Position numbers and translations under genes: made by a program
Source of the DNA: an uncultured Oscillospiraceae bacterium
GTDB taxonomy: Bacteria > Bacillota > Clostridia > Oscillospirales > Oscillospiraceae
Assembly: GCA_950097245.1 (NCBI GenBank)
Contig: CATNCS010000006.1
Span: forward strand, 1 to 64,000
Direction of reading: 5' to 3'
DNA length: 64,000 bases
In this document: piece after piece, positions 1 through 64,000 of the stretch
Numbering within the stretch: the stretch's first letter is position 1
Layout: each line of letters opens with the position of its first letter
The notes under the pieces: generated by a model
What the model was told of the DNA's origin: nothing
Database searches by the model: none
Seen by the model: only the letters and a program-made list of their open reading frames with translations

Positions 1-103
1 CCCCCACCCCGCAGGGGCCGAAGCGCTTGCAGGACTTCCGGTCCGCAATCAGGGTATTCCGATCCAGGGCCTCCCGGCCCAGCTGTACTGGTTTGAATAG
101 CAT
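1..103 (-). CDS. Partial CDS: N-terminus of an unidentified conserved protein
   Basis: Only the first 34 codons are in the window; the gene runs off the left edge. It starts at an ATG and reads MLFKPVQLGREALDRN..., with two cysteines in a KSCKRFGPCGVG stretch. The start lies 10 nt past the stop of the DUF3795 gene, and an AAAAGGA ribosome site overlaps the end of that gene, so the two are probably co-transcribed. I recognise a conserved-looking N-terminus but cannot assign a function. The reading frame is supported by codon use and the ribosome site only. Confidence 0.6.
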   Translation of the reverse strand, partial: MLFKPVQLGREALDRNTLIADRKSCKRFGPCGVG

Positions 104-113
104 GGATGATCGC

Positions 114-449
114 CTAGTTCCTTTTCAGATTTTCCAGAGCCTCGGGGTTGTTGGATATAACCGCTCCAACAATTTGACAATTTTCCAGCTCCGGACAGTC
201 ACCGCAGGTCGCAACGCCCTTTTTCAGCGCACACTGGCGAATTTCACAGAGACTGTCGCAAAATACCGTTTTCACTCCCTCAACGCGGCAGCCTTGACAG
301 TTGATATGTTCAGGCAGAATGGGAGCTTGATTCAGCTCGGCCCACAATTTCGCGGTTTTTTCACGCAGCTCCTGGTCGTCATGAATCGTCGCAAGGTATG
401 CGTCGCACTTTTCACAGTCCAATCCGCAATATGCAATCATGTCTTTCAC
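114..449 (-). CDS. DUF3795-type cysteine-rich small protein
   Basis: A 111-residue protein starting at GTG, with GGAGG nine bases upstream. It opens with IAYCGLDCEKCDAYLAT and has paired cysteines throughout (INCQGC, CDSLCEIRQC, CGDCPELENC). This opening and the spaced CxxC pairs are typical of DUF3795 proteins, which probably bind a metal or an iron-sulfur cluster; no function is established. It ends 10 nt before the cut gene at the window edge and probably shares its mRNA. Confidence 0.8.
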   Translation of the reverse strand: MKDMIAYCGLDCEKCDAYLATIHDDQELREKTAKLWAELNQAPILPEHINCQGCRVEGVKTVFCDSLCEIRQCALKKGVATCGDCPELENCQIVGAVISNNPEALENLKRN

Positions 450-526
450 AGCGAGATACCTCCAAAACGAAAATTAAACGAACTGATTTTACCATGTCGG
501 CCCCCAGGCGTCAAGACAAGCAGAAT

Positions 527-557
527 ACCAGCCGCTGTCGTACAGGCAGCGGCTGGT
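527..557 (-). terminator. Intrinsic terminator of cstA
   Basis: Perfect 11-bp stem ACCAGCCGCTG/CAGCGGCTGGT with a 9-nt loop, 10 nt past the cstA stop, followed on the minus strand by a T-rich stretch (TATTCTGCTTGTCTT). Confidence 0.7.
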
Positions 558-566
558 GTTTTGGTG

Positions 567-2054
567 TTAGGCCTTGGCGGTCTGCTTCCTGGTGGCGTAG
601 AGGAAGATACCCAGCAGGGCGGCGGCGAACACGATACCCACGGGGTAGGCCAGGGCGGTGTTGTAGGCCACCAGCTTGCGGGCGCCGTCCACCACCTCAT
701 GCTTGTTGAGCAGCTGGCCCAGGCACTCCTCGCCCAGGATGAAGTAGGTACAGGACACCGCGCTCATAAAGGTGGCGGGGACGGCGGTGATCCAGTAGTT
801 CTTCTTCTGCTGGAACAGGTACATGCTGGCCGCCCACAGGACGATCATGGCCAGGGTCTGGTTGGACCAGCTGAAGTACCGCCAGATCACGTTGTAGTCG
901 ATCTTGCCCAGGGCGTTGCCGATGCCCAGAATGGCCCCCGCGCCCAGCACGGGGACGCACAGCTTCAGCCGGTTGGCATAGCCCTTCTGGTCGATCTTGA
1001 ACCAGTCGGCCAGGGTGAGCCGGGCGGAGCGGAAGGCGGTGTCGCCGGAGGTGATGGGGCAGGCGATGACGCCCAGCATGGCCAGCACCATGCCGGCGGA
1101 GCCCATGGTCTTCTGGCAGATGTCGTACACGGCGGTGGGGCCGCCGGCGCCCATGGCCAGCAGCTCGGCGCCCTCGTAGATGGAGCAGCCGGCGGCCGCC
1201 CAGATCAGGGCGATAATGCCCTCGGAGATCATGGCGCCGTAGAACACCATGTGTCCCTGGCGCTCAGACTTCATGCATCGGGCCATCAGCGGGGACTGGG
1301 TAGCGTGGAAGCCGGAGATGGCGCCGCAGGCCACGGTGATGAACATAAAGCTCCAGATGGGGGTGCCGGAGGGGTGCATGTTGTACAGGTGGTCCCACAG
1401 CTCGGGGATGACGTAGCTGGAGTTGGTGAGCACGCCGAAGGCCACGCCCACCGCCATGATAATCAGGCAGATGCCGAACACAGGGTAGATCTTGCCGATG
1501 ACCTTGTCCACCGAGATAAAGGTGGCGATGAAGTAGTAGATCAGGATAAGGATGAGCCAGAACATCTTGTTGGACAGGATGCCGCCGGCATTCTTGCACA
1601 GCAGCTGGAGCAGGCCGGCGGGGCCCACGGCAAAGACGGTGCCCACCATGATGAGCAGCACCACGCTGAACACCCGCATGACGTTCTTCATGCCGCCGCC
1701 CAGGTAGATGCCGGTGATCTCAGAGACGGACGCGCCGTCGTTGCGCTCAGACAGCATACCGGCGAAGTAGTCGTGGACGCCGCCGGCGAAGATGGTGCCG
1801 AAGGTAATCCACAGGAACACGCTGGGCCCCCACAGGGAGCCGGACAGCGCGCCGAAGATGGGGCCCAGTCCGGCGATGTTCAGCAGCTGGACCAGGAACA
1901 GCTTCCACTGGGGCATGACCACATAGTCCACCCCGTCGTTGATGCGGACGGCGGGGGTCTCCCGGTCGTCCGGACCGAAGGTGCTGTCCACCACCTTGCC
2001 GTAGACGAAGTAGCCGCCAATCAGCAGGGCCAGACATACGATAAAGCTTACCAT
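567..2054 (-). CDS. cstA: CstA-family carbon starvation / peptide or pyruvate carrier
   Basis: A 495-residue integral membrane protein made of many hydrophobic helices. It has the family's conserved parts: QLLNIAGLGPIFGALSG near residue 55-75, the SERNDGASVSEITG loop, and SGFHATQSPLMARC in the middle. Family members take up peptides or pyruvate when carbon is scarce. At about 500 residues this is the shorter Firmicutes form. GGGAGGT stands six bases before the ATG. It follows the VWA gene on the same strand, 69 bp away, and ends at a clear terminator. The substrate cannot be told from sequence. Confidence 0.88.
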   Translation of the reverse strand: MVSFIVCLALLIGGYFVYGKVVDSTFGPDDRETPAVRINDGVDYVVMPQWKLFLVQLLNIAGLGPIFGALSGSLWGPSVFLWITFGTIFAGGVHDYFAGMLSERNDGASVSEITGIYLGGGMKNVMRVFSVVLLIMVGTVFAVGPAGLLQLLCKNAGGILSNKMFWLILILIYYFIATFISVDKVIGKIYPVFGICLIIMAVGVAFGVLTNSSYVIPELWDHLYNMHPSGTPIWSFMFITVACGAISGFHATQSPLMARCMKSERQGHMVFYGAMISEGIIALIWAAAGCSIYEGAELLAMGAGGPTAVYDICQKTMGSAGMVLAMLGVIACPITSGDTAFRSARLTLADWFKIDQKGYANRLKLCVPVLGAGAILGIGNALGKIDYNVIWRYFSWSNQTLAMIVLWAASMYLFQQKKNYWITAVPATFMSAVSCTYFILGEECLGQLLNKHEVVDGARKLVAYNTALAYPVGIVFAAALLGIFLYATRKQTAKA

Positions 2055-2123
2055 AAGTATACCTCCCTTATATTTCGGCCCCCTCGCGTATGGCGCACGG
2101 TGGGGCCGTTTTTAACAAATTTG

Positions 2124-3857
2124 CTATTCCAGCTCCTGTATCTCCGCCTGGATCAACCTCCCTGCGGCGGCGGCCAGCTGGTCCATGGACCGGATGCGGG
2201 CCAGGCCCGTGCCGTAGATGGTCTCCGCCGCCGGCGCGTTCAGGCCGGGTCCCATAAACACCGCCCCCACCCGGAGCCCCCTCAGGCGCAGGGCCCGGAC
2301 CTCCCGGGCGGCGTCCTCCACCGCCGGACTATCGGCATAGTCGTGACCGAAGGGGTACTTTCCGCCCGGCGGGATACGGCGGCTGTCGTTGGGACCGGCG
2401 TCGGTGAGGAGGAGAATCAGCCGCTTCTGGTCCGGAGGGACGGCCAGCAGCTCCCCCGCCGCCCGGAGGACCAGACCATCCCGGTTCCAGCCGGAGGCAA
2501 AGTAGCGGAAGACATTCCGGCTGCTCTCCCGAAAACCCTTCAGGACCCGGAGGACGGTGTACCCCCGCAGGCTGCAATAGCCGGACACCCGCACGGGGAT
2601 TGCGCACCGGGTCAGGCTCTCGGCCAGGATGTACCCCTGGGCGGCGATCACCTCCTGGCAGTGCATCCGGGAGGAGGAGGCGTCCAGCAGCAGGTCCACC
2701 GAAAAACCGGGGCGGGAGATGTCCGCCTCCCGGGTAAAAACCCGCCGGTCGGACAGCACCAACCCGCGCCAGACACGTTGGCTGTCCAGCCTGCCGCTTC
2801 GGGCGGTCTCCTCCTCCGCCTGGCTGTGGACCTGGAGGCAGTTTTGAATCTGCTCGGTGAGTCGGCGGATGGCGTTCTGATAGAGGGCATTGTCCGCCCC
2901 GAAGGCGGCCCGGTTGCGCTCCTGCTGGAGCCGGGCCTGCTCCGCCAGACGGCGGGCCTCCCCGGTTGGGGCCTGCTCCGGGGCAGGCACCCCGGCGGTA
3001 TACCAGAGGTGGCAGCCCAGATGGGCGCCGGTGCACAGCTTCTGCTCCGCCATAGCCAGCTCCCGGGGCGGGAGGAGGGAGGGACCGAAGCAGCTCTCAA
3101 TATATCGCCGGTCAGAGGCGGCGTCCTCCTTCAGCCGGATTTTGGCCCGGCGGGGGTCCAGCCTGGGGCCGCCGCCCTCCCCCGTCCCGGTTCCGTGCCC
3201 GATTGAGGCCACGTCGGTGTGGACGAGCTCCACAGGCCTCAGCCGGGTCATCACTCCGGCCCATGCTCCGGTGAGATGAAAGCGAAGCAGCGGAGGCGGG
3301 CGGCTCCTGCCGTCAAAGAGGCGGAAGCGGGCGAACAGGTCCAGGATGGCCGGAAAAAGTTCCTGCTCCTCCAGTGGGCCCGGGGACAGGGCGGCGAACA
3401 GCCGCTTCTCATAGGGGGTCATCACCGGCGGGCGGAGGCCCAGCACCGCCTTCCACCGGGCGGACTGCATGGTGTAGCTCAGCTGATTCTTCGCCATCCA
3501 CTCCTGCCGGGAGAGGGTGTGCTCCCGGTCAAAGAAGTCCGCCGCATATTCCCGGCGCAGCTCCGCCAGAACGGACCGGCGAGGCAGCTCCAGCTGATAG
3601 GCGGCGCTCTCCAGGGCCAGCCAGGCCAGGTCGTCCAGCAGGGCCTGCCGCCGGTCCCCCGCCCAGCGGTCAAAGAGCCTGGCCGGTTCCTCCTCCCCGT
3701 ACCACTTGCGGACACAGCCCACAATGGTATTTAAGTAGAGGTTGGGGGTGCCGTCCCCGTTCAGGGACAGGAACAGAGGCTCAAAGCCGTAGGCCCCCGC
3801 CCCGTTCCAGATTTGATTCAGCGCCCGGCGCTGCCCGGCGGTGTAGTGGGCGTTCAC
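2124..3857 (-). CDS. VWA-domain protein, partner of MoxR-type ATPase
   Basis: A 577-residue protein with an unassigned N-terminal two thirds and a C-terminal von Willebrand A domain. The metal-binding MIDAS begins DASSS near residue 392, after the hydrophobic strand FSVDLLL, and a later LILLLTDAGPND strand fits the VWA fold. MoxR ATPase/VWA pairs (CoxE, NorD, CobT-like) act as chaperone-type machines that load metals or activate enzymes. The start is GTG and overlaps the stop of the ATPase gene by four bases (GTGA), which implies translational coupling. The client enzyme is not evident here. Confidence 0.8.
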   Translation of the reverse strand: MNAHYTAGQRRALNQIWNGAGAYGFEPLFLSLNGDGTPNLYLNTIVGCVRKWYGEEEPARLFDRWAGDRRQALLDDLAWLALESAAYQLELPRRSVLAELRREYAADFFDREHTLSRQEWMAKNQLSYTMQSARWKAVLGLRPPVMTPYEKRLFAALSPGPLEEQELFPAILDLFARFRLFDGRSRPPPLLRFHLTGAWAGVMTRLRPVELVHTDVASIGHGTGTGEGGGPRLDPRRAKIRLKEDAASDRRYIESCFGPSLLPPRELAMAEQKLCTGAHLGCHLWYTAGVPAPEQAPTGEARRLAEQARLQQERNRAAFGADNALYQNAIRRLTEQIQNCLQVHSQAEEETARSGRLDSQRVWRGLVLSDRRVFTREADISRPGFSVDLLLDASSSRMHCQEVIAAQGYILAESLTRCAIPVRVSGYCSLRGYTVLRVLKGFRESSRNVFRYFASGWNRDGLVLRAAGELLAVPPDQKRLILLLTDAGPNDSRRIPPGGKYPFGHDYADSPAVEDAAREVRALRLRGLRVGAVFMGPGLNAPAAETIYGTGLARIRSMDQLAAAAGRLIQAEIQELE

Positions 3858-4762
3858 GGGTCAAACAGCTCCCCACGGGTGAGCCTGGGGGAAACGCGGG
3901 CCGCCATCACGTCCCGGATGAGCCCCTGCTCGTAGCTGTCGAAGGTCTTGTTTGTAATTCCCATGTCCAGGGCGGGGCCGGAGGGGACGCCCGCCGCCAT
4001 CAGCTCCAGGGCGTCCAGCAGCCCCCGCAGGTCCAGGGCCTTGGTGGAGATCTCCCCGCCCTCGCACTTCTTTTGCAGGTCGAAGAACAGCTGTCCCAGC
4101 TGCTGGCGGTATTTTTTCTTCAAGGCCGGACAGCGGCGCTCCAGAAGTCGGTCCAGGTTCTCCAGGCTGATGGCAGGCATCTGAATGACCACAAACCGGG
4201 AGGCCAGGGCCTCGTTCAGCTCCCGGGTGCCGGCGTAGCCGTAATTCATGGTGGCAATAAAGCGGGTGGCGGGGGCCAGGGGGAGGCGCTCGTAGCCGGG
4301 GACGTCCAGCGCCCGCCGGAAATCCAGAACGGCGTGGAGGACGGCCAGCGCCTCGTTTTTCGCCATATTAATCTCGTCCAGAATACCGAAGCCCCCGTGC
4401 CGGGCACACAGGTAGACAGGCCCGGGCCGGAATTGGACCCGGCCGTCGGCAAAGGTGTCCATCCCGATCAGGCCCGAGGCGTCCAGATTCACATGGAATG
4501 ATATGTTCCAGGCGGGGCGGCAAAAGACGGTGGCCAGATTTTCCGCCAGCACATTCTTCCCGGTGGCCTTGCCGCCGGTGAGAAGCAGATTCTTTCCACA
4601 CAGCAGCGCGGCGAGGGCCTGCTCCCAGACCTCCCGCCCATAGTAGTGGAATTGCGGGGCCGGGACGCGCCCGGCCAGCTCCGGGGGACAGTCTTCCCGG
4701 AATCGCTCCAGCTCCTCCAGCAGCACGGGATTGATCCCTTCCTCTTTCAGAAACGAAAGCAT
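3854..4762 (-). CDS. MoxR-type AAA+ ATPase
   Basis: A 302-residue AAA+ protein. Walker A is GGKATGKN (residues 63-70), with Asn where Ser/Thr is usual. Walker B is FGILDEIN near 125, followed by the FIATMNYGYAGTRELNEALASRF segment typical of MoxR/dynein-related ATPases. It is the first gene of the pair with the VWA protein. Start choice is open: ATG at 4762 has GGAGAGG 13 nt away, while an in-frame TTG six bases upstream (4768) has the better spacing of seven. The LysR gene opposite may regulate it. Confidence 0.82.
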   Translation of the reverse strand: MLSFLKEEGINPVLLEELERFREDCPPELAGRVPAPQFHYYGREVWEQALAALLCGKNLLLTGGKATGKNVLAENLATVFCRPAWNISFHVNLDASGLIGMDTFADGRVQFRPGPVYLCARHGGFGILDEINMAKNEALAVLHAVLDFRRALDVPGYERLPLAPATRFIATMNYGYAGTRELNEALASRFVVIQMPAISLENLDRLLERRCPALKKKYRQQLGQLFFDLQKKCEGGEISTKALDLRGLLDALELMAAGVPSGPALDMGITNKTFDSYEQGLIRDVMAARVSPRLTRGELFDP

Positions 4763-4933
4763 AACCAAAGCACTTCCTCTCCTTGAAAAAGTTAGGCCCG
4801 GACGGCTTTTCCACCGCCTGGGCCACAGCTTTGGTGATGGATGGATCACACAAAAATGAGGAGTATTCCTTTGAGCGTCCTCATCTTAGCACCAAAACAA
4901 GAAAAATTGAAATACTTTTTTCATTGCAATTAC

Positions 4934-4950
4934 CATATCTTTTTGATATG
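4934..4950. promoter_or_regulatory. Palindrome between lysR and moxR, possible LysR box
   Basis: Perfect inverted repeat CATATC-TTTTT-GATATG directly upstream of the lysR ribosome site, in the divergent region. It contains ATC-N9-GAT, the T-N11-A type of LysR operator. Binding by the adjacent regulator is inferred. Confidence 0.5.
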
Positions 4951-4971
4951 ATAACCGGGGAGGGAAAAGAG

Positions 4972-5847
4972 ATGGAACTGCGCACCCTGCACTACTTTAC
5001 CGTCGTGGCCCGGGAGCTGAACTTCACCCGGGCGGCGGAAAAGCTGAACATGAGCCAGCCGCCTCTCAGCAACCAGATCAAGGCCCTGGAGGAGGAGCTG
5101 GGGGCCCGGCTTTTTATCCGTGGCAAGCGGCATCTGGAGCTGACGGAGGAGGGCGCTCTCCTGCTGCGCCGGGCGGTCCAAATGCAGGAGCTGGCCGACA
5201 AGACCCGGCAGGAGATTGCCAGCCTGCGGGATGGGATGACCGGCACCATCTATCTGAGTATGGTGGAGGGCCAGGCGCCCTTTCTGTCCGCCAAATGGAT
5301 TTCCGGTTTCCGGGAGAAATTTCCACGGGTCCGGTATAACCTGTGGAACGGCAGCAGCGACGACGTGCTGGACCGGCTGCGCAAGGGGCTGGCCGACCTG
5401 GCCGTCATCGCCGCCCCTTACGACACCGAGCATCTGGAGGGCTTTCCCGTCGGCCGGGAGCCCTGGGTCGCCATGCTCCATCCGGACCACCCCCTGGCCA
5501 AGGAGCCGGGAGATACCATCCCCCTGTCCAGTCTGGTGGAAGAGCCTCTCATCGTCCCCAGCCGGAAGTCCCGAATTGAGTCCATCCGCCGCTGGTTCGG
5601 GGAAATCGGAGCGGAGCCCCGGGTCCTCTGTGAGATGTCCAACTATATGGACGCGGCGGCCCTGACCAGCCATGGCGTGGGCGTCAGCATTTTTCCTCAG
5701 ACTACCGGCGTGTCCAACGGACTGGTGGTGTCCAAGGTGGTGACCTGTCCCTCCCGAACGGTGGAATACATCCTGGTCTGGAGCAAGGGGCAGTCCCCCT
5801 CCGGGCTGACCCGGGAGTTTATCCGGTATATTCAGGACTGCAGATAA
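4972..5847 (+). CDS. LysR-family transcriptional regulator
   Basis: A 291-residue regulator. The N-terminal winged helix-turn-helix reads FTRAAEKLNMSQPPLSNQI (about residues 18-36), and the rest is a periplasmic-binding-like effector domain. The start is the ATG after GGGAGGGAAAAGAG, not the longer open frame upstream. It is divergent from the moxR/VWA/cstA genes, the usual arrangement of a LysR regulator and its target, with a palindrome between. The effector is unknown. Confidence 0.88.
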   Translation: MELRTLHYFTVVARELNFTRAAEKLNMSQPPLSNQIKALEEELGARLFIRGKRHLELTEEGALLLRRAVQMQELADKTRQEIASLRDGMTGTIYLSMVEGQAPFLSAKWISGFREKFPRVRYNLWNGSSDDVLDRLRKGLADLAVIAAPYDTEHLEGFPVGREPWVAMLHPDHPLAKEPGDTIPLSSLVEEPLIVPSRKSRIESIRRWFGEIGAEPRVLCEMSNYMDAAALTSHGVGVSIFPQTTGVSNGLVVSKVVTCPSRTVEYILVWSKGQSPSGLTREFIRYIQDCR

Positions 5848-5887
5848 AAACACCCCTGGAATTTTAAAAATTCCAGGGGTGTTTTTA
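5846..5887. terminator. Bidirectional terminator between lysR and tRNA-Gln
   Basis: Near-perfect hairpin CACCCCTGGAATTTT/AAAAATTCCAGGGGTG flanked by A5 and T5 runs, so it can stop lysR from the left and tRNA-Gln from the right. Confidence 0.9.
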
Positions 5888-5889
5888 TC

Positions 5890-5963
5890 TGGCAGCCGGA
5901 GAAGGATTCGAACCCTCACAAACAGAGTCAGAGTCTGTCGTGCTACCCTTACACAATCCGGCT
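5890..5963 (-). tRNA. tRNA-Gln (CTG)
   Basis: Minus-strand cloverleaf: acceptor AGCCGGA/TCCGGCT, anticodon stem ACAGA/TCTGT around loop CTCTGAC (anticodon CTG, reads CAG), T-loop TTCGAAT. Discriminator G and an encoded CCA are present. Confidence 0.95.
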
Positions 5964-6055
5964 ATCGGCCCTGCTATCGCAGGGACGAGTGTTATTATAG
6001 CAAAAGCGCAGAAAAAGTCAAGAGGTATTTTCAAATTTTTTCTTGTAAGAAAAAG

Positions 6056-7105
6056 TTACTGCTTCTCCACAGAGAAACGGAATCGGGTTGTGTGGCTGTA
6101 ACCTGCGTCCGCCCTCAGGGTACAGGAGGGGAAACCGGGCTGGTTAGGGGTATCAGGAAAGTGCTGGGTTTCCAGGCAGAACCCATGGCGGAACCCGTAG
6201 ACGGCGCCCGCTTTGCCCTTCCTGGCCTCCTCCACATAATTGGCGGTATAGAACTGGACGCCGGGGCTGTCAGTCTCCACCTCCATAACTATGCCGGTGA
6301 CCTTGCTCCGGGCCTGGGCGGCCGGGCGCATGGTGCCGGGCCGGCCGTCTATAACAAAGTTGTGGTCATAGCCGTGGCCCCATACCAGCTGCTGGAAGGG
6401 CTCGTCAATGTGTCTGCCAATGGGGGTGGGTTGACGCAGGTCCATAGGGGTGCCTTCCACCGAATCAATGGTGCCTAGAGGAATACTGGTGCTGTCGGTG
6501 GGGGTATAGGAGGAGCAGAGGAGCCGGATCTCCTGTTCCAGCACATCCCCGCTGCCCTGTCCGGACAGGTTAAAGTAGCTGTGGTTGGTGAGATTGCAGG
6601 GGGTATTCCGGTCGGTAACGGCCTCATAGTGGATAGACAGGGCGTCTCCCTCCAGGGCATAGGTTACCTTCACCTGGACATGACCGGGATAGCCCTCCTC
6701 GCCGTCGGGGCTGTCCAGGGTAAGGACGGCCTTTTGGTCATCAGCCTCCTCCACCCCCCAGACCCGGTGGGACCAGCCCACAGTTCCGCCATGGAGGTGA
6801 TTGGGCCCGTCGTTGCAGGCCAGGGTGTACTCTCTGCCGTCGAGGGTAAACCTCCCCTTGGCGATGCGGTTGGCAAACCGTCCCACCAGAGCGCCGAAGT
6901 AGCCGCCGTTGGCCTCGTACTCCGCCACGGTATCATAACCCAGCACCACATCCACCGGACCGTCCCTGCCGGGGACAGTAAGGACCCGGAGGACGCCGCC
7001 GAAGGTAATCACCCTTGCCGTCAGCACGCCGTTGCTCAGGGTCAGCTCCCGGACCTCCTCTCCCCGGCTCGTTGAGCCGAAGGGCACTCCAAATTCCTTG
7101 CTCAT
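6056..7105 (-). CDS. galM: Aldose 1-epimerase (galactose mutarotase)
   Basis: A 349-residue protein that interconverts alpha and beta anomers of aldoses such as galactose. Family landmarks are GRFANRIAKGRFTLDG, NDGPNHLHGGTVGW (substrate histidine), NLTNHSYFNLSG (second histidine), and the C-terminal GVQFYTANYVEE carrying the general-base glutamate. The ATG at 7105 follows AAAAGGGAGG; the longer frame upstream has no such site. It stands alone between tRNA-Gln and the anti-sigma gene, with no other galactose genes nearby. Confidence 0.92.
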   Translation of the reverse strand: MSKEFGVPFGSTSRGEEVRELTLSNGVLTARVITFGGVLRVLTVPGRDGPVDVVLGYDTVAEYEANGGYFGALVGRFANRIAKGRFTLDGREYTLACNDGPNHLHGGTVGWSHRVWGVEEADDQKAVLTLDSPDGEEGYPGHVQVKVTYALEGDALSIHYEAVTDRNTPCNLTNHSYFNLSGQGSGDVLEQEIRLLCSSYTPTDSTSIPLGTIDSVEGTPMDLRQPTPIGRHIDEPFQQLVWGHGYDHNFVIDGRPGTMRPAAQARSKVTGIVMEVETDSPGVQFYTANYVEEARKGKAGAVYGFRHGFCLETQHFPDTPNQPGFPSCTLRADAGYSHTTRFRFSVEKQ

Positions 7106-7176
7106 AAGCTTGGCCTCCCTTTTACAGATTACTGGGCATAGTATAGCAGATTTTCTTGCAAATGGCAAATTAATGT

Positions 7177-8748
7177 TCAGTGATGACGTCCGCTATGGTG
7201 TTCCGAGTGGTGATCCCACTCATGCTCCAGCACGGCGCAGGAGTGGCCGTCGATGGTGTACTCATACTCGGTGTCTCCACACCAGAACTCCAGCTCATAC
7301 TCCAGCCGGCCGTCGTCCCAGTCCCGCTCGATATCCCAGCCGGTAACCTGGTCAGCAGTCAGCCCCGCGTGATCCAGGGCGGCCTGCTTGGCGGCCTCCT
7401 GTCCCACGTCTGTGGGGGCGGCAGTATTGATCCCAGCACCGCCGTGGTGGTCTATCTCGCTCTTGATCACAGAGCCGGTGTGACCGTCCACAGTGCAGTC
7501 ATACTCGGTGGTCCCGCACCAGAACTCAATCTCGTACTCCAGCCGGCCGTCATCCCAGTCCCGTTCAATCTTCCAGTTGGTCACGTCGCTCTCGGACAGC
7601 CCCGCGTTGTCCAGAGCGGCTTTTTTGGCGGCGTCCTGGCCTATGTCCTGGCTCTGGGACGGGGCCGCAGGGGCCTGCGGAACGGGTTCGGGGGTCGTGG
7701 GGGCCGGGTCGGGGGCGACCGGAGTGGTAGTCGAGGTGTTCAGGATATCCTTCTGCCCGCTGATGACCTGGCCGGTAAAGGCGTCCACGATATAGTCGAA
7801 GTCTCCGAAAGCGGTGTGCAGCTCCACCTCATAGATACCCTCCTCCAGCTCCGGATCCACGTCGGTGGTGGTGGAGTTGAGGGCCGCCGTCCCGGCGTAG
7901 GTCTCCACCGCCATGGCGGCGGCGGGCTTGCCGATGGGGATGCGCTTCTCCCCTGCCTCCAGCAGGTCGTTCAGCTCCTCCACGGACAGGGCGGCCAGCT
8001 GGTCGAAGGCGGTAGTGCTGTTCAGGGCCAGGGTGCCGTTCATCTTCATGACCTTGTGGACCAGGGAGGCTTTCCCGGCGGACAGGCCGCTGTTGAAGGT
8101 CATATACTCCGTGGCGGGGGAGTTCGCGTCCAGCACCTGGCTGAGCACGGAGGTGCCCGGGGCCTGGGTTTTCAGCACCCCGTCCACCGAGGCCACCAGC
8201 TCGGCCTGGAGCCGCTGGGCCCGGGCCTGGTCGCTGTCCTCCACCGAGATGAGGATGGCGGAGGAGATGCTGTCCAGATAGCCCTCCCGCACCAGGGCGC
8301 CCACGATGGCGTTCACCGCCACGTCCAGCTTGGTGCCCTTCAAATCGGCGCCGCCGTCCATGTCGAAGAGGACCGCTGCGGCCTCCTCGTTGAGGGCGGT
8401 GCAGGAGATAACCCGCTCGTTTCGGTTCACCTTCAGCTCGATGCTGGGGTTCACGTCCAGGGACACCACCGAGGCCACGGCGTAGCTCTGGTGGTAGATC
8501 AGTCCGCCGCCCCCGGCCCCCAGCAGAACCAGCGCGGCGCAGGCGGCGGCCAGCCAGGGCCGCAGCCTCTTTTTGGACTTCACCTCGGTGACCTCCACAT
8601 CAATAATGTTTGAATTGGTCTTCAGCTCTTTCATTTCCATCACGCTCCCGTTTTGTCCGCCGCATCGGGAGAGAATATCTTCCAAGTCGTCGGGGGCGGT
8701 CCGTGCAATCGCGTCCGCCAGCTTCTGTTCCAGTTCCCGGTCGGTCAT
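7177..8748 (-). CDS. RsgI-like anti-sigma factor with PepSY-type repeats
   Basis: A 523-residue single-pass membrane protein. A short cytoplasmic N-terminus (residues 1-60) precedes one membrane helix (about 64-84). Outside is the conserved RsgI-type domain with SVVSLDVNPSIELKVNRN. A Pro/Thr/Ala-rich linker leads to two near-identical C-terminal repeats of ~65 residues (ERDWDDGRLEYE, FWCGTTEY), which resemble PepSY domains, each ending in acidic/His residues. Its start overlaps the stop of the ECF sigma gene by four bases. The known role of such proteins is to hold the sigma factor at the membrane until a wall or polysaccharide signal arrives; the ligand here is unknown. Confidence 0.82.
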   Translation of the reverse strand: MTDRELEQKLADAIARTAPDDLEDILSRCGGQNGSVMEMKELKTNSNIIDVEVTEVKSKKRLRPWLAAACAALVLLGAGGGGLIYHQSYAVASVVSLDVNPSIELKVNRNERVISCTALNEEAAAVLFDMDGGADLKGTKLDVAVNAIVGALVREGYLDSISSAILISVEDSDQARAQRLQAELVASVDGVLKTQAPGTSVLSQVLDANSPATEYMTFNSGLSAGKASLVHKVMKMNGTLALNSTTAFDQLAALSVEELNDLLEAGEKRIPIGKPAAAMAVETYAGTAALNSTTTDVDPELEEGIYEVELHTAFGDFDYIVDAFTGQVISGQKDILNTSTTTPVAPDPAPTTPEPVPQAPAAPSQSQDIGQDAAKKAALDNAGLSESDVTNWKIERDWDDGRLEYEIEFWCGTTEYDCTVDGHTGSVIKSEIDHHGGAGINTAAPTDVGQEAAKQAALDHAGLTADQVTGWDIERDWDDGRLEYELEFWCGDTEYEYTIDGHSCAVLEHEWDHHSEHHSGRHH

Positions 8749-9323
8749 CGGTCGCTCTCTCCTTTCATCAGGCTTCTCAGCTTTTTCAGCCCGCGGTGGT
8801 ATTTGGACAGGACTGTGGACAGCGGCTGCCCCAGCAGCCGGGCGATCTCCCGGTGCTTCAGGCCGGCGGCGTGGAGGAGGACAACCCGCCGCTCCTCCGC
8901 CCCCAGCCGGGCCAGGGCCTCCTGGAGGACCGCCCGGTCCTCAGGCTCAACATCCGGGGCATCGGCGGGGATGGCATTCCACGCCTCCTCATCCAGGGTA
9001 GTCTGCCGTCCGCCCTGACGCAGGCGGGTGAGGGCCAGGTTCCGGGTGATGGTGAGCAGCCAGGCCATGGGCGAGCCCTGGGGCCGGTAGCCCGGGGCGC
9101 ACTCCCACACCCGGACAAAGGCGTCCTGGGCCACATCCTGGGCCTCGTGCCCGTCGTGGAGCAGGGACAGCGCCAGCGCGTACACCGCCCCCCGGGTCAG
9201 ACTGTACAGCCGGGCGAAGGCCTCCCGGTCCCCCCGCCCCACCTGGAGCAGCAGCCCATCCAGCTCCCGGAGGCGGCGCTCCTTCTCCTCTTCCGTTGTC
9301 TGGATACTCAAAACAGACAGCAT
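8745..9323 (-). CDS. ECF-type RNA polymerase sigma factor
   Basis: A 192-residue sigma factor with region 2 (AFARLYSLTRGAVYALALSLLHDGHEAQDVAQDAFVRVW, about residues 35-73) and region 4 (RRVVLLHAAGLKHREIARLLGQPLSTVLSKYHRGLKKL, about 145-182), without regions 1 and 3. It is the first gene of a two-gene operon with its membrane anti-sigma factor. A consensus promoter lies upstream. A self-regulated promoter is common in this class but no second promoter was identified. Confidence 0.92.
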   Translation of the reverse strand: MLSVLSIQTTEEEKERRLRELDGLLLQVGRGDREAFARLYSLTRGAVYALALSLLHDGHEAQDVAQDAFVRVWECAPGYRPQGSPMAWLLTITRNLALTRLRQGGRQTTLDEEAWNAIPADAPDVEPEDRAVLQEALARLGAEERRVVLLHAAGLKHREIARLLGQPLSTVLSKYHRGLKKLRSLMKGESDR

Positions 9324-9400
9324 AGTCCATTTCTCCTGTCACATAAGGAACGTGCGAAGCAGGTTTTTTATTGCACGCTTAAAAAAATTTTTTCATCTCT

Positions 9401-9429
9401 ATTATATTGCCCATTTCCCGGGAAAGCAA
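9401..9429 (-). promoter_or_regulatory. Sigma-A promoter of the ECF sigma operon, with a palindrome in the spacer
   Basis: Minus strand: TTGCTT, 17 nt, TATAAT. The spacer contains the perfect 12-bp palindrome TTTCCCGGGAAA (9414-9425), a plausible operator. Confidence 0.65.
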
Positions 9430-9470
9430 GAAAAAATCCCGCCGCCCCAGAATATATCTGAGACAGCGGG
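9430..9470 (-). terminator. bioY terminator
   Basis: On the minus strand, a 14-bp stem (CCCGCTGTCTCAGA with TCTGGGGCGGCGGG, some G-U pairs), 5-nt loop, then ATTTTTTCTT. It begins 14 nt after the bioY stop. Confidence 0.85.
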
Positions 9471-9484
9471 CAGAGGGAATACGC

Positions 9485-10042
9485 TCAGCTCTCCGGATGG
9501 ATATTGACCTTCATCAGCCGGTTGCTCAGCTCAGGACCGGCAATCATAGCGATGACCATCTTAATCAGGTCGCCGGGAATGAAGGGGATTACACACCATT
9601 TCATCGCCACATCCAGGGGATTCCCGGACTGGATCATGTACCAGATTGTACCCAGGGTGTACAGCACAGCTGTGGCCGCAATCATACCAAGGAATTGGAA
9701 CACCCGGTTTTTGGGGAAGAAGCGGATGGCCAGTCCAGTGATGATTACCAGGGGAATATAGCCCGCAATGTAACCGCCGGTGGGCCCCAGGACCTTGCCG
9801 ATTCCGCCTGCAAAGCCGGTGAATACAGGCGCGCCCACCATGCCCAGCAGGATAAAGACCAGCGTGGCCACAGCGCCCCTCTGCCAGCCCAGAATATAGG
9901 GGGTTATGTAAAGCACCAGGGTGCACAGAGACAGAGAGATAGGGCCGATTGGGATGGCAAAGGGGCTGACCGCCGCGATCACCGCCGCCATCACGGCCGT
10001 CATAGCCAGGGGATAAACGCTGCTTTTTGTCTTGGTTTCCAT
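9485..10042 (-). CDS. bioY: Biotin transporter substrate-binding component BioY
   Basis: A 185-residue protein with six predicted membrane helices. BioY landmarks include IPIGPISLSLCTLVLYI near the N-terminus and GGYIAGYIPLVIITG in the middle. It is the biotin-binding S component of an ECF transporter and usually works with shared EcfAAT energizing proteins, which are not in this window. It is monocistronic, with a promoter/operator upstream and a terminator downstream. Confidence 0.94.
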   Translation of the reverse strand: METKTKSSVYPLAMTAVMAAVIAAVSPFAIPIGPISLSLCTLVLYITPYILGWQRGAVATLVFILLGMVGAPVFTGFAGGIGKVLGPTGGYIAGYIPLVIITGLAIRFFPKNRVFQFLGMIAATAVLYTLGTIWYMIQSGNPLDVAMKWCVIPFIPGDLIKMVIAMIAGPELSNRLMKVNIHPES

Positions 10043-10086
10043 CAGAAATTACCTCTTTTCTTTAATTGTAACCCGGATTTAAAAGC

Positions 10087-10138
10087 AGTATACAATACTC
10101 TCTTCGGTTTGTCAACCTTTTTTCTTTATGGTTTACTA
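10087..10138 (-). promoter_or_regulatory. bioY promoter with overlapping BirA-like operator
   Basis: Minus strand: TTGACA (10110-10115), 17 nt, TATACT (10087-10092). The -35 box lies in one half of an inverted repeat, TAGTAAACC-N12-GGTTGACAA (10109-10138), which resembles Firmicutes BirA operators. The N12 spacer is shorter than I would expect for BirA. Confidence 0.7.
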
Positions 10139-10238
10139 TTTATTTTTACCGCTTTTCAGAAAATCTTAATCTTTCCTTCAAGGCATTTTATACTTTCTGT
10201 TGTAATATGGTAACAGCAGCTGAAGGGAGGGACGTTCC

Positions 10239-10772
10239 ATGGCGGAGCGCACGATCTATATTTTACTGACCCGGTCCGGGACCTGGTTTTCCCGGCTGAT
10301 CCACCTCGCCACCCGGGACGATTTCACCCACGCCTCCATCGGCCTGGACGGCCCCGGCGGCCCCTTTTACAGCTTTGCCCGAAAGTACCGCTATCTGGCC
10401 CTCCCCGCCGGCCTGGTGGAGGAACAGGTCACGGTGTACCGCCGGGCGGTCCCCTGCTGCCTCTATGAGCTGAAGGTGAGCGAGGAGACCTACCTCCGTC
10501 TGCGGCAGAGGCTGCGCTCCATGTATGTCCAGCGGGAGGAGTACCACTACAGCGTGCTGGGTGTGCTGGCCTGCTGGTTCAACCTGTCCCTTCAGCGGCG
10601 GCACCACTACTTCTGCTCTCAGTTTGTGGCCGGACTGCTGGAGGACTGCGGCGCTGTAGAGCTGCCCAAGCCCCCCACCCTGCTGCGTCCCGCGGACTTC
10701 TGCGGCATGAAGGACCTCCGCCCTGTCCACCGGGGCGCGCTGGAGGGCATTTTGACCCAGGGGGCGGCCTGA
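10239..10772 (+). CDS. NlpC/P60-like (permuted papain-fold) protein
   Basis: A 177-residue soluble protein. It has FTHASIGLD near residue 28 (histidine) and HHYFCSQFVAGLLEDCG near 128 (cysteine). Histidine before cysteine is the order seen in the permuted YiiX/YaeF branch of NlpC/P60 hydrolases, which act on amide or ester bonds. There is no signal peptide, so it probably works inside the cell. The ATG follows GGGAGG. The gene is monocistronic and its substrate is unknown. Confidence 0.7.
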   Translation: MAERTIYILLTRSGTWFSRLIHLATRDDFTHASIGLDGPGGPFYSFARKYRYLALPAGLVEEQVTVYRRAVPCCLYELKVSEETYLRLRQRLRSMYVQREEYHYSVLGVLACWFNLSLQRRHHYFCSQFVAGLLEDCGAVELPKPPTLLRPADFCGMKDLRPVHRGALEGILTQGAA

Positions 10773-10803
10773 AAATTTTTTCTTCAAATTTCGCAATTAG
10801 GGG

Positions 10804-10832
10804 TTGACTTTTTCTTCTGACAACGTTATAAT
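10804..10832 (+). promoter_or_regulatory. Promoter of tRNA-Gly
   Basis: TTGACT, 17 nt, TATAAT, ending 13 nt before the mature tRNA 5' end. Confidence 0.88.
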
Positions 10833-10845
10833 GTCCACTGTTGTT

Positions 10846-10921
10846 GCGAGTGTAGCTCATCTGGTAGAGCGCCACCTTGCCAAGGTGGAGGTAGCGAGTT
10901 CGAGCCTCGTCACTCGCTCCA
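10846..10921 (+). tRNA. tRNA-Gly (GCC)
   Basis: Cloverleaf with acceptor GCGAGTG/CACTCGC, anticodon stem CCACC/GGTGG around TTGCCAA (anticodon GCC), T-loop TTCGAGC, discriminator T and encoded CCA. Confidence 0.96.
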
Positions 10922-10925
10922 TCGT

Positions 10926-10959
10926 CGGAGCAAAGTCCGCTTTGCTCCGGCATTTTTTT
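10926..10959 (+). terminator. tRNA-Gly terminator
   Basis: Perfect 10-bp stem CGGAGCAAAG/CTTTGCTCCG with loop TCCG, followed by GCATTTTTTT. Confidence 0.9.
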
Positions 10960-11039
10960 GCAAAAATGCCATCCGCTCCGCTTCCTTGCTCCTCCTCTCC
11001 AAACCGGACCCGCTGCGCCGGGCTCCGGTCAGGTCAAAC

Positions 11040-11070
11040 AAGGACCCCCGCCCATCGGGCGGGGGTCCTT
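11040..11070 (-). terminator. spoIVA terminator
   Basis: 14-bp perfect stem AAGGACCCCCGCCC/GGGCGGGGGTCCTT with a 3-nt loop, 3 nt past the spoIVA stop; the minus-strand tail is TTGTTTGA. Confidence 0.8.
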
Positions 11071-11073
11071 CAT

Positions 11074-12552
11074 TTACAGGATGATGCAGATCAGGCCGCC
11101 GGAGCCCTCGTTGATGATCCGCTGGAGGGTCTCCCGCAGCTTGGTGCGGGCGTCCTCGGGCATGCGGTTGATCTTGGCGTTCAGGTCCTCGTTCACCAGC
11201 TCGTGGAGGGACTTTCCAAAGATATTGGCCTCCCAGATACGGCTGGAGTCCCCCTCGTACTCCTGAAGCAGGTAGTGGATCATGTCCTCGCTCTGCTTCT
11301 CGCCCCCCACGATGGGGGAGACCTCTGTCTCGATGTCGGCGCGGATCATATGGATGGAGGGGGCGCTGGCCTTCAGCCGGACGCCGTACCGCCCCCCCTG
11401 CTTCATGATCTCGGGCTCCTCCAGCACCAGGGAGTCGATGGGGGGCACCACGATGCCGTAGCCCGTCTCCTCCACCTGCTGGAGGGCGTCGGCCACCTTG
11501 TCATAGGCCTTTTTCACCCCGGCCAGCTGGGTGAGCAGGGCCATCAGGTCGCCGTCGTCGCCAATCTCAAAGCCCGACTGCTGAGACAGGGTGTTGTAGA
11601 ACAGCCCCCGGGGCAGCTCCAGGCAGGCGGCGGACACTCCGGTGCCCAGGTCAATGTTGGAGATGCGGGCGTCGCTGACCACCTCGCAGTCCCGGAAGGA
11701 GTTCACCGCGCTGTCCACGTCCCGCACCCGGCGGAGCTGGGCGGTGCCCTCCCGGATGGCCCCGTACAGGGCGGACTTGATGGGGTGCTCCTGGGGCAGG
11801 GCGTCCACCCAGGGGGGGAGGAACAGGTCCAGCTCCTTGACGGGGAACTCGTAGAGGACGCTCTTTAAAATGGCGTTGATCTCCTCCTGGTCCAGCTCCA
11901 GGCAGTTGGCGGCCACGCAGGTGACGTCGTACCGCTGGGCGATGTCGGAGCGGATGGCCCTGGCCCGCTCCGAGGCGGGGTTGGCGGAGTTGAGCAGCAC
12001 CACAAAGGGTTTTCCCAATTCCTTCAGCTCGGAGATGACCCGCTCCTCCGCCTCCAGGTAGTCCTCCCGGGGGATATCGGTGATGGTGCCGTCGGTGGTA
12101 ACCACCACACCGATGGTGGAGTGCTCGGAGATCACCTTCCGGGTGCCGATCTCCGCCGCCTCCGCCATGGGAATCTCGTGCTCGAACCAGGGGGTGGTCA
12201 CCATCCGCTCGGTCTCCCCCTCCAGCTGGCCCACCGCGCCGGGCACCAGATAGCCCACGCAGTCGATCATCCGCATCTGGAAGGCGGCGCCCCCGTCCAC
12301 CTGGACCGCCACCGCCTCCTCGGGGACAAACTTGGGCTCCGCCGTCATGATGGTCCGGCCGGAGCCGCTCTGGGGCAGCTCGTCCCGGGCCCGCTCCCGG
12401 CGGTAGACATTCTCGATGTTGGGGATCACCAGCGTCTCCATAAACCGCTTGATAAAGGTGGATTTTCCTGTCCGGACCGGCCCTACCACGCCGATGTAGA
12501 TATCGCCCTCGGTACGGAGCGCAATATCCTCATAGATTTTGCGATCTTCCAC
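11074..12552 (-). CDS. spoIVA: Stage IV sporulation protein A (spore coat basement ATPase)
   Basis: A 492-residue protein that matches SpoIVA from end to end. Walker A is GPVRTGKS (24-31), and the C-terminus is GGLICIIL as in other SpoIVA proteins. In studied species it uses ATP to polymerise on the outer forespore membrane and forms the platform for the coat. Translation starts at GTG, seven bases after GGAGG. A sigma-E-type promoter lies about 40 bp upstream, fitting mother-cell expression. A SipL-like gene and a spoVM-like gene lie 1.5-3.2 kb away on the same strand; these encode its expected partners. Confidence 0.97.
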   Translation of the reverse strand: MEDRKIYEDIALRTEGDIYIGVVGPVRTGKSTFIKRFMETLVIPNIENVYRRERARDELPQSGSGRTIMTAEPKFVPEEAVAVQVDGGAAFQMRMIDCVGYLVPGAVGQLEGETERMVTTPWFEHEIPMAEAAEIGTRKVISEHSTIGVVVTTDGTITDIPREDYLEAEERVISELKELGKPFVVLLNSANPASERARAIRSDIAQRYDVTCVAANCLELDQEEINAILKSVLYEFPVKELDLFLPPWVDALPQEHPIKSALYGAIREGTAQLRRVRDVDSAVNSFRDCEVVSDARISNIDLGTGVSAACLELPRGLFYNTLSQQSGFEIGDDGDLMALLTQLAGVKKAYDKVADALQQVEETGYGIVVPPIDSLVLEEPEIMKQGGRYGVRLKASAPSIHMIRADIETEVSPIVGGEKQSEDMIHYLLQEYEGDSSRIWEANIFGKSLHELVNEDLNAKINRMPEDARTKLRETLQRIINEGSGGLICIIL

Positions 12553-12596
12553 TGCAATTCCTCCTTCGGCTGTGTGAGCCGGTATTTGTTCCTTAC

Positions 12597-12625
12597 AGTG
12601 TATGAGACAGGCTGGGGATTATGAC
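12597..12625 (-). promoter_or_regulatory. Probable sigma-E promoter of spoIVA
   Basis: Minus strand: GTCATAA (12619-12625) and CATACACT (12597-12604), with 15 nt between ATA and the -10 box. This fits the mother-cell sigma-E consensus (ATA, then CATACAnT) closely. Expected leader is about 38 nt. Confidence 0.7.
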
Positions 12626-12638
12626 AGAAATACTGGAA

Positions 12639-12665
12639 GAGGCAGGCCTGAACCGGCCTGCCCCT
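12639..12665 (-). terminator. Terminator of the 67-aa gene (shared motif copy 1)
   Basis: Hairpin GAGGCAGGCC-TGAACC-GGCCTGCCCCTG, 5 nt past the stop of the gene at 12671. It is a variant of the hairpins at 13235 and 14004. The T tract is poor. Confidence 0.5.
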
Positions 12666-12670
12666 GTTTG

Positions 12671-12874
12671 CTACACCGCCTCCAGACAGACAGTGAGCTG
12701 TTTTTGAAATTCTTTCTCCGCTTCGGCAAGATAACGCCAAACAGCGTGGAACGCGCCTGTGTACTCGCTTCCCGCGTCCTCCAGGCCCAGAACCATGATT
12801 CGGACCGCCGCTACACCGTCGGAGATACGCTGGGCGGAAATTTCCAACTCCAAAAGATTTTTCTGAATATCCAT
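12671..12874 (-). CDS. Small hypothetical protein, 67 aa
   Basis: Sixty-seven residues, largely helical and acidic, starting MDIQKNLLELEISAQ and with a central VWRYLAEAEKEFQK helix. No signal peptide or membrane segment is seen. An AAGGAG site stands seven to eight bases before the ATG. I do not recognise the family. It lies 112 bp downstream of the 57-aa gene and may be read with it from the promoter at 13.2 kb. Function unknown. Confidence 0.55.
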   Translation of the reverse strand: MDIQKNLLELEISAQRISDGVAAVRIMVLGLEDAGSEYTGAFHAVWRYLAEAEKEFQKQLTVCLEAV

Positions 12875-12986
12875 CGTTCTACTCCTTGATTTTCACCAGG
12901 GGTTGTGGCATAATCAGATTTGCCGCTCCTCCTTGGTGTGGTAATAGGGTGTTGGTGGGACTTGTTGGGTCGCCAGCACTCTATTT

Positions 12987-13160
12987 TTATTGGCTGAGCT
13001 CTTCGTCTATTTTCTCGTTGAGCCATTGGGTCTTTGTTTTGTTCTGCTCTTTTAATTTTTCTGTCAGCGCATTTAACTTTTCTCGCGACATCGGGACACT
13101 GAACTGCCCAATGGTTTCACGCCGCTTCCGAAAATACTCAGCCCGACTCTTATCAGGCAA
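12987..13160 (-). CDS. Small charged protein, 57 aa, TTG start (possible CopG/Arc-like regulator)
   Basis: Fifty-seven codons from TTG, six bases after a perfect AGGAGGTG. The product begins MPDKSRAEYFRKRRE and contains a strand-like QFSVPMSREK followed by two helices (LNALTEKLKEQN, TKTQWLNEKIDEELS). A short strand followed by two helices is what ribbon-helix-helix DNA-binding proteins look like, so it may be a regulator or an orphan antitoxin. Support is the strong promoter with an inverted repeat over it, and the ribosome site. No toxin gene is attached. The 67-aa gene follows. Confidence 0.7.
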   Translation of the reverse strand: MPDKSRAEYFRKRRETIGQFSVPMSREKLNALTEKLKEQNKTKTQWLNEKIDEELSQ

Positions 13161-13173
13161 TATCTCACCTCCT

Positions 13174-13211
13174 TTGCTAGCTATTATACAGCTGTGCTAG
13201 CAACATGTCAA
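13174..13211 (-). promoter_or_regulatory. Consensus promoter bracketed by a perfect inverted repeat
   Basis: Minus strand: TTGACA (13206-13211), 17 nt, TATAAT (13183-13188). An 8-bp inverted repeat, TTGCTAGC/GCTAGCAA (13174-13181 and 13196-13203), flanks the -10 box. The layout suggests autorepression by the encoded 57-aa protein (inference). Confidence 0.8.
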
Positions 13212-13234
13212 GCTATATTTAAGAAATAAAATCA

Positions 13235-13264
13235 AGAGGCAGGCCCAAACGGGTCTGCCCCTCT
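13235..13264 (-). terminator. hepT terminator (shared motif copy 2)
   Basis: Hairpin AGAGGCAGGCCC-AAAC-GGGTCTGCCCCTCT directly after the hepT stop, near-identical to the hairpin at 14004; the minus-strand tail is TGATTTTATTTC. Confidence 0.7.
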
Positions 13265-13265
13265 G

Positions 13266-13658
13266 TTAGGATTGCTCCTGATAGAAATCTGCCAGCCGGT
13301 CAAACGGTTGGCGGTATCGGTCCCGAATGGCCGTCAGGATTCGGGCAGCCTGGGCGTCATCGTAGATGTGAGAGGTCACATTCCGAGAAGCCAGCATGTC
13401 AAGCCATACCTCCTCATCGGAGATCAGACCGGCGGCGTAGGCCTTTTTGAGGACCTGTTTGGGAAACTGCATCTTTTCCGCTCCCTGGTCCTCCATATAC
13501 TCCTTCAGGGATTTCCAGGCCAGCTCGAAGGTAAACTCAAACCGCTGGATCACGCCGTCCCGCACCACAGTGGACCCGGGCAAGGCGGCGTACTCCTCCA
13601 GCGCCTCCCCCAGCCGGGCGGCGGCCTTGCAGAAATTTTCACACTTCATCAGCAGCAT
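13266..13658 (-). CDS. hepT: HepT-type toxin (HEPN / nucleotidyltransferase substrate-binding family)
   Basis: A 130-residue all-helical protein of the HI0074/HepT family (FEFTFELAWKSLKEYMEDQG in the middle). It contains RNVTSHIY near residue 92, which is the RX4HXY motif of HepT RNase toxins; the tyrosine is the residue that MntA adenylylates in studied pairs. Its start overlaps the end of the nucleotidyltransferase gene by 20 bases. Together they form an MntA/HepT toxin-antitoxin unit. A terminator follows at once. Confidence 0.85.
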   Translation of the reverse strand: MLLMKCENFCKAAARLGEALEEYAALPGSTVVRDGVIQRFEFTFELAWKSLKEYMEDQGAEKMQFPKQVLKKAYAAGLISDEEVWLDMLASRNVTSHIYDDAQAARILTAIRDRYRQPFDRLADFYQEQS

Positions 13659-13941
13659 ACAACATCACCCCTTCCTCCTTAATCCGTTCCAGCAGGGCCG
13701 GGTCCGTATCCGCGTCCACACAGACCAGATCAAATTCCAGCAGGGTAGGCAGGTCCTCCAAAGCCAGACGCAGACGGCCGGCGGCCAGCCCCTCCAGCCC
13801 CCATACCGCCAAGTCCACATCGCTGCGCTCCCGATTGTCTCCCCGGGCCCTGGAACCGAACAGCTTCAACTGAGAGACTCCGCATTGAGCCGCCAGCTCC
13901 CGGAGCTGCTCCCGCAGAGCATCTGCGATACAGGCCTTCAT
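13639..13941 (-). CDS. mntA: MntA-type minimal nucleotidyltransferase antitoxin
   Basis: A 100-residue nucleotidyltransferase. The catalytic motif is GSRARGDNRERSDVD (about residues 29-43), an exact GSX10DXD pattern. A third acidic residue is likely in LEFDLVCVD near 70. In known systems MntA transfers AMP groups to HepT and thereby silences the toxin. GGAGGGAGCGGG precedes the ATG. The antitoxin gene comes first and overlaps hepT. Confidence 0.87.
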   Translation of the reverse strand: MKACIADALREQLRELAAQCGVSQLKLFGSRARGDNRERSDVDLAVWGLEGLAAGRLRLALEDLPTLLEFDLVCVDADTDPALLERIKEEGVMLYAADEV

Positions 13942-14003
13942 CCCGCTCCCTCCTTTGTTTCATTCTACCACGATTGTACCCAAAACTCAACCAAAACATG
14001 AAA

Positions 14004-14031
14004 GGAGGCAGGCCCAAACGGGTCTGCCTCA
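14004..14031 (-). terminator. Terminator of the SipL-like gene (shared motif copy 3)
   Basis: Hairpin GAGGCAGGCCC-AAAC-GGGTCTGCCTC, 5 nt past the stop at 14036; the minus-strand tail is CTTTCATGTTTT. Same core as the hairpin at 13235. Confidence 0.7.
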
Positions 14032-14035
14032 CGTT

Positions 14036-15553
14036 TTATCGGGTGCTGGGGATGAGGAGCATCCGGCCCATGGGCAGGGCGTCCTCCTCCAGCTCGTTGG
14101 CCTGGAGGATCTGCTCCATGGTGGTGCCGTGGGCCTTGGCGATGTCCCACAGCTCCTCGCCGGGGGACGGCATCCGCAGGACGACGGAGGGCCGCTGGCC
14201 CTCCCCCGCGCCCCGGGCCTCTCCCATCCGGGCGCCGGTCACCGCCGGGAGGTTGGTGGTCTCGGTGGTCAGGCAGTGGAACTCCACGGTAAAGCGCACC
14301 TCCACTCCGCCGGCGGCGGGGGCGGCGAAGACCTCCCCGGGACAGGCGCAGAAGCAGGAGCACTTTGCCCCCTCGGGGCACTCCAGCCGGCAGGTCACCG
14401 GGATAGACCGGCGGATACACTGGACCAGCTCGTTCTCGTCCAGATAGAGCACGGTGATCCAGGCCTCGGCGGTGAGGACCAGCTCCTTCCCCTCCCGGCT
14501 CTGGCGCACCTGGCCCAGGGCCAGCCGTGCGTCCACCACAGAGCGCACCATCTCCCCCGTCTCCAGCAGCTCCCGGACGGCCTGGGGCCGCACCGACTGC
14601 TCTGTCAGGCTGCAAAGGGGCTGGTTCTCCCGCTCCACCTCCATCAGGTTCGCGGTGCTGTACAGGTCCTGGAGGAGGGTCACCGGCCGGCGGCTGTACA
14701 CCCGGGCCTGGGCCAGCAGCTCCAGGGTGACATCCAGCTCCCGGCCGTCGCCGGGCATCTGGTCACACTGGACGGAGGCCACCTCCACCTCAACCTGGCA
14801 GTCCCCCTCCTCCCCGGCGCCCGCCGCCTCGATGATCTGGGAGAAGGGCATGGACTCATGGCTGGCGGAAATCGTCCCCCCCGCCTCCTGGAGGAGGAGG
14901 TAGAGCTCCACCATCCCCTTGAAAATCAGCTTGGAGCCGATGAGCTTGCTCTCGGTACACACCGGCTGAGCCCGGACGGCCAGCAGCACGGGGGACTCCC
15001 CCGTCCCCTGGAGCCGCACCTGGTCGGAGAAGGTGAAGGGCTTCTCCTGGACGGCGCACAGCTGGTAGTGCTCCCCCTGGAACTGCCGCTGGCACAGCCC
15101 CTCCTCGTCGGGGCCGGTCACGCCGCTGCAGATGGGCCGCTCCACCGGCTGGCAGGCGGTGACATCCACCGCCAGGTCCACCCGCAGCAGCACCTTCCGG
15201 GGGTTGAGGGCCCGGGCCTCGGCGCAGCGCAGCCGGGGGCTGGCCAGCACCGTCCCCCGCTCGGTGAGGCCGGGGGCCTCCGCCTGGCAGGTGAAGGGCA
15301 GGCCCGCCTCCATCCGCCGCAGGCCGCCGCCCCCCTCCGGCTGATACAGGATGGCCACCCGCACCATGCCGGTGACCTGGGCCACCCCCTCCCGGGCCTG
15401 CTTGCCGCTGAGGGTGGCCTGGCCGCACACATCCACAATCCGCAGAATATCCGGGCAGGCGTCAGGGACAATGCTCTCCAGCGTCTCCTCCTGGCACAGG
15501 GTGACCTCCGCCACCGTTTCATAATTGATAATGGTATCCCGTTCAAATTCCAT
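14036..15553 (-). CDS. sipL: SipL-like protein: SPOCS (DUF3794) domains plus C-terminal LysM
   Basis: A 505-residue protein. It opens with the DUF3794/SPOCS signature (VTLCQEETLESIVPDACPDILRIVDV, residues 17-42), has further SPOCS-like beta-rich units through residue ~450, and ends in a LysM domain (SPGEELWDIAKAHGTTMEQILQANEL, ~455-490). SPOCS plus a terminal LysM is the plan of Clostridioides SipL, which binds SpoIVA and is needed for coat attachment. spoIVA lies 1.5 kb downstream and a spoVM-like gene directly upstream. A sigma-E-type promoter precedes it. SipL identity is by architecture and context. Confidence 0.85.
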   Translation of the reverse strand: MEFERDTIINYETVAEVTLCQEETLESIVPDACPDILRIVDVCGQATLSGKQAREGVAQVTGMVRVAILYQPEGGGGLRRMEAGLPFTCQAEAPGLTERGTVLASPRLRCAEARALNPRKVLLRVDLAVDVTACQPVERPICSGVTGPDEEGLCQRQFQGEHYQLCAVQEKPFTFSDQVRLQGTGESPVLLAVRAQPVCTESKLIGSKLIFKGMVELYLLLQEAGGTISASHESMPFSQIIEAAGAGEEGDCQVEVEVASVQCDQMPGDGRELDVTLELLAQARVYSRRPVTLLQDLYSTANLMEVERENQPLCSLTEQSVRPQAVRELLETGEMVRSVVDARLALGQVRQSREGKELVLTAEAWITVLYLDENELVQCIRRSIPVTCRLECPEGAKCSCFCACPGEVFAAPAAGGVEVRFTVEFHCLTTETTNLPAVTGARMGEARGAGEGQRPSVVLRMPSPGEELWDIAKAHGTTMEQILQANELEEDALPMGRMLLIPSTR

Positions 15554-15571
15554 ATTGTCCGCTCCCTTTTC

Positions 15572-15623
15572 ATAGTGTCAGCCTGGCTTTGTTGACACTA
15601 TATGCCTGGGAGATCCTATGTAT
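15572..15623 (-). promoter_or_regulatory. Probable sigma-E promoter of the sipL-like gene, with an inverted repeat
   Basis: Minus strand: ATA (15621-15623), 16 nt, CATATAGT (15597-15604), close to the sigma-E consensus. An inverted repeat, ATAGTGTCA-N12-TGACACTAT (15572-15580 and 15593-15601), overlaps the -10 box and the expected start, so it may be an operator. Confidence 0.6.
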
Positions 15624-15644
15624 GCCCCCCGCCGCAGTTTTTCC

Positions 15645-15689
15645 GTTCCCGCCCGCAGGGCGGGAACAAATAACCGCTTTTGGTTATTT
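15645..15689 (-). terminator. Double hairpin at the end of the spoVM-like gene
   Basis: Two adjacent perfect hairpins: AAATAACC/GGTTATTT (15668-15689, includes the spoVM stop) and GTTCCCGCCC-TGC-GGGCGGGAAC (15645-15667). There is no T tract on the minus strand, so termination may be weak and read-through into sipL is possible. Confidence 0.5.
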
Positions 15690-15755
15690 GACCTTGAATA
15701 TCCTGCGCAGCAGCCCCCGCAGGCACCGGGGGGAACGTACCACCACGATACCCAT
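15684..15755 (-). CDS. spoVM: SpoVM-like micropeptide, 23 aa
   Basis: A 23-codon gene: ATG, then MGIVVVRSPR at the start and LRRIFKVK at the end, stop TAA. The plan (short hydrophobic start, S-P-[KR] turn, then an amphipathic basic helix G-L-L-R-R-I-F) is that of SpoVM, the peptide that recognises the curved outer forespore membrane and anchors SpoIVA. An exceptionally strong ribosome site, GGGAGGGGAGG, stands seven bases before the ATG. It sits just upstream of the SipL-like gene and 3.1 kb from spoIVA. Identification rests on pattern and context, not alignment. Confidence 0.8.
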   Translation of the reverse strand: MGIVVVRSPRCLRGLLRRIFKVK

Positions 15756-15800
15756 GAAAACGCCTCCCCTCCCTGTTGGATTTGCCGTTGACGGCTGTAC

Positions 15801-15827
15801 TATCCTATGTGAGAGCGGGGAAAGTGT
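15801..15827 (-). promoter_or_regulatory. Possible mother-cell promoter of the spoVM-like gene
   Basis: Minus strand: CATAGGATA (15801-15809), with an AC 16 nt upstream. This fits sigma-K (AC, CATAnnnTA) and partly sigma-E. Expected leader is about 38 nt. Confidence 0.4.
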
Positions 15828-15830
15828 GCC

Positions 15831-15858
15831 TTGCAAAATTGGAGAAATGTGCTATAAT
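15831..15858 (+). promoter_or_regulatory. Sigma-A promoter of the 119-aa repeat protein
   Basis: TTGCAA, 16 nt, TATAAT, about 33 bp before the ATG at 15892. Confidence 0.65.
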
Positions 15859-15891
15859 GAGAGCAATCAGAAAACAGAAGGGGATACCGGC

Positions 15892-16251
15892 ATGACAGAT
15901 CAGGAACTGCTGCAGGCAATCAGAGAGATTACCAGAGAAGAGGTCCGGGCGATTACAAGGGAAGAGGTCCGGGCAATCACCAGAGAAGAGGTTCGCGCAA
16001 TCACCAGAGAAGAGATTCAGGAATCTGAAAAAAGGATTATGGCAGCTACAAAGAAAGAAATTCAAGAATCTGAAGCACGTATCAAAAAAGAAACTATTCT
16101 TCTGATGGACGCTGAATTTGGGCCGAAATTCAACCTGTTGGCCGAAAATCAGGACATTATAATAGAAAGGCTTGACAAACTGGAAAGGAAGGTTGACGGT
16201 CTGGAGGACAAGGTGCTGGAGCATGATTTCAGGCTGAAAATCATCAAGTAA
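15892..16251 (+). CDS. Small coiled-coil protein with tandem ITREEVRA repeats, 119 aa
   Basis: A 119-residue soluble, charged, helix-rich protein. Residues 13-44 are four tandem 8-residue units (ITREEVRA three times, then ITREEIQE). The rest looks like coiled coil (SEKRIMAATKKEIQESEARIKKE; ERLDKLERKVDGLEDKVLEH). The ATG follows AGAAGGGG. Its base composition is AT-richer than its neighbours. Proteins of this plan often vary in repeat number between strains. I cannot assign a function; a structural or phage-tail-fibre-like coil is possible. Confidence 0.75.
   Translation: MTDQELLQAIREITREEVRAITREEVRAITREEVRAITREEIQESEKRIMAATKKEIQESEARIKKETILLMDAEFGPKFNLLAENQDIIIERLDKLERKVDGLEDKVLEHDFRLKIIK
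15928..16023 (+). repeat. Four 24-bp in-frame tandem repeats
   Basis: Units start at 15928, 15952, 15976 and 16000, core ACCAGAGAAGAGGT, each encoding ITREEVRA; the last has drifted to ITREEIQE. Confidence 0.9.
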
Positions 16252-16324
16252 GCGCAAGAAAGCCGCCCGGATGGGAAGGGGGCCGGCGTATGAACGGCTC
16301 TGAACATCGGGAGGTATACCAGAA

Positions 16325-16350
16325 ACGGCACAGGCCTTGGCCTGTGCCGT
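16325..16350. terminator. Bidirectional terminator between the repeat protein and the LTA-synthase gene
   Basis: Perfect 12-bp stem ACGGCACAGGCC/GGCCTGTGCCGT with a TT loop; the plus-strand tail is CTGTTTT. Confidence 0.75.
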
Positions 16351-16356
16351 CTGTTT

Positions 16357-18180
16357 TCAATCCATGCAAAACATGGGCCGCGCCTCGTCGAAGAGGTCCA
16401 CCATGCCGCAGTAGTTGAGCACCTCATACTTCCACAGCCAGTCCTGCTGCTCCTCATTCAGCTCCGACTTCTTCAAAAACCGGCCGTCAGCGGTGACAAA
16501 GCCCACAGGAGTAACGGCGGGCATGACCTCATACAGGTCGGACAGAAACTCCATATAGCCGGTAAGGGGCAGGCCGGCGGCCCGGGCGGTGAGCACCCCC
16601 AAAAAGTTGGGACTGGCCACCACATCCTGCCGCTCCTCAATGTCGTAGTTGGCCCAGATAAAGAAGGGCACTGCGTACTGCCGCAGCACCTCCTCGGTCG
16701 TCCGCTCCGACAGCTTCTTGCCGTACAGCTCCTCATAGAAGGCGTTGGTGAGGGGGGGCTGGTGGTCCCCGAAGAAGACCACCAGGGTGGGCTCCTCACA
16801 CTGGCTGTAGTAGGTAATCAGCTGCTCCAGGGCCTTGTCGCTCTCCCGCATCAGGTCCAGGAACTGCTCCGCGGTGTAATCCGCCGCCTTCAGGCTGGAG
16901 GGCAGCTGAATGGTCCGGGGCAGATTCTTCCAGCCCTGGGCATAGCCGCTGTGGTTCTGCATGGTGACATTGAAGAAGAAGCTGCTGTCCTCCTGTTCGG
17001 TGGACCGATAGATCATCTCATAGTCCGACTGGTCGGAGATATAGCTGCGGATGATGTAGGGATCGGGGACGTCCTCCTCATACATCTGCCGGTCAAAGTC
17101 CAGATACTGGTAGGCCAGCACCCGGTTCCAGCCGGAGGATTTATAGGGGTGGAAGGCGGTTGTGGCATAGCCCTGGCTCCCGGCCAGGGCGGCCAGGGAG
17201 GGCATGCCCTCCTCCACGTAGAGCTGATAGGCCACGGTGTGGGGGGGCTGGAACAGGCTGGTGAAGCCGGTGAGGTACTCAAACTCCACGGTAGCGGTGC
17301 CTCCCCCGGTGACGGTGGAGTACATCCACCCCTTGACGGTGTTCTCCTCCATGGAGTGGAGGAAGGGCGTGGGGTCCTCCGAGGGGTCCAGGCCGTCAAA
17401 GATGGTCAGGTCACCAAAGGACTCATTCATGATGACCACGATATTCACCGGCTTTTTGTCCGGGTCGGCGGGGACGCCGGGGTACTCCTCCATCAGCTTC
17501 AGCACCGCCTCCTCCGAGTAGCCCTCCGGCTTATCCACCGAGGAATACCGCAGGGCGATGGAGAAGTTGAGCAGAAAGCCGTTGCGCTGGGTGACCCACT
17601 GCTGGGTATAGATGTCCAGTGCGGGGAGCATCCCGGTACAGAAAAAGGCGTAGCAGTAGCAGATCAAGGTCCCCCAAAGGGCCACAGCGGCCGGAGGAGA
17701 AATTTTAGCCCGTCTCTTCTGGGGAATACAGAAAAGCAGCAGAAACAGGTAGGCCGCAAACAGGACGGCCGCCTGGGTAATGTACTGGTCTGCGGAGTAG
17801 TCAAAGCCGTCGGCCACGTTGGCGGCGGTGCGCCAGCCGGTGATGTCCGCCGGGAAGAGGATGCGGCCCCGGAAGCGGAGGACGTAGTGGTTCACCAGGC
17901 CGAAAACAAAGCAGAACACCGTACCAGCGGCGGCGGCCCGGCGGTTCCGGCCCAGAACCAGCCGCAGGGCAATAAAAATGCCGTAGTAAAACACCATGTT
18001 CATCAGCACCTGCCAGGGGGCCAGGTCCTTGAACACGTCGTTCTCATTTAAAATCTCCACCATCCACAGGCAGACCCAGGGCCCCAGCAGGAAGACCAGC
18101 CGGGACAGCCACTTGCCCGGGTGCTCCCGCCAGTCCCTCACCAGCCTGGGGAAGGTGTCGTCATACAGCAGCGCTCTCAT
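16357..18180 (-). CDS. LTA-synthase-like membrane sulfatase-fold enzyme
   Basis: A 607-residue protein with about five N-terminal membrane helices (residues 25-220) and an extracellular alkaline-phosphatase/sulfatase-fold domain. That domain begins VNIVVIMNESFGDLTIF (metal-ligand glutamate), has the nucleophile region TVTGGGTATVEFEYLTG and the metal site VVFFGDHQPP near residue 465. LtaS-type enzymes transfer glycerol phosphate from phosphatidylglycerol to build lipoteichoic acid; related enzymes decorate glycans. The exact reaction is unknown. It is monocistronic, with a promoter upstream and a terminator downstream. Confidence 0.88.
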   Translation of the reverse strand: MRALLYDDTFPRLVRDWREHPGKWLSRLVFLLGPWVCLWMVEILNENDVFKDLAPWQVLMNMVFYYGIFIALRLVLGRNRRAAAAGTVFCFVFGLVNHYVLRFRGRILFPADITGWRTAANVADGFDYSADQYITQAAVLFAAYLFLLLFCIPQKRRAKISPPAAVALWGTLICYCYAFFCTGMLPALDIYTQQWVTQRNGFLLNFSIALRYSSVDKPEGYSEEAVLKLMEEYPGVPADPDKKPVNIVVIMNESFGDLTIFDGLDPSEDPTPFLHSMEENTVKGWMYSTVTGGGTATVEFEYLTGFTSLFQPPHTVAYQLYVEEGMPSLAALAGSQGYATTAFHPYKSSGWNRVLAYQYLDFDRQMYEEDVPDPYIIRSYISDQSDYEMIYRSTEQEDSSFFFNVTMQNHSGYAQGWKNLPRTIQLPSSLKAADYTAEQFLDLMRESDKALEQLITYYSQCEEPTLVVFFGDHQPPLTNAFYEELYGKKLSERTTEEVLRQYAVPFFIWANYDIEERQDVVASPNFLGVLTARAAGLPLTGYMEFLSDLYEVMPAVTPVGFVTADGRFLKKSELNEEQQDWLWKYEVLNYCGMVDLFDEARPMFCMD

Positions 18181-18222
18181 GTCTTTTCCTCCAACGCGGC
18201 CTCGCCGCAGCAGTCAAAGATA

Positions 18223-18250
18223 AGGATAGCAATTTTTTTCAAAAAAGCAA
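18223..18250 (-). promoter_or_regulatory. Possible promoter of the LTA-synthase-like gene
   Basis: Minus strand: TTGCTT, 16 nt (A/T-rich), TATCCT, about 40 bp before the start. Confidence 0.45.
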
Positions 18251-18470
18251 GAGAATTGCCCCATTTTAAAAAATATTTAATCTTCGCCTCTCTTCCCATA
18301 TAGACGCAGAATATCCCCGGAGGTTCCCAAACATCTCTTCCCCCGGCAGACATGTATATTCATTCCGTTTTATCGTATATTTTTCTCCCCCTCTCCGAGG
18401 CTTTTAATATCTATCATCCTTTTCACCCAAAATAGCAGCGGTAAGCGCCGGTTTTTTGAACACTTATCTA

Positions 18471-18499
18471 TTGACTATATATATCCTCCGGTGTATACT
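18471..18499 (+). promoter_or_regulatory. Promoter of the amino acid ABC transporter operon
   Basis: TTGACT, 17 nt, TATACT, about 60 bp before the binding-protein ATG. The rest of the 380-bp gap (18181-18560) is AT-rich and shows no gene. Confidence 0.8.
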
Positions 18500-18560
18500 T
18501 TTCCACAGTGTCCGGAAAATCCGGACCATGCCATCCAGCATTTGAAAAGGAGTTTTTACA

Positions 18561-19430
18561 ATGAAAAAGATTCTTGCTTTCGCCATGGCCGCCGCCATGG
18601 CCCTGTCCCTGGCCGCCTGCGGCGGCGGCAGCGGCGCCGCGAGCTCCAAGCCCGCCGCCAGCAATCCCCCCGCCGCCTCCGGCTCTCAGGGCGGCAGCTC
18701 CGCTGACGCCAGCACCCCCGCCTCCTTCACCACCGTGGAGCCCGGCAAGCTGCACATGTCCACCAACGCCCAGTTCCCGCCCTACGAGATGGTCGCCGAC
18801 GGCGAGGGCGTCTACCAGGGCTTCGAGGGCATCGACATTGAGATCGCCGTGGCTCTGGCCGACAAGCTGGGCCTGGAGCTGGTCATTGAGGACATGGACT
18901 TCGACTCCGCCCTTATGGCCGTGCAGGAGAACCGCAGCGACATGGTGCTGGCCGGCCTGACCTACCGGGAGGACCGGGACCAGGTGATGGACTTCTCCAC
19001 CAGCTACGCCACCGGCGTGCAGGTGGTCATCGTCCCCGACGGCTCTGACATCACCGACCTGGACGCTCTGGAGGGCAAGATGATCGGCACCCAGCGGGGC
19101 ACCACCGGCTACATCTACGCCTCCGACACTCCGGAGAACGGCGGCTACGGCGAGGACCACGTCCTGGCCTACGACAACGGCACCCTGGCGGTCCAGGCCA
19201 TGCTGGGCGGTCAGATTGACGCGGTCATCATCGACAACGGCCCCGCTCAGGAGTATGTGAAGGCCAACCCCGGCACCCACATCCTGGACGGCGAGTGGGT
19301 GGTGGAGGACTACTGCCTGGCCGTGGACGAGGGCAACGCCGACCTGCTGAACGCCCTGAACTCCGCTCTGGAGGAGCTGATTGCCGACGGCACCGTAAAG
19401 ACCATCATTGACAAATACATCACCGACTGA
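18561..19430 (+). CDS. Polar amino acid ABC transporter, substrate-binding lipoprotein
   Basis: A 289-residue lipoprotein. The signal ends in LSLAACGG (lipobox cysteine 20), followed by a Ser/Ala/Pro-rich tether. The mature domain is an SBP_bac_3 fold with MSTNAQFPPYEMV, GIDIEIAVALADKLG and QRGTTGYIYA. It captures an amino acid outside the membrane and passes it to the permease encoded next. The fold covers cystine, glutamine, arginine and related binders; the ligand cannot be read. A hairpin between this gene and the permease gene probably gives excess binding protein. Confidence 0.93.
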   Translation: MKKILAFAMAAAMALSLAACGGGSGAASSKPAASNPPAASGSQGGSSADASTPASFTTVEPGKLHMSTNAQFPPYEMVADGEGVYQGFEGIDIEIAVALADKLGLELVIEDMDFDSALMAVQENRSDMVLAGLTYREDRDQVMDFSTSYATGVQVVIVPDGSDITDLDALEGKMIGTQRGTTGYIYASDTPENGGYGEDHVLAYDNGTLAVQAMLGGQIDAVIIDNGPAQEYVKANPGTHILDGEWVVEDYCLAVDEGNADLLNALNSALEELIADGTVKTIIDKYITD

Positions 19431-19446
19431 TTGAACCCCAAGTAAA

Positions 19447-19474
19447 AAGGGCGGCCCCAACCGGCCGCCCTTTT
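19447..19474 (+). terminator. Intra-operon attenuating hairpin
   Basis: 10-bp stem AAGGGCGGCC/GGCCGCCCTT with a 6-nt loop and a short TT tail, 17 nt after the binding-protein stop. Probably partial termination or 3'-end protection. Confidence 0.65.
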
Positions 19475-19502
19475 CAAATTTCCGAAGGAGAGAGGAACAT
19501 CC

Positions 19503-20267
19503 ATGAGCTATTGGGAACAGCTGTACACAGCCCTGCCCCCCATTGCCGAACGCAATACCTGGCAGGAAATCTATGGGAAATTTTATTTATCCTGGTTCGA
19601 GGGCGGCCGATGGATGACCTATTTCCAGGGGCTGGCCACCACCATCCAGGTCACGGTCATGGCTCTGGCCCTGGGCGTGGTGCTGGGGGTGCTGGTGGCC
19701 GTCATCCGCACCGCCCACGACCAGCAGCGGCCCGGACAGCACAATTTCCTGCTGGGCCTGGTCAACCTGGTGTGCAAGGTCTATGTCACCGTCATCCGCG
19801 GAACCCCTATGCTGGTTCAGCTGATGATTATGGGCTTTGTGGTCTTCAAGAGCAGCCGCAACTTCGCCCTGGTGGGCGCCCTGTCTCTGGGAATCAATTC
19901 CGGGGCCTATGTGGCTGAGATCATCCGGGGCGGACTGATGTCTCTGGATGTGGGCCAGTCCGAGGCGGGCCGCTCCCTGGGCCTGAATTACATGGACACC
20001 ATGCGCTTTATCGTGGTCCCTCAGGCCTTCAAGGCCATTCTCCCCTCCCTGGGCAACGAGTTTATTGTCCTGCTGAAGGATACCTCCCTCATCTCGGTTA
20101 TCGCGGGCAAGGAGATTGTCTACTTCGCCCGGGCCATTATTACCAAGACCTACGAGCCCATGTTCCCCTACTTAATCACCGCCGCCATGTACCTCATCAT
20201 GGTGCTGATCTTCAGCTGGCTCCAGGGCAAGCTGGAAAGGAGGCTGCGTCAAAGTGATCGACGTTAA
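19503..20267 (+). CDS. Polar amino acid ABC transporter permease
   Basis: A 254-residue HisM/GlnP-type permease with an N-terminal extension, about five membrane helices, and the ATPase-contact loop around [35 protein letters not shown] (residues ~155-190). It forms the membrane channel with the binding protein and ATPase on either side. GAAGGAGAG precedes the ATG. Its end overlaps the ATPase start by 14 bases. Confidence 0.93.
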
Positions 20268-20976
20268 AAATCTGTCCAAGTCCTTCGGCGACCACCTGGT
20301 GCTGGACGATATCTCCGAGCACATCTCCCCCGGGGAGAAGGTGGTAGTGATCGGCCCCTCCGGGTCAGGCAAGTCCACCTTCCTGCGCTGCCTCAACCTG
20401 CTGGAGACCCCCACGGCGGGCACCATCACCTTCCAGGGCACCGTCATCACCGACCCCAAGGTGAAGATCGACAAGGTGCGTCAGCAGATGGGCATGGTGT
20501 TCCAGCACTTCAACCTCTTCCCCAACATGACCATCCGGAGGAACATCACCCTGGCCCCGGTGCGCACCGGCCTGATGCGCCAGGAGGAGGCCGACGGTCT
20601 GGCTCTGTCTCTCCTTCAGCGGGTGGACCTGGTGGACAAGGCGGAGGCCTACCCCAGCCAGCTGTCCGGCGGCCAGAAGCAGCGCATCGCCATCGTCCGG
20701 GCCCTGGCCATGAAGCCCAAGGTCATGCTCTTTGACGAGCCCACCTCCGCCCTGGACCCTGAGATGGTGGGCGAGGTGCTGGACGTGATGAAGGAGCTGG
20801 CCCGGGACGGCATGACCATGGTGGTGGTCACCCACGAGATGGGCTTCGCCCGGGAGGTAGGCAGCCGGGTGCTGTTTATGGACGGCGGCCACATTTTAGA
20901 GCAGAACGAGCCCCACGCCTTCTTCGACCACCCTCAGAACCCCCGGACCCAGCTGTTTTTGTCCAAGGTACTGTGA
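20254..20976 (+). CDS. Polar amino acid ABC transporter ATP-binding protein
   Basis: A 240-residue ABC ATPase starting at GTG inside the end of the permease gene. Walker A is GPSGSGKST (~residue 35), the signature LSGGQKQR (~136), Walker [13 protein letters not shown] and the switch histidine [10 protein letters not shown]. It matches the GlnQ/HisP subfamily. It energises uptake of the amino acid bound by the lipoprotein encoded two genes upstream. A very long hairpin follows the gene. Confidence 0.94.
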
Positions 20977-20984
20977 TGTGTATA

Positions 20985-21112
20985 AAGCCTCCCCTCAAAG
21001 TACGTTGCGATAAGAAAAATGCCTGTAGGGGCGCATATTATGCGCCCGCGGGCGGCTGATAGCCGCCCCTGCAGGATTTCTTACACAACGCTTCAAGAGG
21101 GGAGCTTTTTTT
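20985..21112 (+). terminator. Nested ~128-nt hairpin ending in T7
   Basis: Arms pair from outside in: AAGCCTCCCCTC/GAGGGGAGCTT, GTTG/CAAC, TAAGAAA/TTTCTTA, CCTG/CAGG. A family A repeat forms the tip, and T7 follows the outer arm. Confidence 0.75.
21023..21075. repeat. Family A palindromic repeat, copy A1
   Basis: TGTAGGGGCGCATATTATGC...GCCGCCCCTGCA: two back-to-back inverted repeats. Here it sits at the tip of a larger hairpin, and its TAG is not a stop codon. Confidence 0.85.
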
Positions 21113-21169
21113 CAGGGTAGAAATTGCGGGAAAATTGGTGTATAATCAGGGAAAAAGGAGGATGAAGAA

Positions 21170-22336
21170 ATGAGAAAAATCCCTCACCTGATTCTGCTGG
21201 CCGCTCTGACGGCACTGCTGCTGTGCGGCTGCAGCAGCAGCCAGGCCAACACCCCAGCCGCCTCCGGCTCCCCCGCTCCCGCTGTCTCTGAACCGGAACC
21301 CGCTCCTCCCCCGCCGCCCCCCTACACCCTGGACCGCTCCAACATCCCGGAGGAGGTCAACGTGGAGGTCGCCGTGGCTGCGTCGGAGGCGCCGGTGACC
21401 TACGCCCAGGTGCTGGACGAGGCGGAGCGCCAGGGGGACCTGGGCGGGCAGATTGACCTGACCGCCTACCGGCTCACCGTCCCACAGATCAAGGACGTGA
21501 CCGCCCGGTGTCAGGGCAGGTCGGTGCTGTGGCAGCTGGACGTGGACGGGGAGACCATCACCCCCGACATGGCAGCGCTGGACCTGTCCGGCCACGACCT
21601 GGCCGGCCTGGGGGTGGACCTGTATGAGATATTCGAGGTCCTCCCCTCCCTGACCCGGGTGGACCTGTGCAAGACCGGCTTTACCAACGCGGAGTACGCC
21701 GCCCTCCAGGACACCTTCCCCGACATCCGCATGATCTGGGAGATTGTCTGGCACCACTGGACCTTCCGCACCGACGTGGTGGCCTTCTCCACCATGAAGA
21801 CCTGCGCCCAGACCTTCTTCCTCTACGACGAGGACGCCCAGTATCTGCGCTACTGCACCGATCTGGTGGCCCTGGACCTGGGGCACAACCGGGTCCACGA
21901 CTGGTCCTTCCTCCAGTACATGCCCAACCTGAAGATCCTCATCGCGGTGGACAACCAGGTGAAGGACCTGTCCTGGATTCAGTACACCCCAAAGCTGGAG
22001 TACCTGGAGTTCTTTGTGGGCTATGTCACCGATTTGAGCTTCTTGCAGTACACCCCCAACCTCAAGGACCTAAACATCAGCTACAACCGGGTCAGCGACG
22101 CCACCTACCTCTACAATCTGCCCAACCTGGAGCGGCTGTGGATGGAGCACACCCGGATTCCCTACAGCGAGTACCAGAAGCTGGTGGATACCTATCCCGA
22201 CGCCAAGATCGTCCGCAACGGCGAGGGCTCCATCGACCAGGGCTGGCGGAAGCACGAGCGGTACTACGCCATGCGGGATATGTTCAAGAACAACTATGTC
22301 CATGAGCTGTTTATGGATCAGGAAGAGGCCGGATAG
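21170..22336 (+). CDS. Lipoprotein with leucine-rich-repeat-like domain
   Basis: A 388-residue lipoprotein. The signal has lipobox LLLCGC (Cys 21) and a Ser/Pro linker including a P6 run. The C-terminal half holds irregular ~22-residue leucine-rich repeats (LVALDLGHNRVHDWSFLQYMPNLKI..., LEFFVGYVTDLSFLQYTPNLKD..., LNISYNRVSDATYLYNLPNLER). Such domains bind proteins or glycans at the cell surface. GGAGGATGAAGAA precedes the ATG. It stands alone between strong terminators. No ligand can be proposed. Confidence 0.8.
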   Translation: MRKIPHLILLAALTALLLCGCSSSQANTPAASGSPAPAVSEPEPAPPPPPPYTLDRSNIPEEVNVEVAVAASEAPVTYAQVLDEAERQGDLGGQIDLTAYRLTVPQIKDVTARCQGRSVLWQLDVDGETITPDMAALDLSGHDLAGLGVDLYEIFEVLPSLTRVDLCKTGFTNAEYAALQDTFPDIRMIWEIVWHHWTFRTDVVAFSTMKTCAQTFFLYDEDAQYLRYCTDLVALDLGHNRVHDWSFLQYMPNLKILIAVDNQVKDLSWIQYTPKLEYLEFFVGYVTDLSFLQYTPNLKDLNISYNRVSDATYLYNLPNLERLWMEHTRIPYSEYQKLVDTYPDAKIVRNGEGSIDQGWRKHERYYAMRDMFKNNYVHELFMDQEEAG

Positions 22337-22348
22337 CCCAGGAAAACC

Positions 22349-22390
22349 GGAGCGGCAGTCATACGACTGCCGCTCCTATTATTTCGTCTC
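22349..22390 (+). terminator. Terminator of the LRR lipoprotein gene
   Basis: 12-bp stem GGAGCGGCAGTC/GACTGCCGCTCC with loop ATAC, then TATTATTTCGTCTCTT. Confidence 0.85.
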
Positions 22391-22484
22391 TTCTCTATGT
22401 CCGCCTCGCCCATCCCCTCACCGGATGCCCTTCCCCAGGGGAATCAGGCACAACAGAATGACCAGCGTTCTCTGTGCAGACAGG

Positions 22485-22515
22485 ACCGGCGCAAAAGCGC
22501 CGGTCCCGATTTTTG
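22485..22515 (+). terminator. Isolated hairpin with T tract
   Basis: ACCGGCGC-AAAA-GCGCCGGT followed by CCCGATTTTT on the plus strand; no gene lies between it and the terminator at 22349. Confidence 0.5.
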
Positions 22516-22652
22516 CAAAAAGCTCTTGCATCATGAGAAAATTTGGTATAAAATGAGGCTACGAGATGAATAGGGCAGGGTAAGGGGAGGAGGAAGCTCC
22601 CCTTACCCCTATGCAGGAGAAACCACCTCCCACACAGCAAGAAACTTGCGCC
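22511..22652 (-). ncRNA. Candidate 6S-like structured RNA
   Basis: A consensus minus-strand promoter predicts an RNA starting GG at 22652. The RNA folds as a closing stem (UCUUGC/GCAAGA and GCAAG/CUUUUUGC), a large central bubble, and a GC-rich apical stem (AUAGGG plus GUAAGGGGAG pairing with CUCCCCUUAC and CCCUAU). Closing stem, bubble and apical stem is the plan of 6S RNA, the regulator that mimics an open promoter. No long reading frame fits. I have not matched it to known 6S sequences; another small RNA is possible. Confidence 0.4.
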
Positions 22653-22658
22653 ATCCCA

Positions 22659-22687
22659 ATTATAACGCCTTTTGGCCCACTTTTCAA
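22659..22687 (-). promoter_or_regulatory. Promoter of the candidate structured RNA
   Basis: Minus strand: TTGAAA (22682-22687), 17 nt, TATAAT (22659-22664). A weaker plus-strand promoter (TTGCAT, 17 nt, TAAAAT) enters the same region from the other side. Confidence 0.7.
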
Positions 22688-22715
22688 GGCGGAATGGGGA
22701 ACGTGCTGTTGTTTT

Positions 22716-22748
22716 AAGCGGTGCAGGGTGTAAAGTCCTGCGCCGCTT
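22716..22748 (+). terminator. Hairpin upstream of the GRAM-like gene
   Basis: 12-bp stem AAGCGGTGCAGG/CCTGCGCCGCTT with a 9-nt loop, then TGTTCGTCT. It could end a plus-strand transcript from ~22.55 kb or sit in the leader of the next gene. Confidence 0.5.
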
Positions 22749-22837
22749 TGTTCGTCTCGACGGCGGGCTGCGGGGGGCCGGGAGGCTCCCCCTGTACTGC
22801 CGGTCGAGCATACGAAAACAGATAAGGAGGAACAATC

Positions 22838-23179
22838 ATGGCAAAACCAACCTTTGATCCCCGGCCGGGGGAGGAGCTGTTTGCCCAGAAGGCGGGCTGC
22901 GACTGCTGGAAGATGCCCCAGGTGGTGGGCAAGCGGCAGATTTCCGGCAAGCTGTACATGACCGACCAGCGGGTAGCCTTCCTGGCCTCCGGGCTGATGG
23001 GCACCGCCTCTGTCAGCTGGGAGATCGAGATGAAGGACATCGCCTCAATCAAAACCTGTACCACGCCCCCCTGCTTCCCTTTCGGCATTGAGATGACCAT
23101 GCGGGACGGCAGAGTGTACATGATAGGCATCATGAAGCGGGACAAGTATGTGGAGTGGCTCAACGCCCATATTTCCTGA
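22838..23179 (+). CDS. Small GRAM/PH-like domain protein, 113 aa
   Basis: A 113-residue soluble protein. The core ISGKLYMTDQRVAFLASG (residues ~31-48) and EIEMKDIASIKTC resemble bacterial GRAM/PH-like domains, where a beta barrel ends in a helix (KRDKYVEWLNAHI). Such domains bind lipids or proteins in eukaryotes; their bacterial role is not established. AAGGAGGAACAATC precedes the ATG. It is monocistronic with a strong terminator. Confidence 0.7.
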   Translation: MAKPTFDPRPGEELFAQKAGCDCWKMPQVVGKRQISGKLYMTDQRVAFLASGLMGTASVSWEIEMKDIASIKTCTTPPCFPFGIEMTMRDGRVYMIGIMKRDKYVEWLNAHIS

Positions 23180-23188
23180 CAAGACGTA

Positions 23189-23220
23189 CCGCCTCCCCGG
23201 CCGGGGAGGCGGTTATTTTT
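23189..23220. terminator. Terminator between the GRAM-like gene and spoVAE
   Basis: Perfect stem CCGCCTCCCC-GGCC-GGGGAGGCGG followed by TTATTTTT on the plus strand. Confidence 0.88.
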
Positions 23221-23575
23221 ACGTCTTGGGCTTGGGCTTACAGATGAGCGCCACCAGAAAGCCAAAGAAGATAGCGGCGGTGATCCCGCCGGCGGCGGCG
23301 GTGGAGCCGCCGGTGAGGGCGCCGATGAGGCCGTCCTGGCCCACCGCCTTTTTGACCCCCTTGGCCAGCAGGTGGCCGAAGCCGGTGAGGGGCACCGTGG
23401 CCCCCGCGCCCCCCCAGTCCACCAGGTACTGGTACACCCCCACGCCGCTGAGCACCACTCCGGCGGTGACGTAGCTCACCAGAATTTTGGCGGGGGTGAG
23501 GGGGGTCTTGTCGATGAGGACCTGTCCGATGACGCACAGGACGCCTCCGCAGAGGAACGCTTTCAGATACTCCAT
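23219..23575 (-). CDS. spoVAE: Stage V sporulation protein AE (dipicolinate channel component)
   Basis: A 118-residue hydrophobic protein with about four membrane helices. It opens MEYLKAFLCGGVLCVIGQ and contains LTGFGHLLAKGVKKAVGQDGLIGALTGG, the SpoVAE signature. With SpoVAC and SpoVAD it moves dipicolinic acid into the forespore and out at germination. The ATG at 23575 follows GGAGAGGAG; a longer upstream frame lacks support. It lies 231 bp downstream of spoVAD, a wide gap for this operon. Confidence 0.92.
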   Translation of the reverse strand: MEYLKAFLCGGVLCVIGQVLIDKTPLTPAKILVSYVTAGVVLSGVGVYQYLVDWGGAGATVPLTGFGHLLAKGVKKAVGQDGLIGALTGGSTAAAGGITAAIFFGFLVALICKPKPKT

Positions 23576-23806
23576 GATGATCTCCTCTCCATGTCCCCAA
23601 TAAAGATTGTATAAAATGACAGGAAATCCTGTAAAAGGGGCCGGGACGGGAAAAATTGTCCTTTCTGGAAGTACAGTCCCTGTTTTCCCCCTGTAAATGC
23701 CTGTTTGGGAACCCTTATCGATCACTTTTTGCCAGTTTAGTGGTGTATTATTTTAGTCGAATAAAACAATCGGTATTTGACGTCCGCGTATGGCGGACAG
23801 AAAAAG

Positions 23807-24820
23807 CTACTTTTCGGTGGAGACAGCGATGGCGTGGCAGATGCCGGGGATGGACTCCCCCTGAAAGGCGGAGGTGGGGGAGTGGAGGGCCCCTGTGGGG
23901 CAAAAAAGGATATTTTTCCAGGTTTTTGCCTTTAAATTGTTCAAAATATAGCCGGTGAGCACCGAGGCGCAGCACCCGCAGCCGGAGCCGCCGCAGTGGA
24001 CGTCCTGATTTTTGATATCGAACAGCATAGCCCCGCAATCACCGTGATTTTTCATCTGGATACCATTTTTTCGCAACAATTCAATCAACAATTCACTGCC
24101 CAGCACGCCCAGGTCACCGGTAAAGATCATGTCGTAGCTGGCCGGTGACCGCCCTGTATCCTTAAAGTGGGAAATAATGGTATCTGCCGCCGCCGGCGCC
24201 ATCGCCGCCCCCATATTATTCGTGTCGGTAATCCCCTTATCCACGATTTTTCCCACGGTTACGTGGGTGATATAGGGCCCCGGGCCCTCCCGGGCCAGGA
24301 TGGCCGCCCCTGCGGCGGTGGCGGTCCACTGGGAGGTGGGGGTGCGCTGGCCGCCGTACTCCAAAGGGGTGCGGTACTGCCGCTCCGCCGAGCAGAAGTG
24401 GGAGGAGGCGGTCACCGCCGCCCACTCCCCAAAGCCGCCGTCCAGGGTCATGGAGGCCAGGGCCAGCCCCTCTCCCATGGTGGAGCAGGCCCCGTACAGC
24501 CCGAAAAAGGGGATCTGCTGCCCCCGGGCGGCGAAGGAGGAGCCGATGCACTGGTTGAGCAGGTCACCGGCAAAGATCCAGTCCAGGGCGGAGGCCGCCT
24601 GACCCGCCTTGTTCAGGGCCAGACCCAGGGCCTGCTTCTGCATGGCGCTCTCCGACTTCTCCCAGGTGGACTCGCCGAAGGTGTCGTCCCCGTCGATATA
24701 GTCGAAGGAGTCCGCCAGAGGGCCTTCCCCCTCCTTCTTGCCCGCCACATTGGCCCAGCCGGCCAGGGAGGGCGGGTTGGCCAGGGCCGCCGTCTGGGCG
24801 CCGATTTTTTTGGTCGTCAT
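23807..24820 (-). CDS. spoVAD: Stage V sporulation protein AD
   Basis: A 337-residue thiolase-fold protein with the SpoVAD features FAGDLLNQC, YGACSTMGEGLALASMTLDGG, GITDTNNMGAAMAPAAADTI and VHCGGSGCGCCASVL. SpoVAD binds dipicolinic acid on the inner spore membrane. spoVAC normally precedes it, but no spoVAC is found upstream; rnc follows instead, beyond a 186-bp gap. GGGGTGAG precedes the ATG. A forespore sigma-G promoter is expected, but I could not place one with confidence. Confidence 0.95.
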   Translation of the reverse strand: MTTKKIGAQTAALANPPSLAGWANVAGKKEGEGPLADSFDYIDGDDTFGESTWEKSESAMQKQALGLALNKAGQAASALDWIFAGDLLNQCIGSSFAARGQQIPFFGLYGACSTMGEGLALASMTLDGGFGEWAAVTASSHFCSAERQYRTPLEYGGQRTPTSQWTATAAGAAILAREGPGPYITHVTVGKIVDKGITDTNNMGAAMAPAAADTIISHFKDTGRSPASYDMIFTGDLGVLGSELLIELLRKNGIQMKNHGDCGAMLFDIKNQDVHCGGSGCGCCASVLTGYILNNLKAKTWKNILFCPTGALHSPTSAFQGESIPGICHAIAVSTEK

Positions 24821-24961
24821 AGTCTCACCCCGTTCAGTCGCCCCGACTGCGGCGGGGCGGACAAATCGTTTATAGAACGGAAGTAGTTTTCCGCCGATGG
24901 GAGAAAATATGTTTGACCAATTCAGTTATTTTTTACCTGCGGACAGGGGACAAAATCCTGT

Positions 24962-24994
24962 AAAAAACGCGAGGGTCACTTTCGTGATCCTCGC
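24962..24994 (-). terminator. rnc terminator
   Basis: Minus strand: GCGAGGATCAC-GAAA-GTGACCCTCGC followed by GTTTTTTA. Confidence 0.88.
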
Positions 24995-25006
24995 GGGGAG
25001 CCCTGC

Positions 25007-25678
25007 TTATTGGGACAGCGCCTCGATCGCGGCGGCGGCGGCCATCTGTTCGGCCTCCTTCTTGCTGCGGCCCGAGCCGGAGCCGACAGATTTGCCGTTC
25101 AGGTCCACCTCAACAAAGAAGCGCTTGTTGTGATCGGGGCCCTCCTCTCCCACCAGGCGGTACTGGAGGACCTGTCCGTTCTCCCGCTGGACCAGCTCCT
25201 GGAGGGCGGTTTTGTGGTCCAGGGGCTTGGCCAGACCGGCGATTTCCCGGCTGAGGATATACCGCTGAATGAACTTCCGGGCAGAGCCGATGCCGCCGTC
25301 CAGGTAGATGGCGGCCAGTACGGCCTCCACCGCGTCGGCCTGGATGGAGGGCCGCTCCCGGCCGCCTCCGGTGCTCTCGCCCTTGCCCAGATGGAGGTAT
25401 TTTCCCAGCTCCAGCTCCCGGGCTACCTCTACCAGACTTTCCTCACACACCAGGGCGGCACGGGTGCGGGTCAGCTCCCCCTCGGGCATGTCGGAGTGGT
25501 TGCGGTACAGGTGGTCGGCCACCACCATGCCCAGGATGGAGTCGCCCAGGAACTCCAGCCGCTCGTTGCTGAGCAGCTTGCCCCGGCTCTCGTTGGCCCG
25601 GGAGCTGTGGGTCAGAGCGTTTTCCAGCAGGGACAGGTCATGAAAGCTGTAGCCCAGCTTTTCTTCCAAAGTATTCAT
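25007..25678 (-). CDS. rnc: Ribonuclease III
   Basis: A 223-residue enzyme. The catalytic domain holds the signature NERLEFLGDSILG (~residues 38-50) with its acidic metal ligands, and ADAVEAVLAAIYLDGG (~113-128). The C-terminal dsRNA-binding domain ends RSKKEAEQMAAAAAIEAL. It cuts double-stranded RNA in rRNA precursors and mRNAs. It is the last gene of plsX-acpP-rnc, a common Firmicutes order. AAGGAG precedes the ATG. Confidence 0.97.
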   Translation of the reverse strand: MNTLEEKLGYSFHDLSLLENALTHSSRANESRGKLLSNERLEFLGDSILGMVVADHLYRNHSDMPEGELTRTRAALVCEESLVEVARELELGKYLHLGKGESTGGGRERPSIQADAVEAVLAAIYLDGGIGSARKFIQRYILSREIAGLAKPLDHKTALQELVQRENGQVLQYRLVGEEGPDHNKRFFVEVDLNGKSVGSGSGRSKKEAEQMAAAAAIEALSQ

Positions 25679-25728
25679 GTAAAACTCCTTGGAGCCCGTG
25701 GCGCCTGTGGGCCGGGCTCTTAAACAGT

Positions 25729-25753
25729 GGAACTCCGCCTCTGGCGGAGTTCC
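25729..25753 (-). terminator. Hairpin between acpP and rnc
   Basis: 11-bp perfect stem GGAACTCCGCC/GGCGGAGTTCC with a 3-nt loop, 6 nt past the acpP stop. There is no T tract, so it is probably a 3'-end stabiliser or partial terminator. Confidence 0.6.
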
Positions 25754-25758
25754 GGTAT

Positions 25759-25992
25759 TCAGTCAATTTTATTCTTCAAAAACCGGACCAGGTCGCCTAC
25801 GGTAGAGATGGAGGCGGCCTCTTCCTCGCCCAGTTCTTCAATACCGAATTCCTCCTCCAGGGCCATGGACAGGTCCACAATGTCTACAGAGTCGGCGTTC
25901 AGGTCGTCAGTAAAAGAGGTATCCATAGTGATGCTGTCGGCGTCAACATTGAATTGCTCGGCGATCAGGGCAGCCAGCTTTTCAAAAATCAT
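25759..25992 (-). CDS. acpP: Acyl carrier protein
   Basis: A 77-residue acidic protein. The phosphopantetheine site is LNADSVDIVDLSMALEEEFG with the modified serine near residue 37. It carries growing acyl chains in fatty acid synthesis and hands them to PlsX, whose gene lies upstream. AAAAGGAG precedes the ATG. Confidence 0.97.
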   Translation of the reverse strand: MIFEKLAALIAEQFNVDADSITMDTSFTDDLNADSVDIVDLSMALEEEFGIEELGEEEAASISTVGDLVRFLKNKID

Positions 25993-26187
25993 AATGTGTC
26001 GCTCCTTTTATTATGTGCCTGGGCACTTGTTTCTGTCCCCTATGATAGGCACATTTTTCCCGCCTGTCAATAGTTTTTTCTCTTTTCCAGTCTTAAAATT
26101 TCTGCGCTGTAAATTGTTATTCCATTATTTTCCGGCTCAAAAGTTTCAGAACAGCCGCATCTGAGGTTTTGGACAGCTTTTTTACGC

Positions 26188-27231
26188 TCATGCCTCAGTG
26201 CCCTCCCTGGCAGGGGCGTCCAGGCGCATGAGGTCGATGTGCTCGGTGATGCTCTCGATAATCCCCGAGGAGGCCACGTCCCGGGCCTGGCGGACGGCGT
26301 TCTGGATGGCGTAGGCGTCGGAGGAGCCGTGGGCCTTGATGACAGGCCTGGAGATGCCCAGCAGGGCGGTGCCCCCCACCTCGCTGGAGCTCATCAGCTT
26401 CTTCAGGTTCTTCAGCCCGCCGGACACCATGACGGCGGCCAGCCTGGTGAGCAGGTTCTTCTTGAAAATCCCCTTCAGCTCCCGGACCAGGAACAGCCCG
26501 GTGCCCTCCATTGTTTTCAGAAAGATGTTCCCCGAGTAGCCGTCGGAGACAATCACGTCCACCGCGCCCTCCACCGCCTCCCGGGCCTCCACGTTGCCCA
26601 CGAAGTTGATGCGGCCCGCCTCCGCGGCCGCCTCCAGCATGGGGTAGACGGTAGTCTGGAGGGTGGTGCCCTTGGAGGGCTCGGCCCCGATGTTCAGCAG
26701 CCCCACCTTGGGGTTGGGCCGGCCCAGCACCTTCTCGGCGTAGTAGGAGCCCATGTAGGCGAACTGGAGCAGATACTCCGGGGGACACTCGGCGTTGGCC
26801 CCGCAGTCGATGAGCACCGCGCCGCCGCCGCCCGTGGGCACCACCGGGGCCAGGGCCGCCCGGCGGATGCCCTTGATCCGCTTGGTCACCAGCGTCGCCC
26901 CCGACAGCAGCGCCCCCGTGGAGCCGGCGGACACAAAGGCGTCCCCCGCCCCCACCTTCAGCAGGTTCAGCCCCACCGTCAGAGAGGAGTCCTTCTTCTT
27001 CCGGAAGGCGGTGGCCGGGTCGTCACACATCTCCACCACCTCGCTGGCGTGGGAGACCTCAACCCCGGCGGGCAGATCGCTGATGCCGTTGTCCGCCAGA
27101 GTCTTCAGAATGTCCTCCCCCCGGCCTACCAGGATCACATCCACCCCGTACTCCCTGTTGGCCTGGATGGCCCCCATCACCGGGGCCTGGGGCGCGTTGT
27201 CCCCACCCATTGCGTCTACGATGATTTTCAT
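26188..27231 (-). CDS. plsX: Phosphate acyltransferase PlsX
   Basis: A 347-residue enzyme that makes acyl-phosphate from acyl-ACP, the first step toward phosphatidic acid in Firmicutes. It opens MKIIVDAMGGDNAPQAP, the family's N-terminus, and contains SAGSTGALLSGA and VIVSDGYSGNIFLKTMEG. The ATG at 27231 follows AAAGAGGG; the longer frame upstream is translated family A repeat and is not coding. acpP follows 195 bp downstream. No fapR or fab genes are present. Confidence 0.96.
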   Translation of the reverse strand: MKIIVDAMGGDNAPQAPVMGAIQANREYGVDVILVGRGEDILKTLADNGISDLPAGVEVSHASEVVEMCDDPATAFRKKKDSSLTVGLNLLKVGAGDAFVSAGSTGALLSGATLVTKRIKGIRRAALAPVVPTGGGGAVLIDCGANAECPPEYLLQFAYMGSYYAEKVLGRPNPKVGLLNIGAEPSKGTTLQTTVYPMLEAAAEAGRINFVGNVEAREAVEGAVDVIVSDGYSGNIFLKTMEGTGLFLVRELKGIFKKNLLTRLAAVMVSGGLKNLKKLMSSSEVGGTALLGISRPVIKAHGSSDAYAIQNAVRQARDVASSGIIESITEHIDLMRLDAPAREGTEA

Positions 27232-27270
27232 GGTTTTCCCTCTTTTCTGTTTTGCGGCGGTCGGTTTGAC

Positions 27271-27362
27271 GGGCGGCCACAGGCCGCCCCTACACAGTCT
27301 CCTTAAGTGCGCTGTAGGGGCGCGCAGTGCGCGCCCGCGGGCGGACAATGTCCGCCCCTACA
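27271..27362. repeat. Family A palindromic repeat, copy A2 (double)
   Basis: GGGCGGCCACAGGCCGCCCC unit followed by a TGTAGGGGCGCGCAGTGCG...GTCCGCCCCTACAT unit. The right end supplies the TAG stop of the XRE gene at 27358. Confidence 0.85.
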
Positions 27363-27588
27363 TCAGCGGCCGGGGCTCGTCAATCAGTCCCAGCAGATAA
27401 TCGGCGGATACGTTGTAGTGCTGACAGATGGCCGCCAATCGGTCAAAGGAGGTTGCTTTGCGGCCATTTTCGATATCGCTGATGGATGCTTGCGTCGCTC
27501 CGATTGCTTCGGCTAAATCTTTTTGCTGTTCTCCTCTCGCTTTACGGAGTTTTTTTACCCGAATACAAAAAATATCTCTATGAAGCAT
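27358..27588 (-). CDS. Small XRE-family DNA-binding regulator, 76 aa
   Basis: A 76-residue Cro/CI-type helix-turn-helix protein: RKARGEQQKDLAEAIGATQASISDIENGRKATSFDRLAAICQHYNVSADYLLGL covers the whole domain. There is no effector domain. Its start is divergent from the small gene at 27663, with a palindromic promoter region between them. Its stop codon TAG is the end of a family A repeat. It probably represses itself and/or its neighbour (inference). Confidence 0.88.
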   Translation of the reverse strand: MLHRDIFCIRVKKLRKARGEQQKDLAEAIGATQASISDIENGRKATSFDRLAAICQHYNVSADYLLGLIDEPRPLM

Positions 27589-27599
27589 CCAATCCCCCC

Positions 27600-27634
27600 T
27601 TGACTTTTATATCAATTAGATATATTATATATCT
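27600..27634 (+). promoter_or_regulatory. Promoter of the 74-aa gene with palindromic operator
   Basis: TTGACT (27600-27605), 17 nt, TATTAT (27623-27628). The palindrome AGATATA-TTA-TATATCT (27618-27634) covers the -10 box and is a natural site for the adjacent XRE protein. Confidence 0.7.
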
Positions 27635-27662
27635 ATCGGCATTTTATCGAGAGGTGCTACAT

Positions 27663-27887
27663 ATGGACAAACAATTGAAAGAATTCTATTTTGACGAGGT
27701 GGAGCGCAGACATTTGGACTCTGAGTCCTTCCCCGAGTACAACAACCTCATGGACCAAAGCCTGTCCCTCTTCCCCGGCGGCGACCTGCCCAGGCCGGTC
27801 TTCGATCTGATCGAGACCGCAAACCTCATCTCCTTCGCCCACGGGCTCAGGCTGGGGTTGAGGCTGCGGGACTGGGCGACCCTGTAG
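27663..27887 (+). CDS. Small hypothetical protein, 74 aa
   Basis: A 74-residue soluble protein starting MDKQLKEFYFDEVERR, with an acidic first half and a helix LISFAHGLRLGLRLRDW at the end. GAGAGG precedes the ATG, and a consensus promoter with operator lies upstream. Divergent from an XRE regulator, which suggests a regulated pair. The stop codon TAG is the first TAG of a family A repeat. I do not recognise the family with certainty. Confidence 0.7.
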   Translation: MDKQLKEFYFDEVERRHLDSESFPEYNNLMDQSLSLFPGGDLPRPVFDLIETANLISFAHGLRLGLRLRDWATL

Positions 27888-27933
27888 GGGCGCGCAGTGC
27901 GCGCCCGCGGGCGGACAATGTCCGCCCCTACAC
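27882..27933. repeat. Family A palindromic repeat, copy A3
   Basis: TGTAGGGGCGCGCAGTGCG...GTCCGCCCCTACA. It fills the space between two convergent genes and gives both their TAG stops: the 74-aa gene on plus, trmFO on minus. Confidence 0.9.
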
Positions 27934-29235
27934 ATCCAAATCCAGCTTGGCCAGGGCCTCCAGGGCCCGGCGGGATATCTCGGCGTTCTTGTTCCGCTTG
28001 CCCTTCACCCGGTAGCCCAGGGGCGGGATCAGGCCGAAGTTCACATTCATCGGTTGAAAGTTTACCACACTTTGGTCGCTGATGTAAAGGGCCAATGCGC
28101 CCATGGCGGTCTCCTGGGGGAAATTGGCAGGGGGCATGCCCTCCAGCCGCCGGGCCAGCTCCACCGCCGCCAGGCACCCGGAGGCGGTGGACTCCACATA
28201 GCCCTCCACCCCGGTGATCTGTCCGGCGAACATGAGCCGCTCGTTCCCCCGCACCCGGTAGTAGCGGTCCAGCAGCCGGGGGGAGTCCAGAAAGGTGTTG
28301 CGGTGCATGACACCGTAGCGGACATACTCGGCGTTGCGGAGGGCGGGGATCATGGAGAACACCCGCTTCTGCTCCGGGAATTTCAGATGGGTCTGGAAGC
28401 CCACCATGTTGTAGATGGACCCCTGGGCGTTGTCCTTCCGCAGCTGGACCACCGCGAAGGGCTCCTTGCCCGTCCTGGGGTCCTTGAGCCCCACCGGCTT
28501 CAGGGGGCCGTAGCAGAGGGTGTCCCGGCCGCGGCGGGCCATCACCTCCACCGGCATACAGCCCTCGAAGACCCCGGCGTCCTCAAAGCCGTGGACCTCC
28601 GCCTCCCGGGCCCGGGTCAGCTCGGTCCAGAAGGCGTCGTACTCCTCCGCCGTCAGGGGGCAGTTGATGTAGTCCGGAGTGCCCCGGTCGTACCGGGAGG
28701 CGAACCAGGCGCTGGACATGTCCACGCTGTCGAAGATCACCAGAGGGGCGGCGGCGTCGAAGAAGTTCAGGTATTGGCTGTCGGGGAAGAGCGCCCCGAT
28801 CTGCTCTGACAGGGCCTCAGAGGTCAGGGGGCCGGTGGCGATCATCACGTTGCCCTCGGGGGGGATTTCGGTGACCTCCCCCTCCACCACCGTGACGTTG
28901 GGGTGATTTCTGATTTTCTCCGTGACGGCGGCGGCGAAGGCGTGGCGGTCCACCGCCAACGCGCCCCCCGCCTCCACCCGGTGGGCGTCGGCACAGGACA
29001 TGATGAGACTGCCGCACCGGCGCAGCTCCTCCTTCAGCAGACCCACCGCGTTCTCCAGCTGGTCGGACCGCAGAGAGTTGGAGCACACCAGCTCCCCGAA
29101 ATATTCCGTGTGGTGGGCGGGGGACATCTTGCCGGGCTTCATCTCCCGCAGCTCTACCGGGATACCCCGGCGGGCCAGCTGCCACGCCGCCTCGCTCCCC
29201 GCAAGGCCCGCGCCGATGACGATGACTTTGTCCAT
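27928..29235 (-). CDS. trmFO: tRNA (uracil-54-C5)-methyltransferase TrmFO
   Basis: A 435-residue flavoprotein that methylates U54 of tRNAs using methylenetetrahydrofolate and FADH2. The N-terminal Rossmann motif is VIVIGAGLAGSEAAWQLARRG, followed by the family's HTEYFGELVCSNSLRSD and ITGVEGYVESTASGCLAAVELAR (~residues 335-357). It closes the set dprA-topA-trmFO, an order common in Firmicutes. AGAGGAG precedes the ATG. The last codon and stop (GTG TAG) lie in a family A repeat. Confidence 0.96.
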   Translation of the reverse strand: MDKVIVIGAGLAGSEAAWQLARRGIPVELREMKPGKMSPAHHTEYFGELVCSNSLRSDQLENAVGLLKEELRRCGSLIMSCADAHRVEAGGALAVDRHAFAAAVTEKIRNHPNVTVVEGEVTEIPPEGNVMIATGPLTSEALSEQIGALFPDSQYLNFFDAAAPLVIFDSVDMSSAWFASRYDRGTPDYINCPLTAEEYDAFWTELTRAREAEVHGFEDAGVFEGCMPVEVMARRGRDTLCYGPLKPVGLKDPRTGKEPFAVVQLRKDNAQGSIYNMVGFQTHLKFPEQKRVFSMIPALRNAEYVRYGVMHRNTFLDSPRLLDRYYRVRGNERLMFAGQITGVEGYVESTASGCLAAVELARRLEGMPPANFPQETAMGALALYISDQSVVNFQPMNVNFGLIPPLGYRVKGKRNKNAEISRRALEALAKLDLDV

Positions 29236-29252
29236 ATTGGTTTCTCCTCTGG

Positions 29253-29352
29253 AGCAGGGGCGCGCAGTGCGTGCCCGCGGGCGGCCGCAGGCCGCCCCTA
29301 CATATTACGGCTCTGCGGGGACCCTGCGGGCGGACAATGTCCGCCCCTACAC
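29253..29352. repeat. Family A palindromic repeat, copy A4 (double)
   Basis: GCAGGGGCGCGCAGTGCG...GCCGCCCCTACA unit, then a second half ending GTCCGCCCCTACAC. It lies between topA and trmFO and provides the TAG stop of topA. Confidence 0.85.
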
Positions 29353-31653
29353 ATCCTTTTTGGCGGTCTTTTTCTTCGTCGTTGTCTTCTTTTCCGCCGT
29401 CTTCTTTGCCGGGGTCTTCTTCGCCGCCGGCTTTTTAGCGGCGGTTTTTTTCGGCTTCTCCGCGGTCTCGGCGGGGGCGGGCTCTCCCTCGGCGGAGGCG
29501 GGCTTCTTCTGCCAGCCGCCCCGCTTCTCCTCCGGGGTGAAGTTGGAGCACTTTTCGTTGATGCAGAAGGGCTTCTTGGCCCCCCGGCCCGATTTTTTGA
29601 ACATGGTCTGGCCGCAGACGGGGCAGTTGTCCTTTACCGGCACGTCGAAGGTGACGAACTCGCAGCGCTGGCTCTCGTCCTTGCTGCTCCGGTGCTCACA
29701 GCAGTAGTAGGTGTACTGCTTGCCCGTCTTTTTGCTCTTGCCGGTGCGCTTGAACAGCCGCCCGCCGCAGAGGGGGCACTTGCCGGGCATCTCCACCACC
29801 AGGGGCATGGTGAAGTCGCACTCCGGCCAGCCGGGACAGGCCAGAAACCGGCCAAACCGGCCCGATTTGATGACCAGGTTCCGGCCGCACTGGGGGCAGA
29901 CCTCCTCCGACACCTCGTCGGGCACCTTGATCCGCTCCCCGTCCAGGTCCTGCTCCGCCTGCTTCAGCTCGGTATCGAAGTCCTGGTAGAAGTCTGCCAG
30001 GAGGGCCTTCCAGTTCACCTCTCCCTCCTCCACCTTGTCCAGCCGCTGCTCCATCTGAGCGGTGAAGTCGTAGTCTACAATGTCGTGGAATTTGTCCTTC
30101 ATCAGACCGGTGACCACCTCCCCCAGAGGGGTGGGGCGGAGGGCCTTGCCCCCCTCCTTTACCACGTACTCCCGGTTCATGATGGTGGAGATGGTGGGGG
30201 CGTAGGTGGAGGGCCGGCCGATGCCCTGCTCCTCCAGGGCCCGGATGAGGCTGGCCTCGGAGTACCGGGCGGGGGGCTGGGTGAAGTGCTGGTCGGGGGT
30301 CAGCTTCTTGTGGGTGAGAGGCTCCCCCTCCTTTAAATCAGGCAGGGGGGAGGTCTTCTCCTCCTCCTCGTCGTCCCTCCCCTCCTCGTAGACGGCGGTG
30401 AAGCCGGAGAACTTCAGGGAGGAGTGGCTGGCCCGGAAGAGATATCCGGAATTTTCCACGTCGATGGACAGGCTGTCGTAGACGGCGTTGGCCATCTGGC
30501 AGGCCAGGAACCGGGACCAGATCAGCTTGTACAGCTTGAACTGCTCGGCGGTCAGGTCCTTTTTGATGTCCTCGGGCACCAGGGTGACGTCGGAGGGGCG
30601 GATGGCCTCGTGGGCGTCCTGGGCAGTGCCCTTGGTCTTGAATTTCCGGGGCTGGGCGGGGCAGTAGGACCCGCCGTACCGCTGGGCGATAAAGCCCCTG
30701 GCGGCGGACACCGCCTCGTCGGACAGACGGAGGGAGTCGGTACGCATATAGGTAATCAGACCCACGGCGCCCTGGCCGCCGATGTCGATCCCCTCATAGA
30801 GCTGCTGAGCCACCGCCATGGTCCGGGCGGGGGACATGTTCAGCTTGCGGGAGGCCTCCTGCTGGAGGGTGGAGGTGGTGAAGGGGGGCGCCGGCTGGCG
30901 GTTCTTCTCCTGCCGCTTCACCTTGGCCACCGACCAGGCCCCCTGAGAGACCGCGTCGATGACCGTCTGGGCCTCCTCCTGGCTGTGGAGCTCCATCTTC
31001 TTGTCTTTTCCGTGGAACTGGGCCTTGAAGGAGCCCAGATTGGGGGCCACCCGCTCCAGGTCGGCCTCGATGGACCAGTACTCCTGGGGCTGGAAGGCGC
31101 GTATCTCGTTCTCCCGCTCCACCACCAGGCGGGTGGCCACCGACTGCACCCGCCCGGCGGACAGGCCCCGGCGGATCTTCTTCCACAGCAGGGGTGAGAG
31201 CTGGTAGCCCACAATCCGGTCCAGAATGCGCCGGGCCTGCTGGGCGTCCACCAGGTTCTGGTCGATGGCCCGGGGAGCGGCGATGGACTTCTGCACCACG
31301 TTCCTGGTGATCTCGTTGAAGGTCACCCGGTAGGTCTTGTCGTCGGGGATATTGAGAAGCTCCTTCAGATGCCAGGAGATGGCCTCCCCCTCCCGGTCAG
31401 GGTCGGTGGCCAGATAGACCTTTCCCGACCGCTTGGCCGCCTTCTTCAGGTCGCTGATGACGTCCTCCTTGCCCTTGATGGGCTGGTAGTCCGGGACGAA
31501 GCCGTGCTCGATGTCTACGCTCAGCTTGCTCTTGGGCAGGTCCCGGACATGGCCCATGGACGCCTTGACCTCATACCCCGGGCCCAGGTACTTGCCGATG
31601 GTCTTGGCCTTGGACGGGGACTCTACAATTACTAAGTCAGTCTTATTTGCCAC
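29347..31653 (-). CDS. topA: DNA topoisomerase I
   Basis: A 768-residue type IA topoisomerase that relaxes negative supercoils. It has the N-terminal TOPRIM domain (VIVESPSKAKTIGKYLG; DPDREGEAISWHL), the active-site tyrosine in GLITYMRTDS (~residue 300), and three C-terminal four-cysteine zinc ribbons (first: CPQCGRNLVIKSGRFGRF). It ends in a lysine/alanine-rich tail of about 40 residues (AAKKPAAKK repeats), like the DNA-binding tails of some high-GC bacteria. It starts at GTG after GGAGG. dprA lies upstream, beyond a family B repeat. Confidence 0.97.
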   Translation of the reverse strand: MANKTDLVIVESPSKAKTIGKYLGPGYEVKASMGHVRDLPKSKLSVDIEHGFVPDYQPIKGKEDVISDLKKAAKRSGKVYLATDPDREGEAISWHLKELLNIPDDKTYRVTFNEITRNVVQKSIAAPRAIDQNLVDAQQARRILDRIVGYQLSPLLWKKIRRGLSAGRVQSVATRLVVERENEIRAFQPQEYWSIEADLERVAPNLGSFKAQFHGKDKKMELHSQEEAQTVIDAVSQGAWSVAKVKRQEKNRQPAPPFTTSTLQQEASRKLNMSPARTMAVAQQLYEGIDIGGQGAVGLITYMRTDSLRLSDEAVSAARGFIAQRYGGSYCPAQPRKFKTKGTAQDAHEAIRPSDVTLVPEDIKKDLTAEQFKLYKLIWSRFLACQMANAVYDSLSIDVENSGYLFRASHSSLKFSGFTAVYEEGRDDEEEEKTSPLPDLKEGEPLTHKKLTPDQHFTQPPARYSEASLIRALEEQGIGRPSTYAPTISTIMNREYVVKEGGKALRPTPLGEVVTGLMKDKFHDIVDYDFTAQMEQRLDKVEEGEVNWKALLADFYQDFDTELKQAEQDLDGERIKVPDEVSEEVCPQCGRNLVIKSGRFGRFLACPGWPECDFTMPLVVEMPGKCPLCGGRLFKRTGKSKKTGKQYTYYCCEHRSSKDESQRCEFVTFDVPVKDNCPVCGQTMFKKSGRGAKKPFCINEKCSNFTPEEKRGGWQKKPASAEGEPAPAETAEKPKKTAAKKPAAKKTPAKKTAEKKTTTKKKTAKKDV

Positions 31654-31688
31654 TTTGGATTTACCTCCAGAGATTGATTACAGGTTAG

Positions 31689-31920
31689 CCTTCCCCTTTA
31701 GGGGCCGACTCCCCCTGTCAGGGGGAGATGACCAAAGGCCAGAGGGGGTAGGGGGTGGCATTTGCGAAGCAAATGACGGATGAGGCCATTTCGCCAAAGG
31801 CGAAATATACAAAGTAAATTCAAATCTGCAAACCCCTGTTTACTTCGTATGTTTTGCTTCGCAAAACACCTCATCCGCCCCCTGCGGGGGCACCTTCCCC
31901 TAAAGGGGAAGGCTTTTCCG
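31689..31920. repeat. Family B palindromic repeat cluster, copy B1
   Basis: Two family B units in opposite orientation: CCTTCCCCTTTAGGGG ... GACGGATGAGG on the left, CCTCATCCGCC ... CCCCTAAAGGGGAAGG on the right. AT-rich sequence and small palindromes (TTTCGCC/GGCGAAA; GTTTTGCTTCGCAAAAC) lie between. It fills the gap between dprA and topA. Confidence 0.85.
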
Positions 31921-31939
31921 CTGCGGCGGGACGGGAGTT

Positions 31940-33151
31940 TTACCCCTCCAGCTCCACCAGGGCGATAAAGCGGCGGCCGGGGCGCTCCTCCAGGGCCCCC
32001 TGGACCTGGAGTATGGTGAGGGCGGACAGGGCCCGCTTCATGGGAATCTGGGTCCTCTCCACGATCTCGTCGGCGGTAAGGGCCGATTTGGCCGCGGCGC
32101 TCAGCACCGCCAGCTCGTCGTCGGTAAACCGGGACTTCTGCTGCGCCCGGGGAATCAGCTCCCGGGCGGGCTCCGCCGGGGCCGGCTTTTTCCCTCTCTC
32201 CGGCTCCCTGCCGGGGGGAGACAGCCGGGCCTCCACCACCGCCTGGGGCAGTGGGGCCATGCCGGCCAGCTTGGCGGGGAACAGGTCCGCGTAGTCCTCT
32301 AAAATGTCCCTGGCACTCTCCACCAGCCGGGCCTTTCCCTCGTGGATCAGCCGGTTGGTCCCTCTGGCCCGCTTCTCGTCCAGGCCGATGGGGATGGCGT
32401 ACACCTCCCGGCCCTGCTCCAGGGCGTGGTTGACGGTGAGCATGGTGCCCCCCTGGGGCTCGCACTCCACGGCCAGCACCCCCAGGCACAGGCCGCTTAA
32501 GATCCGGTTGCGCAGGGGGAAGTGGTCCCCCTTGTGGGGCGTGCCCGGCGGGTACTCGGAGATGAGGGCCCCCGCGGCGGCCACGTCCTGATACAGGAAG
32601 CGGTTCTCATAGGGGAACACCATGTCCACCCCTCCGGCCAGCACGGAAACCGCCGGCTTTCCCGCCTTGAGGGCGCCCCGGATGGCGTGACAGTCCACCC
32701 CCTCGGCGATGCCGGACACCACCAGCGCGCCGCCGGAGGCCAGCTCCATGCCGAAGCGCTCCGCCCACTCCCGGTTCCGCAGGGAGCACTTGCGCATCCC
32801 CACCACAGCGATGGACACCTCCTCGTCAAAGCGGAAGGTCCTTCCCCTGATATAGAGCACCACCGGCGGGTCGGCAAGCAGCCGCAGCCGCTGGGGGTAA
32901 TCGGCGTCCTGAAAGGTCATAATCCGCAGGCCCAGCCGGTCGCAGTCGCCCAGGATTTTGTTGGGCTCGTCCATGCTCTTGTCCAGCAGGGAGCTCCTGG
33001 CAAAGGGGGACAGAGGGAGCGCCTCGTAGTCCTCCTTCTCCCCGTAGAAGGCCCGCTCCGGGGTGATGAAGTGGTCCAGCACCGTCAGCGCCCCCACCGC
33101 GCCCAGCCCCTTCCGGGTGGTCAGCCACAGCCAGTATTCCAGCTCGGCCAT
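31940..33151 (-). CDS. dprA: DNA processing protein DprA
   Basis: A 403-residue protein of the DprA/Smf family, which loads RecA on incoming single-stranded DNA. It has an N-terminal SAM-like segment, the Rossmann-like core (VSIAVVGMRKCSLRN, VVSGIAEGVDCHAIRGAL, FPLRNRILSGL, GGTMLTVNHALEQGREVYAIP) and a C-terminal winged helix (DELAVLSAAAKSALTADEIVERTQIPMKRALSALTILQ). AAAGGGGG precedes the ATG. dprA-topA is a usual Firmicutes order; competence genes are not in the window. Confidence 0.95.
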   Translation of the reverse strand: MAELEYWLWLTTRKGLGAVGALTVLDHFITPERAFYGEKEDYEALPLSPFARSSLLDKSMDEPNKILGDCDRLGLRIMTFQDADYPQRLRLLADPPVVLYIRGRTFRFDEEVSIAVVGMRKCSLRNREWAERFGMELASGGALVVSGIAEGVDCHAIRGALKAGKPAVSVLAGGVDMVFPYENRFLYQDVAAAGALISEYPPGTPHKGDHFPLRNRILSGLCLGVLAVECEPQGGTMLTVNHALEQGREVYAIPIGLDEKRARGTNRLIHEGKARLVESARDILEDYADLFPAKLAGMAPLPQAVVEARLSPPGREPERGKKPAPAEPARELIPRAQQKSRFTDDELAVLSAAAKSALTADEIVERTQIPMKRALSALTILQVQGALEERPGRRFIALVELEG

Positions 33152-33252
33152 GGGCCGCGCCCCCTTTCTGAAAATAGTCCTTTACAAACGCTTCCATACA
33201 AGGTATGTTATAGCATGGAGTTTTTAATTTCCCGTAAAAGGAAGGGATCACT

Positions 33253-34470
33253 ATGACATCCGCACCGCATCGTCCCCACCGCGCCTGGCTGGTCTGCCTG
33301 GGCGGGGCGCTGGCCCTCTTCGCCGTGATGGGCCTGGGGGTCAACGTCTTCTCCATCTACCAGCCGGAGATCATCCGTCTCAACCAGTTTACCGACGCCC
33401 AGGGCTCCTGGATCACCACCACCCGCAGCCTGTTTATCCTGGCCGCCCTGCTGTGCGTCAACCAGCTGTGCGCCAGGGTGGGGCTGCGCCTGGTGATGAC
33501 CCTGGGGGTATTTCTGGTGGGGGCCGGATGCCTCTGCTTTGCCTGCGCGGGCAGCTTTCCCGTATACTGCCTGGCCGCCGCCCTCACCGGGGTGGGCTAC
33601 TGCTGGGCGGGGATGGTGCCCATCTCCCTGTCCATCGGCCGGTGGTTCCACCACCACCGCAGCCTGGCCCTGGGGCTGGCCTCGGCGGGCAGCGGGGTGT
33701 CCACCGTCTTCGCCCCCGTGCTGCTCACCAGGCTGATGGAGCGCCGGGGGATGGGCTCCGCCTTTCTGTGGGAGGGGGTTGTCGTCTTTTTGTGCGGGGC
33801 GCTGGTGTGGCTGCTGGTGCGGAACAGCCCCGCCCAGATGGGCCTGGAGCCCTATGGGGAGGAGGTCCCCTCCGGCGCTCCGGAGACCCCCAGAGGTCAG
33901 GCCGGCGGGCTGACGGCGGGCCGGCGGGCTTTGCTCCTGCTGGCCGCCCTGCTGGCGGGCGCCGCCGGCGGCCCGGGCTTCTCCCACCTGACCATGCTCT
34001 ATACCTCCTCGGGCTACAGCAGCCTCTATGTGGCCGCCCTGCTGTCCTATCTGGGGGCGGCGGTGAGTTTGGGCAAAATTCTCTGCGGACAAATCTACGA
34101 CCGCTTCGGCAGCCTCCGGGGCAACCAGTTCACCTTCGGCGTTATGATTCTGGCTCTGGCCCTGTGCTGCCTGGCCCCGGTGAGCGGGGCGGTGCTCCCC
34201 TTCGTAGCCATCACGGCCTACGGCATGGGAATGTCCATCACCGCCGTGGCCCCCGCCCAGTGGGCCGGCGACCTCTACGGCGAGGACCACTATGAGAGCG
34301 GCGTGCGCACCATTACAGTGGCCTACACCGGGGGTATCTTCGTCTTCGGGCCCCTGCCCGGCGTACTGGCCGACTGGCTGGGCGGGTATGTCCCGTCATA
34401 CATTCTGTTTACGCTGTTTCTGCTGACCAGCTTTCTTATCGTCCAGGGGCTGTACCGCCAAAGGGCCTAG
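33253..34470 (+). CDS. MFS transporter, 12 helices
   Basis: A 405-residue major facilitator with about twelve membrane helices. The central part holds GYCWAGMVPISLSIGRWFHHHRSLALGLASAGSG, similar to monocarboxylate/oxalate-formate (OFA) type carriers. A loop after helix 6 separates the halves. AAGGAAGGGATCACT precedes the ATG; upstream TTTACA, 17 nt, TATGTT is a possible promoter. Its stop overlaps that of the convergent rRNA methyltransferase gene. Substrate unknown. Confidence 0.85.
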   Translation: MTSAPHRPHRAWLVCLGGALALFAVMGLGVNVFSIYQPEIIRLNQFTDAQGSWITTTRSLFILAALLCVNQLCARVGLRLVMTLGVFLVGAGCLCFACAGSFPVYCLAAALTGVGYCWAGMVPISLSIGRWFHHHRSLALGLASAGSGVSTVFAPVLLTRLMERRGMGSAFLWEGVVVFLCGALVWLLVRNSPAQMGLEPYGEEVPSGAPETPRGQAGGLTAGRRALLLLAALLAGAAGGPGFSHLTMLYTSSGYSSLYVAALLSYLGAAVSLGKILCGQIYDRFGSLRGNQFTFGVMILALALCCLAPVSGAVLPFVAITAYGMGMSITAVAPAQWAGDLYGEDHYESGVRTITVAYTGGIFVFGPLPGVLADWLGGYVPSYILFTLFLLTSFLIVQGLYRQRA

Positions 34471-35231
34471 CGGGCCATCTCCCACAGGATGACCGCCGCC
34501 GCCACCGCCGCGTTCAGCGACTCGCACCGCTTTGACATGGGAATCTTCAGCGTGCCCGTACAGGCCTCCAGCACCGCCGGGGATACCCCCCGGCCCTCGC
34601 TGCCAATCACTACGGCGGCGCTGGACAGGTCCAGCGCCCGCACGTCCATGGTGTTCTCCCCCAGGGCGGCGGCGTACAGGGGGAGGCCCGCCTTTTTCAG
34701 CAGGGCGGTGAGCTCCTCCAGGGTGCACTGATAGATCACGCTGCGGAAATGGACCCCCATGGCGGCCCGAATCGTCTTGGGGCTGTTTACGTCGGCGCAG
34801 CCGGGGAGGAGAAAGACCGGACCGCAGTCGAAGGCGTCCGCCGTGCGCAGAATGGTGCCCACGTTTCCCGGGTCCTGGACCCCGTCCAGCACCAGATACC
34901 GCCCCGGCTCCAGCTCCTCGGGGGGACTGTGCCCCATAGACGTGCAGGAAAACACCACCCCCTGAGGGGTTTTCATGGGGCTCACCGACTCCATCACGCT
35001 CCCGGTGACCTGAATCATCCGGACATGGGGGTCCTCCGACTGAAAGGGGAAGATATCCGCTCCCTCGGTGTAGAGCACGGTTCGGATGCCCTGTCCCCAC
35101 AGCTCGGCCTCCCGGAGCAGCTTGGGGCTGTCGCACAGCATCTCCCCCGTCTCCTCCCGGTAGGCCTTTGAGGAGGCCAGCTTGCGGAAGTGGGTGCAGA
35201 TGGGATTCTGGCGGCTGGTGATCTTCTCCAT
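34467..35231 (-). CDS. SpoU/TrmH-family RNA 2'-O-methyltransferase
   Basis: A 254-residue SPOUT enzyme. An N-terminal substrate-binding domain (ITSRQNPICTHFRKLASSKAYR) precedes the knotted catalytic domain with motif 1 LDGVQDPGNVGTILRTADAFG-like (residues ~115-135), motif 2 VVIGSEGRGVSP and motif 3 IPMSKRCESLNAAVAAAVILWE. It probably methylates a ribose in 23S rRNA or tRNA using SAM; the position cannot be told. It overlaps the MFS gene by four bases, tail to tail. Confidence 0.93.
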   Translation of the reverse strand: MEKITSRQNPICTHFRKLASSKAYREETGEMLCDSPKLLREAELWGQGIRTVLYTEGADIFPFQSEDPHVRMIQVTGSVMESVSPMKTPQGVVFSCTSMGHSPPEELEPGRYLVLDGVQDPGNVGTILRTADAFDCGPVFLLPGCADVNSPKTIRAAMGVHFRSVIYQCTLEELTALLKKAGLPLYAAALGENTMDVRALDLSSAAVVIGSEGRGVSPAVLEACTGTLKIPMSKRCESLNAAVAAAVILWEMAR

Positions 35232-35266
35232 GGCGGTCCACTCCTTCCCCCGGACACGATTCTTAT

Positions 35267-35295
35267 ATAATAAAGGTAACCTCCCGGGTTGTCAA
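35267..35295 (-). promoter_or_regulatory. Promoter of the RNA methyltransferase gene
   Basis: Minus strand: TTGACA (35290-35295), 17 nt, TATTAT (35267-35272). Confidence 0.8.
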
Positions 35296-35346
35296 GGAAA
35301 GTTTTTTGTGAAATCGGTCGAAATCCCCTGGCGGGGAACGGAAAAC

Positions 35347-35368
35347 GGGGGCGGCGGCGCCGTCCCCG
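35347..35368 (-). terminator. Possible glnA terminator
   Basis: Minus strand: GGGGACGGC-GCC-GCCGCCCC hairpin with one bulge, 9 nt past the glnA stop, followed by CGTTTTCCGTT. Confidence 0.6.
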
Positions 35369-35376
35369 GACTCCTT

Positions 35377-36708
35377 TTAATAGATGACCAGATACTTCTC
35401 CAGCTCCCAGCTGGACACCCGGGTCTGATACTCGTCCCACTCCTTCATCTTGCCCTTGATGTAGTGCTCCGCCACATGCTGGCCCAGCACATCCAGAATG
35501 AGGGCGTCCTTTTTCATCTCCTCCAGGGCGTCCTTCAGGGTATCGGGCAGGGTAAAGATGCCGTTGGCCCTCCGGGTGGCGTTGTCCATAGCGTAGATGT
35601 CGCCGGTGATCTCGGGAGGGGGCGTCAGTCCCCGGGCGATGCCGTCCAGGCCGGCGGCCAGGCAGACCGCCACAGCCAGGTAGGGGTTGCAGGCGGGGTC
35701 GGGAGAGCGCAGCTCCACCCGGGTGGCCTGCCCCCGGGCCGCGGGGATGCGGATGAGGGCGGACCGGTTGGAGGCGGACCAGGCCCGGTAGCGGGGGGCC
35801 TCGTGGCCGGCGCCCAGGCGCTTGTAGGAGTTGACCAGGGGGTTGGTTACCGCCGTAAAGCCCTGGACGTGGTCCAGCAGGCCGGCGATGAAGGAGTAGG
35901 CCGTTTTGGACAGGTTCCGCTCTCCGCTGGGGTCGTAGAACACATTTTTGCCGTCCTTGAACAGGGACATATTCAGATGCATGCCGCTGCCGGCGATGTC
36001 GTAGATGGGCTTGGGCATGAAGGTGGCGTGGAGGCCGTTCTTCCGGGCGATGCTCTTGGTCATCAGCCGGAAGGTCATAATCTTGTCCGCCCCGTCCAGG
36101 GCGCTGTTGTACTTGAAGTCGATCTCGTGCTGGGCCACGGCGCACTCGTGGTGGCTGGCCTCGATCTCAAAGCCCATCTGCTCCAGGGTATGGCTGATCT
36201 CCCGCCGGGTGGCCTCGCCGTGGTCCAGAGGGCCCAGGTCGAAATAGCCCGCCTCGTCATGGGTGCGGGTGGTGGCGTGGCCGTTCTCATCCATGTCAAA
36301 GAGGAAAAACTCCAGCTCCGGGCCGATGTTGAACACGTCGAAGCCCATGGACTGGGCCCGGCGGAGCACCCGGCGGAGCACACCCCGGGGATCGCCCACA
36401 AAGGGGGTGCCGTCGGTGTTGTACACGTCGCAGAACATCCGGGCGGTGCGGCCGCTGCTCACATTCCCGGGCAGCACCACAAAGCTGTTCAGGTCGGGAT
36501 ACAGGCACTGGTCCGACTCGTGGATGCGGGTGAAGCCCTCGATGGAGGAGCCGTCGAACATAACCTGGTTGTTCACCGCCTTCTCCACCTGGGAGGCGGT
36601 GATGGCCACATTTTTCATCTGGCCGAAAATATCGGTAAACTGCATCCGGATAAACTCGATTTTCTCCTCCCGGACGATTCGGATAATGTCTTCCTTTGTA
36701 TAGGCCAT
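35377..36708 (-). CDS. glnA: Glutamine synthetase, type I
   Basis: A 443-residue enzyme that makes glutamine from glutamate, ammonia and ATP. Landmarks are FDGSSIEGFTRIHESDQCLYPD (~residues 52-73), GPELEFFLF, the ATP-site loop and HATFMPKPIYDIAGSGMHLNMSLF (~227-250), and the active-site loop NPLVNSYKRLGAGHEAP. At 443 residues it is the shorter GSI-alpha form that lacks the adenylylation-type C-terminus. It is divergent from lysA and has its own promoter. Confidence 0.97.
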   Translation of the reverse strand: MAYTKEDIIRIVREEKIEFIRMQFTDIFGQMKNVAITASQVEKAVNNQVMFDGSSIEGFTRIHESDQCLYPDLNSFVVLPGNVSSGRTARMFCDVYNTDGTPFVGDPRGVLRRVLRRAQSMGFDVFNIGPELEFFLFDMDENGHATTRTHDEAGYFDLGPLDHGEATRREISHTLEQMGFEIEASHHECAVAQHEIDFKYNSALDGADKIMTFRLMTKSIARKNGLHATFMPKPIYDIAGSGMHLNMSLFKDGKNVFYDPSGERNLSKTAYSFIAGLLDHVQGFTAVTNPLVNSYKRLGAGHEAPRYRAWSASNRSALIRIPAARGQATRVELRSPDPACNPYLAVAVCLAAGLDGIARGLTPPPEITGDIYAMDNATRRANGIFTLPDTLKDALEEMKKDALILDVLGQHVAEHYIKGKMKEWDEYQTRVSSWELEKYLVIY

Positions 36709-36743
36709 AAGCTTGAATCCTCTCTTTCCTTATGCTGGCTATT

Positions 36744-36773
36744 AGTATCGCACCCTTCGCCCGGTGTTGTCAA
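36744..36773 (-). promoter_or_regulatory. Promoter of glnA
   Basis: Minus strand: TTGACA (36768-36773), 18 nt, GATACT (36744-36749). Confidence 0.7.
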
Positions 36774-36782
36774 GGAATTTTA

Positions 36783-36811
36783 TTGACAAATCCCCGTAAA
36801 TTGGTTAGACT
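36783..36811 (+). promoter_or_regulatory. Promoter of lysA
   Basis: TTGACA, 17 nt, TAGACT. It starts 10 bp from the glnA -35 box, so the two divergent promoters are nearly back to back. The ~100-nt leader has a hairpin AAAAATTG-AG-CAATTTTT (36882-36899) just before the ribosome site but no recognisable lysine riboswitch. Confidence 0.75.
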
Positions 36812-36919
36812 AAGCTGTAATATGCCGTTTGGTGTCCCCAGGGACCGCTGAAATGGCTAAAATGCCGCTTTTATCCTCCGAAAAATTGAGCAATTTTTAC
36901 TAAAGGAGCTGAGTTTCCC

Positions 36920-38179
36920 ATGAAAAAGCCCTTCGTAACCCTGGAAAAGCTCCAGGAAATCGTGAACGAATATCCCACCCCCCTCCACATCTACGACGAG
37001 AAAGGCATCCGGGAAAACGCACGGGCCCTGTACAAGGCCTTCTCCTGGAACCCCGGGTTCAAGGAGTACTTCGCCGTGAAGGCCACCCCCACCCCCCACA
37101 TCCTGAAGCTCCTTCAGGAGGAGGGCTGCGGCGTGGACTGCTCCTCCCTCACCGAGCTGATGATGGCCCAGCGGTGCGGCTTTGCCGGGGAGGAGATTAT
37201 GTTCTCCTCCAACGACACCCCCGCCGAGGAGTTTGAGCTGGCGGAAAAGCTGGGGGCCATTATCAACCTGGACGACATCACCCATGTGGACTTTTTGAAG
37301 GACACCCTGGGCTACATCCCCAAAAAAATCTCCTGCCGGTACAACCCCGGCGGCACCTTCAGCCTGGGGGAGAGCAAGGAGGGCTTTCAGGTGATGGACA
37401 CCCCGGGTGACGCCAAGTACGGCATGACCCGGGACCAGATGGCGGAGGCCTTCCGCCGGCTGAAGGAGCTGGGGGCCGAGGAGTTCGGCATCCACGCCTT
37501 TTTGGCCTCCAACACCATCTCCAACGACTACTACCCCGCCCTGGCCGCCATCCTCTTCCGCCTGGCGGTGGAGATGAAGGAGGAGACCGGCTGCCACATC
37601 ACCTTTATCAACCTGTCCGGCGGCGTGGGGGTGCCCTACCGCCCGGAGCAGCCCGCCAACGACATCGCCGTCATCGGCGAGGGGGTGCGGAAGGCCTATG
37701 AGGAGATTCTGGTCCCCGCCGGCATGGGCGACGTGTCCATCTGCACTGAGCTGGGCCGGTTTATGCTGGCCCCCTACGGCCACCTGGTTACCCGGGTGCT
37801 CCACGAGAAGCGGATCTATAAGCACTATATCGGCGTGGACGCCTGCGCCGCCAACCTGATGCGGCCCTCCATGTACGGCGCCTACCACCACATCACCGTG
37901 ATGGGCAAGGAGGACGCCCCCTGCGACCATATGTACGACGTCACCGGCTCCCTGTGCGAGAACTCCGACAAGTTCGCCATCGACCGGATGCTGCCCGAAA
38001 TTGACATCGGTGACCTGCTGGTCATCCACGACACCGGCGCCCACGGCCACGCCATGGGCTACCAGTACAACGGCCGCCTCCGCTCCGCCGAGGTCCTCCT
38101 CCGGGAGGACGGCTCCACCCTCCTTATGCGCCGGGCCGAGACCCCGGAGGATTATTTCTCTACCGTGATTTGGGATTGA
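36920..38179 (+). CDS. lysA: Diaminopimelate decarboxylase
   Basis: A 419-residue PLP enzyme of the alanine-racemase-fold decarboxylases, converting meso-diaminopimelate to lysine. The PLP lysine is in YFAVKATPTP (Lys 54). The glycine-rich phosphate loop is INLSGGVGVPY, and the dimer active-site cysteine region is VTGSLCENSDKFA. AAAGGAG precedes the ATG. Related ornithine/arginine or carboxynorspermidine decarboxylases share the fold, so lysine biosynthesis is the most likely rather than the only reading. Confidence 0.88.
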   Translation: MKKPFVTLEKLQEIVNEYPTPLHIYDEKGIRENARALYKAFSWNPGFKEYFAVKATPTPHILKLLQEEGCGVDCSSLTELMMAQRCGFAGEEIMFSSNDTPAEEFELAEKLGAIINLDDITHVDFLKDTLGYIPKKISCRYNPGGTFSLGESKEGFQVMDTPGDAKYGMTRDQMAEAFRRLKELGAEEFGIHAFLASNTISNDYYPALAAILFRLAVEMKEETGCHITFINLSGGVGVPYRPEQPANDIAVIGEGVRKAYEEILVPAGMGDVSICTELGRFMLAPYGHLVTRVLHEKRIYKHYIGVDACAANLMRPSMYGAYHHITVMGKEDAPCDHMYDVTGSLCENSDKFAIDRMLPEIDIGDLLVIHDTGAHGHAMGYQYNGRLRSAEVLLREDGSTLLMRRAETPEDYFSTVIWD

Positions 38180-38199
38180 CAGGGGCGCTCCCCGTCCCG

Positions 38200-38395
38200 C
38201 CACAATAAAGCTCTCGAAGACTTGTTTGCTCCGCACATTTCGCCTGCGGCGAAATACAATCTTCAGTCAGCCTGCGGCTGACAGCTCCTTTCAAAAGGAG
38301 CCTTTGCCGCCTGCGGGCGGGGAATCCCTCCACCACCGGCTTCGCCGGCGGTCCCCCTCCCTTTGGCAAGGGAGGCTTTGGCGTCTCGTTCCATT
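38200..38395. repeat. Family B palindromic repeat, copy B2
   Basis: Contains TTTCGCCTGCGGCGAAAT, GTCAGCCTGCGGCTGAC, CTCCTTTCAAAAGGAG, CCGGCTTCGCCGGCGG and CTCCCTTTGGCAAGGGAGGC in series. It lies between lysA and the 65-aa gene and has no reading frame of note. Confidence 0.8.
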
Positions 38396-38428
38396 CAGCC
38401 CCTGGACAACCGGAAGGAAGAATTCTCT

Positions 38429-38626
38429 ATGAATAATGTCCGGCATAATTTATACGCGATTATAGCGGCAGCTGTATTTATCCTGATCCTGGCTTACTCT
38501 TCTTTGTTTGTAAATCGTGAAATAAAGCTTTCTGATTTATTGTTAACGATTTCAGCGATAGAAGGCGCAACGATCGGAATCGCTGCAAACGCGTTAGCAA
38601 AAATCAACAAACGGGGCGGTAATTAA
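38429..38626 (+). CDS. Small membrane protein, 65 aa
   Basis: Sixty-five residues with two hydrophobic helices (YAIIAAAVFILILAYSSLF, residues ~8-26, and LLLTISAIEGATIGIAANAL, ~38-57) around a short polar loop, ending KINKRGGN. GGAAGGAAG stands seven to eight bases before the ATG. Base composition is AT-richer than its surroundings. It lies 29 bp before lrgA and may be in its operon. Function unknown. Confidence 0.65.
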   Translation: MNNVRHNLYAIIAAAVFILILAYSSLFVNREIKLSDLLLTISAIEGATIGIAANALAKINKRGGN

Positions 38627-38655
38627 CCGCCCCATTTTGATCTGAGGTGAAGTCT

Positions 38656-39027
38656 TTGAACATCATGGCACAGGCGGGCATTATCTTTGGCATCTGCCTG
38701 ATCTCCGAGGGCATCTCCGCCCTCATTCCGGTGGCCTTTCCGGCCAGCGTCATCGCGCTGCTGCTGTTGATGCTGCTGCTGTTCAGCGGAGCCCTCAAGC
38801 CGGAGCACATCAAGGACCTCAGCGGTTTTCTGGTGGCAAACATGGCCTTCTTCTTTCTCCCCCCCTGCGTGGGGGTGATGGAGCACGCCCCGGCCATTCT
38901 GGGCCAGCTGGCCCCCTTCCTGCTCATCAGCTTTCTCACCACGCCGCTGGTCTATTTTGTCACCGCCCGGTCGGTTCAGTTTCTCATCCGCCTCACCGGG
39001 AGAAAGGGGGCGGAAAAGCATGGCTGA
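38656..39027 (+). CDS. lrgA: LrgA/CidA-family holin-like protein
   Basis: A 123-residue membrane protein with four hydrophobic segments; GIIFGICLISEGISALIPVAFPASVIALLLL and the FFFLPPCVGVM motif match LrgA/CidA. The best start is TTG at 38656, six bases after GAGGTG; an ATG three codons on (38665) is possible. With LrgB it forms a membrane complex linked to autolysis control or pyruvate uptake. It overlaps lrgB by eight bases. Confidence 0.88.
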   Translation: MNIMAQAGIIFGICLISEGISALIPVAFPASVIALLLLMLLLFSGALKPEHIKDLSGFLVANMAFFFLPPCVGVMEHAPAILGQLAPFLLISFLTTPLVYFVTARSVQFLIRLTGRKGAEKHG

Positions 39028-39700
39028 CGCCCTTCTGTCCTCCCCCTTCTTCGGTCTGACCCTCTCCGCCGCCGCCTGGTGCCTGGGCTGTCAGGTGCAG
39101 AAAAAAACGGGGTTCCTTCTGTGCAACCCCCTGCTCATCGCCGTGGCCCTGATTATCGCGGTGCTGGCCGTCTTCCGTATCCCCTACGCCTCTTATGCCG
39201 CGGGGGGCGACTTCATCAAGCTGATGCTGGGCCCCGTCACCGCCGTGCTGGCCCTGAATATCTACAACCAGCGCGTCATCCTCAAGGAGAACTTTCTCCC
39301 GGTTCTGGCGGGCTGTCTGGTGGGCAGCCTCACCAGCGTGGGCTCCATCCTGGCGCTGTGCAGGGTCTTCCATGTGGACGAGGCCCTGGCCGCCTCCCTC
39401 CTGCCCAAGAGCGTCACCACCGCCATCGCTATGGGCATCGCTGAAAGCCACGGAGGGGTGGCCGGCATCGCCGCCGCCGCCGTGATGGTGGCCGGCATCA
39501 CCGGGGCGGTGTTCGCCCCCCTGTTCGCCCGGCTCTTCCGCGTCACCGAGCCCGTGGTCGAGGGGCTGGCCATCGGGGCCTGCTCCCACGCCCTGGGCAC
39601 CACCCGGGCGATAGAGATCGGCCCCGTCCAGGGGGCTATGAGCTCCATCGCCATCTGCGTGTGCGGGATTATGACGTCGGTGCTGGCGCTGTTTTTGTAA
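39020..39700 (+). CDS. lrgB: LrgB/CidB-family membrane protein
   Basis: A 226-residue membrane protein with LrgB landmarks: LLAVALIIAV-like helices, FIKLMLGPVTAVLALNIYNQR, LLPKSVTTAIAMGIAESHGG and GACSHALGTTRAIEIGPVQGAMSSIA. It is the partner of LrgA. The ATG at 39020 lies inside the end of lrgA after GGGGGCGGAAAAG. No LytSR two-component regulator is nearby. Confidence 0.93.
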   Translation: MADALLSSPFFGLTLSAAAWCLGCQVQKKTGFLLCNPLLIAVALIIAVLAVFRIPYASYAAGGDFIKLMLGPVTAVLALNIYNQRVILKENFLPVLAGCLVGSLTSVGSILALCRVFHVDEALAASLLPKSVTTAIAMGIAESHGGVAGIAAAAVMVAGITGAVFAPLFARLFRVTEPVVEGLAIGACSHALGTTRAIEIGPVQGAMSSIAICVCGIMTSVLALFL

Positions 39701-39715
39701 AATTCCTCGTCCCTC

Positions 39716-39905
39716 GCAGGGCGGGGCTCCTTTTGAAAGGAGCTGTCAGCCGAAGGCTGACTGAGGATTGTATTTTGCCGCAGGCAAAATGTATGAAATA
39801 ATCCTGAATTTTGATTACTTCGTATGTTTTGCTTCGCAAAACGCAATCCTCCGCCCCAGTGTGCGCACTGGGGCACCTCCTTTCAAAAGGAGGCTCTCGG
39901 TGCCC
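39716..39905. repeat. Family B palindromic repeat, copy B3
   Basis: CTCCTTTTGAAAGGAG, GTCAGCCGAAGGCTGAC, TTTTGCCGCAGGCAAAAT, GTTTTGCTTCGCAAAAC, GCCCCAGTGTGCGCACTGGGGC and CTCCTTTCAAAAGGAG in series between lrgB and ftsZ (convergent). Confidence 0.82.
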
Positions 39906-39935
39906 TCTGTTCCACTGGCGTCTTTCTGACAAGCT

Positions 39936-39965
39936 GAACCGCCCTGCCTGACGGCAGGGCGGTTC
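39936..39965. terminator. Terminator at the end of the dcw operon (bidirectional with lrgAB)
   Basis: Perfect 13-bp stem GAACCGCCCTGCC/GGCAGGGCGGTTC with a 4-nt loop, 3 nt past the ftsZ stop; the plus-strand tail is ATTTTACCTCTTTTTG. Confidence 0.8.
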
Positions 39966-39968
39966 ATT

Positions 39969-41129
39969 TTACCTCTTTTTGCTGAAAATGCGCTCCAGAA
40001 TGTCCCAGTCGTCGTCGTTGACGGCGGGCTTGGGGGGCTCCGGCTCGGCGGGCGCAGCGGGCTGCTCAGCGGCGGGGGCCTCCTCGGGCGCGGCAGGGAC
40101 GGCGGGCGCAGAGCTCTCCTCCGCCGCCGGGGCCGCGGCCTCCTCCTTCTGGTGGGGGAAGGGGACGGTCTGGTTCTCCTCAAAGCCGGTGGCAATCACA
40201 GTGACCCGGATCTCGTCCTCCAGCTCCTCGTCGAAGGTGGCGCCGAAGATGATGTTGGCCTCGGGGTGGGCGGCCTCCTGCACCTGATTGGCGGCGGTCT
40301 CCACCTCCTCCAGGCCGATGTCCATGGAGCCGGTGACGTTGATGAGCACGCCCTTGGCCCCGTTGATGGAGGTCTCCAGCAGGGGGCTGGAGATGGCCAT
40401 CTTGGCGGCCTCCTCCGCCTTGTTCTTGCCGGCGGCCCGGCCCACGCCCATGTGGGCCCGGCCGGCGTCCTTCATCACGGCGGACACGTCGGCGAAGTCC
40501 AGGTTGATGAAGCCGGTGTTCTTAATCAGGTCGGAGATGGACTGGACCGCCTGCTGGAGCACGTCGTCGGCAATCTCAAAGGCGTTAATCATGGTGATCT
40601 TCTGGTCGCTGGCCAGCTTCAGCCGCTCGTTGGGGATAATTACCAGGGAGTCTACCTTGGCCCGCAGGTCGGTGATGCCCGCCTCGGCCTGGCGCATGCG
40701 CCGGGGCCCCTCAAACCGGAAGGGCTTGGTGACCACGCCCACGGTGAGGATGCCCTGCTCCTTGGCGATGTCGGCCACGATGGGGGCCGCGCCGGTGCCG
40801 GTGCCGCCCCCCATGCCGGCGGTGATGAACACCATGTCGGTGCCCTCCAGCACCTCGGAGATCTGCTTGCGGTTCTCCTCGGCGGACTTGCGGCCTACCT
40901 CCGGGTCGGCCCCGGCCCCCTGGCCGTTGGTCAGCTTCTCTCCGATCTGAATCTTAACGGTGGCGCTGGAGGCCTCCAGCGCCTGCTTGTCTGTGTTTAC
41001 GGCGATAAAGTCCACGCCCTTGGTCCCGGTGCGCACCATGCGGTTGACCACGTTGTTGCCGCCGCCACCCACGCCGATTACCTTGATGCTGACCACGCTC
41101 TCAGGGCCCATATCCAATCCAAACGCCAT
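39969..41129 (-). CDS. ftsZ: Cell division protein FtsZ
   Basis: A 386-residue tubulin-like GTPase that forms the division ring. It has [16 protein letters not shown] at the N-terminus, the tubulin signature [10 protein letters not shown] (~residues 103-112) and the NLDFADV T7-loop region. An Ala/Pro/Glu-rich linker leads to the C-terminal peptide [15 protein letters not shown], which differs from the usual DIPxFLR tail. The ATG at 41129 follows GGAGGAAGCACA. It is the last gene of the dcw operon; ftsA is absent. Confidence 0.98.
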
Positions 41130-41274
41130 TGTGCTTCCTCCTATGTAAAGTGGGGTTCCCCATTCGGGTCCCGGTGGGGCAATCCCAGGTTTTGGACACA
41201 TTATGCTTCATTGTAACGCAGTTTTCCCCCCAGGTCAAGAGGAAATCACGTTCCAGCGCAAGTTTCCATAATTT

Positions 41275-42138
41275 TCATGGGGCGGTCTGCTGCTCCTGCG
41301 CCGGTGAGTACACCGCCGGTGACCGGGTCAGGTCCATGGCTCCGGCCGCGCCCTCTCCGTCTTTTCCCTCCATCTCACGGCGTATGGACTGCATCAGCCG
41401 CACGTCGTATCTGAAGTCGGCGTTCAGCTCCATTTTTACGTCGAAACGGCCGGCATAGCGGACCACCAGATAGGTGGACTCCAGCCGGATGGCGGACACC
41501 TGGGACTGAATTCCCTCCTCCCCCAGGGCCTTCAGCAGCGCGGTGAGGGCCTCCAGCTGGGCCGCTTCCCCCTCGGGCACCTGCAGAAAGCTGCCCGCCT
41601 GGGGGGCCAGCGGGGTAAGGCCGGTGACCGTAATCCCGCCGGAGTCCGGCGCGGCGGGCTCCAGCAGCTTCCCCCCCACGCTGATGAGCCAGGGCTCCTG
41701 CGCTGTCACCAGGGCGGGCGCATCCTCCCCCTCCTGCTCCACCAGCTCCCGCTGGAGGGCAGCCACCCGCTCCGGGTCGGGGACGGCCACCTGGGCCACC
41801 GCCTCCCACTCGGTGACGGTGATCACAATGGTGCTGGGCAGGGAGCGGTTGATGGTCAGGTCCCCGATATAGGGCAGGGTGGCGCGGATATTCTGGTCAA
41901 TGCGAATCTTGTTCAGGCTGTACAGGTTGTCGCCCAGCTCAATTCCGGAGGCGGCTATGATCTCCTCCCGGGTGTACCGCTGGTTGCCGCTGACCGTTAC
42001 CGCCTCTACCCGGAAGAACACCGTGGCCCCCACCGTCAGCGCCACCATGACCGCCGCGACGCACAGCAGCTTGAACAGAGGCCCGAACCGGCCCCTGTTT
42101 CTCCTGCGTGTTCTGCTGTGGTGGCTGTATCTCGGCAT
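41275..42138 (-). CDS. ftsQ: Cell division protein FtsQ/DivIB
   Basis: A 287-residue single-pass membrane protein. A basic N-terminus (RTRRRNRGRFG) and one helix (LFKLLCVAAVMVALTVGATVFF, ~20-41) are followed by a POTRA domain (VEAVTVSGNQRYTREEIIAASGIELGDNLYSLN) and the beta domain. It links FtsL and FtsB-type proteins in the divisome. The ATG at 42138 follows TAAGGAG; a much longer open frame upstream is the shadow of murA. Confidence 0.9.
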   Translation of the reverse strand: MPRYSHHSRTRRRNRGRFGPLFKLLCVAAVMVALTVGATVFFRVEAVTVSGNQRYTREEIIAASGIELGDNLYSLNKIRIDQNIRATLPYIGDLTINRSLPSTIVITVTEWEAVAQVAVPDPERVAALQRELVEQEGEDAPALVTAQEPWLISVGGKLLEPAAPDSGGITVTGLTPLAPQAGSFLQVPEGEAAQLEALTALLKALGEEGIQSQVSAIRLESTYLVVRYAGRFDVKMELNADFRYDVRLMQSIRREMEGKDGEGAAGAMDLTRSPAVYSPAQEQQTAP

Positions 42139-42149
42139 GGCGGGTCTCC

Positions 42150-43403
42150 TTACGGTATCTCTCGTATTTCCGCCCCCAGGGCGCGGAGGTTTTTGTCCAG
42201 CGCCTGATAGCCGCGCTTGATGTGGCGCAGCTCCGACACCTGGGTGGTCCCCTCCGCCCCCAGGGCGGCCACCACCAGAGCGGCCCCGCCCCGCAGGTCG
42301 GTGGAGCAGACCGCGGCCCCGTGGAGCCGTCCCACTCCGGACACCATGGCCGCCCGGCCGGCCAGCTGGATGTCCGCCCCCATGCGGCGCAGCTCGTCCA
42401 CGTGGCGGTAGCGGCTGTCGAAGATGTTCTCCACAAAGAGGGTGGCCCCCTCTCCCCCCGCCAGGGCCGCCATAAGAACGGCCTGGGCGTCGGTGGGAAA
42501 TCCTGGGTATGGCGCGGTCCGTACCGGGCTGATCCCCCGGAGAGGGGCTCCGCAGCGCAGAGCTATCCGGTCCGGGCCGGTATGTAGCACGCACCCGCCC
42601 TCCTCCAGGCAGGCAAGAACGGCGGTGAGGGTGGCCGGCGAAACGCCGGTGAGCTCAATCTCCCCCGTGGCGGCGGCGGCCCCGCACAGGTAGGTGGCGG
42701 CGGCGATGCGGTCCCCCATCACCCGGTACTCCGCCGGGCGGAGGGGCGCGCCGCCCTCAATGACAATGGTGGAGGTGCCCGCCCCCGTCACCCGGGCCCC
42801 CGCGGCCTGGAGAAAGCCCTGCAGGTCGATGATCTCCGGCTCCCGGGCCGCGCCCACCAGGGTGGTCTGTCCGGGACAGCCGCAGGCGGCCAGCATGGCG
42901 TTCTCCGTGGCCCCCACGCTGGGGATGGACAGGCAGATCTCCCGCCCCCGGAGCTGTCCGCCCCGGCACACCAGGGCCCCCTGCTCCTCCAGTATCTCGG
43001 CCCCAAGGGCCCGCAGGGCGGACAGGTGCAGGTCGATGGGCCGGGGCCCCAGCTCGCACCCCCCCGGGTAAAACAGCTCCGCCGTTCCCAGCCGGGCCAG
43101 CAGCGCCCCCAGAAAAATCACCGAGGACCGCATCTCCCGCATGAGATGCTCGGGGACCTCCCACCGGCTCAGGGCGGAGGCGTCGACGACGACGGCGTCC
43201 CCCTCCCGGTCGGCCCGGCACCCCAGCAGCCGCAGGATGTCCAGGGTGGCGGACACGTCGGACAGGTTGGGGCAGTTGTGGAGCACGCACTGCCCCGGGA
43301 CAAGCAGACAGGCGGCCAGAATGGGCAGAACGCTGTTTTTGGCCCCGTGGACGGCCAGAGAGCCGGACAGGGGACGTCCGCCTGTGATTTCATAATAACT
43401 CAT
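42150..43403 (-). CDS. murA: UDP-N-acetylglucosamine 1-carboxyvinyltransferase
   Basis: A 417-residue enzyme for the first committed step of peptidoglycan synthesis. The active-site cysteine is in YPGGCELGPRPIDLH (~residue 116), where fosfomycin acts; Lys 22 lies in HGAKNSVLPILAA. Inserted between murG and ftsQ, as in several Clostridia. The ATG at 43403 follows GGAGGG. A family B repeat separates it from murG. Confidence 0.96.
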   Translation of the reverse strand: MSYYEITGGRPLSGSLAVHGAKNSVLPILAACLLVPGQCVLHNCPNLSDVSATLDILRLLGCRADREGDAVVVDASALSRWEVPEHLMREMRSSVIFLGALLARLGTAELFYPGGCELGPRPIDLHLSALRALGAEILEEQGALVCRGGQLRGREICLSIPSVGATENAMLAACGCPGQTTLVGAAREPEIIDLQGFLQAAGARVTGAGTSTIVIEGGAPLRPAEYRVMGDRIAAATYLCGAAAATGEIELTGVSPATLTAVLACLEEGGCVLHTGPDRIALRCGAPLRGISPVRTAPYPGFPTDAQAVLMAALAGGEGATLFVENIFDSRYRHVDELRRMGADIQLAGRAAMVSGVGRLHGAAVCSTDLRGGAALVVAALGAEGTTQVSELRHIKRGYQALDKNLRALGAEIREIP

Positions 43404-43470
43404 GGGATAGCCCTCCAAATCTTTTGGATTTGGAGTATCCTATGCAAAAAGGGGGGATTTGGTTTCTGGC

Positions 43471-43641
43471 CTCATCCGCCCCAGTGTGCCCACTGGGGCA
43501 CCTTCCCCTAAAGGGGAAGGCTTTTGGGGTGCGTATTCTCTGCCTTCCCCTTTAGGGGCCGACTCCCCCTGTCAGGGGGAGTCGGCCGAAGGCCAGAGAG
43601 GGTAGGGTGGTGGCACGGCCGAAGGCCGTGACGGATGAGGC
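43471..43641. repeat. Family B palindromic repeat, copy B4 (inverted pair)
   Basis: Left unit CCTCATCCGCCCCAGTGTGC ... CCCCTAAAGGGGAAGG, right unit in reverse, CCTTCCCCTTTAGGGG ... CACGGCCGAAGGCCGTGACGGATGAGG. It sits inside the dcw operon between murG and murA. Confidence 0.87.
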
Positions 43642-43642
43642 G

Positions 43643-44761
43643 TTACCTCATAATCTCTCTGAGCGTCTCATAAATTTTTTCCGCCGCGTTGGGGACGGCC
43701 ATGGCCCTCAGGGCGGTGGTCATGCTCTCCCGGCGGTCCCGGGAGTTGAGCAGCAGGGCAGCCTTGTCAAAGAGGGTGTCTTCCACGCAGTCCGCCTCCC
43801 GCAGCAGGACGGCCGCCCCCTGGTCGGCCAGCACCCGGGCGTTTTTCTCCTGGTGGTTGGCGGTGACATTGGGGGAGGGCACCAGCACGGCGGGCTTGGC
43901 GATGGCGGTGACCTCTGAGATGGTGGAGGCCCCCGCCCGGCAGAGCACCAGGTCGGCGGCGGCCATCACCAGGGGCATGTCGTAGATATACTCCCGGACC
44001 TCGATGCCGTTGTCCCCCAGCTTCAGGCCCCGGCGGAGCAGCTCCTCCTGCATCCAGGGGTAGTCCCGGCCCGCGCCGTGGATGTGGCGCCAGGGGGCGC
44101 CCTCGTAGCACTCCTTGGCCAGGAAGTCCACCATCTTCTGGTTCATCACCTCCGCCCCCAATGAGCCCCAGTAGGACAGCAGCAGTGGCCGGTCGTCGGC
44201 AAGGCCCAGCTTTTCCCGGGCCTCGGCCCGGGTATACTTGAAGAAGTCCCCCCGGACAGGCGTGCCGGTGACCACCACCTTTTCCGGGTGCTCGTAGTGC
44301 TCCCGGCTCTCCTCAAAGCCCACCATCACCCGGTCCACCACCTTGGACAGGGCCCTGGTGGTCAGGCCGGGGACGGCGTTGGACTCGTGGACGGCGGTGG
44401 GAATCTTCCGGCGGGCCGCCTCGTTCACCACGGGGAAGGAGGCGTAGCCCCCGGTGCCCACCACCAGGTCGGGCCTGAACTCGTCCAGGATGGCCTGGGC
44501 CTGTTTTTTGGACCTGCCCAGGTTTACCAGAGTGCCCAGATTGTGGACGATCTCGGCGGGGGCGAAGGAGCGGTGGAAGTTGGTGATGGTCACCGTCCTG
44601 ATCTGGTAGCCCTCCTTGGGCACCAGCTTGTTCTCCATGCCGCCGTCCGCCCCCGCAAAGAGGACCCGGCAGCCGGGGTGCTTCTCCTGGAACACATGGG
44701 CCAGAGCCACCGCCGGGTTTACGTGGCCGGCGGTGCCGCCGCAGGTAAACAGTACGTTCAT
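43643..44761 (-). CDS. murG: UDP-GlcNAc-undecaprenyl-pyrophosphoryl-MurNAc-pentapeptide transferase (lipid II synthase)
   Basis: A 372-residue GT-B glycosyltransferase that adds GlcNAc to lipid I. It has the N-terminal glycine loop LFTCGGTAGHVNPAVALA, GTGGYASFPVVNEA and the UDP-GlcNAc site CRAGASTISEVTAIAKPAVLVPSP. GAGAGGTGCAGCA precedes the ATG. It lies 11 bp downstream of ftsW, so the two are tightly linked. Confidence 0.97.
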   Translation of the reverse strand: MNVLFTCGGTAGHVNPAVALAHVFQEKHPGCRVLFAGADGGMENKLVPKEGYQIRTVTITNFHRSFAPAEIVHNLGTLVNLGRSKKQAQAILDEFRPDLVVGTGGYASFPVVNEAARRKIPTAVHESNAVPGLTTRALSKVVDRVMVGFEESREHYEHPEKVVVTGTPVRGDFFKYTRAEAREKLGLADDRPLLLSYWGSLGAEVMNQKMVDFLAKECYEGAPWRHIHGAGRDYPWMQEELLRRGLKLGDNGIEVREYIYDMPLVMAAADLVLCRAGASTISEVTAIAKPAVLVPSPNVTANHQEKNARVLADQGAAVLLREADCVEDTLFDKAALLLNSRDRRESMTTALRAMAVPNAAEKIYETLREIMR

Positions 44762-44772
44762 TGCTGCACCTC

Positions 44773-45996
44773 TCAATCTTTTCTTGGGGCCGGTATCTGC
44801 CGTGAAATACTTAATATGATGCCCATTTCCGCCAGCTGTATCATCAGGGCGGTGCCTCCATAGCTGAAGAAGGGCAGAGAAATGCCGGTATTGGGGATCA
44901 GGTTGGTCACCACGCCAATGTTGAAAAACACCTGAAAGGCCAGCAGGGTGATCAGGCCCACAATGGTGAGCATACCAAATTTATCCCGGGCGTGGAGGGC
45001 CAGCCAGTAGCCCCGGAGGATGAGCAGGGCGAAGAGCAGCAGGATCAGAAAGCCCCCCACCAACCCCAGCTCCTCCACCACAATGGAGAAGATCATGTCG
45101 TTTTCCGGCTCTGGGACAAAGCCCAGCTTCTGACCGCTGTTGCCCAGCCCCCGGCCCAGCAGCCCGCCGGAGGCGATGGACAGCATGGACTGGATGGGCT
45201 GAAAGCCGCCGTGCTGGGGGTCCAGCCAGGGGTCCAGCCAGATGTTGATCTTCCGGGTCATGTAGTCGGTCATGAATACGATGAAGGTCAGCCCCGCAAT
45301 GGCCAGGGAGCCCAGCCCCACAAACCAGCCCATGCTGATTCCCGAAACAAAGAGGACGGCCGCCGCCCCCACCGCAATCAGAATTGTACCCGACATGTGG
45401 GGCTCAAAAACCACCAGAATGGCCACAATCAGCAAAATCGCGCCGTAGGGCACCAGCTCCAGAAAGCCAATCCGCTCCAGAAAATTCAGCGTCCGCCCCA
45501 GGCCGGTGCGCTTTGTGAACCGCTTTTTATGCTCCGTGTCCCGCTTGCACAATCGGGCGGCGTAAAAGAGCACCACCGCCACCTTGGCAATCTCCGAGGG
45601 CTGGAAGGTGGGGCCCGCCACCAGAAAGACCTTCAGCCAGCGGGTCACGCCGTTGATCTCCACCCCCAGAGGGGTATAGATGAGAACCAGCAGAAAGACA
45701 GCGCCGGCCAGAACAAAGGGGGACATCCAGCGGAAGTGCTGGTAGTTGATGCGGGAGATGATATACATACACACCACTCCGGCCCCGGCAAAGGCCGCCT
45801 GGCGGATGATGTAGTAGTAGGGATTGTTGCTTACCGGGGGATTGGGGTCCCGGTAGGCCGTGTAGTAGGAGGCGGAGAAGAGCATCACCAGCCCGATCCC
45901 CAGCAGAAAGAGCACCAGCATGAGAAAGGGCAGATCCAACGGCCCCCGGGCCAGCTGCTCCTCCATGGTTAAATCGCGTTTCGCTTTGCGGGCCAA
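44773..45996 (-). CDS. ftsW: SEDS-family peptidoglycan polymerase FtsW (or SpoVE)
   Basis: A 407-residue protein with about ten membrane helices. SEDS landmarks are PSEIAKVAVVLFYA, GHxxSG-like HMSGTILIAVG and ENDMIFSIVVEELGLVGG. It polymerises glycan strands with a class B penicillin-binding protein. The likely start is TTG at 45996, eight bases after AAGGAGG; the longer open frame only translates a family B repeat. FtsW and the sporulation paralogue SpoVE cannot be told apart here. Confidence 0.93.
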   Translation of the reverse strand: MARKAKRDLTMEEQLARGPLDLPFLMLVLFLLGIGLVMLFSASYYTAYRDPNPPVSNNPYYYIIRQAAFAGAGVVCMYIISRINYQHFRWMSPFVLAGAVFLLVLIYTPLGVEINGVTRWLKVFLVAGPTFQPSEIAKVAVVLFYAARLCKRDTEHKKRFTKRTGLGRTLNFLERIGFLELVPYGAILLIVAILVVFEPHMSGTILIAVGAAAVLFVSGISMGWFVGLGSLAIAGLTFIVFMTDYMTRKINIWLDPWLDPQHGGFQPIQSMLSIASGGLLGRGLGNSGQKLGFVPEPENDMIFSIVVEELGLVGGFLILLLFALLILRGYWLALHARDKFGMLTIVGLITLLAFQVFFNIGVVTNLIPNTGISLPFFSYGGTALMIQLAEMGIILSISRQIPAPRKD

Positions 45997-46017
45997 TGGG
46001 CGGACCTCCTTCTTATA

Positions 46018-46138
46018 AACCTCATCCGTCACGGCCTGCGGCCGTGCCACCTTCCCCTAAAAGGGAAGGCTTTAGATGCGCACCCCAAAGGCTTCCCCTT
46101 TAGGGGAAGCTGTCGAGCGAAGCGAGACTGATGAGGTC
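46018..46138. repeat. Family B palindromic repeat, copy B5
   Basis: CCTCATCCGTCACGGCCTGC...GGCCGTGCCACC, CCCCTAAAAGGGAAGG, then CTTCCCCTTTAGGGGAAGC and GTCGAGCGAAGCGAGAC...TGATGAGG. It lies between mraY and ftsW, where murD usually sits. Confidence 0.87.
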
Positions 46139-46144
46139 GATCAT

Positions 46145-47137
46145 TCACATCGGATACCGGTACATGACCCCCAGAAAGCCCAGGCAGCACAGGGCCAGAG
46201 TGATGCCGGAGAAGACGCAGAACAGCTTGGTCTCGCTCCAGCCGCCCATCTCCAGATGGTGGTGGATGGGGGCCATGCGGAAAAACCGCTTGCCGTGGGT
46301 CTTTTTGAAGTAGACCACCTGGATGATATCGGACAGCACCTCAACCACATAGATCAGACCGACAACAGGAATCACCAGAGGAATGTCCAGGGCGAAGGCC
46401 AGGCCGCACACCATCCCCCCCAAAAACAGGGAGCCGGTGTCCCCCATAAAGACCTTGGCGGGGTGGAAATTGTACAGCAGGAACGCGGACAGCCCCCCCG
46501 CCGCCGCCGCGGACAGAATCGCCAGATCGTTCCGTCCGAACCAGGCGGCCACCGCCATGTAGAACAGGGCCACAGGGATGGTGACACCGGTGGCCAGGCC
46601 GTCGATGCCGTCGGTGAGGTTGACGGCGTTCACCGTTCCCACCATAACGAAGGCCGCAAAGACCATATACACCACCCAGGGCAGGGGGATGGTCACATTG
46701 AAGAAGGGAATGAACAGGTTGGGCGTCAGATAGCCCTCTCTCCGCATCAGCACGGTAAAGGCGATGGCCGCCGCCAGCTGGAGCAGGAACTTCTGCGCCG
46801 CCGTCAGCCCCTCGTTGGCGTGGTGGCGGAGCTTCTGGAAGTCGTCCACCATGCCGATGACTCCGAACACCAGGGCAAAGAGGAAGACATACAGGTGTTT
46901 GTAGTTCCCTCTCTGGATCTCCTCCCAGCCGGCCACCACGGCGGCCACGCCAATGGCGGCGATAAACATGAGGCCCCCCATGGTTGGCGTGCCCTGCTTG
47001 GCCATATGCCAGGTGGGGCCGTCGGCCCGGATGGACTGCCCCGCCTTCAGGCGGCGGAGCAGGGGGATGAGCAGCTGGCCCGCAATAGCGGCCACGCCGA
47101 AGGCAATGATGAAGCTCAGGATAAATGTCATGGTCAT
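46145..47137 (-). CDS. mraY: Phospho-N-acetylmuramoyl-pentapeptide transferase
   Basis: A 330-residue membrane enzyme with about ten helices that makes lipid I. Landmarks are HMAKQGTPTMGGLMF, the catalytic acidic VFGVIGMVDDFQKL, NAVNLTDGIDGLATG, FMGDTGSLFLGG and APIHHHLEMGGWSE. GGGAGGG stands eight bases before the ATG at 47137. Confidence 0.98.
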   Translation of the reverse strand: MTMTFILSFIIAFGVAAIAGQLLIPLLRRLKAGQSIRADGPTWHMAKQGTPTMGGLMFIAAIGVAAVVAGWEEIQRGNYKHLYVFLFALVFGVIGMVDDFQKLRHHANEGLTAAQKFLLQLAAAIAFTVLMRREGYLTPNLFIPFFNVTIPLPWVVYMVFAAFVMVGTVNAVNLTDGIDGLATGVTIPVALFYMAVAAWFGRNDLAILSAAAAGGLSAFLLYNFHPAKVFMGDTGSLFLGGMVCGLAFALDIPLVIPVVGLIYVVEVLSDIIQVVYFKKTHGKRFFRMAPIHHHLEMGGWSETKLFCVFSGITLALCCLGFLGVMYRYPM

Positions 47138-47177
47138 ATCTGAGACCCTCCCGGTCATTTCTCTTTTGAAACCGTGG

Positions 47178-47235
47178 GGCCCGCCGCCCTGGGCGGGCCA
47201 GTCTCCCGGGCATGACCCGCCCGGAGAGGCGGGTC
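47178..47235 (-). other. Paired GC hairpins between murE and mraY
   Basis: Two perfect hairpins, GACCCGCC-N6-GGCGGGTC (47214-47235) and GGCCCGCC-N6-GGCGGGCC (47178-47199), without T tracts. They probably shape or protect the operon mRNA. murF would usually lie here. Confidence 0.6.
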
Positions 47236-47251
47236 CACACAGGACAAAGGA

Positions 47252-48742
47252 TTATATCACATCTGCGGGAACTTTTCCAGTCATTTTTTGCCGGCGGTCA
47301 GCCTGGTCAAAGTAGCCGGCCACCACCTCCCGCTCGTCCAGGTGGTGCTGGACGGTCCCGATCTCCTGGTAGGTCTCGTGGCCCTTGCCGGCCAGGACAA
47401 TCACGTCCCCCGGCCTGCCCTGGTCCAGGGCCCAGGCGATGGCCGCCCGGCGGTCGGGCTCCACGTGGAGGGCGGCGCCCCCCTCCCCCATGCCGGCCAG
47501 GATGTCGTCTATGATGGCCAGGGGGTCCTCGGTGCGGGGGTTGTCGGAGGTGACCACCGCCAAATCGGCCAGCTCGGCGGCAATGGCCCCCATAACGGGC
47601 CGCTTGGTTTTGTCCCGGTCGCCCCCGCAGCCGAAGAGGCAGATCAGCCGCCCCGCCGTAAAGTCCCGGGCGGTGGTGAGGATGTTCTCCAGGGCGTTGG
47701 GGGTGTGGGCGTAGTCGATGAGCACGGTGTAGGCCCTGGGGACGGGCACCACTTCCGCCCTGCCCTTCACCCCGTGGAGGTTGGGCATGACGGCGGCCAT
47801 CTCCTCCAGCTCCAGCCCCAGGCACAGCCCGGCGGACAGGGCGGCCAGGGCGTTGTAGATGGAGAAGCCCCCGGGGATGGGCAGATGGATGTGGGCCAGG
47901 TCCCCCAGGATCAGGGCCTCAAACTCCACGTGGCCGGGAAAGAGCCGGATATTCTTGGCGGACAGGTCGGCTCCGGTGTTGTTCTCCGAGTAGGTGAAGA
48001 CAGGGCAGTCCACCCGCTCCCGGTACCACCGCCCCGCTCGGTCGTCCAGGTTGAGGACGGCCCTCCTGCACTGCCGGAACAGCAGCCCCTTGGCCTCCCG
48101 GTAGGCCTCCATGGTACGGTGGTAGTCCAGGTGGTCCTGGGTCAGGTTGGTGAACACCGCCGCGTCGAAGGTCAGCCCCGCCGTCCGGCGCTGGACCAGG
48201 GCGTGGGAGGAGGCCTCCATCACCACGTGGGTGCAGCCCTCGTCGGCCATCTGCCGCAGAAGGGACTGGAGCTCATAGCTCTCCGGGGTGGTGCGGTGGG
48301 CGGGCAGTTCCTGATCTCCGATCATATTCCGGTTGGTGCCCACCAGCCCCACCTTGGCCCCTCCCACCCGCTCCAGCAGCTCCTTGAGCAGGCTGGTGGT
48401 GGTGGTCTTGCCATTGGTGCCGGTGACGGCCACCAGGGTCATCCTGTCCCCCGGACGGCCAAACCAGTTGGCCGAGGCCAGGGCCAGGGCGCAGCGGCTG
48501 TCCTCCGTCACCAGCCAGGGGCCGGGCCCCTCCGGGGCTTTCTCACACAGGACGGCGGCGGCCCCCTTGTCCAGCGCGGTCTGGATGTACAGGTGGCCGT
48601 CGGTCTTGTCGCCGGACAGGGCCGCGAAGAGGGCCCCGGGCTCTATGGTCCGGGTGTCGTAGGATATGGAAAAGATTTCCATATCCAGGTCAGGACTTCC
48701 CCCCGTGAGGGGGACGCCGGTCAAAAGCTGGCGCAATGTCAT
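47252..48742 (-). CDS. murE: UDP-MurNAc-tripeptide synthetase MurE
   Basis: A 496-residue Mur ligase. The ATP loop is VTGTNGKTTTT (~residues 105-115), the Mur middle domain has MEASSHALVQRR, and the C-terminal domain has the motif DNPRTEDP, which marks meso-diaminopimelate as the amino acid added. It overlaps neither neighbour. murF, which adds the terminal dipeptide, is missing next door. Confidence 0.96.
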   Translation of the reverse strand: MTLRQLLTGVPLTGGSPDLDMEIFSISYDTRTIEPGALFAALSGDKTDGHLYIQTALDKGAAAVLCEKAPEGPGPWLVTEDSRCALALASANWFGRPGDRMTLVAVTGTNGKTTTTSLLKELLERVGGAKVGLVGTNRNMIGDQELPAHRTTPESYELQSLLRQMADEGCTHVVMEASSHALVQRRTAGLTFDAAVFTNLTQDHLDYHRTMEAYREAKGLLFRQCRRAVLNLDDRAGRWYRERVDCPVFTYSENNTGADLSAKNIRLFPGHVEFEALILGDLAHIHLPIPGGFSIYNALAALSAGLCLGLELEEMAAVMPNLHGVKGRAEVVPVPRAYTVLIDYAHTPNALENILTTARDFTAGRLICLFGCGGDRDKTKRPVMGAIAAELADLAVVTSDNPRTEDPLAIIDDILAGMGEGGAALHVEPDRRAAIAWALDQGRPGDVIVLAGKGHETYQEIGTVQHHLDEREVVAGYFDQADRRQKMTGKVPADVI

Positions 48743-48786
48743 GGTGTCACCCCTCTAGGGTGGAGTTTTATTCTATATAAGCGCTG

Positions 48787-48965
48787 CTTTAAAGCCCCTT
48801 TTGAAAGGAGCTCCGCCTGAAGGGCGGTGGGGATTGTGTTTTGCGAAGCAAAATGTACAACGTAAGCCAGTGCAAAGATTTGTTTATTCCATATATTTCG
48901 CCTGCGGCGAAATACAATCCTCCGTCACGGCTTCGCCGTGCCACCTCCTTTCAAAAGGAGGCTTT
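48787..48965. repeat. Family B palindromic repeat, copy B6
   Basis: CCTTTTGAAAGGAG, GTTTTGCGAAGCAAAAT, TTTCGCCTGCGGCGAAAT, CGTCACGGCTTCGCCGTG and CTCCTTTCAAAAGGAG between murE and the PBP gene, inside the dcw operon. Confidence 0.85.
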
Positions 48966-48968
48966 GGC

Positions 48969-51452
48969 CTACCCCGCCCGGCCGTCCTCCACCACGTTGT
49001 AGAAGTGGACGTCCACCACGGTGCCAATGGCGGCCACATTGCCGCCGGCCACACTCTGGCCCTCGGCGGTGGTGGTGTTGCTGTAGTAGGTGGAGACGCC
49101 CGAGGCCCGCATGAAGAAGCCGGCCTTCTCCAGGGCGTTCTTGGCCCCCTCATAGGTCATGCCGGTGACATCGGGGACAGAGGCGGACTCCTCCGGGACG
49201 GCGTCGCCCAGGTACAGGATCACCGTGGAGCCGCCGGGGATGCTGGTCTTGGCGGCGGGCACCTGGCGGGAGACGGTGTCCCCCTCGCCGATGGTGCGGC
49301 ATTTCAGGTTCTTACCCTCCAGCTCCTTTTTGGCGTCTGCCAGGGACTTGCCCGTCACCTTGGGCATGGACACGTCCACGGCGGCGGACTCGTCGGCGCT
49401 GTATACCTTCTCAATGCCCATGTAGTCCAGAATCTCGGCAATGAGGGGGCCCGCCATGGGGGCGGCCATGTTGCCGCCGCTGATGTAGGTGCCGTCGGCG
49501 ATGTAGTTGCAGTGGACGCCCAGCTCCCGGGGCAGGGGCCGGTCGTAGCCCAGCAGGACAATCACCTGGGGGTCGTCTGCGGGGGCGTAGCCCATGAAGG
49601 AGACCAGGATGTGGTCCTGCTCGGTGCGCACCTCGGAGGAGCCGGTCTTGCCGCCGATGCGGTAGCCCGCCACGTAGGCGTTCTTGCCGGTGCCCTGGGA
49701 TACCACCTTCTCCAGAATATCGGCGGCCCGCTGGCTGGTCTGCTCACTGATGACCTGGCGGACCACCTCCGTCCGGGTGTTCTGGATGACGGTGCCGTCC
49801 CCGGTGCTGATGGACTGGACCACATAGGGCTTCACCAGGTTGCCCCCGTTGATAACGGCGGAGAAGGCGCAGATCATTTGCAGGGGGGTGATCTCAAAGC
49901 GCTGGCCGAAGGAGGCGGTGGCCAGCTCCACCGGGCCCATCTTTTCCTTGGGCCAGATGGCGTTTTTCAGGCTGGCCTCGCCGGGCAGGTCGATGCCGGT
50001 GTTCTCCATCAGGCCGAAGGACTCGAAGTACTGGTAAAATTTGTCCTTGCCCAGCCGCTGGCCGATCTCCATGAAGGCGGGGTTGCAGGAGTTGCCCACC
50101 GCCTTGGTCAGGTCCTGGTCCTTGTGGCCGTTGCGGTCGGAGCAGTGGATTTTCCGGTCGGCCACCTTGGCGGAGCCGGAGCAGAAGAAGTGGTCGCTCT
50201 CGCTGACCACCCCCTCCTCCAGAGCGGCGGCCAGCACCACCGCCTTGAAGACGGAGCCCGGCTCATACCGGGAGTCGATGGCCCGGCTGCGCCACTGGGT
50301 GTTCTGGGCGTCGGAGACGGCCTGGCTCTTCGCCTTGGCCATCAGCTCGCTGTCGGTGAGGTTTTCTGTGTTGGCCGCCTTCAGCCGCTCAAAAATGGAG
50401 TTTGCATTCTCCTCCAGCCCGGCGTTGAGCTGCTCGTTGATGATGATGGAGTAGTTGTTGGGGTCGAAGTCCGGGGAGCTGGCGATGCCCAGAATGGCCC
50501 CGGTGTTGGGGTCCATGGCGATGGCAAAGGCCCCGTCCTGAATGTCATACTTTTTGATGCCCTCGTCCAGGGTCTTCTCCAGGTAGGACTGGATGGTGGC
50601 GTCGATGGTGAGGGTCAGGTCGTAGCCGTCCACGGCGTCGATGTACTCGGCGTAGGTGTTGTAGGTGGCGGTGCCGCCGGCGGTGCGGGTGGTGACCACC
50701 CGGCCGGCAGTGCCCTCCAGCACGTCGTTGTACACCGCCTCGATGCCGTAGGCCCCGCCGTTGGAGTTGACAAAGCCCAGGGCCTGGGCGGCCAGGCCGG
50801 AGTAGGGGTAGTACCGCCTGGTGTCCGGCATGAGATACAGGTAGTAGGAGGTCTTGTTTTCTGTGATATAGGCCCGGAGGACCTCCGCCTCCTCCTCTTC
50901 AATGTTGGTTTTGACCTCCCAGTAGGCGTTATTGGTGGCGTGGACCTGCCTGACGGCCTTCTCCCGGTCCAGATCGGGCACCAGAGTCATCAGCTCCTCC
51001 ACCATCCGGTCCTGACGGGCGGCCACCTTGGCCTTGTATACCTCGTCGTCCAGGGGGCTGCCCTCCTCGTCCTTTTTGGAGACGCTGGCCACCAGCTCCC
51101 GGGGGGAGAGAATCAGCTTATACACCGTGGCCGACATGGCCATGGCGTTGCCGTTGCGGTCGTAGATATTGCCCCGCTCGGCGGATATGGCATAGTCCAG
51201 GGTCTGCTGCCTGTTGGCCATGCGCTGGTAGTCGTCGTGGCGGACAATGGCGATGTCCCACAGCTTCCAGCCCAGAGGGATGAACATCACTACGCCGCAC
51301 ATCACCATGAGGAACAGCGTCCGCTTGAGGATGGACCGCTTGGAGTGGCTGCCCCGGGTGGCGCTGGTGGGGGCCCCCGCCCAGCTTATCCCCCGCTCAT
51401 ATCTGGTTTTCCGGACCGGCCGGCCGGCCGGTCTCCTTGCAGGTCCCCTCAT
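48969..51452 (-). CDS. Class B penicillin-binding protein with two PASTA domains (PBP2B/SpoVD type)
   Basis: An 827-residue transpeptidase. A basic N-terminus and one membrane helix (LKRTLFLMVMCGVVMFIPLGWKLW) precede the dimerisation domain (AERGNIYDRNGNAMA). The transpeptidase domain has SxxK in YEPGSVFK, SxN in VGNSCNPAF and KTG in GGKTGSSE. Two C-terminal PASTA units follow (MPKVTGKSLADAKKEL and VPDVTGMTYEGAKNAL). It cross-links septal wall. GGGGGAGGA precedes the ATG at 51452. Division PBP2B and spore cortex SpoVD both fit; its dcw place favours division. Confidence 0.93.
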   Translation of the reverse strand: MRGPARRPAGRPVRKTRYERGISWAGAPTSATRGSHSKRSILKRTLFLMVMCGVVMFIPLGWKLWDIAIVRHDDYQRMANRQQTLDYAISAERGNIYDRNGNAMAMSATVYKLILSPRELVASVSKKDEEGSPLDDEVYKAKVAARQDRMVEELMTLVPDLDREKAVRQVHATNNAYWEVKTNIEEEEAEVLRAYITENKTSYYLYLMPDTRRYYPYSGLAAQALGFVNSNGGAYGIEAVYNDVLEGTAGRVVTTRTAGGTATYNTYAEYIDAVDGYDLTLTIDATIQSYLEKTLDEGIKKYDIQDGAFAIAMDPNTGAILGIASSPDFDPNNYSIIINEQLNAGLEENANSIFERLKAANTENLTDSELMAKAKSQAVSDAQNTQWRSRAIDSRYEPGSVFKAVVLAAALEEGVVSESDHFFCSGSAKVADRKIHCSDRNGHKDQDLTKAVGNSCNPAFMEIGQRLGKDKFYQYFESFGLMENTGIDLPGEASLKNAIWPKEKMGPVELATASFGQRFEITPLQMICAFSAVINGGNLVKPYVVQSISTGDGTVIQNTRTEVVRQVISEQTSQRAADILEKVVSQGTGKNAYVAGYRIGGKTGSSEVRTEQDHILVSFMGYAPADDPQVIVLLGYDRPLPRELGVHCNYIADGTYISGGNMAAPMAGPLIAEILDYMGIEKVYSADESAAVDVSMPKVTGKSLADAKKELEGKNLKCRTIGEGDTVSRQVPAAKTSIPGGSTVILYLGDAVPEESASVPDVTGMTYEGAKNALEKAGFFMRASGVSTYYSNTTTAEGQSVAGGNVAAIGTVVDVHFYNVVEDGRAG

Positions 51453-51577
51453 AGGCGGCTCCTCCCCCTTTGCGGATAAAGGGCGCAAGAAAGCCTCTTT
51501 CCTGCGCCCGAAATTCTCTATTTACCGGTGAGCTAGTGCGCGTTGACCCTCCGGCCTGTACTTACACTATGTACAGG

Positions 51578-52141
51578 TCAGCGGAAATATTCTATAATGC
51601 TGCTGAAGACAGCTCCCGCCCCCTGAAAGAGGGCCCCGATTCCCGCCCCGCTCTCCTCCCGGTAGACCACGACGGTGTCCGGCTCGGACAAGTCGATGTA
51701 CACCACCTGGTCGCTGGTGGGCCGGACCATGGTGTCCCCCACCGCCTCCTGGATGGCGGCCAGGTCGAAGACCTTCTCATACTGGGCGGTGAGGGTGGCG
51801 TTGTCGCTCTTCAGCGTGGACAGCTCCTTGCGCAGGGACTGCATCTCGTCGTTGGCCACTGTCAGCTGGGCATAGCTGGTAATCAGCATAACGGCAAAAA
51901 TGGCCACCGCCAGGAAGCCGATCACCGCGAAGGGGGCCACGGCTCCGGCCTGACGGACCTCCGCCCGGGCACGCTCCCGCTTGCGGATCTGCTGCTGCCG
52001 CTTGGGGTAGGGCGCAGGAGCCCGCCGGAGCTCCTCCTCCCGGCGGGGGGCCCGGACGGCGGAGCCGTCGTAGGCCGGCGCGTAGGCCACACTGCCATAG
52101 GTGCGGTATTCTGTTGTATTACGGCGGCGATAGTTGGCCAT
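51578..52141 (-). CDS. ftsL: FtsL-like cell division protein
   Basis: A 187-residue single-pass protein: an arginine-rich cytoplasmic N-terminus (~70 residues), one helix (FAVIGFLAVAIFAVMLITSYAQL) and a coiled coil (VANDEMQSLRKELSTLKSDNATLTAQYEKVFD). This is the FtsL/DivIC plan. Sequence is poorly conserved in the family; the position between rsmH and the PBP gene supports FtsL. AAGGAGCG precedes the ATG. Confidence 0.85.
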   Translation of the reverse strand: MANYRRRNTTEYRTYGSVAYAPAYDGSAVRAPRREEELRRAPAPYPKRQQQIRKRERARAEVRQAGAVAPFAVIGFLAVAIFAVMLITSYAQLTVANDEMQSLRKELSTLKSDNATLTAQYEKVFDLAAIQEAVGDTMVRPTSDQVVYIDLSEPDTVVVYREESGAGIGALFQGAGAVFSSIIEYFR

Positions 52142-52238
52142 GAACGTCGCTCCTTATCGTTGGTATTTTATGGGGTCTGCCGTCTGAGCGCGGCGGGGAA
52201 GCCGCTGCCTGATCCCGGGGCAGCGCAGAGGCCGCCCC

Positions 52239-53174
52239 CTACAGTTTTTCGGCGATTCTCAGCTTGGCGCTGCGGGCCCGGGGGTTCTCCTCGATCTCCC
52301 GCTCCGTGGGCAGGATGGGCTTTTTGTTTACTAATTTGATGTCCGGCGTCCTTCCGCAGACGCACACCGGAAAGTCGGGGGGACAGGTGCAGCCTTTGGC
52401 AAAGCCGGCCAGGCCGGTCTTGACGATGCGGTCCTCCAGGGAGTGGAAGGTAATCACCGCCAGCCGTCCCCCCGGGTTCAGCCGGGGGACCGCCCGTTGG
52501 AGCATCCGCTCCACCGAGGCCAGCTCGTCGTTGACGGCAATCCGTATCGCCTGGAAGGTGCGCTTGGCGGGGTGCTGCTTCTCCCGCAGGGCTTTGGCCG
52601 GCATGGCGCTCTTGACCGCCTCCACCAGCTCCAGGGTGGTCTCGATGGGCTTGTCCCCCCGGCGGCGGACAATAGCCCCGGCGATCTGGGGGGCGTAGCG
52701 CTCCTCGCCGTACCGGGCAATGATTTGCCTCAGCTCCTCCTGGGACCAGGTGTTGACCACGCCGGCGGCGGTGAGCCCCTCCCCCTGATCCATGCGCATG
52801 TCCAGGGGGGCGTCCGCCATGTAGGAGAACCCCCGTGAGCCGTCGTCCAGCTGGGGGGAGGACACCCCCAGGTCAAAGAGCATGCCGTCCACCCCGGGCA
52901 GGGACAGCTTGTCCAGAAGCTCGTCCACCCGGTCGAAGTTGCTGTGGACCAGGGTCACCTTGTCCAGCCAGGGGGCAAGGCGCTCCCGGGCGGCGTCCAG
53001 GGCCGCCTGGTCCCGGTCCACACAGATGAGCCGCCCGGAGGTCAGCCGCCGGGCAATCTCCCGGCTGTGGCCCGCCCGGCCCAGGGTGCCGTCCAGATAA
53101 GTCCCCCCGGGGCGGATATTCAAGGCCTCGATACACTCGTCCAGCAGGACGGGGCGGTGGATAAACTCACTCAT
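52239..53174 (-). CDS. rsmH: 16S rRNA (cytosine-1402-N4)-methyltransferase RsmH
   Basis: A 311-residue SAM enzyme. It opens EFIHRPVLLDECIEAL, with the SAM motif YLDGTLGRAGHSREIA, then MLFDLGVSSPQLDDGSRGFSY and ITFHSLEDRIVKTG near the C-terminus. It methylates C1402 of 16S rRNA. Its ATG stands one base after the mraZ stop, so translation is coupled. Confidence 0.98.
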   Translation of the reverse strand: MSEFIHRPVLLDECIEALNIRPGGTYLDGTLGRAGHSREIARRLTSGRLICVDRDQAALDAARERLAPWLDKVTLVHSNFDRVDELLDKLSLPGVDGMLFDLGVSSPQLDDGSRGFSYMADAPLDMRMDQGEGLTAAGVVNTWSQEELRQIIARYGEERYAPQIAGAIVRRRGDKPIETTLELVEAVKSAMPAKALREKQHPAKRTFQAIRIAVNDELASVERMLQRAVPRLNPGGRLAVITFHSLEDRIVKTGLAGFAKGCTCPPDFPVCVCGRTPDIKLVNKKPILPTEREIEENPRARSAKLRIAEKL

Positions 53175-53175
53175 A

Positions 53176-53592
53176 TCAGAACCCCAGCTCCGCCATACAG
53201 GCGGCCATCTTCTCGGGAGTCATCTCTTCCTCCTCCTGGGCGTTCCAGGCGGCGGCCGACCAGATCTCCGCCCGGTCGTGGACACCGATGATGACCGCGT
53301 CCTTCTCCAGCCCGGCGTACTTCCGCAGCTTCTGGGGGATGACAATGCGGCCCTGGCTGTCCGGCTCGCACTTGGCCGCGTTGGCAAACAGGGGGCGCAT
53401 GGCCTTGGACTGGCTCATGGGCAGGGAGGCAAATTTTTCGGTGAAGCGGTCCCAGGTGGACTGGGGGTAGATGGCCAGACAGGCGTCCACCCCCATGGCC
53501 AGATAGAAGGCGGCGCCCAGCTCTTCCCGGAGCCTGGCGGGGATGAAGAGCCGGCCCTTGGCGTCGATGCTGTGCTCATATGTGCCGGTCAC
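53176..53592 (-). CDS. mraZ: Transcriptional regulator MraZ
   Basis: A 138-residue AbrB-like protein with two SpoVT/AbrB half-domains (YEHSIDAKGRLFIPARLRE, residues ~4-22, and CEPDSQGRIVIPQKLRKYAGL, ~73-93). MraZ binds direct repeats upstream of dcw operons and sets their expression. Starts at GTG after GGAGAGG. First gene of the operon. Confidence 0.97.
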   Translation of the reverse strand: MTGTYEHSIDAKGRLFIPARLREELGAAFYLAMGVDACLAIYPQSTWDRFTEKFASLPMSQSKAMRPLFANAAKCEPDSQGRIVIPQKLRKYAGLEKDAVIIGVHDRAEIWSAAAWNAQEEEEMTPEKMAACMAELGF

Positions 53593-53665
53593 CGCCCTTC
53601 ACCTCTCCTCCACTTTTATGATTATTACAGGGATTTTGCCCCACTTCGCTCCACTCAGCCTCTTC

Positions 53666-53694
53666 AGTATAAGTCCTGTTGACATAAAAAGCAA
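53666..53694 (-). promoter_or_regulatory. Promoter of the dcw operon
   Basis: Minus strand: TTGCTT (53689-53694), 17 nt, TATACT (53666-53671), about 70 nt before mraZ. The rest of the 432-bp gap (53593-54024) is AT-rich and holds no gene besides this and the promoter for the glycosylase. Confidence 0.7.
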
Positions 53695-53973
53695 GAGGTT
53701 TTTTTCTTCTGTTTTTGCCTAAAACGCCCCATTTTCTCTTAAAATCTTCTGTTTTTCATAGCAAAAACGCTTGTTCTATTTCTCCCGGCGGGGCCCGTTT
53801 GGAGAAGGCAGCTACAAAATATGGCAACTCTCCCTTGTGCTTCTTCCATATCTTGTGCCCCTCTCCCCGGGCTGCGGAAAGCGCGCCCTCCCCAAAAAGG
53901 GGAAAAAAGTTCAAAAAAATTTTTTCTCACCGGCTGCCTCTGTCAATTTCCCCTTTCCCTGCCGGTACTTCTG

Positions 53974-53982
53974 TGGTATACT
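53974..53982 (+). promoter_or_regulatory. Extended -10 promoter of the uracil-DNA glycosylase gene
   Basis: TGG-TATACT (extended -10, box 53977-53982) about 43 bp before the ATG, without a clear -35 box. Confidence 0.5.
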
Positions 53983-54024
53983 GAGCCTTAAGCTGTCGAA
54001 ATTTGGAATCAAGGAGGACACATC

Positions 54025-54600
54025 ATGCTTTATAACAACTGGGAAGCCCTGGAGGCGGCCTGCCTGGCCTGTCAGAAGTGCGCTCTGGCGGACACCCGCC
54101 ACAACGTGGTCTTTGGCACCGGCCCCCGGGACGCGGAGGTCATGTGCATCGGAGAGGGCCCCGGAGAGAACGAGGACCTCCAGGGCAAGCCCTTTGTGGG
54201 CCGGGGGGGCAAGCTGCTGGACGACATGCTGGAGATGGTGGACCTGAGCCGGGAGAAGAACGTCTACATCGCCAACATGGTCAAGTGCCGCCCGCCCCAG
54301 AACCGGGACCCCCTGAACACGGAGCAGGACGCCTGCATCGACTACCTCCGCAGTCAGGTGGCTCTCATCCGCCCCAAAATCATCATCTGCCTGGGCCGTA
54401 TCTCCGCCTGCAAGCTCATCAAGCCGGACTTTAAAATCAGCCGGGAGCACGGCCAGTGGTTTGAAAAAAACGGCGTGTGGATGACCGCCCTGTTCCATCC
54501 CGCCGCTATCCTCCGGGACCCCCGCCGCCGCCCCGAGACCTTTGAGGACCTGAAGGCCATTCAGGCCAAAATTCAGGAGGTCTGCGACCATACCTATTAA
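54025..54600 (+). CDS. Uracil-DNA glycosylase, iron-sulfur type (family 4/5-like)
   Basis: A 191-residue repair enzyme that removes uracil from DNA. The iron-sulfur ligands begin with CLACQKC (Cys 13 and 16 region), with CRPPQNRDP near residue 89. Motif 1 is GEGPGENEDLQGKPFVGRGG and motif 3 is HPAAILRDP near the C-terminus. Family members carry a 4Fe-4S cluster. AAGGAGG precedes the ATG. Monocistronic. Confidence 0.93.
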   Translation: MLYNNWEALEAACLACQKCALADTRHNVVFGTGPRDAEVMCIGEGPGENEDLQGKPFVGRGGKLLDDMLEMVDLSREKNVYIANMVKCRPPQNRDPLNTEQDACIDYLRSQVALIRPKIIICLGRISACKLIKPDFKISREHGQWFEKNGVWMTALFHPAAILRDPRRRPETFEDLKAIQAKIQEVCDHTY

Positions 54601-54602
54601 AT

Positions 54603-54786
54603 ACCTCATCCGTCACGGCCTTCGGCCGTGCCACCACCCTACCCCCTCTGGCCTTCGGCCATCTCCCCCTGACAGAGGGAGTCGGCCCCTAAAGGGGAAG
54701 GCTTGAGGCGGTCAAATCGGCCGCAGCGCAGGGAAAAAGGCTTCCCCTTTAGGGGAAGCTGTCGAGCGAAGCGAGACTGATGAGGC
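54603..54786. repeat. Family B palindromic repeat, copy B7 (inverted pair)
   Basis: CCTCATCCGTCACGGCCTTC...GGCCGTGCCACC, GGCCTTCGGCC, CTCCCCCTGACAGAGGGAG, CCCCTAAAGGGGAAGG, then CTTCCCCTTTAGGGGAAGC and GTCGAGCGAAGCGAGAC...TGATGAGG. Confidence 0.87.
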
Positions 54787-54849
54787 AATGTCCATACCGC
54801 CGATGTATTCTTTCCCACCTTCGGGGCATACTGTCACTGAGGTGATAGT

Positions 54850-55035
54850 ATGGATCTGAATATGAACGCGGCGGTGACCTTCGGCGAGCTGCTGCAATCC
54901 AACCCCCAGGCCGCCGCCTACTACGACCGCTGCACCCCCGTCCAGCGCCAGGCCATCCTGCTTCAGCTGGGCCAGATGAGCAGCCAGTCCCAGCTGCGGG
55001 CCTTTGTGGACAACCTGCCCAGCATGTCCCTGTAA
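54850..55035 (+). CDS. Small hypothetical protein, 61 aa
   Basis: Sixty-one residues starting MDLNMNAAVTFGELL, helix-rich, with a DRCTPVQRQAILLQL segment and no membrane segment. GAGGTG stands five bases before the ATG. A CATACTG box just upstream, 17 nt from GTATT, could be a forespore (sigma-G-type) promoter but leaves a very short leader. A strong terminator follows, so it is probably expressed alone. Family not recognised. Confidence 0.65.
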   Translation: MDLNMNAAVTFGELLQSNPQAAAYYDRCTPVQRQAILLQLGQMSSQSQLRAFVDNLPSMSL

Positions 55036-55041
55036 ACCAAA

Positions 55042-55076
55042 AAATTCCCATCCGCGTTCAAAGCGGATGGGAATTT
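55042..55076. terminator. Bidirectional terminator between the 61-aa gene and aroD
   Basis: Perfect 14-bp stem AAATTCCCATCCGC/GCGGATGGGAATTT with a 7-nt loop. Confidence 0.85.
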
Positions 55077-55097
55077 CAGCTTTTCAGGCCGCCACTT

Positions 55098-55868
55098 TTA
55101 AGGTGTAACCGGCATGTTGGCCCGGTGGATTACGTCCAGGACCCGGGCCAGCTCATCGGCGGGGATCTGCCCGGGGGCGGAGCTCTGCCCGATGGCGCCG
55201 AAGGTGGCGCAGGAGCCAAATATCTCACCGGCCAGCCGGCTGACGGCGCCCGTCCCCCCCATAGATATGGTAAGGAAGGGCCGGTCCGCGTAATTGGCAA
55301 ACATCTCCTCCGTGGCGGAGAGGAGGGTGAGCACGTCCCGGGAGGAGCGGGGCATCACGGCAATTTTGGGGATGTCGGCCCCCATGTCCTGGGCCCTGCG
55401 CAGGCGGCAGAGGATTTCGCTGTGGGGAGGCGTGCCGTCAAACGCGTGATTTGAGCCCACCACCCTGGCTCCGGCGGCGTGGATCGCTCGGATGCTCTCC
55501 GCCGCGTTAACAGAGAAAATTTCCACGTCCACCAGATCCGCACAGCCGCTCTCCGCCGCACAGAGGTTCAGAGCCAGGTAGTCCTCTGGAGAAATATCCC
55601 GGGCTCCGCCCTCCTGCCGGGTGCGAAAGGTGAAGAGCAGAGCTCTGTCGGGCAGCCGCTCCCGCAGGCCCTTCAGCACCTGTTCCACCGCCTGAAGGTC
55701 CCGGACCCGGGAGAAGAAATCCGCCCGCCACTCTACGAGGTCGATTGGAAATCCGGCAAAGCCGGCGGCCCGATCCAGGATGGCCTGCGCGTCATGATCC
55801 ACAATCGGGACGATGATTTTGGGCCGGCCCTCCCCCAGCGTGACATTTCGGATGGTCAATGGCTTCAT
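55098..55868 (-). CDS. aroD: 3-dehydroquinate dehydratase, type I
   Basis: A 256-residue TIM-barrel enzyme of the shikimate pathway. It has DLVEWRADFF (active-site Glu/Arg), LLFTFRTRQEGG, GSNHAFDGTPP and the Schiff-base lysine in DIPKIAVMP (~residue 168), then SMGGTGAVSRLAGEIFGS. The ATG at 55868 starts MKPLTIRNV, a usual AroD opening; a start 9 codons up is possible. The ribosome site is weak (AAAGGTG). It stands apart from other aro genes. Confidence 0.95.
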   Translation of the reverse strand: MKPLTIRNVTLGEGRPKIIVPIVDHDAQAILDRAAGFAGFPIDLVEWRADFFSRVRDLQAVEQVLKGLRERLPDRALLFTFRTRQEGGARDISPEDYLALNLCAAESGCADLVDVEIFSVNAAESIRAIHAAGARVVGSNHAFDGTPPHSEILCRLRRAQDMGADIPKIAVMPRSSRDVLTLLSATEEMFANYADRPFLTISMGGTGAVSRLAGEIFGSCATFGAIGQSSAPGQIPADELARVLDVIHRANMPVTP

Positions 55869-55928
55869 GTAAATCAACACCTTTACGGTATGCAAATCAG
55901 CTCTTTGAATGCACCATAGCGCTATGAA

Positions 55929-55961
55929 AAAATCCCTAAGCCCTTTTTCAAGGACTTAGGG
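55929..55961 (-). terminator. tRNA-Leu terminator
   Basis: Minus strand: CCCTAAGTCCTTGAAAAAGG...CTTAGGG hairpin followed by ATTTTTTC. Confidence 0.85.
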
Positions 55962-55963
55962 AC

Positions 55964-56050
55964 TGGTGCGCGAGGCGGGAGTCGAACCCGCACGCCCTTG
56001 CGAGCACTGGCACCTGAAGCCAGCGAGTCTACCAATTCCACCACTCGCGC
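55964..56050 (-). tRNA. tRNA-Leu (CAG)
   Basis: 87 nt with encoded CCA. Acceptor GCGCGAG/CTCGCGC, anticodon stem CTGGC/GCCAG around TTCAGGT (anticodon CAG), a long class II variable arm and T-loop TTCGACT. Confidence 0.95.
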
Positions 56051-56185
56051 ATGTGGCACTCGTTCAGCGCAAGAGAGATATTACCACATTCTCCATTCGG
56101 TGTCAACACTTTTTGCGAAATTTTTCATATCTTTTTTCAAACGATTTTCGTTGGATAAAAAAATGGGTTCTTCTTCCCTGGCATA

Positions 56186-56215
56186 TTGACAGGGCCAGTA
56201 TATTTTTGCTATACT
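56186..56215 (+). promoter_or_regulatory. Promoter of the lar operon
   Basis: TTGACA (56186-56191), 18 nt, TATACT (56210-56215). The start is expected near 56221, giving a leader of about 140 nt before larE. Confidence 0.8.
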
Positions 56216-56220
56216 AAACG

Positions 56221-56342
56221 GGCGGCAGGAAGCCGCAGACGGGCCAGAAGGCCTGTAAATTCCCCAAAACAGTTTAACACAGGTATCCGGCGCAGAAGCC
56301 GGATGTTTTGCCAGAAGGCATACCGGACCGGTATGCCTTTTT
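56221..56342 (+). ncRNA. Structured lar leader, candidate riboregulator
   Basis: A ~120-nt leader with hairpins GCGGC-AGGAA-GCCGC (56222-56236), ACGGGCC-AGAA-GGCCTGT (56239-56256), and ATCCGGC-GCAGAA-GCCGGAT (56285-56304), the last enclosed by CAAAACA/TGTTTTG (56265-56271 and 56304-56310). The final hairpin GCC-AGAA-GGC (56310-56319) competes with the intrinsic terminator for AAGGC. GCCAGAAGGC occurs twice. That is the layout of a riboswitch or protein-controlled attenuator. It does not clearly match a class I know (NiCo, cobalamin, T-box); the ligand is unknown. Confidence 0.5.
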
Positions 56343-56347
56343 ACTTT
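56315..56347 (+). terminator. Intrinsic terminator ahead of larE
   Basis: 10-bp perfect stem AAGGCATACC/GGTATGCCTT with loop GGACC, then TTTACTTTT, 24 nt before the larE start. Its 5' arm overlaps the alternative GCCAGAAGGC hairpin. Confidence 0.8.
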
Positions 56348-56363
56348 TAAGGAGGGACCGGCT

Positions 56364-57119
56364 GTGACACTGGACGAATTCTTTGCGCGCAATCCCCGGG
56401 CCGCCCTGGCCTTTTCCGGCGGGGTGGACTCCGCCTGCCTGCTGTGGGCGGGGCTTCAGGCCGGAGCCGAGGTGCGGCCTTACTTCGTCAAGACCCCCTT
56501 CCAGCCCCGGTTTGAGCTGGAGGACGCCCGCCGGCTGTGCAAACAGCTGGATGTGGATTTGATCGTGCTGGATTACGACATCCTCGACCACGAGACAGTG
56601 ACCTCCAACCCGCCCGACCGCTGCTACCACTGCAAGAGGCAGATGCTGTCCCGGCTGCGGGAGCGGGCGGCGGCGGACGGCTTCTCCCCGCTGCTGGACG
56701 GCACCAACGCCTCCGACGACGGCGGGGACCGCCCGGGCATGCGGGCGCTGCGGGAGCTGGAGGTCCGCTCCCCCCTGCGGGAGTGCGGCCTGACCAAGGA
56801 CCGCATCCGGGAACTGTCCAGGGCGGCGGGGCTGTTCACCTGGGACAAGCCCTCCTACGCCTGCCTGGCCACCCGGATTCCCGCCGGGAGGACTATCACC
56901 CGGGAGGACCTGGAACGGATAGAACAGGGGGAGGAGGCCCTGTCCGGCCTGGGATTTCGGGACTTCCGCCTGCGGCTGACGGCAGAGGGCGCCAAGCTCC
57001 AGGTGCTGGAGGACCAGCTGCCCCTGGCTCTGGAGCGGAGAAGAGAAATTCTGTTTGCCCTGGAGAGAGATTTTTCAGAGATCACCCTGGACCTGCGGCC
57101 CAGGGTCCCCATTGACTGA
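56364..57119 (+). CDS. larE: LarE: ATP-dependent sulfur-donating enzyme for nickel-pincer cofactor
   Basis: A 251-residue PP-loop ATPase. The loop is SGGVDS (18-23); DRCYHCKR carries Cys 87 and 90, and PSYACLATRIPAG carries Cys 167, matching the cysteine that LarE sacrifices in Lactiplantibacillus. In some LarE proteins three cysteines hold an iron-sulfur cluster instead; three conserved ones are present here. It adds sulfur to the pyridinium dicarboxylate made by LarB. Starts at GTG after AAGGAGG. First gene of the operon; LarB follows 10 bp on. Confidence 0.95.
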   Translation: MTLDEFFARNPRAALAFSGGVDSACLLWAGLQAGAEVRPYFVKTPFQPRFELEDARRLCKQLDVDLIVLDYDILDHETVTSNPPDRCYHCKRQMLSRLRERAAADGFSPLLDGTNASDDGGDRPGMRALRELEVRSPLRECGLTKDRIRELSRAAGLFTWDKPSYACLATRIPAGRTITREDLERIEQGEEALSGLGFRDFRLRLTAEGAKLQVLEDQLPLALERRREILFALERDFSEITLDLRPRVPID

Positions 57120-57129
57120 GGAGGTATTT

Positions 57130-57888
57130 ATGGACAATCGCCACGATATTTTACAGCTGCTCCGTCAGGTTGCGGACGGCTCCTCCACCCCGGAGGAGGC
57201 CCTGTCCCGGCTGAAGCGGGAGCCCTTTGCGGACCTGGGCTATGCCAAGGTGGACCTTCACCGCTCTGTGCGCCAGGGGGCGGCGGAGGTCATCTACGGG
57301 GCGGGCAAGACCCCGGAGCAGATCGCCGGCATCTCCGGAGCCATGGGGGCACGGGGCTGTCGGAACGTTCTCATCACCCGACTGTCCCCCGAGGCGGCGG
57401 ACGTTGTGGGAAAAACTGTCCCCCTGGACTACCACCCCATCCCCAGGCTGGCCATTGCTTTTCCGGGGGACCGGAGGTCTTTGGGACACATCGTGGTGGC
57501 CACCGGGGGCACCAGCGACATGCCGGTGGCCGAGGAGGCCGCCCTCACCGCCGAGGTACTGGGCAACCGGGTCACCCGGCTGTACGACGTGGGCGTGGCG
57601 GGGCTTCACCGGCTGCTGGCCAACCTGGAGCCCCTGATGAGCGCCCGGTGCGTGGTGGCGGTGGCCGGGATGGAGGGGGCGCTGGCCTCCGTCATCGGCG
57701 GGCTGGTGGACTGCCCGGTGGTGGCCGTGCCCACCAGCGTGGGCTACGGGGCCAGCTTCGGCGGGCTGTCCGCTCTGCTGGCTATGCTCAACTCCTGCGC
57801 CTCCGGGTGCAGCGTGGTCAACATCGACAACGGCTTTGGCGCCGGCTATCTGGCCAGCATGATTAATCAGATGGAGGGAATTGAATGA
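57130..57888 (+). CDS. larB: LarB: nicotinate adenine dinucleotide carboxylase/hydrolase
   Basis: A 252-residue enzyme of the PurE-like (AIR carboxylase) fold that carboxylates nicotinic acid adenine dinucleotide to begin nickel-pincer cofactor synthesis. It has FADLGYAKVDLHRSVRQGAAEVIYG, VVATGGTSDMPVAEEAA, VPTSVGYGASFGG and LNSCASGCSVVNIDNGFGAGY; the cysteine of LNSCASG (~residue 223) is the likely substrate-capturing residue. GAGGAGG precedes the ATG. Overlaps larC by four bases. Confidence 0.95.
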   Translation: MDNRHDILQLLRQVADGSSTPEEALSRLKREPFADLGYAKVDLHRSVRQGAAEVIYGAGKTPEQIAGISGAMGARGCRNVLITRLSPEAADVVGKTVPLDYHPIPRLAIAFPGDRRSLGHIVVATGGTSDMPVAEEAALTAEVLGNRVTRLYDVGVAGLHRLLANLEPLMSARCVVAVAGMEGALASVIGGLVDCPVVAVPTSVGYGASFGGLSALLAMLNSCASGCSVVNIDNGFGAGYLASMINQMEGIE

Positions 57889-59117
57889 AAACCTTATATT
57901 TAGAGTGCAATATGGGGGCCGCCGGCGACATGCTCATGGCCGCCCTGTACGAGTTGCTCAGCGAGGAGCAGAAAAAAACCTTTTTGGCCGCCATGAACGG
58001 TCTGGGCCTGCCCGGCGTGGAGGTGGCCCCTGTGGCCGCGAAAACCGGCGGCATCGCGGGCACCCACATGCGGGTGACGGTCCGAGGCCAGGAGGAGCAG
58101 GAGCACGGCCACCACCAGGACCATCACCATGAGCTCCATCATGAACACGAGCACCACCACCATCACCACGCCACGCCGGGACACATCGGGGCGATCATCG
58201 ACGGCCTGTCCCTGCCCCAGGAGGTAAAGGACCGGGCCCGGCAGGTCTACGCCGCCATCGCCCAGGCAGAGGCCCAGGCCCACGGCTGCGCAGTGGGGGA
58301 CGTCCACTACCACGAAGTGGGGGCGCTGGACGCGGTGGCCGACGTGGTGGGGGTGTGCTATGCCATGCACCTGCTGGACCCCGACCTGGTGACCGCCTCC
58401 CCCGTCCACGTGGGCAGCGGGACGGTACAATGCGCTCACGGAATGATGCCCGTCCCCGCTCCCGCCACCGCAGCCCTGCTGAAAGGAATCCCCATCTACG
58501 GCGGGGAGGTACAAGGGGAGCTGTGCACCCCCACCGGGGCCGCTCTGCTGAAAACCTTCGTCCAGAGCTTCGGCTCCATGGGGGAGATGGACGTGGAAAA
58601 GATTGGCTACGGCATTGGCACCAAGGAGTTTGAGCGGGCCAACTGCGTTCGGGCCTTCTGGGGGGAGGAGGAGCCCCGGGAGTGGGGAGACATTGTGGAA
58701 CTGGTGTGCAACATCGACGACATGACCCCCGAGGCCCTGGCCTTCGCCTGCCAGCGGCTGCTGGAGGCGGGGGCGCTGGACGTGTACACCACCCCCGGCA
58801 CCATGAAGAAGGGCCGGCCTGGCTGGGTGCTGACAGTTCTTTGTGACCCCTATTTGGAGAACGACATCATCCGACAGATTTTCACCCACACCTCTACCAA
58901 CGGCCTGCGCTCCCACCTGTCGATGAAATATTTCCTCAAGCCCAGGCGGGAACAGGTCCAGACCCAGTGGGGCCCTGTGGGGGTGAAGCTGGCCCAGGGC
59001 TTCGGCGTCACCCACGTCAAGCCGGAGTTCGAGGACGCGGCCGCCCTGGCCCGGACGCGCAACCTGTCTTACCGGGCGGTGTTCGAGGACGCGATCCGGA
59101 ATCTTAAGGAGGACTGA
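57885..59117 (+). CDS. larC: LarC: nickel insertase, single-frame full-length form
   Basis: A 410-residue protein that inserts nickel into the pincer cofactor using CTP. It opens TLYLECNMGAAGDMLMAALYEL, has a histidine-rich stretch (residues ~75-95, HHHHHH run) fit for metal storage, then DVHYHEVGALDAVADVVG and CTPTGAALLKTF; the C-terminal half has IDDMTPEALAFACQRLLEAGALDV. In Lactiplantibacillus the gene is split (larC1/larC2) and needs frameshifting; here it is one frame. Overlaps larB by four bases; the next gene starts right at its stop. Confidence 0.95.
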   Translation: MKTLYLECNMGAAGDMLMAALYELLSEEQKKTFLAAMNGLGLPGVEVAPVAAKTGGIAGTHMRVTVRGQEEQEHGHHQDHHHELHHEHEHHHHHHATPGHIGAIIDGLSLPQEVKDRARQVYAAIAQAEAQAHGCAVGDVHYHEVGALDAVADVVGVCYAMHLLDPDLVTASPVHVGSGTVQCAHGMMPVPAPATAALLKGIPIYGGEVQGELCTPTGAALLKTFVQSFGSMGEMDVEKIGYGIGTKEFERANCVRAFWGEEEPREWGDIVELVCNIDDMTPEALAFACQRLLEAGALDVYTTPGTMKKGRPGWVLTVLCDPYLENDIIRQIFTHTSTNGLRSHLSMKYFLKPRREQVQTQWGPVGVKLAQGFGVTHVKPEFEDAAALARTRNLSYRAVFEDAIRNLKED

Positions 59118-60719
59118 ATGAAACGATATGCTTGGCTCGTCTCCCTGTTGGCGCTCTCCCTCCTGGCCGGATGCGGCGGCCAGACGCGGAACCCTTCACC
59201 GGACAAAGCCGCTGTCACGGTCGTCATGCCGCCCACCTCCGAGCCGGAGGCCGGCTTCGATCCCGCCTTCGGCTGGGGAGCGGGGGAGCACGTCCACGAG
59301 CCGCTGCTCCAGTCCACCCTGACGGTGACCAACCCCGACCTGACCATCGGCTACGACCTGGCAACCGATATGAGGGTCAGTGAGGACAGTCTGGCCTGGA
59401 CTGTGACCATTCGGGAGGGCGTGAAGTTCACTGACGGCACCGATCTGACCGCCGCTGACGTGGCTTTCACCTATAACGCCGCCCGGGATGCCAGCTCCGT
59501 CAACGACTTTACTATGCTGGATCGGGCGGAGGCCGTAGACGACACCACGGTGGTCTTTCATATGACCCGGCCCTTCTCCATCTGGCCCTACACCATGGCC
59601 ACCCTGGGCATCGTTCCGGAGGACTCCTACGACCCGGCCGCCTACGGGAGCAGTCCCGTCGGCTCGGGCCGGTACAGGCTGAGGCAGTGGGACCGGGGCC
59701 AGCAGGCCATTCTGGAGGCCAATCCGGACTACTACGGCGAAAAGCCCCAAATGGAGCGGGTGAACATCCTGTTCATGGAGGAGGACGCCGCCTTTCTGGC
59801 CGTTCAGGCGGGCCAGGCCGACCTGGCCTACACCTCCGCCCCCTACGCGGACCAGACGGTGAACGGCTTTTCCCTGCTGTCCGTGAAAACAGTGGACAAC
59901 CGGGGGATCAATCTGCCCGTTACGGGGAACGATTTTCTCTCTGATGCGGAGGTCCGCCGGGCCATCGACGCGGGCATTGACCGGGAGGAAATGGTCGATC
60001 ATGTTTTGAACGGCTACGGAAGTCCCGCTTACAGCGTGTGTGACGGCTTGCCCTGGTTTACCTGGGAGGCCAGACTGCCTTACGACCCCGTCGAGGCAAG
60101 CGACTGGCTGGATTCCGCCGGCTGGCACCTGGAGAAGGAGTACCAGGAGAAGATACCGGCGGGACAGCTCTACCCCCTTGATTGCGGCTGGCGGTATAAG
60201 GACGGCGTCCGGGCGGAGATGGAGCTGCTATACCCCGTAGGGGATACCGTTCGTCAGGCACTGGCTATGGACGCGGCCAATCAGTTGGGACGGCTTGGCA
60301 TTTACTGTACCGTCCGGGGCGTTGGCTGGGACACCGCCTATGACGAAGCACTTACCACGCCCCTGGTCTGGGGCTGGGGGGCCCACACCCCCATGGAGCT
60401 TTACAACATCTATCACACAGACCGCGAAACCGGCTCTGCCCGCTACTCCCCCTACGCCAATCCCACCGTAGATGCGTATATGGACGAGGCGCTGGCCTGC
60501 ACTGACCTGGAGGAAGCCTACCGGCTGTGGCAGACGGCACAGTATGACGGCTTCACCGGCGTTACCCGGTCCGGCGACTGCCCCTGGGTGTGGCTGGTAA
60601 ACGTGGATCACCTGTACTGGGTGCGGGACGGCCTTCAGGTGGCCCAGCAGAAGATCCACCCCCACGGCCACGGGTGGTCTGTCGTCAACAACGTGGACCA
60701 ATGGGAGTGGAATTCGTAG
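59118..60719 (+). CDS. Nickel/peptide-type ABC transporter substrate-binding lipoprotein
   Basis: A 533-residue lipoprotein with lipobox LSLLAGCGG (Cys 19). It is an SBP_bac_5 protein (NikA/DppA/OppA class): YDLATDMRVSEDSLAWTVTIREGVKFTDGTDLTAADVAFTY and PVGSGRYRLRQW are typical. The C-terminal end has HPHGHGW, possible metal ligands. It starts at the ATG immediately after the larC stop, inside the lar operon, so nickel or a nickel chelate is the likely cargo (inference). AAGGAGG lies in the end of larC. Its stop TAG is part of a family A repeat. Confidence 0.88.
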   Translation: MKRYAWLVSLLALSLLAGCGGQTRNPSPDKAAVTVVMPPTSEPEAGFDPAFGWGAGEHVHEPLLQSTLTVTNPDLTIGYDLATDMRVSEDSLAWTVTIREGVKFTDGTDLTAADVAFTYNAARDASSVNDFTMLDRAEAVDDTTVVFHMTRPFSIWPYTMATLGIVPEDSYDPAAYGSSPVGSGRYRLRQWDRGQQAILEANPDYYGEKPQMERVNILFMEEDAAFLAVQAGQADLAYTSAPYADQTVNGFSLLSVKTVDNRGINLPVTGNDFLSDAEVRRAIDAGIDREEMVDHVLNGYGSPAYSVCDGLPWFTWEARLPYDPVEASDWLDSAGWHLEKEYQEKIPAGQLYPLDCGWRYKDGVRAEMELLYPVGDTVRQALAMDAANQLGRLGIYCTVRGVGWDTAYDEALTTPLVWGWGAHTPMELYNIYHTDRETGSARYSPYANPTVDAYMDEALACTDLEEAYRLWQTAQYDGFTGVTRSGDCPWVWLVNVDHLYWVRDGLQVAQQKIHPHGHGWSVVNNVDQWEWNS

Positions 60720-60786
60720 GGGCGCACAGTGTGCGCCCGCAGTATCCCTTCGCGTCAAAGCGGGCGGACAATGTCCGCCCCTACAC
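60715..60786. repeat. Family A palindromic repeat, copy A5
   Basis: CGTAGGGGCGCACAGTGTGC...AATGTCCGCCCCTACAC with a short insert. It lies between the binding-protein and permease genes and supplies the binding-protein stop TAG. Confidence 0.87.
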
Positions 60787-60808
60787 AGCGGGTCAAGGAG
60801 GTCATTCC

Positions 60809-61795
60809 ATGCTTCACCGTCTGCAATTCACCGCAAAAAAATTGGTACGCATGGCGCTCCTCCTGCTGGGGGTGAGCCTGACGGCCTTCCTGCTTATGGA
60901 CGCCTCCCCCCTGGACCCCCTCCAGACCAATATCGGCCAGGCGGCCTTAGGGACCATGAGCCCGGAGCAGATTGCCCGCCTGGAGGAGTACTGGGGGATA
61001 AACACCCCGGCGGCGGAGCGGTATGTGGGCTGGCTGGGGTCCGCCCTGCGGGGGGATTTTGGGGTCTCGCTGCTCTACAGCCGGCCGGTGCTCGCCGTGG
61101 TTGGCCAGCGCCTGGGGAACTCTCTCTGGCTGCTGCTCTTCGCCTGGGTGCTGTCCGGGGGGCTGGGACTGGCCCTGGGCCTGGCCGCCGGGGCCAACCG
61201 GGGCCGGTGGCCGGACAGACTGATCCGGGGCTACTGCCTGGTCATCTCCAGCACCCCCACCTTCTGGCTGGCCTTGCTGCTGTTGATGGTCTTCTCCGTC
61301 TGGCTGGGCTGGCTGCCCATTGGACTGTCCGTCCCCATTGGGGCGGACGCCGCCAGCGTCACCCTGACCGCCCGGCTGTACCACGCCCTGCTGCCCGGCT
61401 TGACCCTGTCCGTCACCGGGGTGGCGGGTATCGCCCTCCACACCCGGGAAAAGGTGGTGGATGTGCTGGACAGCGACTATGTCCTCTTCGCCCGGGCCCG
61501 GGGAGAGGGGCACATCCTCCGCCGCCACGTGCTGCGCAACGTGGCCCTGCCCGCCCTCACCCTGCAGTTCGCCTCCATCGGGGAGATCATCGGCGGCTCG
61601 GTGCTGGTGGAGCAGGTCTTCTCCTACCCCGGACTGGGACAGGCGGCTGTGGCCGCCGGGCTGGGGGGCGATTTGCCCCTGCTGCTGGGTATCACGGTGG
61701 TCACCGCCGCCCTGGTCTTCGGGGGCAGTCTGGCCGCCGACCTGCTGTACGGGGTGATTGACCCCCGCATCCGAAGGGGGGCGGCCAAGGCGTGA
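60809..61795 (+). CDS. Nickel/peptide-type ABC transporter permease (NikB/DppB-like)
   Basis: A 328-residue permease with about six membrane helices. N-terminal LVRMALLLLGVSLTAFLLM and the plan SPLDPLQTNIGQAALGTMSPEQIARLEEYWGIN are typical of the DppB/NikB class. The ATPase-contact loop is RARGEGHILRRHVLRNVALPALTL (~residues 230-253). TCAAGGAGGTCATTCC precedes the ATG at 60809. Overlaps the next gene by four bases. Confidence 0.93.
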   Translation: MLHRLQFTAKKLVRMALLLLGVSLTAFLLMDASPLDPLQTNIGQAALGTMSPEQIARLEEYWGINTPAAERYVGWLGSALRGDFGVSLLYSRPVLAVVGQRLGNSLWLLLFAWVLSGGLGLALGLAAGANRGRWPDRLIRGYCLVISSTPTFWLALLLLMVFSVWLGWLPIGLSVPIGADAASVTLTARLYHALLPGLTLSVTGVAGIALHTREKVVDVLDSDYVLFARARGEGHILRRHVLRNVALPALTLQFASIGEIIGGSVLVEQVFSYPGLGQAAVAAGLGGDLPLLLGITVVTAALVFGGSLAADLLYGVIDPRIRRGAAKA

Positions 61796-62613
61796 CAGGC
61801 AACCGACGCAGGAGTACACTTTTTCTGCTGATTCTGGCGGGGGGACTGCTGCTTGCTCTGGCCCTGGCCGGAGGACTGCTGGATGACAGGGCCCTGACCA
61901 CCGACTTCTCCCGAAAAAATCTGCCCCCCTGCCCGGCCTATCTCTTCGGCACCGACTGGATGGGCAGGGACATGCTGGCCCGCACTCTGACCGGACTGTC
62001 TCTGTCCCTCCGGGTGGGGGCCCTCACCGCCGCCGCCAGCGCGGCCATCGCCCTGGTGCTGGGGACGGCCTCCGCCGCCTTCGGGGGTTGGGTGGACGCC
62101 CTCGTCTCCTGGCTCATCCACCTGGTGATGGGCGTCCCCCACATCCTGCTCATCATCCTGGTCTCCCTGGCCTGCGGCCGGGGGTTCTGGGGGGTGACGG
62201 CGGGGGTGACCCTCACCCACTGGCCCGCCCTGGCCCGGCTGGTCCGGGGGGAGGTGCTCCAGCTGAAGGGGGCCCCCTGGCTCCGGATGTCCCGGCGGCT
62301 GGGGGCGCCCCGGGGGAAGATCCTCCGAAATCACATCCTGCCCCACCTGCTGCCCCAGTTTTTGACCGGGCTCATCCTCCAGTTTCCCCATGCCATTCTC
62401 CATGAGGCCGGCGTCACCTTTCTGGGCTTCGGACTGCCCCCGGAGCAGCCCGCTATTGGCGTCATTCTGGAGGAGAGCATGTCCTACCTCACCACCGGCC
62501 GGTGGTGGCTGGCCCTGTTCCCCGGGCTGGCCCTGGTGCTGGTGGTGGTGCTCTTTGCCCTGGCCGGGGAGCGGCTGCGCCTGCTCCTCTCCCCTGCCAG
62601 CGCCCAGGAATAG
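61792..62613 (+). CDS. Nickel/peptide-type ABC transporter permease (NikC/DppC-like)
   Basis: A 273-residue permease, start GTG overlapping the previous stop (GTGA). It has the DppC/NikC opening with LFGTDWMGRDMLARTLTGLSLSLRVG (residues ~50-75) and the contact loop RRLGAPRGKILRNHILPHLLPQF. It forms the channel with the NikB-like subunit. Confidence 0.93.
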   Translation: MTGNRRRSTLFLLILAGGLLLALALAGGLLDDRALTTDFSRKNLPPCPAYLFGTDWMGRDMLARTLTGLSLSLRVGALTAAASAAIALVLGTASAAFGGWVDALVSWLIHLVMGVPHILLIILVSLACGRGFWGVTAGVTLTHWPALARLVRGEVLQLKGAPWLRMSRRLGAPRGKILRNHILPHLLPQFLTGLILQFPHAILHEAGVTFLGFGLPPEQPAIGVILEESMSYLTTGRWWLALFPGLALVLVVVLFALAGERLRLLLSPASAQE

Positions 62614-62622
62614 GAGGCGGCT

Positions 62623-63396
62623 GTGGAACCAATTTTGACTGTAGAACACCTGTCTGTCTCCTTCACCCGCTACAGCCGGGGCTTCGCCCGGACGGAGCTG
62701 TCCGCCGTCCGGGACCTGTCTCTGACCGTGGAGCCGGGGAGGGTGACGGCCCTGGTGGGGGAGAGCGGCTCGGGCAAGAGCCTGCTGGCCCACGCCATTC
62801 TTCAGCTTCTCCCCCGGAACGCCCAGGTGGGAGGAACCATCCTCTATGACGGCGCTCCCCTCTCCCGGGAGCGGGCGGAGGCCCTCCGGGGCCGGGAGAT
62901 CGCCCTCATTCCCCAGGGAATCACCTGGCTGGACCCCATGATGAAGGTGGGCCCCCAGGTGCGCCGGGGGCGCGGCGATTCGGAGACAAGAGCCCGGTGC
63001 CGGGCGGCCCTGGACCGCTTCGGCCTGGGGCCCCAGGTGGAGGAGCTCTACCCCTTTGAGCTGTCCGGGGGGATGGCCCGGCGGGTGCTCATCGCCTGCG
63101 CCGTAATGGACAGCCCCCGGCTCATCGTGGCCGACGAGCCCACCCCCGGACTGGATATCCGGGCCGCCGGGCGGGTACTGGGCCACTTCCGGGAGCTGGC
63201 GGAGGAGGGGGCCGGGGTGCTGTTCATCACCCACGACCTGGAGCTGGCCCTCACCGTGGCCCACAAGCTGGTGGTCCTCTGTGAGGGGCGGACAGTGGAG
63301 GAGCTCTCCCCCGCCCGTTTCCGGTCCGGCCAGGGATTGAACCACCCCTACACCCGGGCCCTGTGGCACGCCATGCCGGAGAACAATTTTTTGTAG
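62623..63396 (+). CDS. Nickel/peptide-type ABC transporter ATPase (NikD/DppD-like)
   Basis: A 257-residue ABC ATPase starting at GTG after AGGAGGC. Walker A GESGSGKS, signature LSGGMARR, Walker B LIVADEPTPGLD, switch ITHDLELA, and the C-terminal NHPYTRALWHAMP typical of the peptide/nickel class. Its stop TAG is the first TAG of a family A repeat that separates it from the second ATPase gene. Confidence 0.93.
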   Translation: MEPILTVEHLSVSFTRYSRGFARTELSAVRDLSLTVEPGRVTALVGESGSGKSLLAHAILQLLPRNAQVGGTILYDGAPLSRERAEALRGREIALIPQGITWLDPMMKVGPQVRRGRGDSETRARCRAALDRFGLGPQVEELYPFELSGGMARRVLIACAVMDSPRLIVADEPTPGLDIRAAGRVLGHFRELAEEGAGVLFITHDLELALTVAHKLVVLCEGRTVEELSPARFRSGQGLNHPYTRALWHAMPENNFL

Positions 63397-63464
63397 GGGC
63401 GGCCTGTGGCCGCCCGCCGTAATAGGGCAGGTCCGCTCGGGCGGCCACAGGCCGCCCCTACACA
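63392..63464. repeat. Family A palindromic repeat, copy A6
   Basis: TGTAGGGGCGGCCTGTGGCC...GGCCACAGGCCGCCCCTACA; inverted halves around a short spacer. It lies between the two ATPase genes of the nickel-type importer. Confidence 0.87.
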
Positions 63465-63483
63465 TAAGAATGGGGGCCTTCTA

Positions 63484-64000
63484 ATGACCTTAGAAGCCAA
63501 AAATCTCACCTTCCGCTACCCCCGCCGGGGGACCGGTCCGGTGCTGGAGGGGGTGAGCCTCACCCTGCGCGCCGGGGAGCGGGTGGGACTGTCCGCCCCC
63601 AGCGGCCGGGGGAAGACCACCCTGTGCAGGCTGCTGGCCGGGTGGGAGACGCCTCAGGCCGGCCAGGTGCTGCTGGACGGCGCCCCCCTCCCCCGCCGGG
63701 GCTTCTGCCCCGTCCAGCTGCTTTGGCAGCACCCGGAGGAGGCGGCAGACCCCCTCCTGAAGCTGCGCACCACCCTGTATGAGGCCGGGCCGGTGGACCC
63801 CGCCGTCCTGGAGGGGCTGGGCGTCCGGGACAGCTGGCTGGAGCGGTACCCCTCGGAGCTGTCCGGCGGGGAGCTCCAGCGCGTCTGTATCGCCCGGACC
63901 CTGCGGCCCGGGCTGCGGTTCCTGCTGTGTGACGAGGCCTCCGCCATGCTGGACCTGGTGACCCAGGCCCGGCTGTGGCGCTTTCTGCTGGACTACGGGG
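63484..64000 (+). CDS. Partial CDS: second ATPase of the nickel/peptide-type importer (NikE/DppF-like)
   Basis: The first 172 residues are in the window; the gene is cut by the right edge. It has a Walker A variant SAPSGRGKTT (~residue 38), signature LSGGELQR and Walker B FLLCDEASAMLD. Second ATPases of this class usually close the operon. The ATG is preceded by GGGGGCCTTCTA, a modest ribosome site. Whether larA or another nickel gene follows cannot be seen. Confidence 0.88.
   Translation, partial: MTLEAKNLTFRYPRRGTGPVLEGVSLTLRAGERVGLSAPSGRGKTTLCRLLAGWETPQAGQVLLDGAPLPRRGFCPVQLLWQHPEEAADPLLKLRTTLYEAGPVDPAVLEGLGVRDSWLERYPSELSGGELQRVCIARTLRPGLRFLLCDEASAMLDLVTQARLWRFLLDYG

Follow-up and report, generated by a model that had tools for sequence, protein, structure and literature searches.

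A conserved hairpin-array leader ahead of nickel-cofactor and transporter genes in Clostridia, with DUF3842 as a candidate regulator

The nickel-cofactor operon larE-larB-larC in the window, a stretch of 64,000 nucleotides from an uncultured Oscillospiraceae bacterium, is preceded by a short leader in which the last of four small hairpins competes with an intrinsic terminator. Three covariance models recover relatives from 17 or more clostridial families, and comparison with these leaves very little doubt that this is a conserved cis-acting attenuator in which the hairpin, H4, and the terminator are mutually exclusive. That mode of action is already known in kind, and the RNA family appears new as far as the searched libraries show. 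The element is not lar-specific, having several kinds of target gene, and in many gut Clostridia it identifies the members of a nickel/lar regulon. The features of the window are as follows.

56186-56215, + strand: sigma-70 type promoter, TTGACA, 18 nt and an extended -10 TATACT, near-consensus with 11 of 12 matches
56222-56236, + strand: hairpin H1, GCGGC-[AGGAA]-GCCGC, two-sided changes at 5 of 5 pairs across 45 relatives
56239-56256, + strand: hairpin H2, ACGGGCC-[AGAA]-GGCCTGT, two-sided changes at 6 of 6 pairs
56285-56304, + strand: hairpin H3, ATCCGGC-[GCAGAA]-GCCGGAT, stem covarying, loop less conserved than those of H2 and H4
56309-56320, + strand: hairpin H4, the putative antiterminator, TGCC-[AGAA]-GGCA, about -4.2 kcal/mol, mutually exclusive with the terminator
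56313-56342, + strand: intrinsic terminator, AGAAGGCATACCGG/CCGGTATGCCTTTTT, about -18.2 kcal/mol, 12 of 13 pairs covarying
56349-56356, + strand: larE ribosome binding site, AAGGAGGG, as read from the sequence
56364-57119, + strand: larE, sacrificial sulfur transferase (NCBIfam TIGR00268, 234 bits, above cut-off)
57130-57888, + strand: larB (NCBIfam NF033503, 277 bits, above cut-off)
57885-59117, + strand: larC, nickel insertion, LarC1 and LarC2 in one frame (NCBIfam TIGR00299 and NF052512; Pfam PF01969)
59118-60719, + strand: substrate-binding protein SBP_bac_5, top NCBIfam match nickel_nikA, under the equivalog cut-off
60806-63396, + strand: ABC transporter with permeases at 60806-61795 and 61792-62613 and ATPase at 62623-63396 (Pfam)

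After the promoter, whose TTGAC and TATACT are found at the equivalent position in relatives, the leader runs for about 120 nt, and each of its four hairpins has a GAA-containing loop with C-G closing, or nearly so. Its folding energy is -55.8 kcal/mol versus -35.8 kcal/mol in dinucleotide shuffles (z -5.5), better than 200 of 200. H4 and the 5′ arm of the terminator have AGAAGGC in common, and the leader contains, at 56243 and 56310, the only two exact copies of the decamer GCCAGAAGGC in the window. The consensus promoter, the three stable hairpins (now located as H1, H2 and H3), the final hairpin overlapping the terminator 5′ arm and the repeated decamer had all been pointed out in the initial annotation and stand; the overlap proves to be conserved. 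An enclosing CAAAACA/TGTTTTG helix, also proposed there, was rejected as not conserved, being private to the window sequence: across 13 relatives 40% of cells pair, and 31-40% do so when the alignment is slid by 1-2 columns. New here are the sharing of one loop type (NGAA/ANGAA) among the hairpins and the recurrence of the pattern before other genes. Just upstream and divergent from the lar promoter lies a tRNA gene (55967-56050, - strand) that is retained in several relatives.

The nickel cofactor genes that the initial annotation placed after the leader are identified by their NCBIfam equivalogs as larE, larB and larC, followed by an ABC transporter with a binding protein closest to NikA. 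The host genome is that of a member of the Clostridia (2.37 Mb), and its LarE is nearest to those of Lawsonibacter and related Oscillospiraceae MAGs.

BLAST searches recovered the leader from 13 further genomes of the genus at 69-80% identity, always immediately before larE, and among 22 larE genes in a genus sample 14 have this leader, 7 have a diverged version of the plan and 1 is operon-internal. A first covariance model (R1) added, at E 1e-8 to 6e-6, nine leaders from six other genera; these too precede larE, with differing stems and unchanged loops. Two-sided changes occur at 21 of 30 pairs in the alignment of 23 sequences; with 45 sequences there are compensatory double changes at 29 of 30, 94% of cells are paired versus 39-52% when slid, and 271 double-change cells are observed versus 85 in shuffles. 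H2, whose loop is AGAA in all 23 first-round sequences, and H4 are the most constant hairpins and H1 and H3 less so, H3 being sometimes missing or degenerate and the spacer between H2 and H3 varying in sequence and length. H4 hardly varies, since its sequence has two partners to match; in the single pair free to vary, C-G becomes U-A and the terminator partner changes alongside, and diverged leaders retain H4 despite their further changes. The overlap of H4 with the terminator is present in nearly all elements, across many families. Against 4227 Rfam models, riboswitches included, the window leader fell below the gathering score for every family, and none of 15 relatives reached the gathering cut-off. 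The sole match at E<=10, to RgsA (19.6 bits versus a cut-off of 88.4), was discarded as a chance, terminator-driven one. The idea of a new-looking structured cis-regulatory RNA, for which a covariance model of homologous leaders and an Rfam search had been put forward as checks, comes through both.

The loops follow a simple code. Under C-G closure they end in GAA (AGAA, UGAA, CGAA, AGGAA, ACGAA, AUGAA, AAGAA and rarely AUUGAA), which holds for 158 of 353 C..G hairpins in 59 elements versus 99 of 5596 in control DNA; of these 158, 100 are tetraloops, 56 pentaloops and 2 hexaloops. When a descriptor that asks for a GAA-type hairpin whose 3′ arm is also the terminator 5′ arm was scanned over 1.63 Mb, its matches were almost exclusively larE leaders, with the exclusion between H4 and the terminator retained.

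It is the genes under the element, namely larE, larC, nikA-type and FecCD-type ABC transporters, an ECF S component and a membrane-protein pair of lar operons, that support the nickel/lar link suggested at the outset. Matches of the covariance models above about E 1e-5 are mostly terminator-only or coding false positives, and weak ones were counted only where the hairpins and a target gene were visible. The second model (R2) found the element before larE in other families (L154-L156), before a FecCD-type (L153) and a NikA-type (L159) ABC operon, and before an ECF S component (PF12822) at L142, L158 and L160, with a weaker score at L029. The third (R3), run on 391 Clostridia genomes, added 18 elements upheld by eye, whose targets are larE, larC, a NikA-like binding protein, FecCD, six ECF S components, a methyltransferase and a small-membrane-protein pair; within the stretch read the pair is followed by larE or larC in 4 of 7 cases, and one genome (G1061) has two elements. 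Among 80 named larE loci at least 42 have the element, carriers including Merdimonas faecis and Claveliimonas monacensis among the Lachnospiraceae and Flintibacter muris among the Oscillospiraceae, and in many of the named loci lacking it larE is operon-internal.

The membrane pair (MACFLVP.. and MTLLTTVFAAII..) heads lar operons under the element at L335 (684-1417, - strand), L341 (1024-1449, - strand), L343 and L350; it has no Pfam and no convincing NCBIfam match, and NCBIfam gave it no name. The PF12822 proteins under the element (L142, L158, L160, L184, L344, L355, L356 and L358) share a PMH[IL]PV-like motif and often have cysteines, and the family is a candidate for the transport of nickel or of some cofactor precursor. 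The element is a potential marker for assigning substrates to orphan ECF and ABC transporters. Two ECF S leaders reduced to two hairpins, one AGAA hairpin and AUACC-GUGAA-GGUAU, escape the models (L192, about 10066-11050, - strand; L193, 3700-4200, + strand), and given such forms the element is probably commoner than counted.

What binds the leader is probably a protein. The conserved unpaired bases are only loops of 4-6 nt repeated two to four times, as in ANTAR leaders, and one protein family, DUF3842 (PF12953), keeps adjoining the element; both make a protein partner likelier than RNA sensing. Of 70 element loci, 19 have DUF3842 in the flanking sequence that was retrieved, against about 0.1 expected; it is always upstream, often 12-60 nt from the element, and these loci span about nine families and several kinds of target. 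Unbiased clustering of the upstream frames returned it as the sole recurrent family (16 of 47 loci; next best 3). All 8 near-complete element genomes tested have it, as do all 20 named ones and all 11 element genomes of an order-wide sample whose base rate is 134 of 394 (34%), counts that overstate the significance as related genomes are not independent and phylogeny is not fully controlled. Four element genomes without it are incomplete MAGs (65-85% complete), so that absence there is uninformative. Co-occurrence within the window's genus was dropped as evidence: nearly every genome there has DUF3842, and so only the order-wide base rate and the adjacency carry weight. In the window genome the gene is elsewhere (G000:C26), in many element genomes it is not adjacent, and it also occurs in genomes with no detected element, including 6 of 8 larE genomes of that kind, and so DUF3842 may simply belong to nickel/lar metabolism and not read RNA.

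The protein has about 135 residues and a predicted Rossmann-type fold (pLDDT 95.8). Among solved structures it comes closest to NAD-binding dehydrogenase domains (Z about 10), a fold too common to reveal a function; the model contains no recognised RNA-binding domain, only the generic NAD-type Rossmann fold. A resemblance to ribosomal protein uL1 at the profile level (E 0.11) was too weak to keep, the NCBIfam search gave no name for the family, and in the literature searched no paper names it. Synteny and co-occurrence make DUF3842 the best candidate regulator of the element and give an even chance that it is the partner.

The reading that we favour, with a confidence just above evens, is a transcription-attenuation leader with protein-dependent antitermination, DUF3842 being the likeliest regulator and nickel or nickel-pincer-nucleotide (NPN) status the likeliest signal. 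By default the polymerase would make H1 to H4, the emerging 3′ arm of the terminator would capture the 3′ half of H4, and transcription would halt ahead of larE; judged from the predicted energies, -4.2 kcal/mol for H4 versus -18.2 for the terminator, the terminator should win unaided. An active regulator, most likely the small Rossmann-fold protein DUF3842, would bind the C-[(A)NGAA]-G loops and stabilise the weak H4, leaving a short hairpin (-4.4 kcal/mol) unable to terminate, and the nickel-cofactor and transporter genes would be made. H1 and H2, further upstream, may offer the protein additional sites that help to load it or to time its action. That the signal is nickel or NPN status, as the target genes suggest, seems rather likely.

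This proposal has its nearest models, and one rival, in systems already described. The dual-hairpin targets of ANTAR antiterminators such as EutV, NasR and AmiR (PMC3369931, PMC7496416, PMC8934654) likewise have adjacent small hairpins with C-G closing, a loop-start A, a conserved G, a last hairpin exclusive with the terminator and a multi-operon regulon, and the loops of the element are ANTAR-like in having A first and G third from the loop 3′ end (PMC3369931, PMC7496416). ANTAR targets have a hexaloop closed by C-G in which A1 and G4 are required (PMC3369931, PMC7496416), whereas the element has mostly NGAA tetraloops or ANGAA pentaloops in up to four hairpins; the window's loops (AGGAA, AGAA, GCAGAA and AGAA) do not give an A1/G4 hexaloop in both hairpins, and its last hairpin does overlap an intrinsic terminator. 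That ANTAR-domain proteins read these altered loop lengths is very improbable. A few H4 loops are AUUGAA, the canonical A1/G4 hexaloop (L029, L359), the window genome encodes an ANTAR protein and most genomes have one such gene; yet ANTAR was set aside as the regulator on finding no ANTAR protein in three element genomes of 98% completeness (G119, G584 and G626), among them one whose H4 is a hexaloop. The ANTAR gene also occurs without lar and, where examined, sits with glutamine/glutamate synthase genes, and the element serves nickel/lar genes whereas ANTAR targets serve nitrogen genes. By eye, glnA leaders adjoining an ANTAR gene look different from the element. At L124-L132 there is mostly a single ANTAR protein per genome, with a degenerate receiver-like domain, and no RNA targets of it were found.

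Among the other readings, the conserved loops would also suit antitermination by some other RNA-binding protein, in which case DUF3842 would merely work alongside the same genes, perhaps as an enzyme related to the cofactor, and be encoded beside them. The occurrence of DUF3842 without the element and its want of a known RNA-binding domain speak for this, but no second gene family recurs beside the element and the position of DUF3842, upstream in every case, suits a regulator better than an operon member, and we regard this reading as fairly unlikely. A riboswitch acting as RNA alone, with nickel, cobalt or an intermediate of the nickel cofactor as its ligand, would fit the nickel-related genes, the typical terminator architecture and the Rfam blank, which is compatible with a new class, but the hairpins are all simple, with loops of 4-6 nt, and there is neither a junction nor a conserved internal loop; the H2-H3 spacer varies, H3 is absent or degenerate in some leaders, and a varying loop length would be unusual for a binding pocket, all of which make it improbable. 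That the intrinsic terminator directly before larE is constitutive and the hairpins incidental is scarcely credible, given the strong covariation of H1-H3 and the retention of the H4/terminator overlap over many families.

PyrR, which is PRTase-like and binds a larger hairpin, promotes termination in pyr operons. There a gene for a nucleotide-binding-type protein lies beside the attenuator, a role for which DUF3842, adjacent at 19 of 70 loci, would be a candidate, and there too a purine-rich conserved loop goes with antiterminator versus terminator; PyrR and DUF3842 have no known relationship, and RNA binding by DUF3842 is only a candidate role. The NiCo (czcD) riboswitch is a four-way junction aptamer for efflux genes, and so also an RNA leader tied to nickel/cobalt genes; unlike it the element is a simple row of hairpins and matched no Rfam family. 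In Lactiplantibacillus lar genes are controlled by LarR, a DNA-binding protein that acts on promoter DNA and not by RNA attenuation. To our knowledge control of the nickel-pincer cofactor is known only through this DNA-binding protein in lactobacilli, and our literature searches did not find RNA control of lar genes.

The element would bring a new loop code to RNA antitermination and make ANTAR-like hairpin logic possible without ANTAR proteins, and should DUF3842 prove to be its reader, the protein would represent a new class. A bolder version, to which we give somewhat less than even chances, is that DUF3842 founds a class of stand-alone Rossmann-fold antiterminators that sense nickel or a nicotinate-derived nucleotide (NPN, NaAD or NAD), grip C-[(A)NGAA]-G hairpin arrays and switch on genes for nickel-cofactor synthesis and transport across Clostridia. 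In any case a widespread protein family for which no literature was found gains a testable function.

Two variants of the array deserve mention. One element-like array with a terminator (L157 in G630, 1501-1604, - strand) has no clear same-strand target nearby and is possibly a stand-alone RNA or a decoy. In Flintibacter muris (L010, 1113-1286) an internal tandem duplication of the H2-spacer-H3 region gives the leader one extra hairpin.
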